Shown here in pieces: positions 1 through 50,142 of a stretch of 50,142 nucleotides of DNA (position 1 is the first letter of the stretch; each line of letters starts with the position of its first letter). The stretch lies in contig CALIDI010000041.1 in assembly GCA_938023035.1 (NCBI GenBank), positions 1 through 50,142 of the forward strand, read 5' to 3'. A program made the position numbers and the translations under genes. The notes beneath the pieces are model-generated. The model saw only the letters and a program-made list of their open reading frames with translations. It was not told the DNA's origin and did no database searches. Origin of the DNA: an uncultured Leptolyngbyaceae cyanobacterium (GTDB taxonomy: Bacteria > Cyanobacteriota > Cyanobacteriia > Leptolyngbyales > Leptolyngbyaceae).

Positions 1-2
1 AA

Positions 3-86
3 GCGGTGGAACTATTCTTGCAATGTATGGCACTCAATCGCATGATTCAACTGGGCAAGCCAGAGAGCGACAAGGTTGAAAGCTAA
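3..86 (+). CDS. IS5-family transposase, C-terminal 27 residues (partial)
   Basis: An open frame entering from the left edge encodes a 27-residue tail containing ALNRMIQLGKPESDKVES before a TAA stop at 84-86. The pattern of LNRM, LG and PES near the C-terminus is typical of IS5-family transposases of the IS903 group. The catalytic DDE core is outside the window, so activity cannot be judged. It reads opposite to the cas10 gene it interrupts. Confidence 0.7.
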   Translation, partial: AVELFLQCMALNRMIQLGKPESDKVES

Positions 87-122
87 TGCACTCATGCTTC
101 TGGGAGGAAACTGGCCTTCCTT

Positions 123-140
123 GATTCATGCAACAAAGCC
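123..140. repeat. Terminal inverted repeat of the IS element
   Basis: The 18 bases at 123-140 are the reverse complement of an IS903-like terminus. They lie 36 bases after the transposase stop codon and abut the interrupted cas10 reading frame. The partner repeat is outside the window. Confidence 0.7.
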
Positions 141-1921
141 GAGTTGACTTACCAGCTTTTCGGCATAGTAGATAGGTGTCTCTACAGCTGTGATCAATAC
201 CCCCACTGACATACTGAGCTGGCAGCGGGAGGCCGGTGCGTGGTCGGGTCGGTAACGATGGATATCTTTTTGAGGCGGTAACTCATCAGTTGGAACCTCC
301 AGATTTTTGTCCTCTAGCAAAATCTGCTCGAATTGCTCGCTCAGGGTTTGGGCGATCGCCAGCCCTTTGTGGGCCGGCACAATTAGCAGTACATCATCCC
401 CACCAATAGTGAGAATCTCAAACGGGTGTATCCATTTGCCATCCCGCCCCTTTGTTTCAGCGTCATCAATTCCCTTAAGCTGATGAGGCGAAAGATGCTG
501 CGCCAGTGCCCGGTAGACACAGTATTCCGTTGCTTGAGAAACGACTTCACTAAAGCTTTGATAAGCTTCAGGTGTTTTGATATTTCTCTGAATGTAGCCC
601 CCCATATTGTTGCCATCGGCGTAAATATAGGCAACAAATCCGGTTGGTGTGCTAGCATTCCCAATCTCATGGAGCGATCGGGCTTCCTTAGAGTTCTCCT
701 CTAGGCGCTGATGGTCGGGATTATATTGCCTTACCCAATTTGGATGTGTTTGTAAGAATTGCTCGAATCGGCTAACCCAACTTTCTAACGGTTCAGGTTC
801 CCAGTCATCCAACCAGTTCGCCGGATTAAACCAGGCCGTGTTTTGGTTATCTCGCTTAGATTTTTGCCCAGCAATGCGCTTGCGGGCTAACACATCTGAA
901 AACCAGGGTTCACCGGGTAATCGGTTGGCTCGCTGCACCGCCGATCGCCGTTCAGTCTCATCCCGATGCAGGTAGGGATGGGTTCCTAACAGGGGGGTGC
1001 CGAGTGGGGCGTTTCTCCCCTGGCATATCCTGCCCAGCCCGTCGCTGGTTAAAACGAATGGCAAGCTGGGTCACCAGTTCGTTAAAGTTCTTGCGCGACT
1101 GGAACTGCTCAAAGGCATCGCCATCCGGGTTGCCGTAATAGGCCTTTACGAGGTCGCGATCGCGGTTTTGCTGATACCACTCGTACCAGTTTGTTTGCTC
1201 GATCGGATCGTTGAGCCGTCCAAAGCGCAATTCCAAAAGTCGGAAGCGATCACCCACAGCACAGGAGTTGGCGGTTAGAGTTTCCTGGGTGTAGCGCTTC
1301 TCGATCTCATTGGCTAAATCCTGCCCATAGGCAGGTGGGCAGAAGGCTAAAATGTTGCCGCCAGTTGAATAAATGATCAGCTCAGGGATGAGGGCCTGGG
1401 ATAATCCAGGAAAATCTTGCTCCAGCCATGCACGCACCTCACTGCAATATTCAGGTTCATTCCGACATTGCTGAAACCTGGAGGATTGCTCAGCCTGAAA
1501 AAACGCAGGTAAATCTACCAAATTAATCCGATCCAGCAGGGCTGATGCCCCCCGGATATCCGGCAGTTTTGCAGCTTCAAAGACGTATTGCTTAATTTTG
1601 GTGGCACCACCATAAACCAGCCCAATCTGGGATTGCCAGAGCTGGGGATAGGTTTCTGTATATGCCTTCAGGGGGGGTACAGGTTTTGGGATACTCCAAT
1701 TGATTAAGCTGACGAGCATTCTCTAGGTGAAATTGCACCTCGGATGGCACCTGATCCGGCTTTCCGGCTCGTAATGCCTGCACCATTTGCTGGAGAGTCG
1801 AAAGTGGGTACTGTGGCTCGCGCTGACCTCCCCACGCAAGACACCAGGCGATCGCAATGGTGATTTGCTTCTCACTGTCTTCCCGTTTATTAGTTTGCTC
1901 TTTGTCAAGCATACTATCCAT
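126..1921 (-). pseudogene. cas10: Second cas10 (Cmr2/Csm1-like), frameshifted twice and truncated by IS
   Basis: Three overlapping frames join into one Cas10-like protein. The N-terminal piece (from ATG at 1921) continues into a second frame at a C7 tract (plus-strand G7 at 1671-1677) and into a third at a G4 tract (1017-1020). Removing one base from each tract restores continuous sequence. The palm domain is recognisable: GGATKIKQYVFEAAKLPDIRG, then a YADGNNMGG motif, then GGDD encoded at 393-404, the polymerase/cyclase motif that makes cyclic oligoadenylate. No HD nuclease motif is evident. The protein stops after a YYAEKLVSQL stretch because the IS element replaces the rest, so the last helical domain is missing. 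It overlaps the relic CARF gene upstream by 8 bases. It is probably non-functional as sequenced, although the two homopolymer shifts could be sequencing errors or slippage sites. Confidence 0.85.
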
Positions 1922-2098
1922 TCTGTTTCACCCATTCTGCAATACGACTACCCAAATTCATTAAATCTGCTCGTCCAAAGACCGCTATTTTCTGATTTCG
2001 CGTCGCTACCTCCAATTCCGATCGCAATGAAGCCGGATTTGCGCTTCTGCCCCACCCAATTGTCGTGCCCGCACACTGGCTTCCAGAGGAGATTTCAC
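1914..2098 (-). pseudogene. Relic C-terminus of a second CARF nuclease (Can2/Card1-like, DUF1887)
   Basis: Between the RAMP stop codon and the second cas10 lies about 185 bases whose translation, read in two frames, matches the C-terminus of the intact CARF gene at 11631-12899. One frame gives EASVRARQLGGAEAQIRL, parallel to EAYIRARQLGGDEARVAL in the intact gene. The next gives IAVFGRADLMNLGSRIAEW, parallel to LTVFGCEDLPNLSAKIEQW. The rest of the gene is gone and the two frames are offset, so it is dead. The intact CARF gene also lies directly before a cas10 and overlaps it, so this relic indicates that a CARF-cas10 pair once existed here too. Confidence 0.75.
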
Positions 2099-2136
2099 TC
2101 ATGGGTAAAAATAGATGGTCGGTCTGGTAGTTATTA

Positions 2137-4311
2137 TCATGGACGCTTCGGTCTTTGAGTTGCCCGTTCAAGGGCAGCAGCCATGCTGGTTTTCCCAGTT
2201 CCAGCAGAAGAGGATTTTTGAGATTTAGAGGCAGAGCGATGGTGCTCCGCACCGCCCGGAGAGCCGCCCTTACTTGGCTTGGGCAAATTGGGCTTGGGCG
2301 AGTTGCCTTTCCCAGAATTTCCTGAGTTAGGATTATCATTTTTATCATCACAATTCTCCCAGCCAATGACTTGCAGTGGCGTGGGTAGGACGGGGCGATC
2401 GGCATACTCGTTAACCTTGCCTTTTTTCGGTGTACCAATGTGAGGCTGGCTGGCATCCCGCTCGATTTCCAGATAACGAGTTTGCTCAGAGGGTGGAGCC
2501 TCAGTCCAACTCAGCATGGCCAGCAGCATTTTGATACGTCGCATGTCTTTTAGTGAAGATTCAGTGGCACCAATTGCCTGACGAATATAGGCGTCAAATG
2601 CTTCGATATAGGGTTCTGATGAATCCGGCTCAGCAGAGTATCCCGTAAACCACTGCTCATCCGCAAACAGCTTCTCGTACCCCTGCTTGCGTTGATTCAG
2701 ACAAAGCTGATGGGTAATCTTGACAGCTCCCATTCCCAATGGCTTACCCATGCCTAAGGAGAGCCGATATCGCTCATCCTGGGCCAGATCCAGCACCCAG
2801 AGTAGCGCCCCTAGTTCAACCTCACTGAGATTCTCAAAATGAATCGTGAACTGAAAACTAACGCCTGGTTTAATTGGCTTAATCTGGGTTTTCTGCGTGT
2901 CAGAAACTTCCTCAGGGTTTTCGAGCGTAATAGTTGGCTCTTTCTTATGCCAGTAGAGCTTATGCCCCCGAATTACGGTTTCGTTGCCCGGCGCACTACC
3001 ATAATGCTTCAGGTCTCGCTTGTCAGCGTTAGTTTGCACTAAGTAGTGCTGAAACGTGGTTGGCTTAGGCCCTACAAGAATTTTCGGCACAATAGGGTTA
3101 TTAAACAACCAAATATCCTCACCTTTAATCTGCTGGCAGATTGCATCTGATATGAAAACGCGACTAGGAACAGCCTGAGTGGAATCTTCCTCTTGCTTCT
3201 CATCTCGGACAAAACCAAAGATAGCATCAGCAAAATCAATAGTTTTGGAATCTTTCAGTAACTCAGGAATAAAATCTTCTGCTGAAGCAGCCCTTCCATT
3301 TTTCTGAGGAGAATAAGGAATCCGAAAGTTTGGACTCTGACCAAAAAGTGTAACCTCTCCTCCCTGCTGTTCTGGTTGGCAGTAAAATATGCAGCGACCA
3401 TTCTCCAAAACTCCGAGATCTTCCTTGAATGGGGGAGACTGCTTTTGAAAATCCGTTAGTGAACCACAGTAATCTTGAATGGCAGCATCATCGATTTTGA
3501 TCAATTCAGCATTTGCATCGGGTTCACGAACAAGGCAATGGTTTTTACGGTTTGTACTTTTAGGATCATCACTTCCCTCTGCCATATTACCACTGGTGAC
3601 AAGTACCCCAATATACTCCTGCCCATCTGGCCTTGGGCTAATTTGTTTAGCAAAGTGGCGATTATTTCTAGTAACAACATCTCCAAATCCTACATTCACA
3701 ACATACTGAGGTCGATAGTTAGCCTTTGTCATAGGGGTAAAGTCAGGAAAGCTTTGTTGAAAGCTTTCAACCACTTTCTTTTCTTTAATCCAGACAAATG
3801 AATCACTGCCTATCAGTCTTGCAGGACGGATATACCAGCCATCGTTTCTTTTAACTAGATAGCCAGCCCTAACATTTTTCAGGTATGTCTTATAAGGCTC
3901 TGCCAGCGGATCATCTTTCTTCGCAGCAACCGCGCGAAAGAAGAACTTTTGTTTGCTAGATACCCGATCAATCTTGCCAAAACTCACAATTTCAACCAGG
4001 GTACGGAGCATACCACGAATGCTACTACCTGGAATTACAGGTTTTAACTTGTCAAAAATATAGAAGAAATCTGGCAGGTCTTTTGCTTCTTTACCCTGTT
4101 TGAATTCATCTAGAGTTAATCCGCAACGAATATATAGCGGAGATTCAGTGGTGAGGATGCATTCGATTTTTCCGGTGTAGCGATCGGGATGATAGCGATC
4201 GCCATCTGGAATAGGCTGAGCTTGAACAACCTGGTCAGGTAGTTCGACAAAATTGTAAGGAGCAAGAGCTTTGCGAGATTCAGGAACGCAGGCAATGTGC
4301 TTAGGAAACAT
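2137..4311 (-). CDS. Large RAMP-superfamily CRISPR protein, TIGR03986-like (Cas7 with insertion)
   Basis: This is a 724-residue RAMP (repeat-associated mysterious protein) that likely forms part of the backbone of a type III effector complex bound to crRNA. The N-terminal third has the Cas7/RAMP core signature KPVIPGSSIRGMLRTLVE (about residues 90-110). A second RAMP-like segment near residues 520-545 contains the glycine-rich LSLGMGKPLGMGAVKI. Length and order fit the TIGR03986 family. In type III-D complexes a Cas7 protein with a large insertion fills one backbone position, and I infer that role here. The C-terminus (about 660-724) is a low-complexity, basic Pro/Gly/Ser/Lys tail, probably disordered. 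A 57-bp gap separates it from the Uma2 gene upstream, the first break in the overlapping chain. The relic CARF gene follows immediately. Confidence 0.8.
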   Translation of the reverse strand: MFPKHIACVPESRKALAPYNFVELPDQVVQAQPIPDGDRYHPDRYTGKIECILTTESPLYIRCGLTLDEFKQGKEAKDLPDFFYIFDKLKPVIPGSSIRGMLRTLVEIVSFGKIDRVSSKQKFFFRAVAAKKDDPLAEPYKTYLKNVRAGYLVKRNDGWYIRPARLIGSDSFVWIKEKKVVESFQQSFPDFTPMTKANYRPQYVVNVGFGDVVTRNNRHFAKQISPRPDGQEYIGVLVTSGNMAEGSDDPKSTNRKNHCLVREPDANAELIKIDDAAIQDYCGSLTDFQKQSPPFKEDLGVLENGRCIFYCQPEQQGGEVTLFGQSPNFRIPYSPQKNGRAASAEDFIPELLKDSKTIDFADAIFGFVRDEKQEEDSTQAVPSRVFISDAICQQIKGEDIWLFNNPIVPKILVGPKPTTFQHYLVQTNADKRDLKHYGSAPGNETVIRGHKLYWHKKEPTITLENPEEVSDTQKTQIKPIKPGVSFQFTIHFENLSEVELGALLWVLDLAQDERYRLSLGMGKPLGMGAVKITHQLCLNQRKQGYEKLFADEQWFTGYSAEPDSSEPYIEAFDAYIRQAIGATESSLKDMRRIKMLLAMLSWTEAPPSEQTRYLEIERDASQPHIGTPKKGKVNEYADRPVLPTPLQVIGWENCDDKNDNPNSGNSGKGNSPKPNLPKPSKGGSPGGAEHHRSASKSQKSSSAGTGKTSMAAALERATQRPKRP

Positions 4312-4368
4312 AGGCGATTGCTTTTAGAATTAGCGTGAACAATTGATTCAAAATGACCAAGAGTGGGT

Positions 4369-7643
<3,275 letters not shown>

Positions 7644-7647
<4 letters not shown>

Positions 7648-9239
7648 TTTTGTTTCTCCTTAGTTGCCTGTTTCGCAACTGCCATGATCAGCTTAAGTGT
7701 GTACTCTGCTGCCAATGAGTCATCAACGGTTGCTTTGACTTCTAAACTTAGTTCAACCTCTGGCGTTGGGATAATCCAACCTTGAGGATTCTCCAGTTGA
7801 TTTTGCAGCCAACTATAAAAAGGCTCACTGGTTTGCTTAAATCTGGTCTTCTGGAACTGCTCTAAGGCCGTTTTTGTGAGGTTGTCACGCTTCAGAAATT
7901 CCCTAACCTCTTGGAGGCTGGCTGGCTCAGAACTTAATCCTCTGCCAGCAATAAGTTGCAATCTGGAAAGCTGGCTGTTGGATATATGTCCAACTTCTAG
8001 TTTTCTGCGATCGAGTTCTGTTTTTAGAAGCTGGTCTAGTTTTTGACGCAGAAGCTGCGTTGCCATTCTCTGAGCTAAAGGCAATGATGACGAACTGATT
8101 GAAGGCTGCTGATGTGTAGTTTGAGGTTTAGGAGGCTTCTTGACTTGAAATGTGGCTTGTCGATGCCAGTTGATAGCTACACGCCCAAAGCCTTCATGGC
8201 GGCGATCGCCAATCCCCTGCCAGTGCAATTGTTGAATCTGTTCCTCAAGAAGGGTAGCATTCTCAAAAACAACCACCGTGCCAGCAGCGAGGGCTGGCAC
8301 CTGGGGTAAAGGCAGTCCCCACTTGCGATTAAAGCCACCAACGAAGGTCTGGCTGCTGAAGATATGCTCTGGTTTTGGGGTTGGGAGAGAACTACCGCAG
8401 ACGGCATTAATGGCTGCTGCAATCAAGGTTGGATCGGTGCTGGGTTGACCGTTGGCATCTCGCAGTAAGGTATCACTGAGTAAGGTAATGGTGAGATGTT
8501 CTGCATCGATATCCGCTTCATCTCCTAATGGTTGAAACTCTTGCCACGAGTTTTGAATTTCGTAGGAAATTCGAGTGTGACCGTATCCGGCGCTGCGCGA
8601 TCCTCCGAGCCACAAATCCGGTTTACTCAAGAGTTGCTTAAAAAGGTCAACATCTTGTGCTTCACAAAGGATGACAGACTGAAATATTTGTCCGGCATCT
8701 AGCGCATCGTAACAGAAGATTTCACCTTCACTATTGGGTTGACCTTCTCGTTTACTGGAGCGTCCTTTTTGGCGATCGCGGGTATTGTGGATATTAATAC
8801 GACGCTCAGGAGCATATAGTCGAATATAGTTATCTTCAAAGGCACAAAACTGATCCCGAATGACCTTCAGAGACTCTTGTTCGTCATCCTGTTCTAAGCT
8901 CAGGTCGTAAACTTTAGTTACTGTGTCTTCCTTAATTTCAGCATCCTTGGGTTTATACCAGGAGCGAGGTATAGGTAATGTGCGACGCTGCCCTTTTTGA
9001 CTGACCAGATAGGCATTGAGATAACGAGTGTGATTAGATTGAAAAAAGAGCCGTTGTGTTTCCGAATCAGTTAAATCTAGTTCTCTAACTTTTTTATGTT
9101 GCAAATAACGACCAATTACGGCACCTCGAATCATGCTGCCCGGAATATAGTCATAGGAGACATCACTGTTAGGATCGCCCTGAAACGAAGTGGCCAGAAT
9201 AGGTTGTAGAGTTTTAATGGTGACTAGAATGGCTGGCAT
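7644..9239 (-). CDS. csx10: Csx10 (Cas5-family RAMP with helical C-terminus)
   Basis: Csx10 is the Cas5-like subunit that caps the crRNA 5' tag in type III-D complexes. I place the start at 9239 (531 residues) rather than farther upstream, because an AGGAGG ribosome-binding site lies just before this ATG and the RAMP core begins at once: MPAILVTIKTLQPILATSFQ, then YDYIPGSMIRGAVIGRY. Two later glycine-rich loops, LWLGGSRSAGYGHTRI and GIGDRRHEGFGRVAI, are typical of Csx10. From about residue 380 onward the protein is a long, charged helical region that could supply a Cas11-like small-subunit function. The gene follows cas7 by 2 bases and overlaps the double Cas7 by 4. Confidence 0.88.
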
Positions 9240-9241
9240 AT

Positions 9242-9892
9242 TTATGCCTCCTGAACAGCGAAAAAGCGATCGAGGTAATTTGAGGGTAGAGATTCTCCAT
9301 GAAGGCAACAGTGCACATGCCCCCGTCCCCGGTTGCGACCACTGCCTAGATAGCGGAGGGCTTTGGCTCCGATCATCAGTAGACAAAGCTGATCATCTGT
9401 GGGTTGCTGCTCAAAAGAGAGGTCAGCCGTAAAGGTCAGGTCTCTCAATACAACACGAGCAGAGCGGAGACTCCCTTTATCTGGTACGCCACTTTCAGGA
9501 TTGATGGCCGTTTGGCGACGGATTGTGGTGAGAGAGTCTAAAATTTCAGCTCTGGTTAGCTTCTCCCAGCTAATTTGGTAGGCAACTGCCTGGCGCAAAT
9601 CCTCCGGTAAACAAGCATCTCCCACATGAATCGCCCCCATCGTATCCAGGGTACTGCCGGGTTTGCCAAACAATTCCCCAGCGACCCCTTGCCAGTGAGA
9701 TTGCTTATGAGGCAACGCATGAATCAAGTTGTCACATTCTTCACTCAATAAGCCTTTGAGCGTTCGTCCACGCAAATAGGGAAATCCATAGGGATCATGT
9801 TCCACTTCCTGATCAATCAAGCCAGCTACACCGTCCCCTCGACCAAAGGTAGTGTCACTAAGCAAGTGAATGTTGAGCCTATAAATTGACAT
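9242..9892 (-). CDS. cas7: Single-domain Cas7 (Csm3/RAMP family)
   Basis: A 216-residue RAMP protein of Csm3-like size. It shows DTTFGRGDGVAGLIDQEVEH at the N-terminus with a conserved Asp (about residue 27), the RAMP motif FPYLRGRTLKGLLSEECD, and the C-terminal glycine-rich loop LGSGRNRGRGHV. Csm3-type Cas7 proteins form the RNA-binding filament and cut target RNA every six nucleotides. The stop is 2 bases before the csx10 start, and its ATG directly follows the stop of the 56-aa ORF, so translation is probably coupled. Confidence 0.85.
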   Translation of the reverse strand: MSIYRLNIHLLSDTTFGRGDGVAGLIDQEVEHDPYGFPYLRGRTLKGLLSEECDNLIHALPHKQSHWQGVAGELFGKPGSTLDTMGAIHVGDACLPEDLRQAVAYQISWEKLTRAEILDSLTTIRRQTAINPESGVPDKGSLRSARVVLRDLTFTADLSFEQQPTDDQLCLLMIGAKALRYLGSGRNRGRGHVHCCLHGESLPSNYLDRFFAVQEA

Positions 9893-10063
9893 CTAATTGC
9901 TCCCCTGCTGCCGAAGTGCTGGTAGAACTGATTTGTAGGCGAGGCGAAGGCCAAGGTGAGCGCTAAACATTGCAATCAAAGTTTCGTATTGCTGCCGACT
10001 CACATGGGGCAGAAAAATTCGCGCTTCGCTAAGGGGGTCGAGTGGTTTTGTTAGCACACTCAT
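9893..10063 (-). CDS. Small 56-aa protein between cas10 and cas7
   Basis: An open frame of 56 codons starts at an ATG overlapping the cas10 stop (ATGA arrangement) and ends with a TAG immediately before the cas7 ATG. The protein begins MSVLTKPLDPLSEARIFLPH and continues with a segment predicted helical, ending in ALRQQGSN. I do not recognise the family. The seamless packing between two CRISPR genes, with no intergenic base to spare, argues that it is translated. It might be a small helical subunit or the remnant of one, but it is much shorter than known Cas11 proteins. Confidence 0.6.
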   Translation of the reverse strand: MSVLTKPLDPLSEARIFLPHVSRQQYETLIAMFSAHLGLRLAYKSVLPALRQQGSN

Positions 10064-11634
10064 TGGCTCACCTCCAAGGGAATATAAAAATCCATTGCTT
10101 CGATCGCATCAAAATAACCACAGATACCATCTAGCCACCCCTGTTCTGCCAGTGGAGATTTCAGTCTGCGATCGCTACCAGGCATGATAGGAAGTGTCTC
10201 TAACTGATAAGCCGTTAAAAACGACTTGGTGGCCGCTGATCCTTGTCGCAACACTTCTCGCAGTGCCATCACTTTATTCCGCTTCTCTTTCCAGTCACCT
10301 TTTATAAACTCTTTGATCACGGATTCAAAATTCGCCCAGTTTTGCCAATCATAACGGTCAGCATGTAACAGAAGCGGTCGCATTTCCAGGTGCTGACCAT
10401 CTTGACTACGATATTCCCACTCTCGAATTTCTGCCAGGTCACCGAGCAAACCACTGGCTGCGATATGCCAGTCAATGGCAGAAACAGCTTCTGAACGTTC
10501 ATCTCCGCCCCGTTCGCGTTTGGCAATTTTCTTGGCAGATTGACACAGGGCTTCACTGAGTTCATAGGCTCTGGCAAAGGGGTAGTGTGCTTTGACAATG
10601 CAAACGCCAGCACAAGCCGTTAATGATTTACCATCTGCAATGGGTTGTGTTTCAAATAACTGGAGGGCGCGAACTGCCAGCGTTAATCCCAGGCGACCAT
10701 CACAGACAAAGGTAATATCATCTCCACCATAAACCAGTGGCCGGAAGGGTGGCTTTTGGGTTGTCAGGTCTAGTTTGTCTTTGAGCATATCTTTGAGCAT
10801 ATCCCAGTTAGCAATCAGTTCTTGCGTCAACTGTTGGAGGACAGCTTTCCCAGCTTGTTCAACACTCCGGGAAAGGTCGCGCATGGCGATGATGTAGTCG
10901 CGATCGCTTTTATCCTTAGCAAATTCCTGGAATCTTTTTCCCATGCTGTTGCCATCAATATGCACGATGGCAATGTAGCTCATTTCATCCTTGGAGCGCC
11001 CGAAATCATCAAAATCCAGAGGAATGTCCCATCCATCGGGCAGTTGCAGCGTTTGCTTCAATTGTGTGTTGGCAGGTCTGACAGCTTCTAGCTTCGCCAC
11101 AATTTCCCGGGAAACTGGATAGTCCGCAGGCGAACAATGATTCTGGCTTCGATCGACCGCTACCAAGCGAGTGGAGTTACAGTCTTGCGTTACACCCAAA
11201 CCTAAGAGTGGAGAAGAGGGAATGCGCGATCGCTTCTTCACGTCCAGATCAACTTTCATCATCTCCTGGACTGTATCATAGAGATGATCTTGCCCCCATT
11301 CAAAATCATGGCGATGAGCCACCACCAGGTTAATTCCTGGGGTTTTTTTTAGGACTTTAAGGCTGAGTTTCTGGGTGAACGAAATAGCTACTTCAGCCGA
11401 CTTAAACAGTAAGACGGTGTTACCGCCCCCAGCATAAACCAACTCTATATCCTGAGTTTCAATCGAGGCTTCAGGGTTTGTAATCTTAAATTCCTGTTTC
11501 AAAATTTGCCTGACCCAGACATCTGTCACTTGCCCGACTAAATAGGAGGCACCGATGTTTTCTCGCAGGCGGTTGCTGCCGAAAATATAGGACTGGATTC
11601 CAGTGGTATCCAGAACTGTGACGGTTAATTTCAT
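10060..11634 (-). CDS. cas10: Cas10, type III-D, GGDD-bearing and without HD domain
   Basis: The intact signature protein of the locus, 524 residues. The N-terminal TTGIQSYIFGSNRLRENIGA is the usual start of the first palm domain (Gln-Ser-Tyr-Ile-Phe). The second palm has IVHIDGNSMG at about 223-232 and VYGGDDITFV with GGDD at 303-306, the motif that makes cyclic oligoadenylate on target-RNA binding. No His-Asp nuclease motif is seen at the N-terminus, so it probably signals rather than cuts DNA itself. A 12-bp tandem duplication (10778-10801) repeats the DMLK codons just before GGDD without breaking the frame. It overlaps the CARF gene by 4 bases upstream and the 56-aa ORF by 4 bases downstream. 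Confidence 0.92.
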   Translation of the reverse strand: MKLTVTVLDTTGIQSYIFGSNRLRENIGASYLVGQVTDVWVRQILKQEFKITNPEASIETQDIELVYAGGGNTVLLFKSAEVAISFTQKLSLKVLKKTPGINLVVAHRHDFEWGQDHLYDTVQEMMKVDLDVKKRSRIPSSPLLGLGVTQDCNSTRLVAVDRSQNHCSPADYPVSREIVAKLEAVRPANTQLKQTLQLPDGWDIPLDFDDFGRSKDEMSYIAIVHIDGNSMGKRFQEFAKDKSDRDYIIAMRDLSRSVEQAGKAVLQQLTQELIANWDMLKDMLKDKLDLTTQKPPFRPLVYGGDDITFVCDGRLGLTLAVRALQLFETQPIADGKSLTACAGVCIVKAHYPFARAYELSEALCQSAKKIAKRERGGDERSEAVSAIDWHIAASGLLGDLAEIREWEYRSQDGQHLEMRPLLLHADRYDWQNWANFESVIKEFIKGDWKEKRNKVMALREVLRQGSAATKSFLTAYQLETLPIMPGSDRRLKSPLAEQGWLDGICGYFDAIEAMDFYIPLEVSQ

Positions 11635-12899
11635 CGGCCAGCCTCCGCATCGTTATCGCGAATCCATTGCTCAATTTTTGCAGACAGATTTGGTAAATCT
11701 TCACATCCAAATACGGTCAGCTTACTGTCGCCTTGAGTATTAGAATCAGGATTCGACTTGAAAACATTGGTGATCTCCGTCTTCAGTGCATTAGAGTCCC
11801 TCTCGTTTGCACAGCAGACTAAAGCAACCCTTGCCTCATCGCCTCCCAGTTGCCGTGCTCGAATATAAGCCTCAAACAGTTTTTGTTTACATCCAGGTTT
11901 CTCGTCAATCGTTGTACACGAGAGAGCAAATAACTGATAGCCTCTGGTAAAGGCAACATCAAACTGAAACTTTGTTCTATTCTCAGTGCTAGCAGGGTCC
12001 TTAATCCAGAAGGAGGCTGCACTCTCGTGTATTTTGAGTTCTTTTGGAACTTTCTGTACTTGCTGCAAAGTGTAATCTTCCAGCCATTCTCCATCTAGCC
12101 ATTTACAGAGGTTGGATAGATCTTTGAATCCGTTCTTTTGAACATCCTGTAGTGAAATCGTGTTAGCGCTATCAGAATATCCAAGTGCTTTTAGAGCTTC
12201 AATGATTTCGAGATGGTCTTTCAAAGAAGCTTGCTGTGTGGTCTCCGAATCAGAAGGTATTTCCAAAGATAGAGGGGCAACTGCTTTCAATTCCCTTTCC
12301 TTCAACCATTTGTCTTGTTGATTGCGAGTCGCCTTACGCAGCACTTTGTTACACCATTCACGCCATAATTCCCCACATTTGGCATTGGCATGGAATTTGG
12401 CAAATGCTGAAGCTGCTTCTGGGCTAGTCGGTGCATAGTCTGGCTCAGATAGCAATTGCCAGCCGTGAATCTGGAAAATTTTAGCTATCTTGACTCCTAA
12501 ATCTTCAGGGTCAACTTTGAGACGAATGCGATCGCCCCCTTCTTGATCAATACACATCTCTAGCCATCGCGGATCAAGGTAGCTAAAAACGGCTTCCTGT
12601 CTTTTCTCTTTGAATATGGCGCGATAGGCATGGACGGCCATTGCCTTCGTACCACCTGTGTAATTCAGGCCGACTTGCCCATTCAGATCCTTTATGACTT
12701 TCTGAATTCTTGTCTGAATCTGGTAGGCATCAGACTCGTAATTTTCGAGGGAAATTAGTTGAGTTCGACCTGTATCACTCAACTCCTCATCCAAAATCTT
12801 TTGTAGCCGCTCAGCCGGTTCTTTAGTTCCAGTAGTGTAGACCAGATAGGGAGTGCCGCCTTGCTGAAGTAATAGCCTGGCTGCTACGTAGTATTGACT
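11631..12899 (-). CDS. CARF-domain nuclease-like effector (Can2/Card1-like, DUF1887), start missing
   Basis: The protein has an N-terminal CARF domain, where VAARLLLQQGGTPYLVYT is the first strand-helix and LNYTGGTKAMAVHAYRA is the cyclic-oligoadenylate-binding loop. The C-terminal part resembles the nuclease domain of Can2/Card1 (FDVAFTRGYQLFALSCTT, then EAYIRARQLGGDEARVAL). The expected E-x-K of the PD-(D/E)XK site is S-x-T here, so cleavage may be lost or altered. The reading frame is open from an in-frame stop at 12900-12902, yet the first CARF strand has no ATG. The only in-frame start is a TTG at 12794, which would delete part of the CARF fold. The gene is probably 5'-truncated, or it starts after an undetected frameshift from the ATG at about 12930. 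It would respond to second messenger made by the overlapping cas10. Confidence 0.75.
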   Translation of the reverse strand, partial: SQYYVAARLLLQQGGTPYLVYTTGTKEPAERLQKILDEELSDTGRTQLISLENYESDAYQIQTRIQKVIKDLNGQVGLNYTGGTKAMAVHAYRAIFKEKRQEAVFSYLDPRWLEMCIDQEGGDRIRLKVDPEDLGVKIAKIFQIHGWQLLSEPDYAPTSPEAASAFAKFHANAKCGELWREWCNKVLRKATRNQQDKWLKERELKAVAPLSLEIPSDSETTQQASLKDHLEIIEALKALGYSDSANTISLQDVQKNGFKDLSNLCKWLDGEWLEDYTLQQVQKVPKELKIHESAASFWIKDPASTENRTKFQFDVAFTRGYQLFALSCTTIDEKPGCKQKLFEAYIRARQLGGDEARVALVCCANERDSNALKTEITNVFKSNPDSNTQGDSKLTVFGCEDLPNLSAKIEQWIRDNDAEAGR

Positions 12900-12938
12900 T
12901 TATATTTGTCAAATTTGGTAGTGTTCATTGTAATTTAC

Positions 12939-13862
12939 TCACTTTGACTGCGGTAACAACGTTTTGACCTGCTCCAGCAGCATGGGCGGAACCGCGCGGG
13001 GGTTACCCTGCACCCAGGGGCCACAGGTGATCTCTAGCCAGGGTTCCCGTCTGTGGATGACTTCGCACGGTTCCAGAGAACTGTGAATCACCGCCAGGCA
13101 TTTGAGGTTGCCCCGATCGCCACAAAACTCGTGCCAAGGGGCAATTTCCTCTGGCTTAGAGCTAATCACGATGTAGTGAGAACAGGCTTCCAGCAGGGGC
13201 ACCTTTTCCGCTTGCACCTTGCCGCCCACATCGACGATCACCAGTTGCTTCTGGCGACGCAGGTTGAGAATGGCCTGGGCATGGTGGGGAAAGAATCCAT
13301 CGGTGAGGCTGCCTTTGTTGGCCAATTTGTAGGCTTCCCGGTCGGCATCGGTGGCCATTTCATCCAGTTCCAGAATCCAGTTGCCCTCTCCATCGCAGTG
13401 GGCGCGTTGCAGATAGATATCGGGATAGGTAGGCAGCAGAGTGGTAAACAGCGCATGGGAGAATACTGACTTGCCGCTATCTGGGGGGCCGACGACCATC
13501 ACAGCGGGGCAAAGGCGGGGACGGGGCTTGCCACTTGGATCAATCGGGAATACCTGCCCGATCTGGGCCTGGCGAGAGTGGGTGGCGACGACCACCGCTC
13601 CTAGGCGTGGGTCATAACAAGCGACCCAGGCGGTTGGGTGCAGTTCGTGGACGAGGTAGGCATAGAGCCAGATGGGGGCACGTCCAGAAATCACGACCCC
13701 ACCCCGGGTGTCAATGCCGAGGGGCAACTCCAGATTGCCTAAATTATGCGGCGACACCAGGCGGTCTGTAGTCGTCAGTTCAATGTCGAGTACTTGATAG
13801 CTCAGGGTTTGCCAGGATTGCGGCTGACTGAGGGTGAGACGAATCGGGTGAGGCGACTGCAT
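12939..13862 (-). CDS. csx3: Csx3 fused to a P-loop ATPase
   Basis: A 307-residue fusion. The N-terminal 100 residues are Csx3 (ring-nuclease family Crn3, which degrades cyclic tetra-adenylate): LGIDTRGGVVISGRAPIWLY, then VHELHPTAWVACYDPRLG and AVVVATHS. The remainder is a P-loop ATPase with Walker A GPPDSGKS (about 125-132) and LVIVDVGGKV as the Walker B-like strand. Csx3-AAA fusions are known in cyanobacterial type III loci. I chose the ATG at 13862, where Csx3 homology begins, over the upstream ATG at 13964, which would add 34 unrelated residues. It is the first gene of the minus-strand operon and would switch off signalling produced by Cas10. Confidence 0.85.
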   Translation of the reverse strand: MQSPHPIRLTLSQPQSWQTLSYQVLDIELTTTDRLVSPHNLGNLELPLGIDTRGGVVISGRAPIWLYAYLVHELHPTAWVACYDPRLGAVVVATHSRQAQIGQVFPIDPSGKPRPRLCPAVMVVGPPDSGKSVFSHALFTTLLPTYPDIYLQRAHCDGEGNWILELDEMATDADREAYKLANKGSLTDGFFPHHAQAILNLRRQKQLVIVDVGGKVQAEKVPLLEACSHYIVISSKPEEIAPWHEFCGDRGNLKCLAVIHSSLEPCEVIHRREPWLEITCGPWVQGNPRAVPPMLLEQVKTLLPQSK

Positions 13863-13986
13863 TTTTCTTAGCGGTAAATTCTCTATGCTGTTATAGCATT
13901 TGACTTGAAGAGGGGTCTTCAAATTACTCACAAAGTACTTTACTTTAAACACCACAGCCCTCATCTACCTATCTCCTCATCCACCC
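13863..13986. promoter_or_regulatory. Divergent promoter region with palindromes between csx3 and the WYL regulator
   Basis: The 124 bases between the divergent starts hold an 18-bp palindrome (TTGAAGA, GGGG, TCTTCAA at 13905-13922), a second with 5-bp arms (ATGCT, 5 bases, AGCAT at 13885-13899) and AAAGTACTTT at 13932-13941. These are candidate operators for the adjacent WYL-type regulator; binding is inferred, not shown. I could not place convincing -35/-10 boxes. Confidence 0.5.
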
Positions 13987-15444
13987 ATGTTTACCTATCC
14001 ACCCAGTCCTGGGATTTTGCAATGGCTCAGTGGAGGGCAGTTCGCCAGTCGGTTGCTGCGATCGCTGCGGCTGTGGTGGTTGCTGAATCAACTCTACGGG
14101 TCAGAATGCCATTGGGCAATAGAGTTGGAGCAACCTTTCCGCTATAGAGCATTGCGCGATCGCCTGTTTGCCCCCGGTCATTCCCCATTGGAGACAGACT
14201 CGGTTGCCAAGTTGATTGCGGCTTGTCGCAGAACAGATTGTGTGTGTCAGCGATCGCTGCGTTCTTTCTTAACTTATTTCTCCCTTTCACGATCAATTGC
14301 GGAATGGATCAACGAAACGGCTCAACGAACCGGCTTAACACCGGCAGACATTGAAGCCCGTCTCGATCAGGCGCCCTTTGCGGTCACCCATCGTTCCCTG
14401 CGCCAGGACTTAGCCTTGTTAGTTGCCCAGGGCTGGTTAACACAGGTCTCTCACTGTGGCTACTCCTGTTTACCCGCATTCCAGTGGCCCCAGCCCCCAG
14501 TGGAAGCAGTTCCTCAGCTTGACTGGGCGGGTTTCTCGCCAGCCCAGACCTGGCAATTACTGCATATTTTGGAAGCGATTGCTTTTGTGCAGCCGAATCT
14601 GGATGTGGTGATCAATACCCTGTGGGAACAGGTGGGGCGGTTGCATCCCTCGACTGCTAAGCAGAATCCATCACCGGGCCGTCGCATTTTTCTGCATTTG
14701 GACTATGTCTTGTCCCTGGAAGCCCAGGAACAGGTGGATGATTTACAACAACAAATCGAATCCCTCTGGCAAACCCCGGATGGAGGAGTGATTCAGTTTG
14801 ATACGTGGGTGGCCAAAGAACAGCGTCTTGCCCGTGTCACGGTCTATCCCGTGTGTTTGCACTATGCCCGTCGAGCCAAGTATCTCAGTGCCTATGGTGT
14901 TGATCCCTTTGGTCAGGTTGCCTGGCATAATTACCGGCTTGATCGCATTCGTTCTCAGCATTTACGAGTGTTGCCCTGGGGTGATCCGGAAGCGCCTGCC
15001 ATCCTAAAACAACAGCGAAAGACGGGAACGCTGCCCACCCCCGAATGGATTGAGCAACAACTGGAGGAAGCCTGGGGCTTTAACTTTTACCTTCCCAAGG
15101 CGTTGCTGATTCTGCGCTTCTCTCCCATCTTTGCAAAGGATTATGTGGACGATACGGTGCGCCATTCCACCTTTTGCAAAATTTCCTATGCAGACCTGTT
15201 TCCCTTGATTGCCCAACAAATTACAGATGGGCAGGAACGCCAGACTGTGCTGGAGATTTTACAGGAAAGAGCGCCCGATGATGCCTACTATCAGGCCTTG
15301 GTGCGGGTGGGGGATATTAATGTGATTATGCGCCTGCGCGACTGGCGACCGCAAGGGGAAGTGATTGCTCCATTGAGCCTGCGGCAACAAATGCTGGCAG
15401 AAGTAGAGGAAGAGCGATCTCATTACATTGGGTCTCAGGAATAA
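13987..15444 (+). CDS. WYL-domain CRISPR-associated regulator, TIGR03985-like
   Basis: A 485-residue protein transcribed away from the Cas operon. The N-terminal half looks like a helical/winged-helix region, with TGLTPADIEARLDQAPFAVT and LRQDLALLVAQGWL around residues 115-155. The middle and C-terminal parts form a WYL-type ligand domain: VYPVCLHYARRAKYLSAYGV then WHNYRLDRI, and later WGFNFYLPKALLILRFSP. This matches the cyanobacterial TIGR03985 family found beside CRISPR loci. WYL proteins usually sense nucleotides or nucleic-acid ligands and regulate transcription, so this is a probable regulator of the divergent csx3-cas operon. It is followed by decayed insertion sequences. Confidence 0.8.
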   Translation: MFTYPPSPGILQWLSGGQFASRLLRSLRLWWLLNQLYGSECHWAIELEQPFRYRALRDRLFAPGHSPLETDSVAKLIAACRRTDCVCQRSLRSFLTYFSLSRSIAEWINETAQRTGLTPADIEARLDQAPFAVTHRSLRQDLALLVAQGWLTQVSHCGYSCLPAFQWPQPPVEAVPQLDWAGFSPAQTWQLLHILEAIAFVQPNLDVVINTLWEQVGRLHPSTAKQNPSPGRRIFLHLDYVLSLEAQEQVDDLQQQIESLWQTPDGGVIQFDTWVAKEQRLARVTVYPVCLHYARRAKYLSAYGVDPFGQVAWHNYRLDRIRSQHLRVLPWGDPEAPAILKQQRKTGTLPTPEWIEQQLEEAWGFNFYLPKALLILRFSPIFAKDYVDDTVRHSTFCKISYADLFPLIAQQITDGQERQTVLEILQERAPDDAYYQALVRVGDINVIMRLRDWRPQGEVIAPLSLRQQMLAEVEEERSHYIGSQE

Positions 15445-15533
15445 GGATTATGATATACCCCATAAACTGGATAAAGCAATAAGAGAGACCCGCTGCACAA
15501 TAGGTCAGAGCAAATACCGAGAGACAAAGAACT

Positions 15534-15945
15534 ATGCAGCGAAAACAATACAGTGCTGAATTCAAAACCAAGGCAGCGCTCGAAGCGATCAAAGGGCTGA
15601 GGACAGTGAATGAAATTGCGCGTGATTTAGGAGTGCATCCGAGCCAAATTGCTCTGTGGAAGAAATAAGCTCTTGAGGCGATACCAGAAGCGTTTTCGAG
15701 TCAACGAGGACAAAATCAGAAAGCTCAGGAGGATTTAACGGCGCAACTGTATCAGCAGATTGGACAACGGAAAGTAGAGTTGGACTGGCTGAAAAAAATT
15801 TGGACTTGTCGGTGGGCGATAAACGCACCTGGATTGAGCCAGAGCATGGTCAAATCAGTGTGCAACGGCAGTGTGAGTTAATCGGACTGGCGCGTTCAAG
15901 TTGGTATTACGAAGCGAACCAAGAGACTAGCGATGAACCCACCTG
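15534..15945 (+). pseudogene. IS3-family transposase, OrfA with stop and truncated OrfB
   Basis: OrfA starts at 15534 ([20 protein letters not shown], a helix-turn-helix IS3 OrfA) but has a TAA at 15666 in place of a codon in the WKK-ALEA region. The frame resumes directly after it. The end of OrfA carries an A7 tract at about 15794-15801, the usual -1 slip site, leading into the OrfB start (LSVGDKRTWIEPEHGQIS, then RQCELIGLARSSWYYEAN). OrfB ends after about 45 residues where unrelated transposase sequence begins, so the DDE catalytic domain is absent. Confidence 0.8.
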
Positions 15946-15951
15946 TCTGCA

Positions 15952-16419
15952 CACCTTCGAGGAATCTGGCTTACGCTTTGATAGCGAAGAGGCCTTCCTT
16001 GATGACCAATCGAACGGCTGGAATCTCCAGAAATCCCAGATTCGCGACCTCTGCGCCCTCTCCCGGCTCAGGTGCCTCTTGGCCGTCGCTACCCTCTATG
16101 TCACCGCCCAAGGCGTCGAGGTCGTCGCCGCACGCAGGCTGGTGGTGATCAGCGGCGAAAAATGCCTCTATGTCACCGCCCAAGGCGTCGAGGTCGTCGC
16201 CGCTGGGTTGACCCCCATTGGTTTCACGGCAATAGCTACTTTCGCATTGGCGGGGATTGGGTGAAAGCGGCCTGGGAAAACAGTTGACAACTCATTCATC
16301 ATGTCCCATTCACCCACAACCGCGACCCTGAAGCCGCTATGGCGTCTCGGAAACAGCATGAGCAACGCGCCTATCGAATCGAGTTCAAAATACACACGTA
16401 CTGCTATGTCGCCGATTAG
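15952..16419 (+). pseudogene. C-terminal remnant of an IS4-like DDE transposase
   Basis: Starting at FEESGLRFDSEEAFLDD, this piece matches the C-terminal third of a cyanobacterial DDE transposase: SNGWNLQKSQIRDLCALSRL, then TLYVTAQGVEVVAA, then in a shifted frame WVDPHWFHGNSYFRIGGDWV, a TGA stop, and finally NRDPEAAMASRKQHEQRAYR to a TAG at 16417. It is broken by a frameshift, a stop, and an internal 72-bp duplication (16093-16203). The N-terminal part is missing, because the fragment is fused directly to the truncated IS3 OrfB. Confidence 0.7.
16093..16203 (+). repeat. 39-bp direct repeat pair with 33-bp unique spacer inside a dead transposase
   Basis: A perfect 39-bp sequence (key core CACCGCCCAAGGCGTCGAGG) occurs at 16093-16131 and again at 16165-16203, separated by 33 unique bases. 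The unit is 72 bp. It repeats the TLYVTAQGVEVVAA codons of the transposase remnant. Only one copy is expected in the transposase family, so the second copy and the spacer are an insertion. Confidence 0.9.
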
Positions 16420-16611
16420 TTTTGTTAGTCAACCAGAACGCGACCTTAGCTGATGCTGATGGAGTATGAGCACGTATATTTGCTCATCAATCTTTAGTCA
16501 TGAGCGGCAACCCCTATCATTGATTAAAAACTCCTTGTATATAGTTCATCAGCTATGCCAGCAGAAAGTGACTTAGATCACATTGAGTAAAGATATACTG
16601 ATAAGCTAATG
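16420..16611. other. Spacer downstream of the beta-lactamase gene
   Basis: About 190 bases between the transposase remnant and the stop of the class D beta-lactamase gene. It is AT-rich and I see no gene, clear terminator or repeat in it. Confidence 0.5.
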
Positions 16612-17529
16612 CTATTTGGGATTTTCTTCCGCAGGCAATGCATCAATTGATTGAAGGATATGGCGTGTAATTTCCTCTCTTTTATAGAGATCGTCTAGTC
16701 GGTTTGGCGTATCGATATTTAGAGCGAAGAACACAGGGCCTGTCGGCCACTCGACCCACCCTACCCACCAGCCCCAGCGCCCTTCCCAGCCGGTTTTAGC
16801 ACGTAGAATCCAGTCCCGCCCTGCTTCAACGATCATAATATCCTTGACTAATCGTTGGTGCTCAACCCTAAAAGGTAATTTGTTTCGATACAGCTTCTGT
16901 AGAAAATAAATTTGCTCTTGTGCTGAGATTGCTAACGCTCCATCAATCCAACAAGCACCTTCGCTAGTGCTTGGGTCTGCGTTTCCGTAATCAATTTGTG
17001 TCAAATACTCTCTTACTTTTGCTTCTCCAATTTCGTTAGCAAACATTTCGTAAACCCAAACGGCTGAGTTTCGCATAGCTGAGCGCAAGGTTTGATTCTG
17101 ATTGTGTGGAGCAAAGTCCCGTTCCACTCCATCCCACTCGAAAACTTGAAATTCATCCCGAACAATGCCTACATCGAGCGCAAAGAGAGAGTGCGGAATC
17201 TTGAATGTTGATGCTGGGGAATAAGCTCTGTCAGCCCGTTCCTGGTCATAGACCCACAACTGCTGAGCATCTCTGCGCTGATCTAGTACCACGATGGTTC
17301 CTTGAGCCTCAGCACCGTCGAAGAAACTGGCCCAATCTGGTCGCTCTTGCCTTTCTACACTGCCTAAAGGGCTGTTATATACGGTAGTCGAATTACTTAT
17401 CTTCGGTCGCTGCGCAATCTGCGGGGTATGTAGTCTACTACTAAGCTCTGCTGAGATAGGTGAAGTAAGAAATATCCCTGCAATACCTATGACCAAAGAA
17501 ACCAGTAAAAGGAAACGATAATTCATCAT
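16612..17529 (-). CDS. Class D (OXA-type) serine beta-lactamase
   Basis: A 305-residue penicillin-recognising enzyme with an N-terminal signal peptide (hydrophobic segment about 5-27, ending near SPISA). All class D motifs are present: S107-T-F-K110 (PASTFKIPHSL), S155-A-V157, Y181-G-N183 and K245-T-G247, with the tryptophan-rich WGWWVGWVEW after it. It would hydrolyse beta-lactams in the periplasm through acyl-serine chemistry with a carboxylated lysine. The mature enzyme is preceded by about 35 extra residues, longer than most OXA enzymes. It lies between insertion-sequence debris and other foreign-looking genes, which suggests acquisition by transfer, although cyanobacterial class D homologues also exist. 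Expression and spectrum cannot be judged from sequence. Confidence 0.9.
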   Translation of the reverse strand: MMNYRFLLLVSLVIGIAGIFLTSPISAELSSRLHTPQIAQRPKISNSTTVYNSPLGSVERQERPDWASFFDGAEAQGTIVVLDQRRDAQQLWVYDQERADRAYSPASTFKIPHSLFALDVGIVRDEFQVFEWDGVERDFAPHNQNQTLRSAMRNSAVWVYEMFANEIGEAKVREYLTQIDYGNADPSTSEGACWIDGALAISAQEQIYFLQKLYRNKLPFRVEHQRLVKDIMIVEAGRDWILRAKTGWEGRWGWWVGWVEWPTGPVFFALNIDTPNRLDDLYKREEITRHILQSIDALPAEENPK

Positions 17530-17607
17530 GCCATTCTGCTGTGGTAAAAGATTTCGTTCTACGTATAGGCGGCAGCGCTAGCGACACTGCTGTCGCCTAT
17601 GCAAAAC

Positions 17608-18009
17608 TCATGGAACAATTGCAGTCACGCGGATTTCAATCCGCATCGTTGGCAATCCAAGAGCCGCAACTCCTACCTGTGTCCAAATTGGGGCATGGTT
17701 GGGCATGTAATGGCGATACAGCCTGACCATCACCTCGTTAACCTCTGGGGGCAACCCGCCAGCATGGTAAGAATTGACGTGGACAACGTGCTCCCAACCC
17801 GCCCCGGCAGCCGCCAGGGTTCGCTCTATATTTCGAAACGCCTGGGCAATCTCGTCTGCGAGCGACTCGGGAATTTGCAGATAGTCATCCCAACCACCTT
17901 GTCCAGATGTCTCCACGCGATCGCCAATTTTTAGCGCTTGCGAGTAATGCAAGTTATTCAGCATGTATTCCCCATAGCCGGGGGTGACGAAAAACTCGGG
18001 CTTGTTCAT
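17608..18009 (-). CDS. RidA/YjgF-family protein
   Basis: A 133-residue member of the RidA (Rid/YjgF/UK114) superfamily, which removes reactive enamine/imine intermediates or has related hydrolase roles. Characteristic segments are LKIGDRVETSGQGGWDD, QAFRNIERTLAAAGAGWEHV and the C-terminal MRIEIRVTAIV with the Arg expected in the substrate pocket. I take the ATG at 18009, with GGAAC upstream, over an upstream ATG that adds a lysine-rich tail overlapping the hydrolase remnant. Subfamily and substrate are not determinable. It lies between a beta-lactamase and a broken hydrolase in an island of probable transferred DNA. Confidence 0.8.
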   Translation of the reverse strand: MNKPEFFVTPGYGEYMLNNLHYSQALKIGDRVETSGQGGWDDYLQIPESLADEIAQAFRNIERTLAAAGAGWEHVVHVNSYHAGGLPPEVNEVMVRLYRHYMPNHAPIWTQVGVAALGLPTMRIEIRVTAIVP

Positions 18010-18032
18010 GGTGTTCCTTTTTTTTGTAGCAA

Positions 18033-18651
<619 letters not shown>

Positions 18652-18758
18652 CTAATGAACATCGCAAAATGTTCTTATCTGATTTAACCGAAGTATAGTG
18701 AGTTCTAATGCTCAGTTTCTTTCAGATTTTTAGGGTAAATTGTCTGATTCTTAAGATG

Positions 18759-19646
18759 TTAGCGAACCTGTTTCGGTGTTACTCCGGTGAGTCGCTTAAA
18801 CTGCTGCGTCAGATGACTTTGACTGGAGAAGCCGACTTGTAGAGCGATGTCGGCGATCGCCAGATCCGTTTTTAACAGCATCAGTTTCGCCTGCTCCACG
18901 CGCTGTCGAATCACATACTGGTGGGGCGAGATTCCCATTGCTTGCTTGAACAAACTGGCAAAGTAAGTTGGGCTGATGTTGACAACGCTAGCCAGTTCTG
19001 CCAAGGATAAATCTCGATTCAGGTAGGTATGGATGTAATCGATCGCCTGCTGAAGCTGAGTGCGAGTAAAGCTATTATTTTGGGATGCGATCGGTCGCGT
19101 CAGAGTCGAATAGTGTCGCAGCAAATGAATCACCAGAATTTGAGTGAGCGATTCAACATATAATTGCCCCATCATTCCGCCCGATCTCAACTCAGCTAAC
19201 ATCAGCATGCCAATCTGGTGAAGTTGCAGATCTTGTTGACCAAAACATGGTACGAGTTCGAACTGATTCGCACCCATGTCGGAGGTTTCAGCAACTTGTT
19301 GAATCAGTTTCGGTTTCAAGCAAATGTGTAGTGGAGTACAGATGACACCACTTTGATCTCGACACCAGTAGCTTGGTTGTCCAGCGGGGACAAAGAGATT
19401 ATCCCCTTCATTAAGGATTGACTCATGCAGGCGATCATCCCGTTTTTGGATTAAAGGAACGGGATTTCCTATATGCAAGTTAAGCCAATGATCTGAAAGG
19501 GCTGGTAGTTCGACCTCGAAAGCTGAAACAGGGCTTTGACACTGCTCCACCAAAATGCCATTCCAGTTCATTTGACGACTGGAGAACATCAGCGGTTTAT
19601 TGAACCGTTGGCAGAGTTCGAGCGAGTTGAGCGGGTTGCTGGCCAT
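18759..19646 (-). CDS. AraC-family transcriptional regulator
   Basis: A 295-residue regulator. The C-terminal 100 residues hold the double helix-turn-helix of AraC/XylS proteins: LSLAELASVVNISPTYFASL, then FKQAMGISPHQYVIRQRVEQ, then IADIALQVGFSSQSHLTQQF and KRLTGVTPKQVR. The N-terminal part is a cupin-like sensing domain. I prefer the ATG at 19646 (MASNPLNSLELC) over an upstream start at 19688. It is transcribed towards the hydrolase pseudogene, which may be what remains of its target. The effector is unknown. Confidence 0.88.
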   Translation of the reverse strand: MASNPLNSLELCQRFNKPLMFSSRQMNWNGILVEQCQSPVSAFEVELPALSDHWLNLHIGNPVPLIQKRDDRLHESILNEGDNLFVPAGQPSYWCRDQSGVICTPLHICLKPKLIQQVAETSDMGANQFELVPCFGQQDLQLHQIGMLMLAELRSGGMMGQLYVESLTQILVIHLLRHYSTLTRPIASQNNSFTRTQLQQAIDYIHTYLNRDLSLAELASVVNISPTYFASLFKQAMGISPHQYVIRQRVEQAKLMLLKTDLAIADIALQVGFSSQSHLTQQFKRLTGVTPKQVR

Positions 19647-19841
19647 GGAGCTTGCCCTCACCGATTGCTTGCAGTTACAAAATAACACCTCTCAGTCTGA
19701 CTCTGGCGCAGCAAAAGCGTCTACTAATTAGGAACCCAAGACAATCACTGATGCATCAATTCACAAGTTAGCCATTAACGCTTGTCTCCTTAGGTAGGTT
19801 TTTCTAACTCAGTCGCTAATCGTTCATTCAGCAAAATTGCG

Positions 19842-19883
19842 CCTGACTTATTAACTCTCTATCCTGACTTATTAACTCTCTAT
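19842..19883. repeat. 21-bp perfect tandem duplication
   Basis: Two adjacent copies of a 21-bp sequence (CCTGACTTATTAACTCTCTAT) sit at 19842-19862 and 19863-19883. The second copy overlaps the stop codon of the small ORF at 19872-20051. Confidence 0.9.
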
Positions 19884-20051
19884 ATTGTCGCTTTCACCAG
19901 CTTGTACTAGATAGGATTGTTTCAGCAATTCAGCGACTTCTTGCGCGATCGCAGTCAGGGCATCATTCATTGGAGAGTCACAGAGATAATCAGGTTGAGG
20001 TGTAATCTTATACTCGGAGTCATTCTTGCATGGTGATACTGAATGCTTCAT
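19872..20051 (-). CDS. Possible 59-aa hypothetical protein
   Basis: A 59-codon frame with ATG at 20051 encodes MKHSVSPCKNDSEYKITPQP, then a segment MNDALTAIAQEVAELLKQSY predicted to be a helix, ending in ESDNIES. The composition is protein-like and it lies in an otherwise empty gap between the araC-like gene and a broken SDR gene. I do not recognise the family and there is no strong ribosome-binding site, so this is tentative. Confidence 0.35.
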   Translation of the reverse strand: MKHSVSPCKNDSEYKITPQPDYLCDSPMNDALTAIAQEVAELLKQSYLVQAGESDNIES

Positions 20052-20098
20052 GGGATCATTCTCGATGAAATGCTGATTTGTAACTGCTTATGTCCTGT

Positions 20099-20643
20099 TC
20101 AAGCAGCTATGCCGCCATCAATTTTGAGGCTCGCACCCTTGACAAAAGCGACTTCAGGGCCGGCGAGATAAGAAACCATGCCAGCCACCTCGTTGTCCTA
20201 TCCGTAGCGACCAAGAGCAATCATGTTAGTGATTTCTTTAGCAGAGTCCCCATCTGCGGGATTCATATCGGTATAGATCAGACCCGGTTGAATATTGTTG
20301 ACCGTGATGCCGCGAGTCCCCAAATCGCGGGCGAGACCACGGGTAAAACTAGCGATCGCCCCCTTCAACAACGCATAGACCAAGAGACCGGCAAAGAGGG
20401 TAAAATCACTGATGAAGCTGCCAATCATTGCCAATCATAGTGATCCGTCCTCCATTGCTCATGTGACGAACGGCCTCTTGAGCGGCGACGAAGACGCCTT
20501 TGATATTAATGTGATATTAACACGATATTAATGCGATATTAATGGCAACGAGTCAGTCAAATTCTTCCATCGAGAACTGTTTGATCGGCGCTACAACCGC
20601 AACGCCTGCGTTGTTGACGCGAATGTCGAGCCGACCGGAGACC
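20099..20643 (-). pseudogene. Short-chain dehydrogenase/reductase (SDR) pseudogene
   Basis: The minus strand reads as a decayed SDR: VNNAGVAVVAPIKQFSMEEF (NNAG motif), a TGA, then a region expanded by an 11-bp tandem repeat (20502-20545), GVFVAAQEAVRHMSNGGR, then YALLKGAIASFTRGLARDLG (active-site Tyr-x-x-x-Lys) and ITVNNIQPGLIYTDMNP, ending near LKIDGGIAA at 20099. Stops and shifts interrupt it repeatedly. The N-terminal Rossmann glycine motif is gone, and the IS256-family element abuts the broken end. Confidence 0.75.
20502..20545. repeat. 11-bp tandem repeat, four copies
   Basis: GATATTAAT recurs at 20502, 20513, 20524 and 20535 with an exact 11-base period; only the last two bases of each unit vary. 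It falls at the INIKGVF codons of the SDR pseudogene and adds three extra units (33 bases). Confidence 0.9.
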
Positions 20644-20697
20644 GATCAGAATTTTGTGCAAGCGGTCTAGGATCCCACTACCTTAGGAGACCGCATT

Positions 20698-22079
20698 ATG
20701 GTACGCAAGAAGAAAGAACCGAATCGCATCGACAATATGCTGGACGACCTCTTGGCCGAGTGCCAGGGGCCAGAGGACATTTTAGGAGAGTCCGGCCTGC
20801 TCAAACAGCTGAGTACGCGCCTAGTCGGGCATGCGCTAGTGGGAGAACTCAGCCACCACCTGGCCCACGATGAGACCGGCCCTGAGGGCAACTCAGCGCG
20901 CCGCAATAGTCGCAACGGTTACTCGAAGAAGACAGCTAATACTCAATCGGACACCAATACCAACACCAACCGCAATAGTCGCAACGGTTACTCGAAGAAG
21001 ACAGTGCAATCAACTTTTACTCTTGAAAGATGTAAGAGGTCGATTTTGAGTCGCAACGGTTACTCGAAGAAGACAGTGCAATCAACCCAAGGTGATCTAG
21101 AACTGGCGATACCCCGTGACCGCAACGGCGACTTTGACCCCATATTGGTACCCAAACATCAGCGCCGCCTGTGCAGGCTCGAAGAGAAGATTCTGGCGGT
21201 GTATGCCCAAGGCATCAGCACCCGAGACATCAGCGCCCAACTGGAAGAACTCTATGGAGCTAACGTCTCAGCATCGCTCATCAGTGAGGTTACCGATACC
21301 GTCAGCGAGGACGTCAAAGCCTGGCAGTGCTGACGCTCGATGAGGTGTTTACTATCGTCTACCTCGATGCTCTTTACGTCAACATCAAGGTCTCAGGCCG
21401 AGTCAGTAAACGGGCCGTCTATGTTGTGCTGGGCCTTACGATGGAGGGCAATAAAATGCTGCTCGGCCTGGGGATTGGGGAGGCCGAAGCCGAAGGAGCG
21501 AAGTTCTGGCTCAAGGTGCTCGTTGACCTCAAAAACCGAGGTTTGAAGGACATCCTGATTGCCTGTGTCGATGGACTCACGGGCTTTCCTCAAGCCATTG
21601 AAGCCGTCTATCCCGATACCCAGGTGCAGTTATGCATCGTTCATCTGATTCGCAACTGCCTGTGCTATGTGCCGTGGAAAGATAGCAAGGCCGTCGTCGT
21701 TGACCTGAAGCCCATCTACCAAGCGGCGACTCTAGCAGAGGCGGAAGTCGCTCTGGAGACCTTTGCCGCCAAGTGGAATAAGCATTACCCGGCCATTAGC
21801 CAAATCTGGCCGCGCGATTGGGACGACATTGTTCCCCCGTTTGACTCCCCCATGGATATCCGTAAGGCGATCTACACCACCAATGCCATCGAGTCCCTCA
21901 ATCGCTCTCTGAGCAAGGTCATCAAGACCAAAGCCGTCTTCCCCGATGAAGAATCTGTTTTCAAACTGATGTATCTCGCTATGAACAACATTGCTAAGCG
22001 ATGGACTCGGCCCATCAAAAACTGGAGAGCTGCACTTTCACATTTTGCTATCCTGTTCCTAGAGCACTTCAAAATCTGA
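20698..22079 (+). pseudogene. IS256/Mutator-type transposase, frameshifted with internal repeat insertions
   Basis: The transposase begins MVRKKKEPNRIDNMLDDLLA and runs to a stop at 21331-21333. The rest continues in another frame from about 21327 (LDEVFTIVYLDALYVNIKVS) to 22079. The catalytic residues are present across the two frames: Asp in YLDALY, Asp in CVDGLTGFPQAI and Glu in TTNAIESLNRSL. A single small indel near 21330 separates them. In addition, the N-terminal region carries three copies of the SRNGYSKKT segment separated by unrelated residues, where the family has one. Both insertions keep the frame (69 and 72 bases). Confidence 0.85.
20901..21086 (+). repeat. Three 35-38 bp direct repeats with 34-bp unique spacers inside the IS256 transposase
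   Basis: Copy 1 (20901-20935) and copy 2 (20970-21004) share 35 bases; the 34 bases between them are unique. Copy 2, extended (20977-21014), and copy 3 (21049-21086) share 38 bases; the 34 bases between them are also unique. The common core is GTCGCAACGGTTACTCGAAG. The layout is repeat, spacer, repeat, spacer, repeat with units of 69 and 72 bases. Confidence 0.92.
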
Positions 22080-22184
22080 ACCGTCACAGGCTTACACAAA
22101 AATCTGAACACTTTCATCAGAGCGCGGTGGTCTGCCTGATTCATCCAAAGTTTGTCCTTTCTGTACAAAATCCTTTACTAGCCT

Positions 22185-23489
22185 ATGGCGATCGACTTTG
22201 CTCAATTTTTTCAGGCATCGATTCCCAATCGGGTGCTATCGGTGAGTGACCCAAAGGATCGGCAGTTTTACATTGATTTTTCCAGTGTGCGGGGGAGCGA
22301 CATTATCAAAGAATTGTCGCGCACCATTTTGTTGTCGGGGGAAACGCCTAACTGCCAGCTCTTTACTGGTCATATCGGTTGTGGTAAGTCTACGGAATTG
22401 CTGCGCCTGAAGTATGAGCTGGAGCAAAAGGCTTATCATGTGGTCTATTTTGAGTCAGATAAGGATTTAGACATTGGTGATGTGGATATCAGTGACATTT
22501 TGTTGGCGATCGCCCGCCAGGTTAGCAACAGTCTAGAGACGCTTGGCATTCGGCTAGAGCCACCTTTTTTCACCAATCTCTTTAGCTATGTGGCCAATGT
22601 GCTCAAAATTCCTCTGAATATCACCAAGGTAGAGTTATCGGTAGGGATTGCCAAAATCGCCTCTGAGGCAAAACATAGTCCAACAGTGCGGCAGCAATTG
22701 CGAGCCTATATGGAGCCACGCACGGGGGGGATGCTGGATGCATTGAATCAGGAGTTGTTGTTACCAGCCATTAAACGCCTGCAACAGCAGGGCAAAAAGG
22801 GCCTAGTCGTACTGGTGGATAACCTCGATCGCATCGACAATATTCGCAAACCCTCTGGCAGAACCCAGCCAGAGTACCTCTTTCTGGATCGGGGAGAACA
22901 ACTGAAGAAATTAGAGTGTTATCTGGTCTACACGGTGCCGTTGACCTTGCTATTTTCTGGAGAGCTTTTACCCCTCACCAATCGATTTGGCGGTAAACCC
23001 AAACTATTGCCCATGGTGCCTGTACAGCATAGCGATGGCAGCGACCACCTCGAAGGTTTGGCTTTACTCCGTCAGATGGTGCTGGCCAGGGCCTTCCCCG
23101 CTTTGAATGAATTTCAACGGTTAGAACGAATCGCTGATGTGTTCGATCGCCCAGAAACCCTGGATCGACTCTGCTGCATTAGTGGTGGGCATATGCGCCA
23201 TTTGATGGTGTTGTTGAATAGCTGTCTACAGCGTGAAGATCCACCGATTCGCCACAATATCTTAGAAAGCGTAGTGCGTGATTTTCGTGAAGAATTTACC
23301 CTGGCAGTGAGTGATGCCCAGTGGCAACTGATGCGTACCATTCACCAACGCAAGCAAATTGGGGAAGAACCGGCCTATCAGGAGTTATTGCGCCGTCTTT
23401 ATGTCTATGAATATCGGGATGAGCAGGGGCGCTGGTTTGATGTAAATCCAGCCTTACTGGAAACGCGGCGGTTTCGGGCAGAGGCGTAA
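22185..23489 (+). CDS. P-loop ATPase of unknown role
   Basis: A 434-residue ATP-binding protein. Walker A is GHIGCGKSTELLRL (about residues 62-75) and Walker B is GLVVLVDNLDRID near residue 210, as in AAA/STAND-like ATPases. The C-terminal third (about residues 300-434) looks like a winged-helix or helical lid, with RLCCISGGHMRHLMVLLNSC. Similar stand-alone ATPases are common in cyanobacteria, but I cannot name a function. It begins 75 bases after the IS256-family end. Its last 36 bases overlap the end of mutY on the opposite strand. Confidence 0.7.
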   Translation: MAIDFAQFFQASIPNRVLSVSDPKDRQFYIDFSSVRGSDIIKELSRTILLSGETPNCQLFTGHIGCGKSTELLRLKYELEQKAYHVVYFESDKDLDIGDVDISDILLAIARQVSNSLETLGIRLEPPFFTNLFSYVANVLKIPLNITKVELSVGIAKIASEAKHSPTVRQQLRAYMEPRTGGMLDALNQELLLPAIKRLQQQGKKGLVVLVDNLDRIDNIRKPSGRTQPEYLFLDRGEQLKKLECYLVYTVPLTLLFSGELLPLTNRFGGKPKLLPMVPVQHSDGSDHLEGLALLRQMVLARAFPALNEFQRLERIADVFDRPETLDRLCCISGGHMRHLMVLLNSCLQREDPPIRHNILESVVRDFREEFTLAVSDAQWQLMRTIHQRKQIGEEPAYQELLRRLYVYEYRDEQGRWFDVNPALLETRRFRAEA

Positions 23490-24605
23490 TGCTTCGATAA
23501 TTTGCACATTTGCTGCCGGAAAGGGGAATTGGTCAATTTCGGTAAGGGTGACCCAACGCACCTCGTCACACTCAATCGGCTGGGGGTCGCCCCCGATATG
23601 CTGACAGTGGTGTACCTCTAGGGTGACGCGAAAGTGGCTGTAGGTATGGTTGACCGAAATCAGGCGATCGCCCACGGCAACCTCAATTCCCAACTCTTCT
23701 TGAATCTCCCGGCGAATGCACTCTTCGACAGTTTCACCAGGCTCCAGCTTGCCCCCCGGAAATTCCCACAATCCCCCCAGCAGACCACTTTGCTTGCGCC
23801 GATCAATCAAAATGTGGCCCTGATCATTCCAGATCACGGCCACTCCAATTTGCTTATGGGGAATGGGTGCACGACTTTCTGACATGGGTAACTCCGATTG
23901 CAAACCTTGACGATAAGCCTGACAGTGCCATTGCCAAGGGCACCGGGTACAGTCGGGCTGATGGCGGGTACAAACCGTTGCCCCCAAATCCATCAAGGCT
24001 TGATTAAAGTCGCGAGGATGGGTTCGATCAAGCAGGGTTTCTGACAAATGCCAGAGCTGGGCAATCGCCCGCCTGGGGGGCAGGGAGAGCGCCACTAGCC
24101 GGGTCAACACCCGTTTCACATTACCATCTAAAATCGCATAGGGCTGGTTAAAAGCAGCACTTAAAATCCCCCCAGCGGTGGTGCGTCCAATTCCTGGTAA
24201 GGCGAGCACAGCGTCTAACTCCGCAGGAAAAGTGCCCCCATGGTGCATCACGACTACCTGGGCTGCCCGGTGCAGGTTACGTGCCCGGGCGTAATAACCC
24301 AGCCCTTGCCAGAGCTTCAGCACCTCCTGTTGATCCGCCGTCGCGAGTTCGGTGATCCCAGGGAACCGGCTAAGCCAGCGCTCATAATAAGGGATCACCG
24401 TCTTCACCTGGGTCTGTTGCAGCATAATCTCTGAGACCCAGATTGCATAGGGGTCACGGGTATTTCGCCAGGGAAGTTCTCGGCCCTGCTGCTGATACCA
24501 TTGCTGCAGCGATCGCTGCAACTCTAGTTTCGTCGAACTCGACAGCACTCCTGGTGAGCTTGGCGAGTCCCTCAGCCACTGGTTTTGTCTGGTCAAAGGC
24601 TTCAT
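23454..24605 (-). CDS. mutY: A/G-specific adenine glycosylase MutY
   Basis: A 383-residue base-excision repair enzyme that removes adenine mispaired with 8-oxoguanine. The glycosylase domain has the catalytic Glu in WVSEIMLQQTQV, the helix-hairpin-helix LPGIGRTTAGGI, the catalytic Asp in LDGNVKRVLTRL and a 4Fe-4S cluster motif (C-x6-C-x2-C-x5-C) in CTRHQPDCTRCPWQWHC. The C-terminal domain is a Nudix/MutT-like 8-oxoG recognition module with GGKLEPGETVEECIRREIQE. All key residues are intact. It overlaps the ATPase gene tail to tail. Confidence 0.95.
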   Translation of the reverse strand: MKPLTRQNQWLRDSPSSPGVLSSSTKLELQRSLQQWYQQQGRELPWRNTRDPYAIWVSEIMLQQTQVKTVIPYYERWLSRFPGITELATADQQEVLKLWQGLGYYARARNLHRAAQVVVMHHGGTFPAELDAVLALPGIGRTTAGGILSAAFNQPYAILDGNVKRVLTRLVALSLPPRRAIAQLWHLSETLLDRTHPRDFNQALMDLGATVCTRHQPDCTRCPWQWHCQAYRQGLQSELPMSESRAPIPHKQIGVAVIWNDQGHILIDRRKQSGLLGGLWEFPGGKLEPGETVEECIRREIQEELGIEVAVGDRLISVNHTYSHFRVTLEVHHCQHIGGDPQPIECDEVRWVTLTEIDQFPFPAANVQIIEALRLCPKPPRFQ

Positions 24606-24631
24606 CCATCGGGTCTAGAGCAATCCCCAGA

Positions 24632-24973
24632 TTACTCCGCTTTTTCTTCTCCTGCGTCTACCCCTGCCAGGGCCTTCTCAAATACCATGCGTTGCTCGGC
24701 GTTCCGCAAAAAATAACCGCTCATCATCGCTGAAGCAAGCAATCGGCCTAAATCTTCCCGCGATGTTGAAATCGTAATGTCAAAATGCTCAGAGGGTAAC
24801 CCGCCTAACAAACCGACAATATTTCGTTCCATCACTTGAAAAACTTCCGGTGAGGCAGGGCGAGACATCTGAGCAACCGTTTCTGGGCTAAGAGATTGCA
24901 CATAGCTCCAGAGTTGGTTGAATTCAGAACCATTGCCGTTAAATTCGGGTAACTGATTCGGTGTGTTATTCAC
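24632..24973 (-). CDS. DUF760-family protein
   Basis: A 113-residue soluble protein of the DUF760 family, restricted mainly to cyanobacteria and plastids. Recognisable parts are LWSYVQSLSPETVAQMSRPA, VMERNIVGLLGGLPSEHFDI and LLASAMMSGYFLRNAEQR. Function is unknown; plant relatives act in chloroplasts. It starts upstream of mutY on the same strand with only 26 bases between them, so the two may be co-transcribed. Confidence 0.85.
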   Translation of the reverse strand: MNNTPNQLPEFNGNGSEFNQLWSYVQSLSPETVAQMSRPASPEVFQVMERNIVGLLGGLPSEHFDITISTSREDLGRLLASAMMSGYFLRNAEQRMVFEKALAGVDAGEEKAE

Positions 24974-25345
24974 AGTGGGAACCTCAACAAGGGTGATTTT
25001 CCGATATACCTAATGTATCAATTCTAGCTAGCAGACGTAGTCGGCAGAACCGAACTTGAAGGGCACGGTTTCCATTACTTTGGCTTGAAGGCAGGCTATC
25101 TGGGATGACCCGCTGCACTCAGAAATGTGGCGAAACTGGCTGGTAGGCTAAGGCATCAGTCTGTCTGCCCTCTCCCGCAACCCCTCTCCTCGCCCCCCTG
25201 CCTTCCATTCATGGAGGATTGAGGAGAGCGGCTTCGATCCGGTTCTTCTACTCCCTCGATGGGAACAGGGGTATAGCCTTGGTGGGCTTCAAGAAAAAGG
25301 GATGCGGGCCGCTTAGACGAGTCCAGAAATTTCCGCCTTGCGGCA
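24974..25345. other. Intergenic region, no gene seen
   Basis: About 370 bases between the DUF760 gene and the end of the FAD oxidoreductase gene. It includes a C-rich stretch (about 25165-25205, CCCTCTCCCGCAACCCCTCT) of a type that recurs in other intergenic gaps in this window. No coding, RNA or terminator signal is convincing. Confidence 0.5.
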
Positions 25346-27151
25346 CTAGCCTTCTACTGCCTCGACGAGAAGCCACCGTCCAGCTAGGTTCACTCGGCCC
25401 CGCACCTGGAGCAATTGCCGATCGCGACATTGAGCCAGTTGTTGGTTCACCCGTGGGCAAAGCGTCACCAGCCGCAGTTGCCCCGTTGCCGGATGATCAT
25501 GGTTGGGGTGGGCAGGGGTAAACTCATAGTCTTGTTCGCCGTTGTGATGAAGAATGCCGGAATAGGATTGGCTGAAGGCAGAAGGGATCTGGCCAACTAA
25601 GTTGGCCAGGGGCACGTCTCCTGTTGCTGGGTAGGCTTCAGGGTGATCGAGGTAATAGCGCTGCCAAGTTAACCAATCGGGGTGATTGGGCGTGAGATTG
25701 TAAAAGGGCAGAACAGCGGCAGGGGCGGTTGGTTCGGTGAGCAGTGCTTCCTGGAGCGATCGCACGGCTAATTGCCGGGGCTGGCAGCCCTGCTCAATAC
25801 AGAGGGCCGCCGCCATCCCCGCCGCCTGCCCAATCCCTAAAACGACGGGCTGCAAGCGCGTGGCCCCATTGGCAATGTGGGAAACGGCGATATTTTTCTC
25901 ACAGACAAGCAAACCCTCTACAGCGGCAGGCACCAAGCTGCTGTAGGGAATTGTAAAAGGGGTGCCAGTCCAGCGCCCCCCCCAGCGCCGAGATTTAGGT
26001 TGCAGCGCGAACTCATAACCAGGGTAATGGTGGTCATTGGCGTAGTTACCCAGGGCAATCGCTTCACACTCACTGGTCACAGCCAGACAGCCCTGGGCTG
26101 CGGTCTGAAACGGTAGAGCCGCAACCCAGCCATTTGCGATAGGCAGAATATCTTGCTCTCGCACCGTCCTTACCCCCTCAAGGCGGCGACTCTCGCGGTA
26201 GTAGGGATGAAGGGCATAGGCACCGCCGCCGACTGACCCTGGCACCTGCGGAAACGTGTCCAGGGCCAAACCATAGCGCCGCCCCAGATGGGCCTGAATG
26301 TAATGGGCAAACCCCTGGGAATACCAGCGGGCATCCTGCCAAAAAGCCGTACGGTCAGCTTCCCCCCCTATTAACCGCTGCAATCCCTGGCCGTAATCAT
26401 TGCCATGTAGGGGCCAGTTGATCATGTAACGAGCGTTGGGCAATCCTCCATAGCTCAGAAATGCTGCGGCCCCGTGGCGTTCCCAGGCTCCTGCAAAGGG
26501 AGCGGGGTCATAGTAGGGAGGTGGGGCAATGGCCTCCGACTCCTTTTCTGGCCCCAAATCTTGCATCACAACGACCCAAGTAGGGGCCTGGACAGGGTAG
26601 CATTGCGTCATTTCATTTGGGGCGCTGGGGGCGCTGGGTTCAGACCATTCTGACTGCCACTCCCAGCCCCAGCGGTGAGGGACTTCTCCCAGGGCCAACA
26701 GATCACCTAACTCGGTGCCATCCAGGGTGATCGCTGCCGTCACTGTTACCTGATGAAAGCGTACCCCCACAACGCGATCGCCCTGCCGTAAAACCTCCTG
26801 AGGAGTCTCGCCCGCAATCCATAGCAGATTTGGCAAAGCAGCAACCCAATCGGCAAAAACCTGGGCACCCACGCGCGGGTCATAGTCAAAAAAGCTGACC
26901 CAGCCATGATCTAAACCAGTGGGATGGCGGCGATATAGCTCCTTTAAGTAGGCTCCCCAAATACCGCTTTGAAAGGCCAGTAGCTCATTACCATCCGGGC
27001 AAGAAACTCCGGCGCTGGTCAGCATCCCCCCCAACCAGGGAAACTCACTCACCAGAATTGTTCTGGCTCCCCGTCGCGCCGCTTGCAGGGCGGCGGCTGT
27101 GCCTCCAGTGCCTCCTCCGACGACTAAGACTTCTGTATCAAGTTGTTTCAT
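25346..27151 (-). CDS. FAD-dependent oxidoreductase (FAD_oxidored family)
   Basis: A 601-residue flavoprotein. The N-terminal dinucleotide-binding motif VVGGGTGGTAAALQAARRG (about 10-28) is followed by FPWLGGMLTSAGV, typical of the PF12831 family. A second FAD-contacting segment, VEGLLVCEKNIAVSHIANGA with GIGQAAGMAAALCIEQG, lies near residues 410-460. The C-terminal part after about residue 500 is an additional domain of unknown role. No substrate can be assigned. There is no signal peptide. It stands alone, with long flanking gaps. Confidence 0.8.
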   Translation of the reverse strand: MKQLDTEVLVVGGGTGGTAAALQAARRGARTILVSEFPWLGGMLTSAGVSCPDGNELLAFQSGIWGAYLKELYRRHPTGLDHGWVSFFDYDPRVGAQVFADWVAALPNLLWIAGETPQEVLRQGDRVVGVRFHQVTVTAAITLDGTELGDLLALGEVPHRWGWEWQSEWSEPSAPSAPNEMTQCYPVQAPTWVVVMQDLGPEKESEAIAPPPYYDPAPFAGAWERHGAAAFLSYGGLPNARYMINWPLHGNDYGQGLQRLIGGEADRTAFWQDARWYSQGFAHYIQAHLGRRYGLALDTFPQVPGSVGGGAYALHPYYRESRRLEGVRTVREQDILPIANGWVAALPFQTAAQGCLAVTSECEAIALGNYANDHHYPGYEFALQPKSRRWGGRWTGTPFTIPYSSLVPAAVEGLLVCEKNIAVSHIANGATRLQPVVLGIGQAAGMAAALCIEQGCQPRQLAVRSLQEALLTEPTAPAAVLPFYNLTPNHPDWLTWQRYYLDHPEAYPATGDVPLANLVGQIPSAFSQSYSGILHHNGEQDYEFTPAHPNHDHPATGQLRLVTLCPRVNQQLAQCRDRQLLQVRGRVNLAGRWLLVEAVEG

Positions 27152-27842
27152 GGGTTTGGGCTACATCGCTTCTGTTGACCGACTCCCAGTGCATTCGCGT
27201 TTCAAGCGTCCTAAACAGTTGGTTAATTGCTACCATCGCGTACCAATACCGACCGAAGTACAACCGCTAAAAGCCAGCATGACTCTTCTAGTTGGCTGGT
27301 TATGAGCAGGCTCACTTCTATCAGAGCTAAAGAAGATAAAACTGTAAGGGCCAACTTATAGAACCGTATAGAACCGCAGGCATCAGTTCAGTAAGGATAT
27401 TGCTGATCCGCCCCTAGTTTAACCTTTGACTACGACTGGGAGCCAAGTCTCTCTAGTGTTGTCCAAGCTTCACCCTTCAAAACCTCAGACCGTTTTTGAC
27501 AGTTAACGGTAGAACGCGGGTTTCGACCATCTAGTCAACCAAAGCTGGAGGACTTCAGAGTTTGGCCAGATAAAGCATTCGGACTATTGATCCTACAGAT
27601 GGATTTCTAACTTCTTGCTTTCAAATTTCAGCAGGTACGAATGATAAACGTCCCCACAGACAACCTAGAGGGCTAACACCTCCCCTCCAGTATTACTGAT
27701 TTAAGCGGAGTCGATGGGTGAAAGCCCTAAAAGCTGATTCAGAGCTTTGCCAAATCATCTCCCTATGCAAAGCAGGGTTTTGTCCAGATAGCCGAGACTT
27801 GGGGCGTTAGCACTACCAGGAGATAGGCCCTTAAAACACTTT
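27152..27842. other. Long intergenic region, no gene seen
   Basis: About 690 bases between the FAD oxidoreductase start and the end of dam. I find no convincing ORF, tRNA, tmRNA, RNase P or SRP RNA signature. It holds a 10-bp perfect tandem duplication (TATAGAACCG at 27357-27366 and 27367-27376). The promoter of the oxidoreductase gene should lie at its left end. Confidence 0.5.
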
Positions 27843-28670
27843 CTAATAACTAGTTACCAACACCTCTGTGATTTTGCCGCGTTTTTCTGCCTTAGAGTTA
27901 ATCGAACGAGCCGCCAAAATGGTGTGAATGGGAAAATCTTGATAAAGCTGGCGAATTAGAGGACAGTCTGAGTTGGATAGCATCACCTTAACACCGCGTT
28001 TTGCCAACGTTACAAACACATCACGCAGACGCCTTTGATCGGCTTCTGTAAAGGAGTAGCGGCTATAGGCCGTGAATTTGCTGGTGGCACTGATGGGGTG
28101 GTAAGGGGGGTCAAAGTAAACAAAATCAGAAGCACTAGAGGCCCAGTCCAACACCGCTTCAAAGGGGCACAACTCAATTTGGGTGAATTGCAATGCCTGA
28201 GAAACGGCCACTAATAGGTCTGGATCACAAATTAAGGGATTTTTATAACGTCCAATGGGTACATTGAATAGCCCTTTTGAATTTTCTCGATAGAGGCCAT
28301 TAAAGCAGGTTTTATTGAGGTAGATGAGGCGAGCGGCTTGCTCAACAGGGGCAGTGGGTTGACTGGCACGGATCTGGTAGTAATACTCCTGGCAGTGACG
28401 ATCGCGGTGGCGGCTGAGGTGCTCAATCACTGCTTCAACGCGATCGCGGATGCATCGATACACATTCACCAAAGCGGGATTGATATCCATTAACGTAGCC
28501 CGTTGGGGCTGTAGATGAAAAAATACAGCTCCACCCCCTAAAAACGGCTCATAATAATGGGAAAACTGCGGAGGGAAATGGGTCTCATACTGGGGAATTA
28601 GTTGGCTCTTACCACCGGCCCACTTAAGAAATGGACGCGGCGTTACGACCTTCATACATGGAAGTTGCAT
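27843..28670 (-). CDS. dam: DNA adenine methyltransferase (Dam/DpnM type)
   Basis: An N6-adenine methyltransferase of the Dam family, probably methylating GATC. Motif I is PFLKWAGGKSQLIPQY near the N-terminus, then YYEPFLGGGAVFFHL, the LYRENSKGLFNVPIGRYKNP target-recognition region, and the catalytic DPPY in FVYFDPPYHPISATSKF. I choose the ATG at 28670; the ATG at 28655 (MKVVTPRPFLKW) is an equally possible start, and the ATG at 28730 would add a cysteine-rich tail of doubtful value. The many HIP1 sites (GCGATCGC) in this genome contain GATC, so such an enzyme would modify them. Confidence 0.88.
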   Translation of the reverse strand: MQLPCMKVVTPRPFLKWAGGKSQLIPQYETHFPPQFSHYYEPFLGGGAVFFHLQPQRATLMDINPALVNVYRCIRDRVEAVIEHLSRHRDRHCQEYYYQIRASQPTAPVEQAARLIYLNKTCFNGLYRENSKGLFNVPIGRYKNPLICDPDLLVAVSQALQFTQIELCPFEAVLDWASSASDFVYFDPPYHPISATSKFTAYSRYSFTEADQRRLRDVFVTLAKRGVKVMLSNSDCPLIRQLYQDFPIHTILAARSINSKAEKRGKITEVLVTSY

Positions 28671-28816
28671 GGCCCTATGATAAGGGGGGAATCGGCATCG
28701 ACACGATTTTTTCTTAAGACACCTTGCCAATATATTTTGACCGGGTAGATAGCCCGTCTACCGTTAAAATAAAGAGAAAATGGCTGATGAAGCGGTTTGG
28801 CAATTCTTCCCACAAC

Positions 28817-28846
28817 GTTAAGCAATGCAAAGTTAAGCAATGCAAA
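28817..28846 (+). repeat. 15-bp tandem duplication across the DUF751 start
   Basis: GTTAAGCAATGCAAA occurs twice back to back (28817-28831, 28832-28846). The second copy contains the ATG at 28840 used by the DUF751 gene, and the first contains an equivalent ATG at 28825 in the same frame (15 bases away) that would add MQS and two further residues, provided no stop intervenes; the codons ATG CAA AGT TAA show that one does. Confidence 0.8.
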
Positions 28847-29043
28847 ATTTCTGGAACACAGTTTCAAAGTACCCGATTTTTATTGCGGGAGTAATCTTAG
28901 GCGTGCTGCTGAATGCGCTAAAGCCTCTGACACCCTTAATGCAACGACCTCTAACGGCGATCGCCCTATTAGGAGCCGTGGTTGCAGGCTTTACCTGTTT
29001 GAGCTTGACCCTGCGGGCTATGTTAGGGCTGAATCCGATTTAG
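28840..29043 (+). CDS. DUF751/Ycf33-family membrane protein
   Basis: A 67-residue protein of the DUF751 (Ycf33-related) family, found in cyanobacteria and some plastids. It has two predicted transmembrane helices: FIAGVILGVLLNALKPL (about 13-30) and TAIALLGAVVAGFTCLSLTL (about 39-58). Function is unknown. It lies just upstream of rbfA in the same direction, an arrangement conserved in many cyanobacteria, and probably shares its transcript. Confidence 0.85.
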   Translation: MQNFWNTVSKYPIFIAGVILGVLLNALKPLTPLMQRPLTAIALLGAVVAGFTCLSLTLRAMLGLNPI

Positions 29044-29114
29044 GTAGACCGGTTTAGGTAGAGTCATCAGCCGATAAAAATAGACGGTCATAGAAACAGG
29101 AAGGGGAAAGTCAA

Positions 29115-29531
29115 ATGGCAACCGATCGGCGCGTCGCCCGGGTAGCGGAACAAATCAAACGAGAAGTGAGCTTAATGTTAATCTCAGACATTAAGGATGA
29201 TCGGGTCGGAGCCGGTATGGTTAGTGTTACTGATGTGAATGTCTCGAATGATTTACAGCACGCCAAAATCTTTGTCAGTATCTACGGTACCCCCGAAGCC
29301 AAGGCAGAAACAATGGCTGGGTTGCGATCGGCAACGGGCTTTGTCCGCAGCGAGTTAGGCCAGCGCATTCGCCTGCGTCGCACACCAGAGGTGGTTTTTT
29401 TAGAAGATGACTCGATTGAACGTGGTAATCGTGTGCTGTCGTTGCTTAATCAACTAAACCGTGAACGAGAAGAGCATCCCCGCCATTTTTCTGATGCAGA
29501 CGAATGGGTCGAAGAGGAGACTACCGAATGA
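29115..29531 (+). CDS. rbfA: 30S ribosome-binding factor RbfA
   Basis: A 138-residue single KH-type domain protein that helps mature the 16S rRNA 5' end and 30S subunits, notably in the cold. It has the family segments [60 protein letters not shown] and [14 protein letters not shown]. The C-terminus carries an acidic tail ([11 protein letters not shown]). The start at 29115 has a GGAAGGGG site a few bases upstream. Confidence 0.95.
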
Positions 29532-29610
29532 ACCAGAGCCACCTGAAGCATTACCTGAACGACCGGTGCTTTGCCAGATGGTAACCCGATTTCCTCAAAT
29601 TTCTGCCATC

Positions 29611-29645
29611 AAAAAGCAGGGGCACTGCATCGCAACACCCCCGCT
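29611..29645 (-). terminator. Probable rho-independent terminator of the PEP-CTERM gene
   Basis: Read on the minus strand, GCGGGGGTG, a loop, and TGCCCCTGC form an imperfect GC-rich hairpin followed by TTTTTG. It lies about 30 bases past the stop codon of the PEP-CTERM gene and would also face rbfA transcription. Confidence 0.6.
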
Positions 29646-29671
29646 CCCCTAAGCATGCACCAACTCAGCGC

Positions 29672-30448
29672 TTACGCTTGTTGACGACGGCGACGAGTCG
29701 CAGCGAAACCAGCTCCGGCTAAAGCCAAACCTGCCATAGTGGTGGGTTCAGGCACCGCTTGAGGAGCTGCGCCCCCGATCACCTTAAAGTCAGGCCCGTT
29801 GAAGTTGCTGCGGCTGGTTAGTTGAATCGCCGAAATCGGGCCAGTCACCCCCAAGTCGGCTAGGCTGACCCCCAGAGAACCCACCCGCTGCGCACCACCA
29901 ATTTCGGTAGTGTCGATGCTAAAGCCAGCATCGTTCCAGTTGCGGCTATCCAGGGTCAAGAAGTTGCCAATCAGGTTGCCAGCAGCATCCAGGGCTTGCA
30001 CACCCAGACGGCTGTTCATGCCACGTTCCCAGAAGAACAGGCTAGAAACCGCTCGCTCAAAGGAGACATTGATCACGAAAGAACCTCTGTCTTCCCCGTC
30101 AATGATGTTGTTTAGGTTATTGTTGCCGAGGCTTTGCACAATGCTCGTATTGGTGGCGTCTTCCAGGTTTACCCCATCGGCGTTGTCACCCCGATCAGAG
30201 CTGGCAGCCCCAGTGTTGCCACCGGTGTAGAGGTCATTGTGGATAATTTGAGCACCACTAACAAATGAGAAATCGCTGAATACAGTGCTGTCACTCAGAG
30301 TGACCGACTCTAACCAAATATTACCTTTGGGGTTGCTGCTGCCAGGAGCCAGATTTGTTTGAAAGGTAAACGCTTGAGCCGAAGTTGCAGACAGGGTAAG
30401 ACCAACCGACAGAAAGCTGAAACCAACCAAAAGTTTCTGTAGCTTCAT
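29672..30448 (-). CDS. PEP-CTERM sorting-domain protein
   Basis: A 258-residue exported protein. It begins with a signal peptide (MKLQKLLVGFSFLSVGLTLS, cleavage after about SAQA). The body is a Gly/Asn/Ser-rich beta-structured domain. The C-terminus is the classic tripartite exosortase signal: VPEPTTMAGLALAGAGFAAT followed by RRRRQQA. Exosortase would cleave at the PEP motif and the protein would be attached to the cell surface or exopolysaccharide. I choose the ATG at 30448 because it begins the signal peptide; the upstream ATG at 30607 would add 53 residues that lack it. Specific function is unknown. Confidence 0.9.
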   Translation of the reverse strand: MKLQKLLVGFSFLSVGLTLSATSAQAFTFQTNLAPGSSNPKGNIWLESVTLSDSTVFSDFSFVSGAQIIHNDLYTGGNTGAASSDRGDNADGVNLEDATNTSIVQSLGNNNLNNIIDGEDRGSFVINVSFERAVSSLFFWERGMNSRLGVQALDAAGNLIGNFLTLDSRNWNDAGFSIDTTEIGGAQRVGSLGVSLADLGVTGPISAIQLTSRSNFNGPDFKVIGGAAPQAVPEPTTMAGLALAGAGFAATRRRRQQA

Positions 30449-30850
30449 ATTTCTAGAACCTTGTGAAAAACGATGATGAGATAAACGAAAGGGAACAGCC
30501 ACGGGGAGCACTATTGATTTCGTGCTTTCTGCGTTTACTATGCCCTCAGCGATCGCAAAAGAGACCCATCTTGTATCTTCCTTTACAAAATCTCTGGATT
30601 TCGCCACTTTCTTTAATGGCTAGATAAACCGCCGCAAATCTCCTCCCACAAAGCACCTTCCCCTCTTCTGTCCCCTAAGGATAAACCCTGAGATTCTGGC
30701 TAGAAGAACCGTAACTTAATCCACTTTTCCCTGGGTTTTTATTGATCTGAAAGTCTGAAGCAAGGCAAGCACCACGATCGCTGCTGTATCTGCAATCGAT
30801 TGCGATCGCATTTCTGCGGAGAAGGCCGGTGGATTCATGGCCTCTCAAAC

Positions 30851-32401
30851 CTAAGAAGCTGTGTAATCTGCCCCTGATCCATACTTTAATGCCTGTAACC
30901 AGCAGTGGTAGCGGTATTGTTGCGCCTCTGAAAGCGCTTGTGTCAGCGGTTCAAGCTGCTGCCCCAGAGGGAACAGTGCCGTATAGCCAGCCAAGTTAAG
31001 ATAGTGTCGCAGCCACACAGCCAGCTCAGTTACCCCCAACTGGGGCAGCAATTTTGCCACCAGCAGTGGATGGGAAATCATCGTTTTGGTTAGGGTTTGA
31101 AACAGGGCTGGAAACTGCACAACATCCTGAAGAAACGGTTTCAATACAGGGTCACCCAACTGGGCCATATCGGTAAAGATAGTATTCAGTAAATCATTGA
31201 TTTGATTGGGGGCCACTTTTTGGTGGACTCCCACACTCATGGTTTTTTGAAACAACCAGGTAACGGCTAGGTTGGGCTGATAGGGCTGCAACAGGCGTAA
31301 GTCGTTACGGCTAAGGCAGTTCGTTTGCAGGGCTGATTGAATTCCCCGACTCAGGCGCGGTAAATGGCGCACCATGGCTCCAAAGCCACCAAAACTCAGG
31401 GGCGACTGACTGCCACTGCTATCCCCCACGGGCAAGATGCGATCCCACTGAGACGCTAGAGGACTCTGCCGATAAGACGGGAAAAAGCCAAATAAAGCCC
31501 GTTGAAACTGCAACTGGTCAAGTTCTACTCCTTGGTACTCTGGCAGCAGCCGAAAGTAGTCGTCAAACAAAGCTTGCAGGCTGGGGCGAGCGGGATGGGC
31601 ATCAACGTAGGTAAACAAATAAGTGGTACGCCCATCTCTAGCGGGGAAAGCTTCCCAAAAATACTGGCATTGGTTTTGAATGGGGGTGAAGGAAACAATC
31701 AGATCGCCTGTCTGAGTGTCAGGAAAACCGGTAGCGCAGGTGCCGACCACCAGGCAAACCGCATCAGGAGGCTTGCCCTGGCGGGCCTGCTGGCTGATCG
31801 GCGAAAAATGTCCCATGGCATCTAACAGCAGACGGGTTTTTAAGGTACTTGCACCGGCTTTGACATTCACCCCCGTTGGATGGACGATCGCCTCGGTAAA
31901 AGGGGTCTGCTCTAACAGCTTTCCTCCGGCTTGTAAAAAACGCTGCTTTAGAGTTTCCAGCAGGTAAACCGGATCCACTCCTAAGTTCAACACATCTTCG
32001 ACCCAGAGGTCGGTACCGCCGGCAAAGCAGATGCGGCCAGGGTTATATTCGGTGGCGATCGCTGCGGTCAGTTCTGCCTCGGCTAATAACCCCAACTCAA
32101 CAAAAACCTGAAGTTCACGCCGTGAAATGTTCCACTCTTGATCTCGGCCCCGGAGTTGGCCGCGCTCGATTAAGGCAACCCGCCAACCCTGGCGGGCTAA
32201 AGCCGCTCCTAAAAGAATCCCCAGAGTGCCACCGCTGATTACGACATCCCAGTCTGGGTCGAAGGGGCGATCGCTGATTTGCACCACTTCTGAAGTCGGC
32301 AAATCGCCTGTACGGAGAGCTTTCCAACGGCGATCAGCAGCCTCTAGACCCACGAAGGGATTACCAGGAATCTGCGCCAAAATGGTTTGGGTAAGTGCCA
32401 T
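30851..32401 (-). CDS. cruP: CruP, lycopene-cyclase-family paralogue
   Basis: A 516-residue flavoprotein of the CruA/CruP family. The FAD-binding motif is WDVVISGGTLGILLGAALAR (GxGxxG-like), followed by WNISRRELQVFVELGLL and an LLLDAMGHFSPIS segment, and LPVGDSSGSQSPLSFGGFGA near residue 330, diagnostic for this group. CruP is widely conserved in cyanobacteria and plants; it is a weak or non-cyclase paralogue thought to limit carotenoid epoxide build-up under stress. The start chosen is the ATG at 32401 (MALTQTILAQIPGN); an upstream ATG at 32437 adds only 12 residues. Confidence 0.88.
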   Translation of the reverse strand: MALTQTILAQIPGNPFVGLEAADRRWKALRTGDLPTSEVVQISDRPFDPDWDVVISGGTLGILLGAALARQGWRVALIERGQLRGRDQEWNISRRELQVFVELGLLAEAELTAAIATEYNPGRICFAGGTDLWVEDVLNLGVDPVYLLETLKQRFLQAGGKLLEQTPFTEAIVHPTGVNVKAGASTLKTRLLLDAMGHFSPISQQARQGKPPDAVCLVVGTCATGFPDTQTGDLIVSFTPIQNQCQYFWEAFPARDGRTTYLFTYVDAHPARPSLQALFDDYFRLLPEYQGVELDQLQFQRALFGFFPSYRQSPLASQWDRILPVGDSSGSQSPLSFGGFGAMVRHLPRLSRGIQSALQTNCLSRNDLRLLQPYQPNLAVTWLFQKTMSVGVHQKVAPNQINDLLNTIFTDMAQLGDPVLKPFLQDVVQFPALFQTLTKTMISHPLLVAKLLPQLGVTELAVWLRHYLNLAGYTALFPLGQQLEPLTQALSEAQQYRYHCWLQALKYGSGADYTAS

Positions 32402-32471
32402 AAAGATATAGGAGTTGCTTCCCCTATTCTCAGGCAAGTGGTGCGGATCTGGCTGTTGGTTCCATCAATAA

Positions 32472-32497
32472 CAAAAACGGGGCGCATACACGCCCCG
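32472..32497 (-). terminator. Rho-independent terminator downstream of purQ
   Basis: On the minus strand CGGGGCG, a 6-base loop and CGCCCCG form a perfect 7-bp stem followed by TTTTTGTT. It lies about 310 bases past the purQ stop and 70 bases before the cruP start, and would end transcripts from purQ or from anything in between. Confidence 0.8.
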
Positions 32498-32804
32498 GCA
32501 GGTCTCATCATCATCACAAAGAACCCGATTGGGTCACCAGAAAAAGTCTATGCATCGAAACTTGTCTGGATTGACCACCTTGAAAATCCTTTGATGCTAT
32601 CTAGAATACAAGATATGTAAATTTACGGGTAGGCGATCGCTCAACTATTTACTAGGGTCAGTGAATTTCCCGAAGGCGGAAATCCCCCTGCTCAAGGGCA
32701 GGTAAACCTGATATGTTCGACCTCCCAAGGAACTCAACCTCCGCTACTAAGCGGAGGATTTTCATCAGTTTGTATGATGATTTTCTGACAAATATCGGCA
32801 GGTC
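32498..32804. other. Untranslated region between purQ and its terminator, with a second hairpin
   Basis: About 300 bases without a coding signal. A perfect 8-bp stem (CCTCCGCT, ACTA, AGCGGAGG at 32738-32757) followed by ATTTTC reads as a plus-strand terminator or a transposon-end hairpin. Another possible stem uses CCTGCTC and GGGCAGG near 32690. It may be a long purQ 3' UTR, a small RNA, or the worn end of an IS200/IS605-like element; none of these is settled. Confidence 0.45.
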
Positions 32805-33524
32805 TCAAGCAGGTAGCGGCACTATCGTCAGTGCATCGATTAAACCTTGAAACAGAGGCAGCCCATCCGTGCCACCCAAAACCGCATCCGCTGCCCGCTC
32901 CGGGTGGGGCATCATGCCCAAGACATTACCCGTGCGATTAGAGATGCCTGCAATGTTGTTGAGAGAACCGTTGGGGTTGCTATCTGCCGTTACTTCTCCG
33001 GTGCTAGAAACATAACGGAAAATCACCTGCCGATTTGCCTCTAGGTCTGCCAGGGTTTCAGGGTCCGCATAGTAGCTCCCTTCTCCGTGGGCAATGGGCA
33101 ATGTAATGATTGGCTGTTTCGCGTAGCCCTGACTCCAGGCAATATCTGTGCGCTCAACCCGAAGGCTAACTCGATCGCAGATGAAATGTAAGTCCCGATT
33201 ACGCACTAAGGCACCGGGTAATAACCCCACCTCGGTTAAAACCTGAAACCCATTGCAAATACCCAGGACATATTTACCCGCTGCGGCATGACGCACAACA
33301 GCCTGCATTGCCGGAGAAAAGCGGGCGATCGCGCCACAGCGGAGGTAATCTCCATAGCTAAACCCCCCCGGCACAATCACGACATCAATCTCAGACAGGT
33401 CACTCTCTTCATGCCAGATCATGCGGGTCGGCTGATGCAACAGGTCGCGGGTCACATAGGCCACATCGCGATCGCAATTCGAACCCGGAAATACAATCAC
33501 ACCAAATTTAACTGGCTCTGCCAT
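32805..33524 (-). CDS. purQ: Phosphoribosylformylglycinamidine synthase subunit PurQ
   Basis: A 239-residue glutaminase subunit of FGAM synthase in purine biosynthesis. The class I glutamine amidotransferase triad is visible: the Cys in VLGICNGFQVLTEVGLLPGA, and His-Glu in MMPHPERAADAV. The N-terminal FGVIVFPGSNCDRDV and VPGGFSYGDYLRCGAIA are typical of PurQ. I choose the ATG at 33524; an upstream start at 33584 adds 20 unrelated residues. It would pair with PurL and PurS encoded elsewhere; purS is not adjacent here. Confidence 0.95.
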   Translation of the reverse strand: MAEPVKFGVIVFPGSNCDRDVAYVTRDLLHQPTRMIWHEESDLSEIDVVIVPGGFSYGDYLRCGAIARFSPAMQAVVRHAAAGKYVLGICNGFQVLTEVGLLPGALVRNRDLHFICDRVSLRVERTDIAWSQGYAKQPIITLPIAHGEGSYYADPETLADLEANRQVIFRYVSSTGEVTADSNPNGSLNNIAGISNRTGNVLGMMPHPERAADAVLGGTDGLPLFQGLIDALTIVPLPA

Positions 33525-33580
33525 GACCTTTCCCCTACAACGCGCTTTCCCATGATGCCACAGGCCCACTGACCCGGCTA

Positions 33581-33988
33581 TCAAGAAAGTAGGCCATGAC
33601 TCTGATGCAAGATCAGGCTGTTGCCATCGGGATCGTGGGCGTAGATTTCCCGACCATGGGAGGCTAGCATAATTTCCCCAGTCGGGGGATACCCCAATCG
33701 GGTCAGACGGGCAATCGCCGCTTCTAAATCCGCTACTTCAAAGCACAGGCTGATACCCGCCTCCGGTGCCGAGCGCGGAGATTGACAAGCTGGGATCTTA
33801 GGACAAAAAATAGCGAGCTTGAAACCGGGCAAACGAAACTCTGCGTAGACCTGGGGAATCTGCGGATGGGGTGGCCGCTCCAAAATGCTATGATAAAAAT
33901 GTACTATCCTATCCAAGTCTTGAGTGGCGATCGTTACAAACACCTCAATGGCAAACGCCTTAGATGATTCATCAATAGAAGAAGCCAT
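33581..33988 (-). CDS. VOC-family (glyoxalase/bleomycin-resistance fold) protein
   Basis: A 135-residue protein with a vicinal-oxygen-chelate fold: VFVTIATQDLDRIVHFYHSI at the start, LCFEVADLEAAIARLTRLGY in the middle and the C-terminal IYAHDPDGNSLILHQ, where a conserved metal or cofactor ligand usually sits. Substrate is not predictable. The start is uncertain: ATG at 33988 is used, with a GTG at 34024 as an alternative. The stop is 57 bases before purQ on the same strand, so the two may be co-transcribed. Confidence 0.8.
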   Translation of the reverse strand: MASSIDESSKAFAIEVFVTIATQDLDRIVHFYHSILERPPHPQIPQVYAEFRLPGFKLAIFCPKIPACQSPRSAPEAGISLCFEVADLEAAIARLTRLGYPPTGEIMLASHGREIYAHDPDGNSLILHQSHGLLS

Positions 33989-34148
33989 ATGATCAAAATG
34001 CAACAGCGTCAGAGTTTGGGCCACGTAGAGCGCTTCATCTCTGCATCTTTAGTTTTGCCACGGGGTTGATTCGATGCCAAGCATCAGTCATAAACTGAGG
34101 AGCAACGTTTTGGGTTAGCCATTTTCACAAACAGTATAGGTAGAGTAT

Positions 34149-34511
34149 ATGAGCTTGAATCATGTGACACTGGTCGGTCGAGTGGGTGGAGACCCGGATG
34201 TGAAATACTTTGAGTCGGGGAGCGTTGTGTGTAATCTGCGCTTGGCCGTTAACCGCATGCGGCGGGATGATCCCCCCGACTGGTTTAGTTTAGAACTCTG
34301 GGGCAAACAAGCCGAGGTCGCCGCGAACTACGTCCGCAAGGGGAGTTTGATTGGGGTGAGTGGCTCGCTCAAGTTTGACTATTGGAGCGATCGCACGACT
34401 GGCATCCGCCGCTCCAAACCAGTGGTGCGGGTTGACCGGTTAGAGCTATTAGGGTCTAAGCGCGATAATGAAGCCCCCATGAGTAACAGTGGCTATGACG
34501 ATGAGTTTTAG
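34149..34511 (+). CDS. ssb: Single-stranded DNA-binding protein
   Basis: A 120-residue OB-fold SSB: MSLNHVTLVGRVGGDPDVKY opens the fold, then LRLAVNRMRRDDPPDWFSLE, GKQAEVAANYVRKGSLIGVS and GSLKFDYWSDRTTG. The tail is short and ends in an acidic GYDDEF resembling the protein-interaction tip of bacterial SSBs. The linker is much shorter than in the E. coli protein, as in other cyanobacterial SSBs. It binds ssDNA in replication and repair. Confidence 0.92.
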   Translation: MSLNHVTLVGRVGGDPDVKYFESGSVVCNLRLAVNRMRRDDPPDWFSLELWGKQAEVAANYVRKGSLIGVSGSLKFDYWSDRTTGIRRSKPVVRVDRLELLGSKRDNEAPMSNSGYDDEF

Positions 34512-34931
34512 AACGCTATAGGGATGAGTCTTAGAACAAGGCTGGAAGCACCTCCTAAGGGGTGAGGCTCGCAACCGATAAAACTCACCCCAAAGGTACA
34601 GCGGAGGCAAAGCAAACGCTTGACGTTTTGCGGTTCTGTTTTAGCGCGACCTCCTCCTTACATTCGCCTGGTTAAGGTGCCAGAGCAGGTCAAGCGCTTT
34701 TTGGTGCATCCGGCTTGGTGACACTGAGCGGAGTTTCTGCCATAGATTTGTCTTTGCCTGGTTCTTGATTTGCTTCGACGGCCGAAGCAGTTGTGGGGTG
34801 ATCGCTGAAATTTTGATGGCTCCGGCACCCTGACCATCACAACAAACGACATTGCCCAAGAAATGAGCAGCCGATAGAAGTCACCCGCTAGAATAGAAAA
34901 CCGGTGACTATTCCATCAATATCGTAAACCC
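34512..34931. other. Intergenic region after ssb
   Basis: About 420 bases. An inverted repeat GGGGTGAG ... CTCACCCC spans about 34559-34594 soon after ssb and could form a long-loop hairpin without a T-run. Reading frames on the minus strand up to 72 codons exist, but two overlap in different frames and none has recognisable features, so I do not call a gene. Confidence 0.45.
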
Positions 34932-36293
34932 ATGGCCATGCCTTCCCACCGTCGTTATCACATTACTACCTTCGGCTGCCAGATGAATAAGGCCGACTCT
35001 GAGCGCATGGCTGGCATTTTAGAAACCATGGGGTATGAGTGGGTTGCAGAACCCGATGAAGCCGATCTGATTCTCTATAACACCTGCACGATTCGCGATA
35101 ACGCAGAGCAAAAGGTTTACTCTTACCTGGGACGGCAAGCTAAGCGCAAACAAACCCAACCTGATTTAACCCTGGTGGTAGCAGGCTGTGTTGCCCAGCA
35201 GGAGGGAGAAAAACTGTTGCGGCGCGTACCCGAACTCGATTTAGTGATGGGGCCGCAACACGCTAATCGTTTGCAAGATCTGCTTGAAGCGGTTTTGAAC
35301 GGGAGTCAGGTAGTAGCGACGGAACCTGTTCACATTATGGAGGATATCACCCAGCCCCGCCGTGATAGTACGGTGACCGCCTGGGTGAATGTAATTTATG
35401 GTTGCAATGAGCGCTGCACCTATTGTGTGGTGCCCTCTGTGCGGGGTGTGGAGCAGTCGCGATCGCCCCAGGCTATTCGCGCTGAGATGGAACTGCTGGG
35501 CCAGCAAGGCTATCGAGAAGTCACCCTTTTAGGACAAAACATTGATGCCTACGGGCGCGATTTACCTGGCACCAAGCCCGATGGCAGCCATCGACACACC
35601 TTTACAGATTTGCTTTACTTTGTCCACGATGTTCCAGGGATTGAGCGCATTCGCTTTGCCACCAGCCATCCCCGCTATTTCAATGAGCGCTTAATTCGGG
35701 CCTGTGCTGAGTTACCGAAGGTATGCGAACACTTTCACATCCCCTTTCAGTCGGGAGATAACGACATCCTGAAAGCCATGGCGCGGGGCTACACCCATGA
35801 GAAATATCGCCGAATTATTGACAAAATTCGTGATTATGTTCCCGACGCCGCTATTAGCGCCGATGCGATTGTGGGATTTCCAGGGGAAACAGAGGAGCAG
35901 TTTCAAAATACGCTGAAGTTGGTGGCAGCGATTGGCTTTGACCAACTCAATACAGCCGCCTATTCGCCCCGCCCAGGCACCCCAGCAGCGCAGTGGCAAA
36001 ATCAGCTACCGGAGGAGGTCAAGAGCGATCGCCTGCAACGGCTTAACCATCTAGTGGCTCACATTGCCGCCGAGCGATCGCAGCGGTATCTAGGCCGGGT
36101 TGAAGAGATTCTGGTGGAAGCCCGCAACGAAAAAGACCCCACCCAAGTCATGGGCCGTACCCGTAGCAACCGTTTGACCTTCTTTCCGGGCAAGATTGAA
36201 GAACTGAAGGGGAAAACCCTACCCGTAAAGATCACAGAGGTACGGGCTTTTAGCCTGACCGGCGTGCCCCTTGAGGCAGCTGTTCTACAGTGA
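34932..36293 (+). CDS. miaB: tRNA-2-methylthio-N6-dimethylallyladenosine synthase MiaB
   Basis: A 453-residue radical-SAM methylthiotransferase that modifies A37 of tRNAs reading UNN codons. The N-terminal UPF0004 domain supplies three cysteines for one 4Fe-4S cluster ([39 protein letters not shown]). The radical-SAM cluster is C-x3-C-x2-C in [22 protein letters not shown]-terminal TRAM domain covers about residues 375-450. All motifs are intact. The start is the first of two nearby methionines ([16 protein letters not shown]). Confidence 0.95.
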
Positions 36294-36322
36294 TGGGCTG
36301 AGCCTGTCAGATCGATTTGCTT

Positions 36323-36349
36323 CAAACTCTATCCCCTGGATAGAGTTTG
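36323..36349 (+). terminator. Strong hairpin after miaB
   Basis: A perfect 12-bp stem (CAAACTCTATCC / GGATAGAGTTTG) with a 3-base loop begins 30 bases after the miaB stop. There is no T-run directly after it (GCTTATCCTTTG), so it may stabilise the 3' end or terminate weakly. Confidence 0.6.
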
Positions 36350-36554
36350 GCTTATCCTTTGAGCCAGACTAGCTAGCGCCCCGACTTCAAAATTGAGTGC
36401 CCCTATCCAACCCTGTCTTGATTTCCCAAGGATGAACGTCCAGTTTTCTAATGACCTGTTCTCTCCACAAATTCTCTTTCATCTCGCTGAAGAAGCGCCA
36501 TAATATCCTGTGCATGGTAAGCATCTGGTTATCTGTGCTGCTTTTGACGACACT

Positions 36555-37355
36555 ATGACTGACTCATCTTCCTCTATTCCCATCGTTTCAGGCACTGAAC
36601 CTGCTCGTGATCAGCAAGTCCGGTTTAAAAGCGAGGGAGGTAAGTTGCTGATTTTGCTCCCACCAGAAGATGAAGGAGACGGGGTTAACACAGCAGCGGT
36701 TCTCACCTGGAACGAGCTTTGGCAACAGTTAAAGCAGCGTCTAGATGCGAGTGATCGCTTCTGGCAGCCCGAAACAACCGTTCACTTGATTGCCCGCGAT
36801 CGCCTGTTAGATGCCCGCCAACTGCAACAGCTCGCCGATGCCCTGCTAGAGGTACAGCTTTATCTCAAGCGGGTTTATACCAGCCGTCGCCAAACGGCTG
36901 TTGCGGCTGCAACGGCTGGCTACTCTGTCGAGCAGCAATCACCAGTGGCCCATCTCAATCAGCCCGGCGCAGAGGCAGGGCAGGCCCTGGATGCCCCCCT
37001 TTATATTGAAACCACCCTGCGATCAGGGGCTGAAATTCGCCATAACGGCACCGTTGTTGTCTTCGGCGATGTCAACCCCGGCAGCGAAGTTATTGCGGCA
37101 GGTGACATCTTAATTTGGGGTCGATTACGCGGTGTCGCTCATGCGGGTGCTAAAGGGAACAGTCGCTGCGTCATTTTAGCGCTACAGTTTGAACCAACCC
37201 AAATTCGTATTGCTGATTTTGTGGCCCGTGCTCCAGAAACGCCCCCAGCACCTTATACTCCAGAAGTTGCCTATGTCTCACCCAAAGGCACGATTTGTAT
37301 CGCGCGCGCGGCTGATTTTCGGCGGGTGCAACAGCAAGACAATCGAATATCCTGA
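36555..37355 (+). CDS. minC: Septum site-determining protein MinC
   Basis: A 266-residue FtsZ-polymerisation inhibitor that blocks division away from mid-cell. The N-terminal domain spans about residues 20-110. The C-terminal beta-helix domain contains PLYIETTLRSGAEIRHNGTV, VFGDVNPGSEVIAAGDILIW and GRLRGVAHAGAKGNSRCVIL, the segments that dimerise and bind MinD. I use the ATG at 36555 (MTDSSSSIP); an upstream ATG at 36510 adds 15 residues without homology. It heads a minC-minD-minE cluster. Confidence 0.93.
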   Translation: MTDSSSSIPIVSGTEPARDQQVRFKSEGGKLLILLPPEDEGDGVNTAAVLTWNELWQQLKQRLDASDRFWQPETTVHLIARDRLLDARQLQQLADALLEVQLYLKRVYTSRRQTAVAAATAGYSVEQQSPVAHLNQPGAEAGQALDAPLYIETTLRSGAEIRHNGTVVVFGDVNPGSEVIAAGDILIWGRLRGVAHAGAKGNSRCVILALQFEPTQIRIADFVARAPETPPAPYTPEVAYVSPKGTICIARAADFRRVQQQDNRIS

Positions 37356-37376
37356 AACCCAGGGGTAAGCCTTTGA

Positions 37377-37445
37377 ATGATAAGAATAGAAAAACTTAAA
37401 TGATACAAATAGAAAAATTCTGATGATACGAATAGAGAAATTTGG
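37377..37445 (+). repeat. 23-bp near-perfect tandem repeat, three copies
   Basis: Three adjacent 23-bp units (37377-37399, 37400-37422, 37423-37445) share ATGATA.GAATAGA.AAA and differ at a few positions. They fill the gap between minC and minD, about 80 bases ahead of the minD start. Being AT-rich and directly repeated they might act as protein-binding iterons; no function is known. Confidence 0.9.
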
Positions 37446-37522
37446 AATACGGAGTGAGCGGGGTAAAACCTCCGCTATAGTTAGAAAACTCAATCCCTGT
37501 AAGACGTTTTTCATACCTATTC

Positions 37523-38329
37523 ATGAGTCGGATTATTGTTGTCACATCGGGTAAAGGTGGCGTTGGCAAGACTACAACAACGGCAAACTTGGGCATGGCG
37601 CTGGCACAGCGTGGGTGCAAGGTTGCTGTAATCGATGCAGATTTTGGTCTTCGCAATCTTGATTTACTGCTGGGTTTAGAAAATCGCATTGTCTACACAG
37701 CCGTCGATGTGCTGTCGGGGCAGTGTCGGTTAGAGCAGGCGCTGGTCAAAGATAAACGGCAACCGAACCTGGTGCTATTGCCAGCGGCTCAGAACCGCAC
37801 CAAGGAATCGGTGACTCCTGAACAGATGAAGAAGCTCGTTGGAGCGCTAACACAGGCATTTCAGTACATTTTGATTGATTGCCCGGCAGGGATTGAAGGT
37901 GGTTTTCAAAATGCGATCGCCGCTGCCCGCGAAGCGCTGATTGTGACAACACCAGAGGTCTCTGCGGTACGGGATGCCGACCGGGTCGTGGGTTTACTCG
38001 AAGCCAACGGCGTCAAGACGATTCGCCTAGTCATCAATCGGATTCGCCCAACAATGGTGCAAGCCAACGACATGATGTCAGTAGAAGATGTGCAGGAAAT
38101 TCTTGCCATCCCCTTAATTGGGATTGTGCCTGACGATGAGAAAGTGATTGTCTCTACCAACAAAGGGGAACCCCTGGTTTTATCAGAAACCCCAAGTCTC
38201 GCTGGCACAGCCTTTGATAACATTGCCCGGCGACTAGAAGGGGAAAAAATTGAATTCCTTGATCTGAATGTGGCAAACGACAGTTTCTTCTCGAAATTGC
38301 GGAAAGTTCTGACCAAGAAAGTATTTTGA
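37523..38329 (+). CDS. minD: Septum site-determining ATPase MinD
   Basis: A 268-residue ParA-type ATPase that recruits MinC to the membrane and oscillates or patterns with MinE. It has the deviant Walker A SGKGGVGKTTTT (residues 9-20), the DADFGLRNLDLLLGLENR segment, switch II IDCPAGIEGGF and a C-terminal amphipathic membrane-targeting helix (FFSKLRKVLTKKVF). All motifs are intact. Confidence 0.96.
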   Translation: MSRIIVVTSGKGGVGKTTTTANLGMALAQRGCKVAVIDADFGLRNLDLLLGLENRIVYTAVDVLSGQCRLEQALVKDKRQPNLVLLPAAQNRTKESVTPEQMKKLVGALTQAFQYILIDCPAGIEGGFQNAIAAAREALIVTTPEVSAVRDADRVVGLLEANGVKTIRLVINRIRPTMVQANDMMSVEDVQEILAIPLIGIVPDDEKVIVSTNKGEPLVLSETPSLAGTAFDNIARRLEGEKIEFLDLNVANDSFFSKLRKVLTKKVF

Positions 38330-38807
38330 GCAGGATGGATGCCATCAGAAAGCAGTAGGGGTGCGTTCAGCGTTTTTTGGATTAGCCAGCGTTGCGTTAT
38401 GCCGTCGCTGGGTCTCTCACAGAGACAATGCATCAGCTAAAGACAACGCATCAGAAAACCCAGCTAGCGTAAGGATTGCAGCTATTCCTATCGTCCTCAG
38501 CTTTCTGACTCAAACGATCAACCTTGAGGGTCTGCGACCCATCGAAATTTGTCTAATGAAACACCCATTGGTGGTTAAATTCAACGTGACGAGTCACAAA
38601 AGCACTAAAACAAAAGCACTAAAAATTTGAGTCGGGGTAAATCCAGTATTCCCTTGCTCTTGCCAGCCTTCCATTTGGTTTAAGATTAGCATTTTGCAGC
38701 AATTCAATCTTTTTCGTTCATAATTCACTAACTGGCGTTAATTTGTTACCTTTTGCCTTGCGTTGCCTTGCGCCACTTTCTCCTCACTTGTCATTCTCTA
38801 TGTTGCA
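38330..38807. other. Unusually long minD-minE spacer
   Basis: About 480 bases separate minD from minE, which are adjacent in most bacteria. It contains short duplications (GACAATGCATCAGC / GACAACGCATCAGA near 38423 and 38441; TTGCCTTGCG twice at 38753-38772). Frames up to 89 codons are present but show no recognisable protein features. A promoter for minE may lie here. Confidence 0.5.
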
Positions 38808-39299
38808 ATGCTGATTGAACTCTTAGAACGTCTTTTCTCGCGCCACGACAGCAGTCGCCAAGCCGCCAAAAATCGCCTGAAGTTAGTGTTAGCCCATGAT
38901 CGCACCGATTTGCCGGCAAATACGATGGAAGCGATGCGCCGCGAGATTCTTGAGGTTGTCTCGCGCTATGTGGAGTTAGATACAGACGGAATGGAGTTTG
39001 CCCTGGAAAATAACCAGCGCACTACGGCTTTAATTGCCAACCTCCCGATTCGACGCGTTCGCCCCATGGGGGAAGGCACGGGAGAACGTACCGCCGCATC
39101 GGCAGAAGCCGTTGTCGAATCCTCAGAAAGTTCGACCCAGCTCGAAATTCCAGTTGAGGTGGCAACGACTCCTGCTGAATCGGTATCAGAGCCTGATTCA
39201 GCCGATGGCACTCCTGAAATTGAGCCATTGCCGCCTGATTTCTTAGAAACCCTTCCAGCGGAGCTGGAGATGACTCAGTCAGAGTCGGTAGGCTCTTAA
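38808..39299 (+). CDS. minE: Cell division topological specificity factor MinE with long acidic tail
   Basis: A 163-residue MinE. The first 90 residues are canonical: [20 protein letters not shown] for membrane and MinD binding, [16 protein letters not shown], then [20 protein letters not shown] and NLPIRRVRP. From about residue 95 to the end is an extra Glu/Ser/Thr/Pro-rich tail, probably disordered; standard MinE proteins are about 85-100 residues. I use the ATG at 38808; the frame is open upstream to 38763, but those residues lack homology. Confidence 0.93.
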
Positions 39300-39305
39300 G
39301 AGCCG

Positions 39306-39337
39306 TTTGGCCCAACTTTCTTTTGGCCCAACTTTCT
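39306..39337. repeat. 16-bp perfect tandem duplication
   Basis: TTTGGCCCAACTTTCT occurs at 39306-39321 and again at 39322-39337, just after the minE stop codon. Confidence 0.9.
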
Positions 39338-39382
39338 ATAGCCAAGGCAAATGTAGTCAAGGCAAGCCGTCCTGATGGATGG

Positions 39383-41455
39383 CTAAAAAGGTGCAGCCGG
39401 AGCAGCCGGGGGGCTGATTAATTGTTGCCATTCCTTGATTTGTTGCTGGGCTTGGGTTGTCGCTGCTGCACCGGACGGAATTTTTTGGGCGATCGCGATC
39501 GCTGTGCGGATATCATTGGCCTCTGCCCGATCTACCGCTAGTTGCAAAAGCTGCCAGCTCCAGCGATCAATAGCATCATCGGCTTCCCCCCGCAATGGAC
39601 TGGAGGGTGCCACCTGGTCGGCCTTGGCAATGGCAGCCGTGAGGGCATCCACCGTCCCTAACCGAGCGACTTGATTGGCCTCGGCTAAATTTGTTTGCGA
39701 TTGGGCCAGAATAGCCTGCTGTTGAATGGCTTGTCGCCAATTTTTGAGGTCTGCCTGCGCTTCCTGGTAGTAGGCCTCCCCTCTGGGAATTTGGGCTGCC
39801 CACTGAATCGCCGTCGGCAAGTCGCCCATACTGGCGTATTGGCGCGCCTGTTCGAGATAGGGTTGGTTCTGAATCGCCTGAATTTGCCAGCGCCACTGCC
39901 GGATTTTTTCTTGGGCTTCACCGTAGAGGGCGCGCCCCTGGCGGACTTGTTGAGCCTGGGTAATAGCCGCTTGCAAAGCGACGGGATCGCCAGCGACAGC
40001 ATACTGGTCGGCCTGGTTCAGAATTGGCCGATCTTCAATCGTTTGCAGTTGGTTGCGCCAGTCCTGAATTTGGCGTTCTACTTCTTCGCGGCGGGGGCTG
40101 GTATGACTAATCATACTGGCCTGGGTGATCGCTGCCGCCAGGTCTTGCGTATTGCCCGACTGAGCGATGTTTTTCGCTTGCTGGAGGCGACCAATGGTTT
40201 CAATTTCTTGCCGCCAGCGGGCAATCCACTGTTGAGCTTGCTTAGCCAGGGGTCGATTGCTCTGGATTTGCTGGGCTTCGGCGATCGCCCCTTCTAGATC
40301 AGCCACATTGCCCTGCCATGCCTGGTATTGAGCATTCGCTAGAATACTCAAATCCTGCGCCTCTGCCTTGAGCTGCCCCACATTCGGCACCTGGCTTAAG
40401 AGATTCAAAGCCCCCTGGACATCCCGCTGATTAATTAAGGTTTGAGCATGGGTCAGCATTTTACGCCCAATCTCAGGAATCACCTTTTTCTGGGCGGCCT
40501 CATAAACAAAGCTCTTTGCTGAAATCCCCTGGGCGATCTTCAGTGCCTTCAGCAGACGCTCACTGCCGCCCTCGTCGGCTAAACGCTCAGCCTCATAGAG
40601 CTTATTCCCATCGATCCGGGCCAGATCAATAGTTTTGATCAGGGTATCGTAGCGAGTCGTTTGCCAATACTTGTTTTCCACATTCAACAGCCGCACAGCT
40701 TGCTCAAACGCCCTGCGATACTGTCGTTGGCGCAACTCCTCTTCAGCCTTTTTCTGAATTGCTTCGGCCTTAGCCCAAATGGTTTCCCATTCCTTTACTC
40801 GTTCCTCTACTAACTCATAGGCTGAGGTCTGGGGAGGAATCTGCCGCGCTGCTGCGATCGCTTCTTTAATTTTGCCTTCGTGGAAGATTTCTTCTGTTTG
40901 ATTGAGCACCTGGGTAGACCACTGCTCAATCAACCGATCCGCCTCCTGCCTAAGGGCATGGCTTTCTGGGAGAGAATCAACCAGTTTGATCGCCTCTAGC
41001 AAATCCTTCGCCGTGCGCTTGCTGGCAGCCAGACGCGCACACTCAAATCGCAGTGAAGCCGGAGCAAGGGGCCAAAAAATCGCCGGGCAGTTAGGCAAAG
41101 CGGGTACACCCAAAAGCGAACTAGCGGCAACCACTGCGGCTCCGCTACAACCCACAACCGCCAGACTTCCCCAAACGTACCACTGGCCGAGCCAACTCCA
41201 GCGCGAGCTGATTTCTAAGGAGGCGGCATCGGCAGGGTTCATAGTCTGAGGGACGACCGCATCGGATGAAGCGACGGCAGCCGCTTGAAAGGTATGCGCT
41301 CTAACTGTTGTCGTCGCCGTGGGCTTTACTCTCGATAGGCTCGCGGCCCTATCCCCCCCCCGACGCAACTTGGGCTGGCCTAGGAGGGGGCGCAGTTGCT
41401 TTAAGCGGTTGCCTGCGGGTTGTTTAGCCTTAGCTTGTTGGCGATTTTTATCCAT
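39383..41455 (-). CDS. Membrane-anchored helical-repeat protein of unknown function
   Basis: A 690-residue protein. After a basic N-terminus (MDKNRQQAKAKQPAGNRLKQ) there is one likely transmembrane segment (WYVWGSLAVVGCSGAAVVAA, about residues 90-110). The rest is helical and Gln/Ala/Glu-rich. From about residue 380 it consists of at least six degenerate repeats of about 50-60 residues, each ending in a motif such as WIARWRQEIETI, IQDWRNQLQTI, IRQWRWQIQAI or IDRWSWQLLQL. Such proteins are common in cyanobacteria and are often misannotated as chromosome-segregation ATPases; no ATPase motif is present. The start is the ATG at 41455; an upstream one at 41509 is possible. Confidence 0.75.
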   Translation of the reverse strand: MDKNRQQAKAKQPAGNRLKQLRPLLGQPKLRRGGDRAASLSRVKPTATTTVRAHTFQAAAVASSDAVVPQTMNPADAASLEISSRWSWLGQWYVWGSLAVVGCSGAAVVAASSLLGVPALPNCPAIFWPLAPASLRFECARLAASKRTAKDLLEAIKLVDSLPESHALRQEADRLIEQWSTQVLNQTEEIFHEGKIKEAIAAARQIPPQTSAYELVEERVKEWETIWAKAEAIQKKAEEELRQRQYRRAFEQAVRLLNVENKYWQTTRYDTLIKTIDLARIDGNKLYEAERLADEGGSERLLKALKIAQGISAKSFVYEAAQKKVIPEIGRKMLTHAQTLINQRDVQGALNLLSQVPNVGQLKAEAQDLSILANAQYQAWQGNVADLEGAIAEAQQIQSNRPLAKQAQQWIARWRQEIETIGRLQQAKNIAQSGNTQDLAAAITQASMISHTSPRREEVERQIQDWRNQLQTIEDRPILNQADQYAVAGDPVALQAAITQAQQVRQGRALYGEAQEKIRQWRWQIQAIQNQPYLEQARQYASMGDLPTAIQWAAQIPRGEAYYQEAQADLKNWRQAIQQQAILAQSQTNLAEANQVARLGTVDALTAAIAKADQVAPSSPLRGEADDAIDRWSWQLLQLAVDRAEANDIRTAIAIAQKIPSGAAATTQAQQQIKEWQQLISPPAAPAAPF

Positions 41456-42094
41456 AGCTTGTGCGATCGCGCGCTTATCACCCTGCTCAATTATCCTCAG
41501 AGTTGTCACAGACCCTGAGTTACCTATGGCTAAATGTCATCAGGCCGTGCTAGTAAACAGCCCTGACTCAGGGAAAGGTTATGAAGGTTCAACCAGCCGA
41601 AACACACTTTTGCCACAGTATCATGCAATCCTACTGATAATCTTCAGAAAAACAAGCCCCTGTCAGCCACTTTTTATCGCTATCGCCGGGTTGCTGAGTC
41701 GGGTGCCTGTCACTTCTGCCCCTCGTTGACTGACAAAATTTCTTTTCGCTGGCAGATGGAGGTCGCGTCTACAGAGGCAAAACCTGTGCAGACGGGTTTT
41801 CGGTAGGGTTTTCGGTAAGAGTCGAGAGTCAGCGGAGGCCGACTTTGTTGAGGTAGCAGCGGTTTCAACCGCCTGGTACCTAGGTTTTGTCAGTCCATCA
41901 GCTTCTGCCCTCACCCTCAATCCCTCTTCCAATTTGGGAGAGGATTTTGAGATGGCTCGGCTCCTCTTCTCCCAGGTTAGGAAGGGGCTAGGTAGGGGCT
42001 GAGGGCCTGCAAAGGTAACAGGTAAGGGGGTGTGGGGCGCTACTCCTGTCCCCCCCGGTCTCAATCCGGTGTTTATAGCTATCACTGATTTGGT
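41456..42094. other. Intergenic region with C/G-rich degenerate repeats
   Basis: About 640 bases between the helical-repeat gene and the photolyase gene. It includes a 12-bp tandem duplication (GGGTTTTCGGTA at 41794-41805 and 41806-41817) and a CCCTCACCCTCAATCCCTCT type stretch near 41910-41930, similar to other gaps in this window. No gene is supported. Confidence 0.5.
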
Positions 42095-43735
42095 TCAGAA
42101 CAAACTCAGTTGAATGTCATTCGAGTTTGGGGGTAGCTTGCGGCGGGTTGATTTGCGAGGAGCTATATCCACATGAGCAACAAACCAGGTGCGCAGGGCG
42201 CTGGCCTGGTATTCATCCAGCGCGTCTAAAGCCAGCGGTGGCGGAAACAAACCTGGTATGGTTTGGGCGGCCCAACTCACCTCACTGAGAATGCGATCGC
42301 TGCCAAAGGGCGTCAAGTCTCCGGGCAGTTGGGCCAAAAACGGTAAAACATTCTCCTGGCCTAAAAAGTTTTGGCGTTGCCGCTCTAGCTGCTTTACCCG
42401 CCGTCGCCGAGCGGTTTTGTAATCCAGAATCGGGGCTGGGTAACCATTCACCCGGGGGGGGTTACCCAGCAAAGCAGGCGGTACTGCTGCTAACTCAGGT
42501 AGCCAGCGTTTAATAAACAACCCTTCTGGATCGCAGCGATCAATCGCGACCTGTTCTGGGTTGTAAATTCGTGTCCAGGTTTTGTCGAGGCAATGGGTCA
42601 CCCCCGCCTGCATCGCCCACTGGTAATGGTCAATGGGGCAATCTCCATCGATCAGGTGGCGCATAAAGTGGAGTGCCCCCCAGCGCCAGTCCATCCCCAT
42701 CAGGTTACTGAGAAAGCTGGAGTAAAGCGCACGGCTGCGAAAGTTGAGTTCTAGCCATCCCCCAGTGGCCTGGAGGCAGCGAGCCGCCGCATCCACAATC
42801 GGGAAACCCGTCATTCCGGCTTGCCAGGCTTGATAAAGATCTTCATCAAATTCCCATCCGTCTTGGTCAAAAACGGTGTAAAGCGATCGCACCTCCAACT
42901 GGGGCAAATAGCGAAACCGCTGGGCAAAGCCACTCCCCCAGCGCATCCGGGCAATCAGTTGCTGACGACTAAGTTGCACCCGGCGGTCAATGGCAGGTGC
43001 CAGGCGCTGCACGGTTTTGTAACACTCTCGAATCGAAATCGCCCCAAACTTGATGTGGGGACTCAGGCCCGTTGTCGCTCGCGCACCCGGATAGGAAAGC
43101 TGCCAATAATAGCGATCGCTCTTTTCCTCCCAAAAATCCTGCAAAAACTTTCTGGCAGCCTGGGTTCCAGCCGGAGGAATCGGCTTTTCATCCGCCTTTA
43201 ACCCCAAATCAGCCAGCGTAGGCAGGGGGTCACTGGAAACATCGGCAGGCACCTGGATGCGCCCAGGGGCAGGAATCAGATCGGCCTCCATGTGGGAGTA
43301 CCAGAGTTGGCGATACTCTGCATAGGGGATCAGATCAGGTGTTGTAGCCGCTGGCTCAAACCAACGAATTTTTAAGCCCTCCTGGGCCAAAACCTGGTTC
43401 AGGCGAGCATCCCGGACTCGCCCATAAATCCGCTCAAAGTCGATGTGGGCATAGATGCCGTCTGCACCCATTGTCCGAATCAGTTGGGGGAGCACCTGCA
43501 CCGGGTCACCCTGGCGCAAAATCAAGCGCCCACCGCGATCGCGCAAGTCCTGATCTAAGCTGCGGAGACACTCCAGCATAAATGCCACCCGCGCTACAGC
43601 CGTTTCAGGATGGTGCAATAGCGCCCGATCAAAGATAAACACCGGAATCACTGCCCCCCGGCGTGCCGCCCGATCCAGGGGCGCATGGTCGTACATCCGC
43701 AGATCACGCCGAAACCAGACAATCGTGCGATTCAT
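42095..43735 (-). CDS. Cryptochrome/photolyase-family flavoprotein
   Basis: A 546-residue protein with the two-domain photolyase layout. The N-terminal Rossmann domain (TIVWFRRDLRMYDHAPLDRA) would hold an antenna pigment. The C-terminal helical domain would bind FAD: GARATTGLSPHIKFGAISIR, then SLYTVFDQDGWEFDEDLYQA, then GGWLELNFRSRALYSSFLSN and DWRWGALHFMRHLIDGDCPI. The usual TGWMHNR-type segment is replaced by TGGWLELNFRSR, which fits a divergent photolyase/cryptochrome subgroup. It may repair UV dimers or act as a blue-light sensor; sequence alone does not decide. Confidence 0.85.
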   Translation of the reverse strand: MNRTIVWFRRDLRMYDHAPLDRAARRGAVIPVFIFDRALLHHPETAVARVAFMLECLRSLDQDLRDRGGRLILRQGDPVQVLPQLIRTMGADGIYAHIDFERIYGRVRDARLNQVLAQEGLKIRWFEPAATTPDLIPYAEYRQLWYSHMEADLIPAPGRIQVPADVSSDPLPTLADLGLKADEKPIPPAGTQAARKFLQDFWEEKSDRYYWQLSYPGARATTGLSPHIKFGAISIRECYKTVQRLAPAIDRRVQLSRQQLIARMRWGSGFAQRFRYLPQLEVRSLYTVFDQDGWEFDEDLYQAWQAGMTGFPIVDAAARCLQATGGWLELNFRSRALYSSFLSNLMGMDWRWGALHFMRHLIDGDCPIDHYQWAMQAGVTHCLDKTWTRIYNPEQVAIDRCDPEGLFIKRWLPELAAVPPALLGNPPRVNGYPAPILDYKTARRRRVKQLERQRQNFLGQENVLPFLAQLPGDLTPFGSDRILSEVSWAAQTIPGLFPPPLALDALDEYQASALRTWFVAHVDIAPRKSTRRKLPPNSNDIQLSLF

Positions 43736-44096
43736 ACTGTCCGTTCAGCCAAGACGACTCTTAACTTATCTTTACACAATTTTTGTCCCTACGTTCTTTC
43801 CTAAAAGCTTGCTCAGGAGTGCGATCGCCATTCAGCGCTCAGAGCCAGTATGAATTGCCCTCATCCCCCTTTCTTGAATGCCTGTCAGGGCTATACCTTG
43901 CTCCCATTGAGTGCGGGGGCGAGAGATCCAGTTTCCTTTCCCTTTAGCAAAAGGCCAGGGTGAGGGCGAATTGGGTCATTCCTATCCAGATTCAGCACCG
44001 CCGAGAAGGGGAAGCGGGGTATCGGCTGCTGCAAGCGTTAGAAATTGTGCGCTCAGATGCTTACAACCTTCTCTTCTGGCTTCTTTACCTTCTTCC
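43736..44096. other. Intergenic region
   Basis: About 360 bases between the photolyase start and the end of the EF-hand gene. It includes CCCTCATCCCCCTTTC and AAAAGGCCAGGGTGAGGGCG stretches that look like the recurrent intergenic repeat of this genome. I see no gene. Confidence 0.45.
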
Positions 44097-44642
44097 TTAA
44101 TAAGGCCCAAACATCATGTTAGCCGGTGCATTTGGGTCATCACTGTAGTAGAAATCATCGATCAGTTGGAGAATCTCGTCTTTAGTTAAAAACCCATCTT
44201 GATCAGTATCCAGCGCTGGATAGACGATGTCAGCATACACTGGCGAGACATCATGAACTTTGAGCAACTCGGCCCATTCTTGCTGACTTAACCCACCATT
44301 TTCGTCTCGGTCAAAAGCATCCAAAAGGGCAACTGTTCGCGCTCGAATCTGTGCATCATACTTAGAACTATCGCCCAGAATTTCGTCGTGATACTCTAAC
44401 CATTCCTTGAGGCTAACTTTTTGATCGTGGGTGCCATCTGCTTTTTGCAGCAGGCACTTCCAGTCGTGGGTAAACTGGCTCATCAAAGTTTGGCACTTAA
44501 TCGAGCGGAGTCCCAAGTTCCTGGATGCCGCAATTTTCTTGGCCAGGTTTTCGTAGTCTTCGGCCAGCAGATAGCCATCACAGCGCGTATCGTACATCGC
44601 AAAGAGCTTGGTGAGTTTGCGCTTTTGCAAGTCGGTCAACAT
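44097..44642 (-). CDS. EF-hand calcium-binding protein
   Basis: A 181-residue soluble protein of the calerythrin/sarcoplasmic type. EF-hand loops are seen at about residues 18-29 (DTRCDGYLLAED), 111-122 (DRDENGGLSQQE) and 145-156 (DTDQDGFLTKDE). A fourth, degenerate one lies near residues 69-80 (DGTHDQKVSLKE). There is no signal peptide, so it probably senses or buffers calcium in the cytosol. The first loop has Cys/Arg at ligand-adjacent positions and may be weak. Confidence 0.85.
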   Translation of the reverse strand: MLTDLQKRKLTKLFAMYDTRCDGYLLAEDYENLAKKIAASRNLGLRSIKCQTLMSQFTHDWKCLLQKADGTHDQKVSLKEWLEYHDEILGDSSKYDAQIRARTVALLDAFDRDENGGLSQQEWAELLKVHDVSPVYADIVYPALDTDQDGFLTKDEILQLIDDFYYSDDPNAPANMMFGPY

Positions 44643-45187
44643 GATTGAAGTTCCTTACTAGAAATTTAGGCGAGGTGACGGTCTCAAAAGGGTGGTTAGT
44701 GCGATCGCCGGTGATACTTGAGAAAGTTAGAGAACTGAGAGGGGCTAGTCAATCCGTTCATGTCACTGGAGCAGTTTGAGCCAGATTCGCCGGATCTAAT
44801 GTCTTTTGCCGGTACTCCAAGCGATCTGCCACTCAAACTTTACCAGCCTGTTCGACTTCTGTCCTTGGAAAGCAATCTTGCTAGACCGCTAAGCTAGCTT
44901 TGCTAAAGAGTAGCCTATGGAAAGGAGCAAGGGAGAAAACAGGTTAGACAACCCATAAGTCAACATTTGATAACTTTTTACCAGCGTGGGACTGAGTTAG
45001 GTCAAGCCATTGTCATACAATGAATGACTGTCTTTCAAAACGAGTTTAGACCCTAGAATCAGCCGGTGTATTTCTGACTGAGTATTCTGACTGAAATGAC
45101 CGATGGGGCTTGTTGCAAGAGACTAACCTCCAGTTTTGAAGCATGCTTTAGTTACTATTCGCGTCTGCCCTTAAGGGTTTAACCGCT
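44643..45187. other. Intergenic region with the agrE promoter
   Basis: About 545 bases upstream of agrE, between divergent genes. It should hold both promoters. I see a TATTCTGACTGA-type short duplication near 45069-45095 but no convincing NtcA site (GTA-N8-TAC) or ORF. Confidence 0.45.
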
Positions 45188-47305
45188 ATGACCTCTGAAA
45201 TCCGCTTTTTGATGTGTGCTCCGAATCACTACGATGTGGACTATGTGATTAATCCCTGGATGGAGGGAAATATTCACAAATCTTCCCGCGATCGCGCCGT
45301 TGAGCAGTGGGAGAAGCTATATCACATCATCAAAGAGCGGGCGATCGTCGATCTAGTGCAGCCCCAGGTGGGAGTGCCGGATATGGTGTTTACGGCGAAT
45401 GCAGGGCTAGTATTAGGCGAGAATGTCGTGCTGAGTCGGTTTTATCACAAGGAACGGCAGGGAGAAGAGCCGTTCTTCAAACAGTGGTTTGAGTCTCAGG
45501 GCTATCACGTGTTTGAGCTACCTAAGGACTTGCCCTTTGAGGGGGCCGGAGATGCCCTTTTTGATCGGGAGGGGCGGTGGCTCTGGGCGGGTTATGGGTT
45601 CCGCTCGGAGTTAGATTCTCATCCTTTGATTGCGAAGTGGTTGGATGTGGAAGTGCTCTCGCTGCGCTTGATGGATGAGCGCTTTTATCATCTAGATACC
45701 TGTTTTTGTCCCCTTACCGATGGCTATTTGCTGTATTACCCACCTGCCTTTGATGCTTACTCAAATCGCCTGATTGAGTTGCGGGTGCCCCCCAGCCGCC
45801 GAATTGCGATCGCTGAAGAGGATGCCGTTAACTTTGCCTGCAATGCCGTCAACATTGATCGCACGGTGATTATGAATCAGGCAAGCGCAGGGTTGAAACA
45901 ACGCCTCCAGGCCATTGGCTTTGAGGTGATTGAGACGCCGTTGACCGAGTTTTTAAAAGCCGGAGGTGCGGCAAAATGTTTGACGCTGAGGGTAACAGAG
46001 CCGGTGCGGGCAGAAGTGCACGCCAATGCCGCGATCGAAACTCGCATTATTCAAATGGAGGGGCACCTGCTCGATGCGGGGCTGATTAACCGGGCGTTGG
46101 ATTTAATCGTGGACATGGGAGGTAGCTTCCAGGTATTGAATTTCAACCTAGGTGTCCAGCGGCAGAGTACTTCGTCCGCAGAAATTAAAGTATCGGCTCC
46201 CTCCCATGATGCCATGGAAGAGATTATGAGCCAGTTGATTGACTTGGGGGCCGTACCTCGTCCCCAGGAAATCTGCGATATCAATTGGGAAACCGTAGAG
46301 ATGGCGGGGGTCGCGCCCGATGACTTCTATGTCACAACCATCTACCCCACAGAGGTGCGGGTCAACTGCGAATGGGTGAAGGTGCATAACCAGCGGATGG
46401 ATGCGGCCATTGTGGTCAGCAATACGCCGGACGGGGTAACCGCCCGTTGCAAGCTATTGCGAGACTTGCAGGTGGGCGATCGCGTCATCGTTGGGGTCGA
46501 AGGCATTCGCACGGTGCGTAAGGCTGAGTCGCGCGAGCAACGTAATGCTCAGGAATTTGGTTTTATGGGGGCGGGGGTCTCCAGCGAACGCCGGGTAGAG
46601 TTGGTTGTTGAGCAAATCGCATGGGAACTGCGCCAGATCCGCGATCAGGGAGGCAAGGTAGTGGTCGTTGCAGGGCCAGTGGTGATTCACACCGGTGGTG
46701 GTGAGCATCTCTCTAAGCTGATTCGCGAGGGCTATGTGCAGGCCTTGCTGGGAGGCAACGCGATCGCTGTGCATGACATGGAGCAAGCCATGCTAGGCAC
46801 CTCCCTAGGAGTTGATATGAAGCGGGGCGTTTCAGTGCGGGGCGGCCATCGTCACCACCTCAAGGTGATTAACACGATTCGGCGCCATGGCAGTATTGCC
46901 AACGCGGTAGAGGCAGGGGTTTTGACCAGTGGTGTTTTTTATGAATGCGTGAAAAACAATGTGCCTTTCTCTCTGGCTGGTTCCATTCGCGATGATGGGC
47001 CCCTTCCCGATACGCAAATGAATCTGGTAAAAGCTCAGGAAGACTACGCTCGCTTGATTCAGGGAGCCGATCTGATCTTGATGTTGTCTTCGATGTTGCA
47101 CTCGATTGGGGTCGGTAATATGACACCAGCCGGGGTGCGCCTTGTCTGCGTTGATATTAACCCCGCTGTTGTTACAAAACTCAGCGATCGCGGTTCGGTG
47201 GAATCCGTGGGTGTCGTCACCGACGTTGGTTTGTTCCTGAGTTTGCTCGTGCGCCAGTTGGATAAGCTCACCAGTCCCTATCGGTTGGCCCAACCCGTGG
47301 GATAA
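45188..47305 (+). CDS. agrE: Arginine dihydrolase/ornithine-cycle enzyme AgrE (ArgZ)
   Basis: A 705-residue bifunctional enzyme of cyanobacterial arginine catabolism. The N-terminal guanidine-group hydrolase domain converts arginine to ornithine with release of CO2 and ammonia: FLMCAPNHYDVDYVINPWME, then DMVFTANAG (Asn71), FYHLDTCFCPL (His168) and GGAAKCLTLRVTEP with the catalytic Cys at 264, matching the position known in AgrE/ArgZ. The C-terminal half is the LOR/SDH domain that in AgrE turns ornithine into proline, with VVVVAGPVVIHTGGGEH and LMLSSMLHSIGVGNMTPAGV. Length and order match AgrE. All key residues look intact. Confidence 0.95.
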   Translation: MTSEIRFLMCAPNHYDVDYVINPWMEGNIHKSSRDRAVEQWEKLYHIIKERAIVDLVQPQVGVPDMVFTANAGLVLGENVVLSRFYHKERQGEEPFFKQWFESQGYHVFELPKDLPFEGAGDALFDREGRWLWAGYGFRSELDSHPLIAKWLDVEVLSLRLMDERFYHLDTCFCPLTDGYLLYYPPAFDAYSNRLIELRVPPSRRIAIAEEDAVNFACNAVNIDRTVIMNQASAGLKQRLQAIGFEVIETPLTEFLKAGGAAKCLTLRVTEPVRAEVHANAAIETRIIQMEGHLLDAGLINRALDLIVDMGGSFQVLNFNLGVQRQSTSSAEIKVSAPSHDAMEEIMSQLIDLGAVPRPQEICDINWETVEMAGVAPDDFYVTTIYPTEVRVNCEWVKVHNQRMDAAIVVSNTPDGVTARCKLLRDLQVGDRVIVGVEGIRTVRKAESREQRNAQEFGFMGAGVSSERRVELVVEQIAWELRQIRDQGGKVVVVAGPVVIHTGGGEHLSKLIREGYVQALLGGNAIAVHDMEQAMLGTSLGVDMKRGVSVRGGHRHHLKVINTIRRHGSIANAVEAGVLTSGVFYECVKNNVPFSLAGSIRDDGPLPDTQMNLVKAQEDYARLIQGADLILMLSSMLHSIGVGNMTPAGVRLVCVDINPAVVTKLSDRGSVESVGVVTDVGLFLSLLVRQLDKLTSPYRLAQPVG

Positions 47306-47574
47306 CGGGTATAAATTCCCGAGGTTGCTTCGGCGCTGTCTAACCAGTGCCGGAAATGCCACTAACGCACAGATTTTTCCCTTAAGTTTGCTGACTTTTT
47401 CCTGCTGGATCCTAGCAGGAATGCTACGATGCCCATGCGAACCCATGGGTTAAAGGAAAAAGCCGCTCCTCCACCCTGACGATTCAAACAATCAGGGAAT
47501 TTAGCCCCTCCCTTTTGGTTAAGGAATGATTGCTTTTGAACAATGGTCTGGGCTAGGGTTGCCCCTAAAGTTGT
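47306..47574. other. Intergenic region after agrE
   Basis: About 270 bases. CCTGCT, 7 bases, AGCAGG (47401-47419) form a short hairpin without a T-run on either strand, and AACCCATGGGTT (47441-47452) is a perfect palindrome. I do not call a terminator or gene. Confidence 0.45.
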
Positions 47575-48237
47575 ATGTCAAACAAATCCCTCGGTCTGAG
47601 CGATCGCCTCTATCACTACCTGCTCTCGGTTTCGCTACGAGAACCAGAAATTCTCAAGCAACTAAGGCAAGAAACCGCCACCATGCCAAACTGCAATATG
47701 CAAATTGCCCCCGAGCAGGGACAGTTCATGGCACTGTTGGTGCAGTTACTGGGGGCGCAAAAGGCCCTGGAAATTGGCGTATTTACTGGCTACAGTTCTC
47801 TAGCTGTGGCCCTAGCCCTGCCACCCGGCGGCAAACTTATCGCCTGTGATATCCGCGAAGACTACACCGCGATCGCCCGCCGCTACTGGCAGGCGGCGGG
47901 GGTTGCCTACAAAATTGACCTGCGTCTGGCTCCTGCGCTAGAAACGCTCGATGCCCTGCTGGCCGCTGATCATGCTGGCACCTTTGACTTTGTTTTTATC
48001 GACGCAGATAAAGAAAATTATGCAGCCTACTACGAGCGATCGCTGGCCCTGATTCACTCTGGGGGCCTGATTGCGATCGATAACGTTTTGTGGGATGGGG
48101 CTGTTGCCGACCCGGCAGTGCAAGATGCAGCCACCGTCGCCATCCGGGACTTTAATCAAAAGTTGTACCAGGATGAGCGCGTTCGGCTAAGCATGGTACC
48201 CATTGCAGATGGCCTAACTCTAGTGATGAAACCTTGA
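47575..48237 (+). CDS. SAM-dependent O-methyltransferase (caffeoyl-CoA type)
   Basis: A 220-residue class I methyltransferase of the PF01596 family. SAM-binding motif I is ALEIGVFTGYSSLAVALALP, motif II is DIREDYTAIARRYWQAAGV, and the metal-binding segment is FDFVFIDADKENYAAYYERS, followed by GGLIAIDNVLWDGAVADP. All conserved acidic ligands are present. In cyanobacteria such enzymes methylate catechol-type or mycosporine-pathway substrates; the substrate here is unknown. Confidence 0.88.
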   Translation: MSNKSLGLSDRLYHYLLSVSLREPEILKQLRQETATMPNCNMQIAPEQGQFMALLVQLLGAQKALEIGVFTGYSSLAVALALPPGGKLIACDIREDYTAIARRYWQAAGVAYKIDLRLAPALETLDALLAADHAGTFDFVFIDADKENYAAYYERSLALIHSGGLIAIDNVLWDGAVADPAVQDAATVAIRDFNQKLYQDERVRLSMVPIADGLTLVMKP

Positions 48238-48297
48238 GGGCGCTGCAATGCTGAGAAGCCGTTACACTGAGACAATAAGCAGATTTCTAGGATTGTC

Positions 48298-48825
48298 ATG
48301 AGACGACACGGTCAACTGCTGATTGTTTTGACCCTGCTGGTTCTAACATGGGGATGGTCAATCCCAGCCCAGGCAGCAAATCTACCCGTTGGTCAGCCTT
48401 ATCACCAGCAATACCTGCCCCCACCCTCCTACAGCAATGCAGAGCTAGCGGGGCAAGACTTTTCTGGGCAAACCCTCCGAGTTGCCGAGTTTTCCAACGC
48501 TAACCTCAATCGCGCAAACTTTACAAATGCCGACTTGAGTGGAGCCGTATTCAGTGCCTCTACCATGACTGAGACCAACCTCCATGGTGCCAACTTAACC
48601 CAAGCAATGATCGACTCGACGCGGTTAATTCGGGCCGATTTGAGTGATGCCCTGTTAGAAGATGCCATTTTGCTACGCACCGAGTTTGAAGCAGTCGATA
48701 TTACTGGCGCAGATTTCACCAACGCAATGCTTGACGGTGCCCAGATCAAGCAATTGTGCCAGGTAGCCAAAGGCCAGAATTCTAAAACCGGCGTTATCAC
48801 GAAAGAATCTCTGGGGTGTCGGTGA
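48298..48825 (+). CDS. Secreted/lumenal pentapeptide-repeat protein
   Basis: A 175-residue protein with a signal peptide (LLIVLTLLVLTWGWSIPAQA, cleavage after about AQA) and about 15 pentapeptide A(D/N)LXX repeats from residue 50 to 148: NAELAGQDFSGQTLRVAEFS, then ANLNRANFTNADLSGAVFSA and so on, forming a right-handed beta-helix. It ends with a short Cys-containing tail (LCQVAKGQNSKT). Similar proteins are exported to the thylakoid lumen or periplasm. Function is unknown. Confidence 0.85.
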   Translation: MRRHGQLLIVLTLLVLTWGWSIPAQAANLPVGQPYHQQYLPPPSYSNAELAGQDFSGQTLRVAEFSNANLNRANFTNADLSGAVFSASTMTETNLHGANLTQAMIDSTRLIRADLSDALLEDAILLRTEFEAVDITGADFTNAMLDGAQIKQLCQVAKGQNSKTGVITKESLGCR

Positions 48826-48961
48826 CCCATGGTTCGTCAGAAAAATTTCGACGCGCACATGGCATCGACTCTAAGTCGGTCGTTCTAATAAGTCGTCCTG
48901 ATTATTATTAGCCTCGATTAACTGTAAACAGGGGAGAGTAGTGGCTATGCCCCCAAAAGAC

Positions 48962-48978
48962 AGGGGGTTCGGCCCCCT
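48962..48978. terminator. Hairpin between convergent genes (bidirectional terminator candidate)
   Basis: AGGGGG, TTCGG, CCCCCT form a 6-bp GC-rich stem with a stable TTCGG loop, midway between the convergent pentapeptide and birA genes. Only short T or A runs flank it, so termination strength is uncertain. Confidence 0.6.
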
Positions 48979-49009
48979 TACCCCGCAATCAACTTCAATT
49001 TGCTTGCGC

Positions 49010-49804
49010 CTAGCTATTCAGCAACCGCACTCGCCCACTGGTTAAGCAGCGCGGGGGGTGGCCAGGCAGGCTGAGCTGTAACCGCCCCTGGGCGTCAATC
49101 CCAATCGCGGTGCCGATCAGGGTTTCACCACCTAACTCAACCTGGATGGTTTGATTCAATAAAGCATCTCGATAGTGTAACTCTGGCAACAAAAGAGTGA
49201 GGCTAGGAGCCGCCTCGCGGCAACCCGCCTGCTCCAGCCAGCCAGCTATTTGACAGAGGTACTTGCGGAGTTGTTGCAGCAGTGCCCATTCGCTGGGCAC
49301 CTCCGAAGAGAGATGATGCAAACTAATCGGGTTGCCTATCATGGCAATATCTAGTCCTGCCTGGGCAAAGTTGACACAACGGTTAAGGCCAACGCCTACA
49401 ATCACCCGCGGGCGATCGCAGGAAGAAGAACGCATTTCGCACAGAATCCCAGCTAATTTGCGCTGATTCGCCCATATGTCATTGGGCCACTTTAGCTGTA
49501 ACACGCCTCGCAGGTGCGGCAACAACCCTTCAATCGCAGAAATGACCGCCAGCCCAATTGCCAGGGTTAGACCTGGCAACTGAGCCATAAGCAACCCATC
49601 CAACACAAAACTAGCGGTTAAGCTCCCCGCTGGGGCATACCATACCCTCCCCTGCTGCCCCCGACCTGCCGTTTGCTGTCGGGTAAACACACAGTCGCCA
49701 TGGCTTAATTGCTCACTGTGCTGCAATGCCCAGGTATTCGTGCTGTCGCATTCTGGGAGCCAATGCAACCAATCGAATAAAGCATTGGGTGGGGTGTTTT
49801 CCAT
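49010..49804 (-). CDS. birA: Biotin--[acetyl-CoA-carboxylase] ligase (BirA, no DNA-binding domain)
   Basis: A 264-residue biotin protein ligase that attaches biotin to the acetyl-CoA carboxylase carrier protein. It has STNTWALQHSEQLSHGDCVF, the biotin/AMP-binding loop AGRGQQGRVWYAPAG, LKWPNDIWANQRKLAGILCE and VGVGLNRCVNF. The C-terminal SH3-like domain spans about residues 210-264. There is no N-terminal helix-turn-helix, so it is a group I enzyme and not a repressor. Confidence 0.93.
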   Translation of the reverse strand: MENTPPNALFDWLHWLPECDSTNTWALQHSEQLSHGDCVFTRQQTAGRGQQGRVWYAPAGSLTASFVLDGLLMAQLPGLTLAIGLAVISAIEGLLPHLRGVLQLKWPNDIWANQRKLAGILCEMRSSSCDRPRVIVGVGLNRCVNFAQAGLDIAMIGNPISLHHLSSEVPSEWALLQQLRKYLCQIAGWLEQAGCREAAPSLTLLLPELHYRDALLNQTIQVELGGETLIGTAIGIDAQGRLQLSLPGHPPRCLTSGRVRLLNS

Positions 49805-49938
49805 TTGAGAACCAAAGCTATTTATACGTCAATTTGGCAATCAGGAAGATTTTTTGGAAATTTTGAGCCAATCTTTTGCAATGGTCACAGATTTCACCAA
49901 TAATTGACCAGTGTCCTAGTCTAGATGACGGTATCCCT

Positions 49939-50142
49939 ATGCCTTGTTGCGCGACCTTGGCTGAGTTGGTGACGGTGACGAATGCAACGCTGATTGCGGC
50001 GACAGGAGATAAGCTCAACGTTTCCACGATGGGCCTAACGACCGATAGCCGCAGTCTACAGGCGGGGCAAGTGTTTGTGGCATTGCGGGGGGAAAAGTTT
50101 GATGGTCACGATTTTGTGACGATAGCCGCAGCCAAAGGCGCG
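49939..50142 (+). CDS. murF: UDP-N-acetylmuramoyl-tripeptide--D-alanyl-D-alanine ligase MurF (N-terminal part)
   Basis: The first 68 codons of a Mur ligase run off the right edge. LTTDSRSLQAGQVFVALRGE followed by KFDGHDFVTIAAAKGA is the substrate-binding N-terminal domain, whose TDSR...G..FVAL.G..DGH pattern is typical of MurF. The start at 49939 is the first ATG in frame near the beginning of homology. The ATPase and ligase domains lie outside the window. It acts in the last cytoplasmic step of peptidoglycan precursor synthesis. Confidence 0.85.
   Translation, partial: MPCCATLAELVTVTNATLIAATGDKLNVSTMGLTTDSRSLQAGQVFVALRGEKFDGHDFVTIAAAKGA

Follow-up and report, generated by a model that had tools for sequence, protein, structure and literature searches.

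The DNA analysed here, called the window throughout, is a whole contig of 50,142 nucleotides from an uncultured Leptolyngbyaceae cyanobacterium. It contains a set of type III CRISPR effector genes and, in two transposase genes, short exact direct repeats separated by spacer-like inserts:

126-12794, minus strand: effector genes of type III (III-D-like), lacking cas1 and cas2 (NCBIfam matches)
16093-16131, plus strand: first 39-bp copy at a second locus, which lies in another transposase remnant
16132-16164, plus strand: second locus, spacer-like insert of 33 bp, found once in the genome
16165-16203, plus strand: second locus, second copy of the 39-bp duplication
20698-21333, plus strand: N-terminal part of an IS256-type transposase gene, holding the repeat-insert structure (ORF list)
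20901-20935, plus strand: copy 1 of the duplicated target, 35 bp
20936-20969, plus strand: insert 1, spacer-like, 34 bp, found once in the genome
20970-21014, plus strand: copy 2, 45 bp, with both overlapping duplications inside
21015-21048, plus strand: insert 2, spacer-like, 34 bp, found once in the genome
21049-21086, plus strand: copy 3, 38 bp

The sequence-only reading that this analysis followed up had described three copies of 35-38 bp and two unrelated 34-bp inserts at 20901-21086, and that is exactly what lies there. Both duplications are perfect (20901-20935 against 20970-21004, 35/35; 20977-21014 against 21049-21086, 38/38), with copy 2 holding the second copy of the first duplication at 20970-21004 and the first copy of the second at 20977-21014. 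The two inserts have unrelated sequences. The duplications are mutually offset by 7 and 10 bp, such that the borders of the first are not reused by the second, and neither resembles either of the native CRISPR repeats of this genome (36 and 37 bp). In the ORF list the IS256-type frame stops early, at 21333, and the gene continues over 21327-22079 in a different frame. Just upstream of the element are short, spacer-free tandem repeats (2 x 21 bp at 19842-19883, about 4 x 11 bp at 20502-20544).

This IS256 copy is the sole one matched in its own genome. Relatives are encoded at 55 loci in other genomes, 14 of which were aligned across the site, and in 13 of these 14 the target is single and the insert absent, the nearest being L018 (Nodosilinea sp. 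LEGE 07088). The uninterrupted site that we looked for thus exists in relatives. The one exception, L004 (Leptolyngbya sp. PCC 7375), has an unrelated and longer insertion at the site; it spans about 2500-2725, has inverted ends and occupies nearly the same N-terminal place of the gene.

A repeat scan of the whole window also revealed the second locus, 4.8 kb from the IS256 structure and absent from the earlier reading, where 16093-16131 and 16165-16203 are alike at 39/39 bases. Between the two structure-bearing transposase remnants sits an ORF (16612-17529, minus strand) that has the look of a class D beta-lactamase, judged by its motifs alone. The repeat scan found no CRISPR array in the window, the genome search placed neither cas1 nor cas2 there, and Rfam gave no match to it at gathering scores. 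Among the III-D-like genes, the NCBIfam matches to Cas10/Cmr2, TIGR03986 and Csx7 are above curated cut-offs and that to Csx10 (E 2.7e-44) is below. Cas10/Cmr2 itself is matched in two overlapping minus-strand ORFs, its end by 126-1064 and its beginning by 958-1719, as though a frameshift had divided this gene. These effector genes had been placed about 5 kb from the IS256 structure; they in fact end about 8 kb away and are probably not the source of the integrase, and a role for them is unsupported, as Cas1 and Cas2 were each found only once, on a different contig and next to III-B genes.

That contig, C28, is not the one that holds the IS256 structure, and the one Cas1 and the one Cas2 on it are the observed adaptation machinery of this genome; that they are the agent of the structures described here is inferred. 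They adjoin a III-B module in which Cmr2, Cmr4 and Cmr1 match above the curated cut-off and Cmr3 and Cmr6 below. The Cas1 frame runs unbroken over 343 residues and can be aligned with solved Cas1 structures through the blocks that presumably hold the catalytic E, H and D. Both Cas1 and Cas2 are present and, as far as can be predicted from their sequences, apparently intact. An array with 36-bp repeats and two complete 35-bp spacers follows the III-B/Cas1-Cas2 region and is truncated by the contig end. In a second native array, at the start of contig C6, the repeats are 37 bp long and spaced 71-76 bp, which implies native spacers of 34-39 bp. The sequence-only reading had proposed comparing the duplicated length with the CRISPR repeats of the strain, and it matches the native 36 and 37 bp.

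We surveyed the source genome (G000; an assembly of 4.75 Mb, rated 95.9% complete) for further structures of this kind, using a detector for spaced direct repeats (spacings of 40-110 bp, score at least 24). We scanned 60 stretches drawn from 40 contigs together with the window and C28, altogether 1.244 Mb or 26% of the genome; the sample was not random, as it was taken at contig starts and fixed inner places. A size class was defined as duplications (R) of 33-42 bp around inserts (S) of 32-40 bp, limits that were fixed after the first events were known. Fifteen structures fall in this class, three in the window and the others at L072:336, L081:17719, L085:18858, L088:13832, L089:9298, L149:8791, L157:977, L158:4927, L160:10203, L160:12912, L161:3938 and L165:12253. 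The structures and their sizes are direct observations: R is 33-40 bp with a mode of 36 bp, matching the native repeats of 36 and 37 bp; S is 33-39 bp in all 15, matching native spacers of 34-39 bp; and units are 69-75 bp long. Their targets differ from one event to the next and overlap only between the two events in the IS256 gene.

Without the window and C28, 12 class structures remain in 1,174,333 bp (the 60 stretches). These stretches yielded 17 non-array rows, of which the five outside the class are of other shape and include two outliers, L154:2796 (S46) and L161:7497 (R26). Where we speak below of 17 events, we mean the 15 class structures plus these two outliers. Genuine arrays (L016, L044, L061 and L071) were excluded from the counts, as was an older, more diverged candidate at L085:14762, and the outliers are not counted in the class. 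This candidate (L085:14762-14858) is a more diverged repeat-spacer-repeat with a spacing of 70 bp, and is perhaps an old event of the ectopic-insert kind. Looser scanning of the own genome, which was not extended to the controls, turned up additional rows that were short or diverged, and these were left uncounted. Mononucleotide shuffling of the 60 stretches produced no structure in the class, which argues that structures like that in the IS256 gene are not chance. Extrapolation gives 49 events per genome, with a 95% range of 25-85.

We consider it likely that each structure records one ectopic (off-target) spacer integration by Cas1-Cas2, which is the best explanation we can offer. Cas1-Cas2 loaded with a prespacer of about 34 bp would attach the prespacer ends to opposite strands at two points of the chromosome some 36 bp apart; gap filling would then leave the 36-bp target on both sides, like the repeat duplication in a true CRISPR array. 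Two such integrations at overlapping sites in the IS256 gene would give the order repeat-spacer-repeat-spacer-repeat. Two overlapping off-target events were what the earlier reading had proposed, and with 12 more structures in class against none in 1.44 Mb of relatives this remains the best explanation of the IS256 site. It had also seen there a neo-CRISPR-like array in a mobile element. The resemblance holds for the shape only, as the second duplication ignores the borders of the first and there is no RNA evidence; because of the offsets of 7 and 10 bp and a sequence unlike the native repeats, we read the site as two putative ectopic integrations without a working array. A special role of the mobile element is likewise unsupported, since other events are intergenic or sit in or at host genes. 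We infer that the majority of events are mere by-products and serve no immune function.

As regards dependence on cas1, class structures were absent from three relatives without a Cas1 match (G001, G012 and G020; 705,878 bp), one of which, G001, is of the same genus as the source genome, and also from eight Cas1-bearing relatives (G003, G007, G013, G015, G016, G019, G022 and G023; 738,983 bp). The contrast between 12 in the 60 own-genome stretches and 0 in the pooled relatives has p 6.6e-5, and against the Cas1-less and the Cas1-bearing set alone p is 0.0035 and 0.0029. The most similar Cas1 proteins among the relatives are those of G015 (71%) and G019 (70%), whose 500 kb sampled contained no class structure, so the presence of a Cas1 that is 70-71% identical is insufficient. 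The event load is thus a peculiarity of this genome or of its close kin, and no general trait of cyanobacteria with Cas1. In the 55 named IS256 loci (277 kb), class rows came only from two true arrays. True CRISPR arrays lie beside IS256 copies or fragments on two other cyanobacterial contigs (L016:3940-4262 and L044:569-2180). One structure in a Cas1-bearing relative, L131:7894 (R35, S42, 33/35 alike), falls just outside the class and was not counted.

The silence of the Cas1-bearing relatives, even those with 70-71% identical Cas1, leaves room for something else being special here, such as an unknown enzyme that makes staggered cuts about 36 bp apart, with DNA of about 34 bp captured during repair. 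We regard such an enzyme as improbable, for it would have to match the native arrays in both duplication length and insert length by chance.

Ectopic integration by Cas1-Cas2 brings with it the question of where the inserts came from. By direct search with a joined query, 17 of 17 (15 class, two outliers) occur once in the 4.75-Mb assembly; the best further match is of 18 bases and runs across a join in the query. The search of the IS256 inserts proposed earlier thus succeeded in part, in that they are absent elsewhere in the assembly, and failed to find a phage or plasmid source. For the joined inserts as a whole, phages and plasmids gave only weak partial matches and no credible source. Exact 20-mers of seven of the 17, searched against viral contigs, returned one match, which ended with the 20 bases searched. 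A 20-mer from a native spacer found no match in viral contigs either, so the lack of insert sources says little, and the foreign origin of the inserts remains an inference. The inserts at L161:3974-4011 and L161:7523-7559 carry inverted repeats (stem scores 6 and 9.5), higher than the others, and may be of another origin.

The uniqueness of the inserts also bears on replication template switching, in which a polymerase leaves its template, copies some 34 bases from another place and resumes some 36 bases upstream, giving repeat-filler-repeat. The layout would be the same and no integrase would be needed. We give this account only a slim chance: it predicts a genomic source for the filler, whereas every insert occurs once; it has no length ruler, yet 12 of the 17 non-array rows in the 60 stretches fall within R 33-42 and S 32-40; and relatives of similar size and kind have no such structures.

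The state before insertion could be seen directly, as a single target, in two cases, the IS256 site and L089:9298 on contig C24. At the latter, a caspase-like gene is broken in two, and both pieces can be aligned to a paralogue from the same genome. The first piece ends at paralogue residue 494 and the second begins at residue 487; the paralogue thus has the duplicated residues only once, and it lacks the insert. It is continuous across this site, though a separate event (L160:12912) lies at its far end. For other sites, the single-target state is supported only by the longer reading frames that appear on closing the gap: when this was done by script, frames of 656, 572 and 410 codons emerged at L089, L157 and L085, whereas the filled sites are cut or shifted, and the translations read as caspase-like, a membrane protein and TonB-receptor-like, respectively. 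Some events therefore break genes, while others are intergenic or at gene ends. A search by DNA for the empty sites of two loci in 39 genomes of the family left one unmatched outside its own genome and gave only short matches for the other.

One or two mismatches separate the copies in seven of the 17 events, which argues for events of different ages and hardly for one recent burst or a product of assembly. An assembly, library or amplification artefact of one genome has in its favour that the load is confined to this assembly among those sampled and that no reads are at hand. We nonetheless think it a poor candidate, given the diverged copies, unit lengths in class that vary over 69-75 bp and so fit no fixed read-length effect, their match to native CRISPR unit lengths, and inserts that are not copied from elsewhere in the assembly.

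Ordinary protein-repeat or tandem duplication within genes, with selection keeping the frame, would explain why the three window units (69, 72 and 72 bp) are all multiples of three, but can be set aside almost entirely, since the unit is a multiple of three in 8/17 events overall and 5/14 outside the window, some events are intergenic or gene-breaking, those outside reading frames refute it as a general account, and the inserts are absent from the aligned IS256 relatives. An in-frame rule was accordingly rejected, and with these counts the window unit sizes do not amount to one.

If Cas1-Cas2 integrated these inserts, its choice of targets was loose. Outside the borders, C is over-represented at -4 (18/30) and -2 (17/30), the strongest two of 22 positions examined; the whole border motif exceeds random sites (p 0.013) and is weak. 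In the native leader, position -2 is C and position -4 is G. A preference for hairpin-rich targets was rejected (mean stem score 4.41 against 4.37 at random sites, p 0.36), and a general likeness of targets to native repeat 1 was unsupported (p 0.33). Likeness to native repeat 2 reached p 0.0076 for the set mean, led by a single site, L072:336. There, the target (L072:336-444) is alike to the 37-bp native repeat at 16 of 19 bases, a likeness equalled by none of 4000 random sites, and could be either a target resembling the repeat or what is left of a decayed CRISPR. The pattern fits an integrase that keeps its length ruler and slight base contacts, and little else. Against ectopic integration stand the variation of duplication length over 33-40 bp (partly chance extension), the two outliers, the weak motif, targets unlike the native repeats except at L072:336, the lack of a credible protospacer in phages, plasmids or viral contigs, and the absence of events from 500 kb of G015 and G019, which have a similar Cas1, together with the non-random sample, the class limits fixed afterwards and the lack of reads.

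Spacer-size chromosomal inserts flanked by copies of about 36 bases suggest that the enzyme that writes CRISPR arrays misfires often enough to break genes. A bolder possibility, which we put forward tentatively and hold somewhat less probable than its negation, is that the integrase of this lineage has lost most of its target specificity and has long acted as a transposase-like mutator, scattering about fifty spacers, breaking genes and occasionally integrating twice in one place, with the IS256 structure being a two-spacer array at birth.

Off-target spacer integration is usually regarded as a rare side reaction. Casposons, which use a Cas1 homologue, and insertion sequences are kilobase elements with terminal repeats and short target duplications; the structures here share with them an integrase-made target duplication, but the insert is only about 34 bp and unique each time. 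Closer to our case, Nivala, Shipman and Church (Nat Microbiol, 2018) reportedly observed non-canonical off-target spacer integration in vivo in E. coli, and are said to have noted a few putative natural events in Yersinia pestis and Sulfolobus islandicus. Common to those events and ours are a single spacer-sized insert outside arrays and a target duplication of repeat length. The differences are that ours occur naturally, in a cyanobacterium whose adaptation module is of type III-B, and number an estimated 25-85, some of them in genes, two overlapping and with targets mostly unlike the native repeat. Their study is cited in PMC9456107 and PMC11687729. In vitro, purified type II-A Cas1-Cas2 acting on plasmid targets gave mostly half-site products, with leader contacts at -1 to -4 and G preferred at the joint, according to PMC6895254. 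Broad integration in array-free DNA and a slight border base preference are shared with our events, whereas here the preference is for C at -4 and -2 outside the joint and a G preference at the joint is not clear. Ectopic acquisition described in PMC8047081 occurs inside an existing array, at its repeats; both cases involve integration elsewhere than the leader end, but ours is in unrelated chromosomal DNA and not a real array. Off-target integration is already known as a kind, and its natural abundance here seems new: a literature search that left out most subscription journals turned up no natural genome reported to carry such events by the dozen.

The implications extend in several directions. 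First, a genome with an estimated 25-85 such insertions, some genic and some old enough to have diverged, would mean that CRISPR adaptation contributes measurably to mutation. Second, it would supply a natural data set on the choice of targets by Cas1-Cas2 without leader or repeat. Third, it would show a concrete route to new arrays. Finally, the control of Cas1-Cas2 targeting becomes testable, by comparing this strain with relatives whose Cas1 is 70-71% identical and which are eventless in the stretches sampled.
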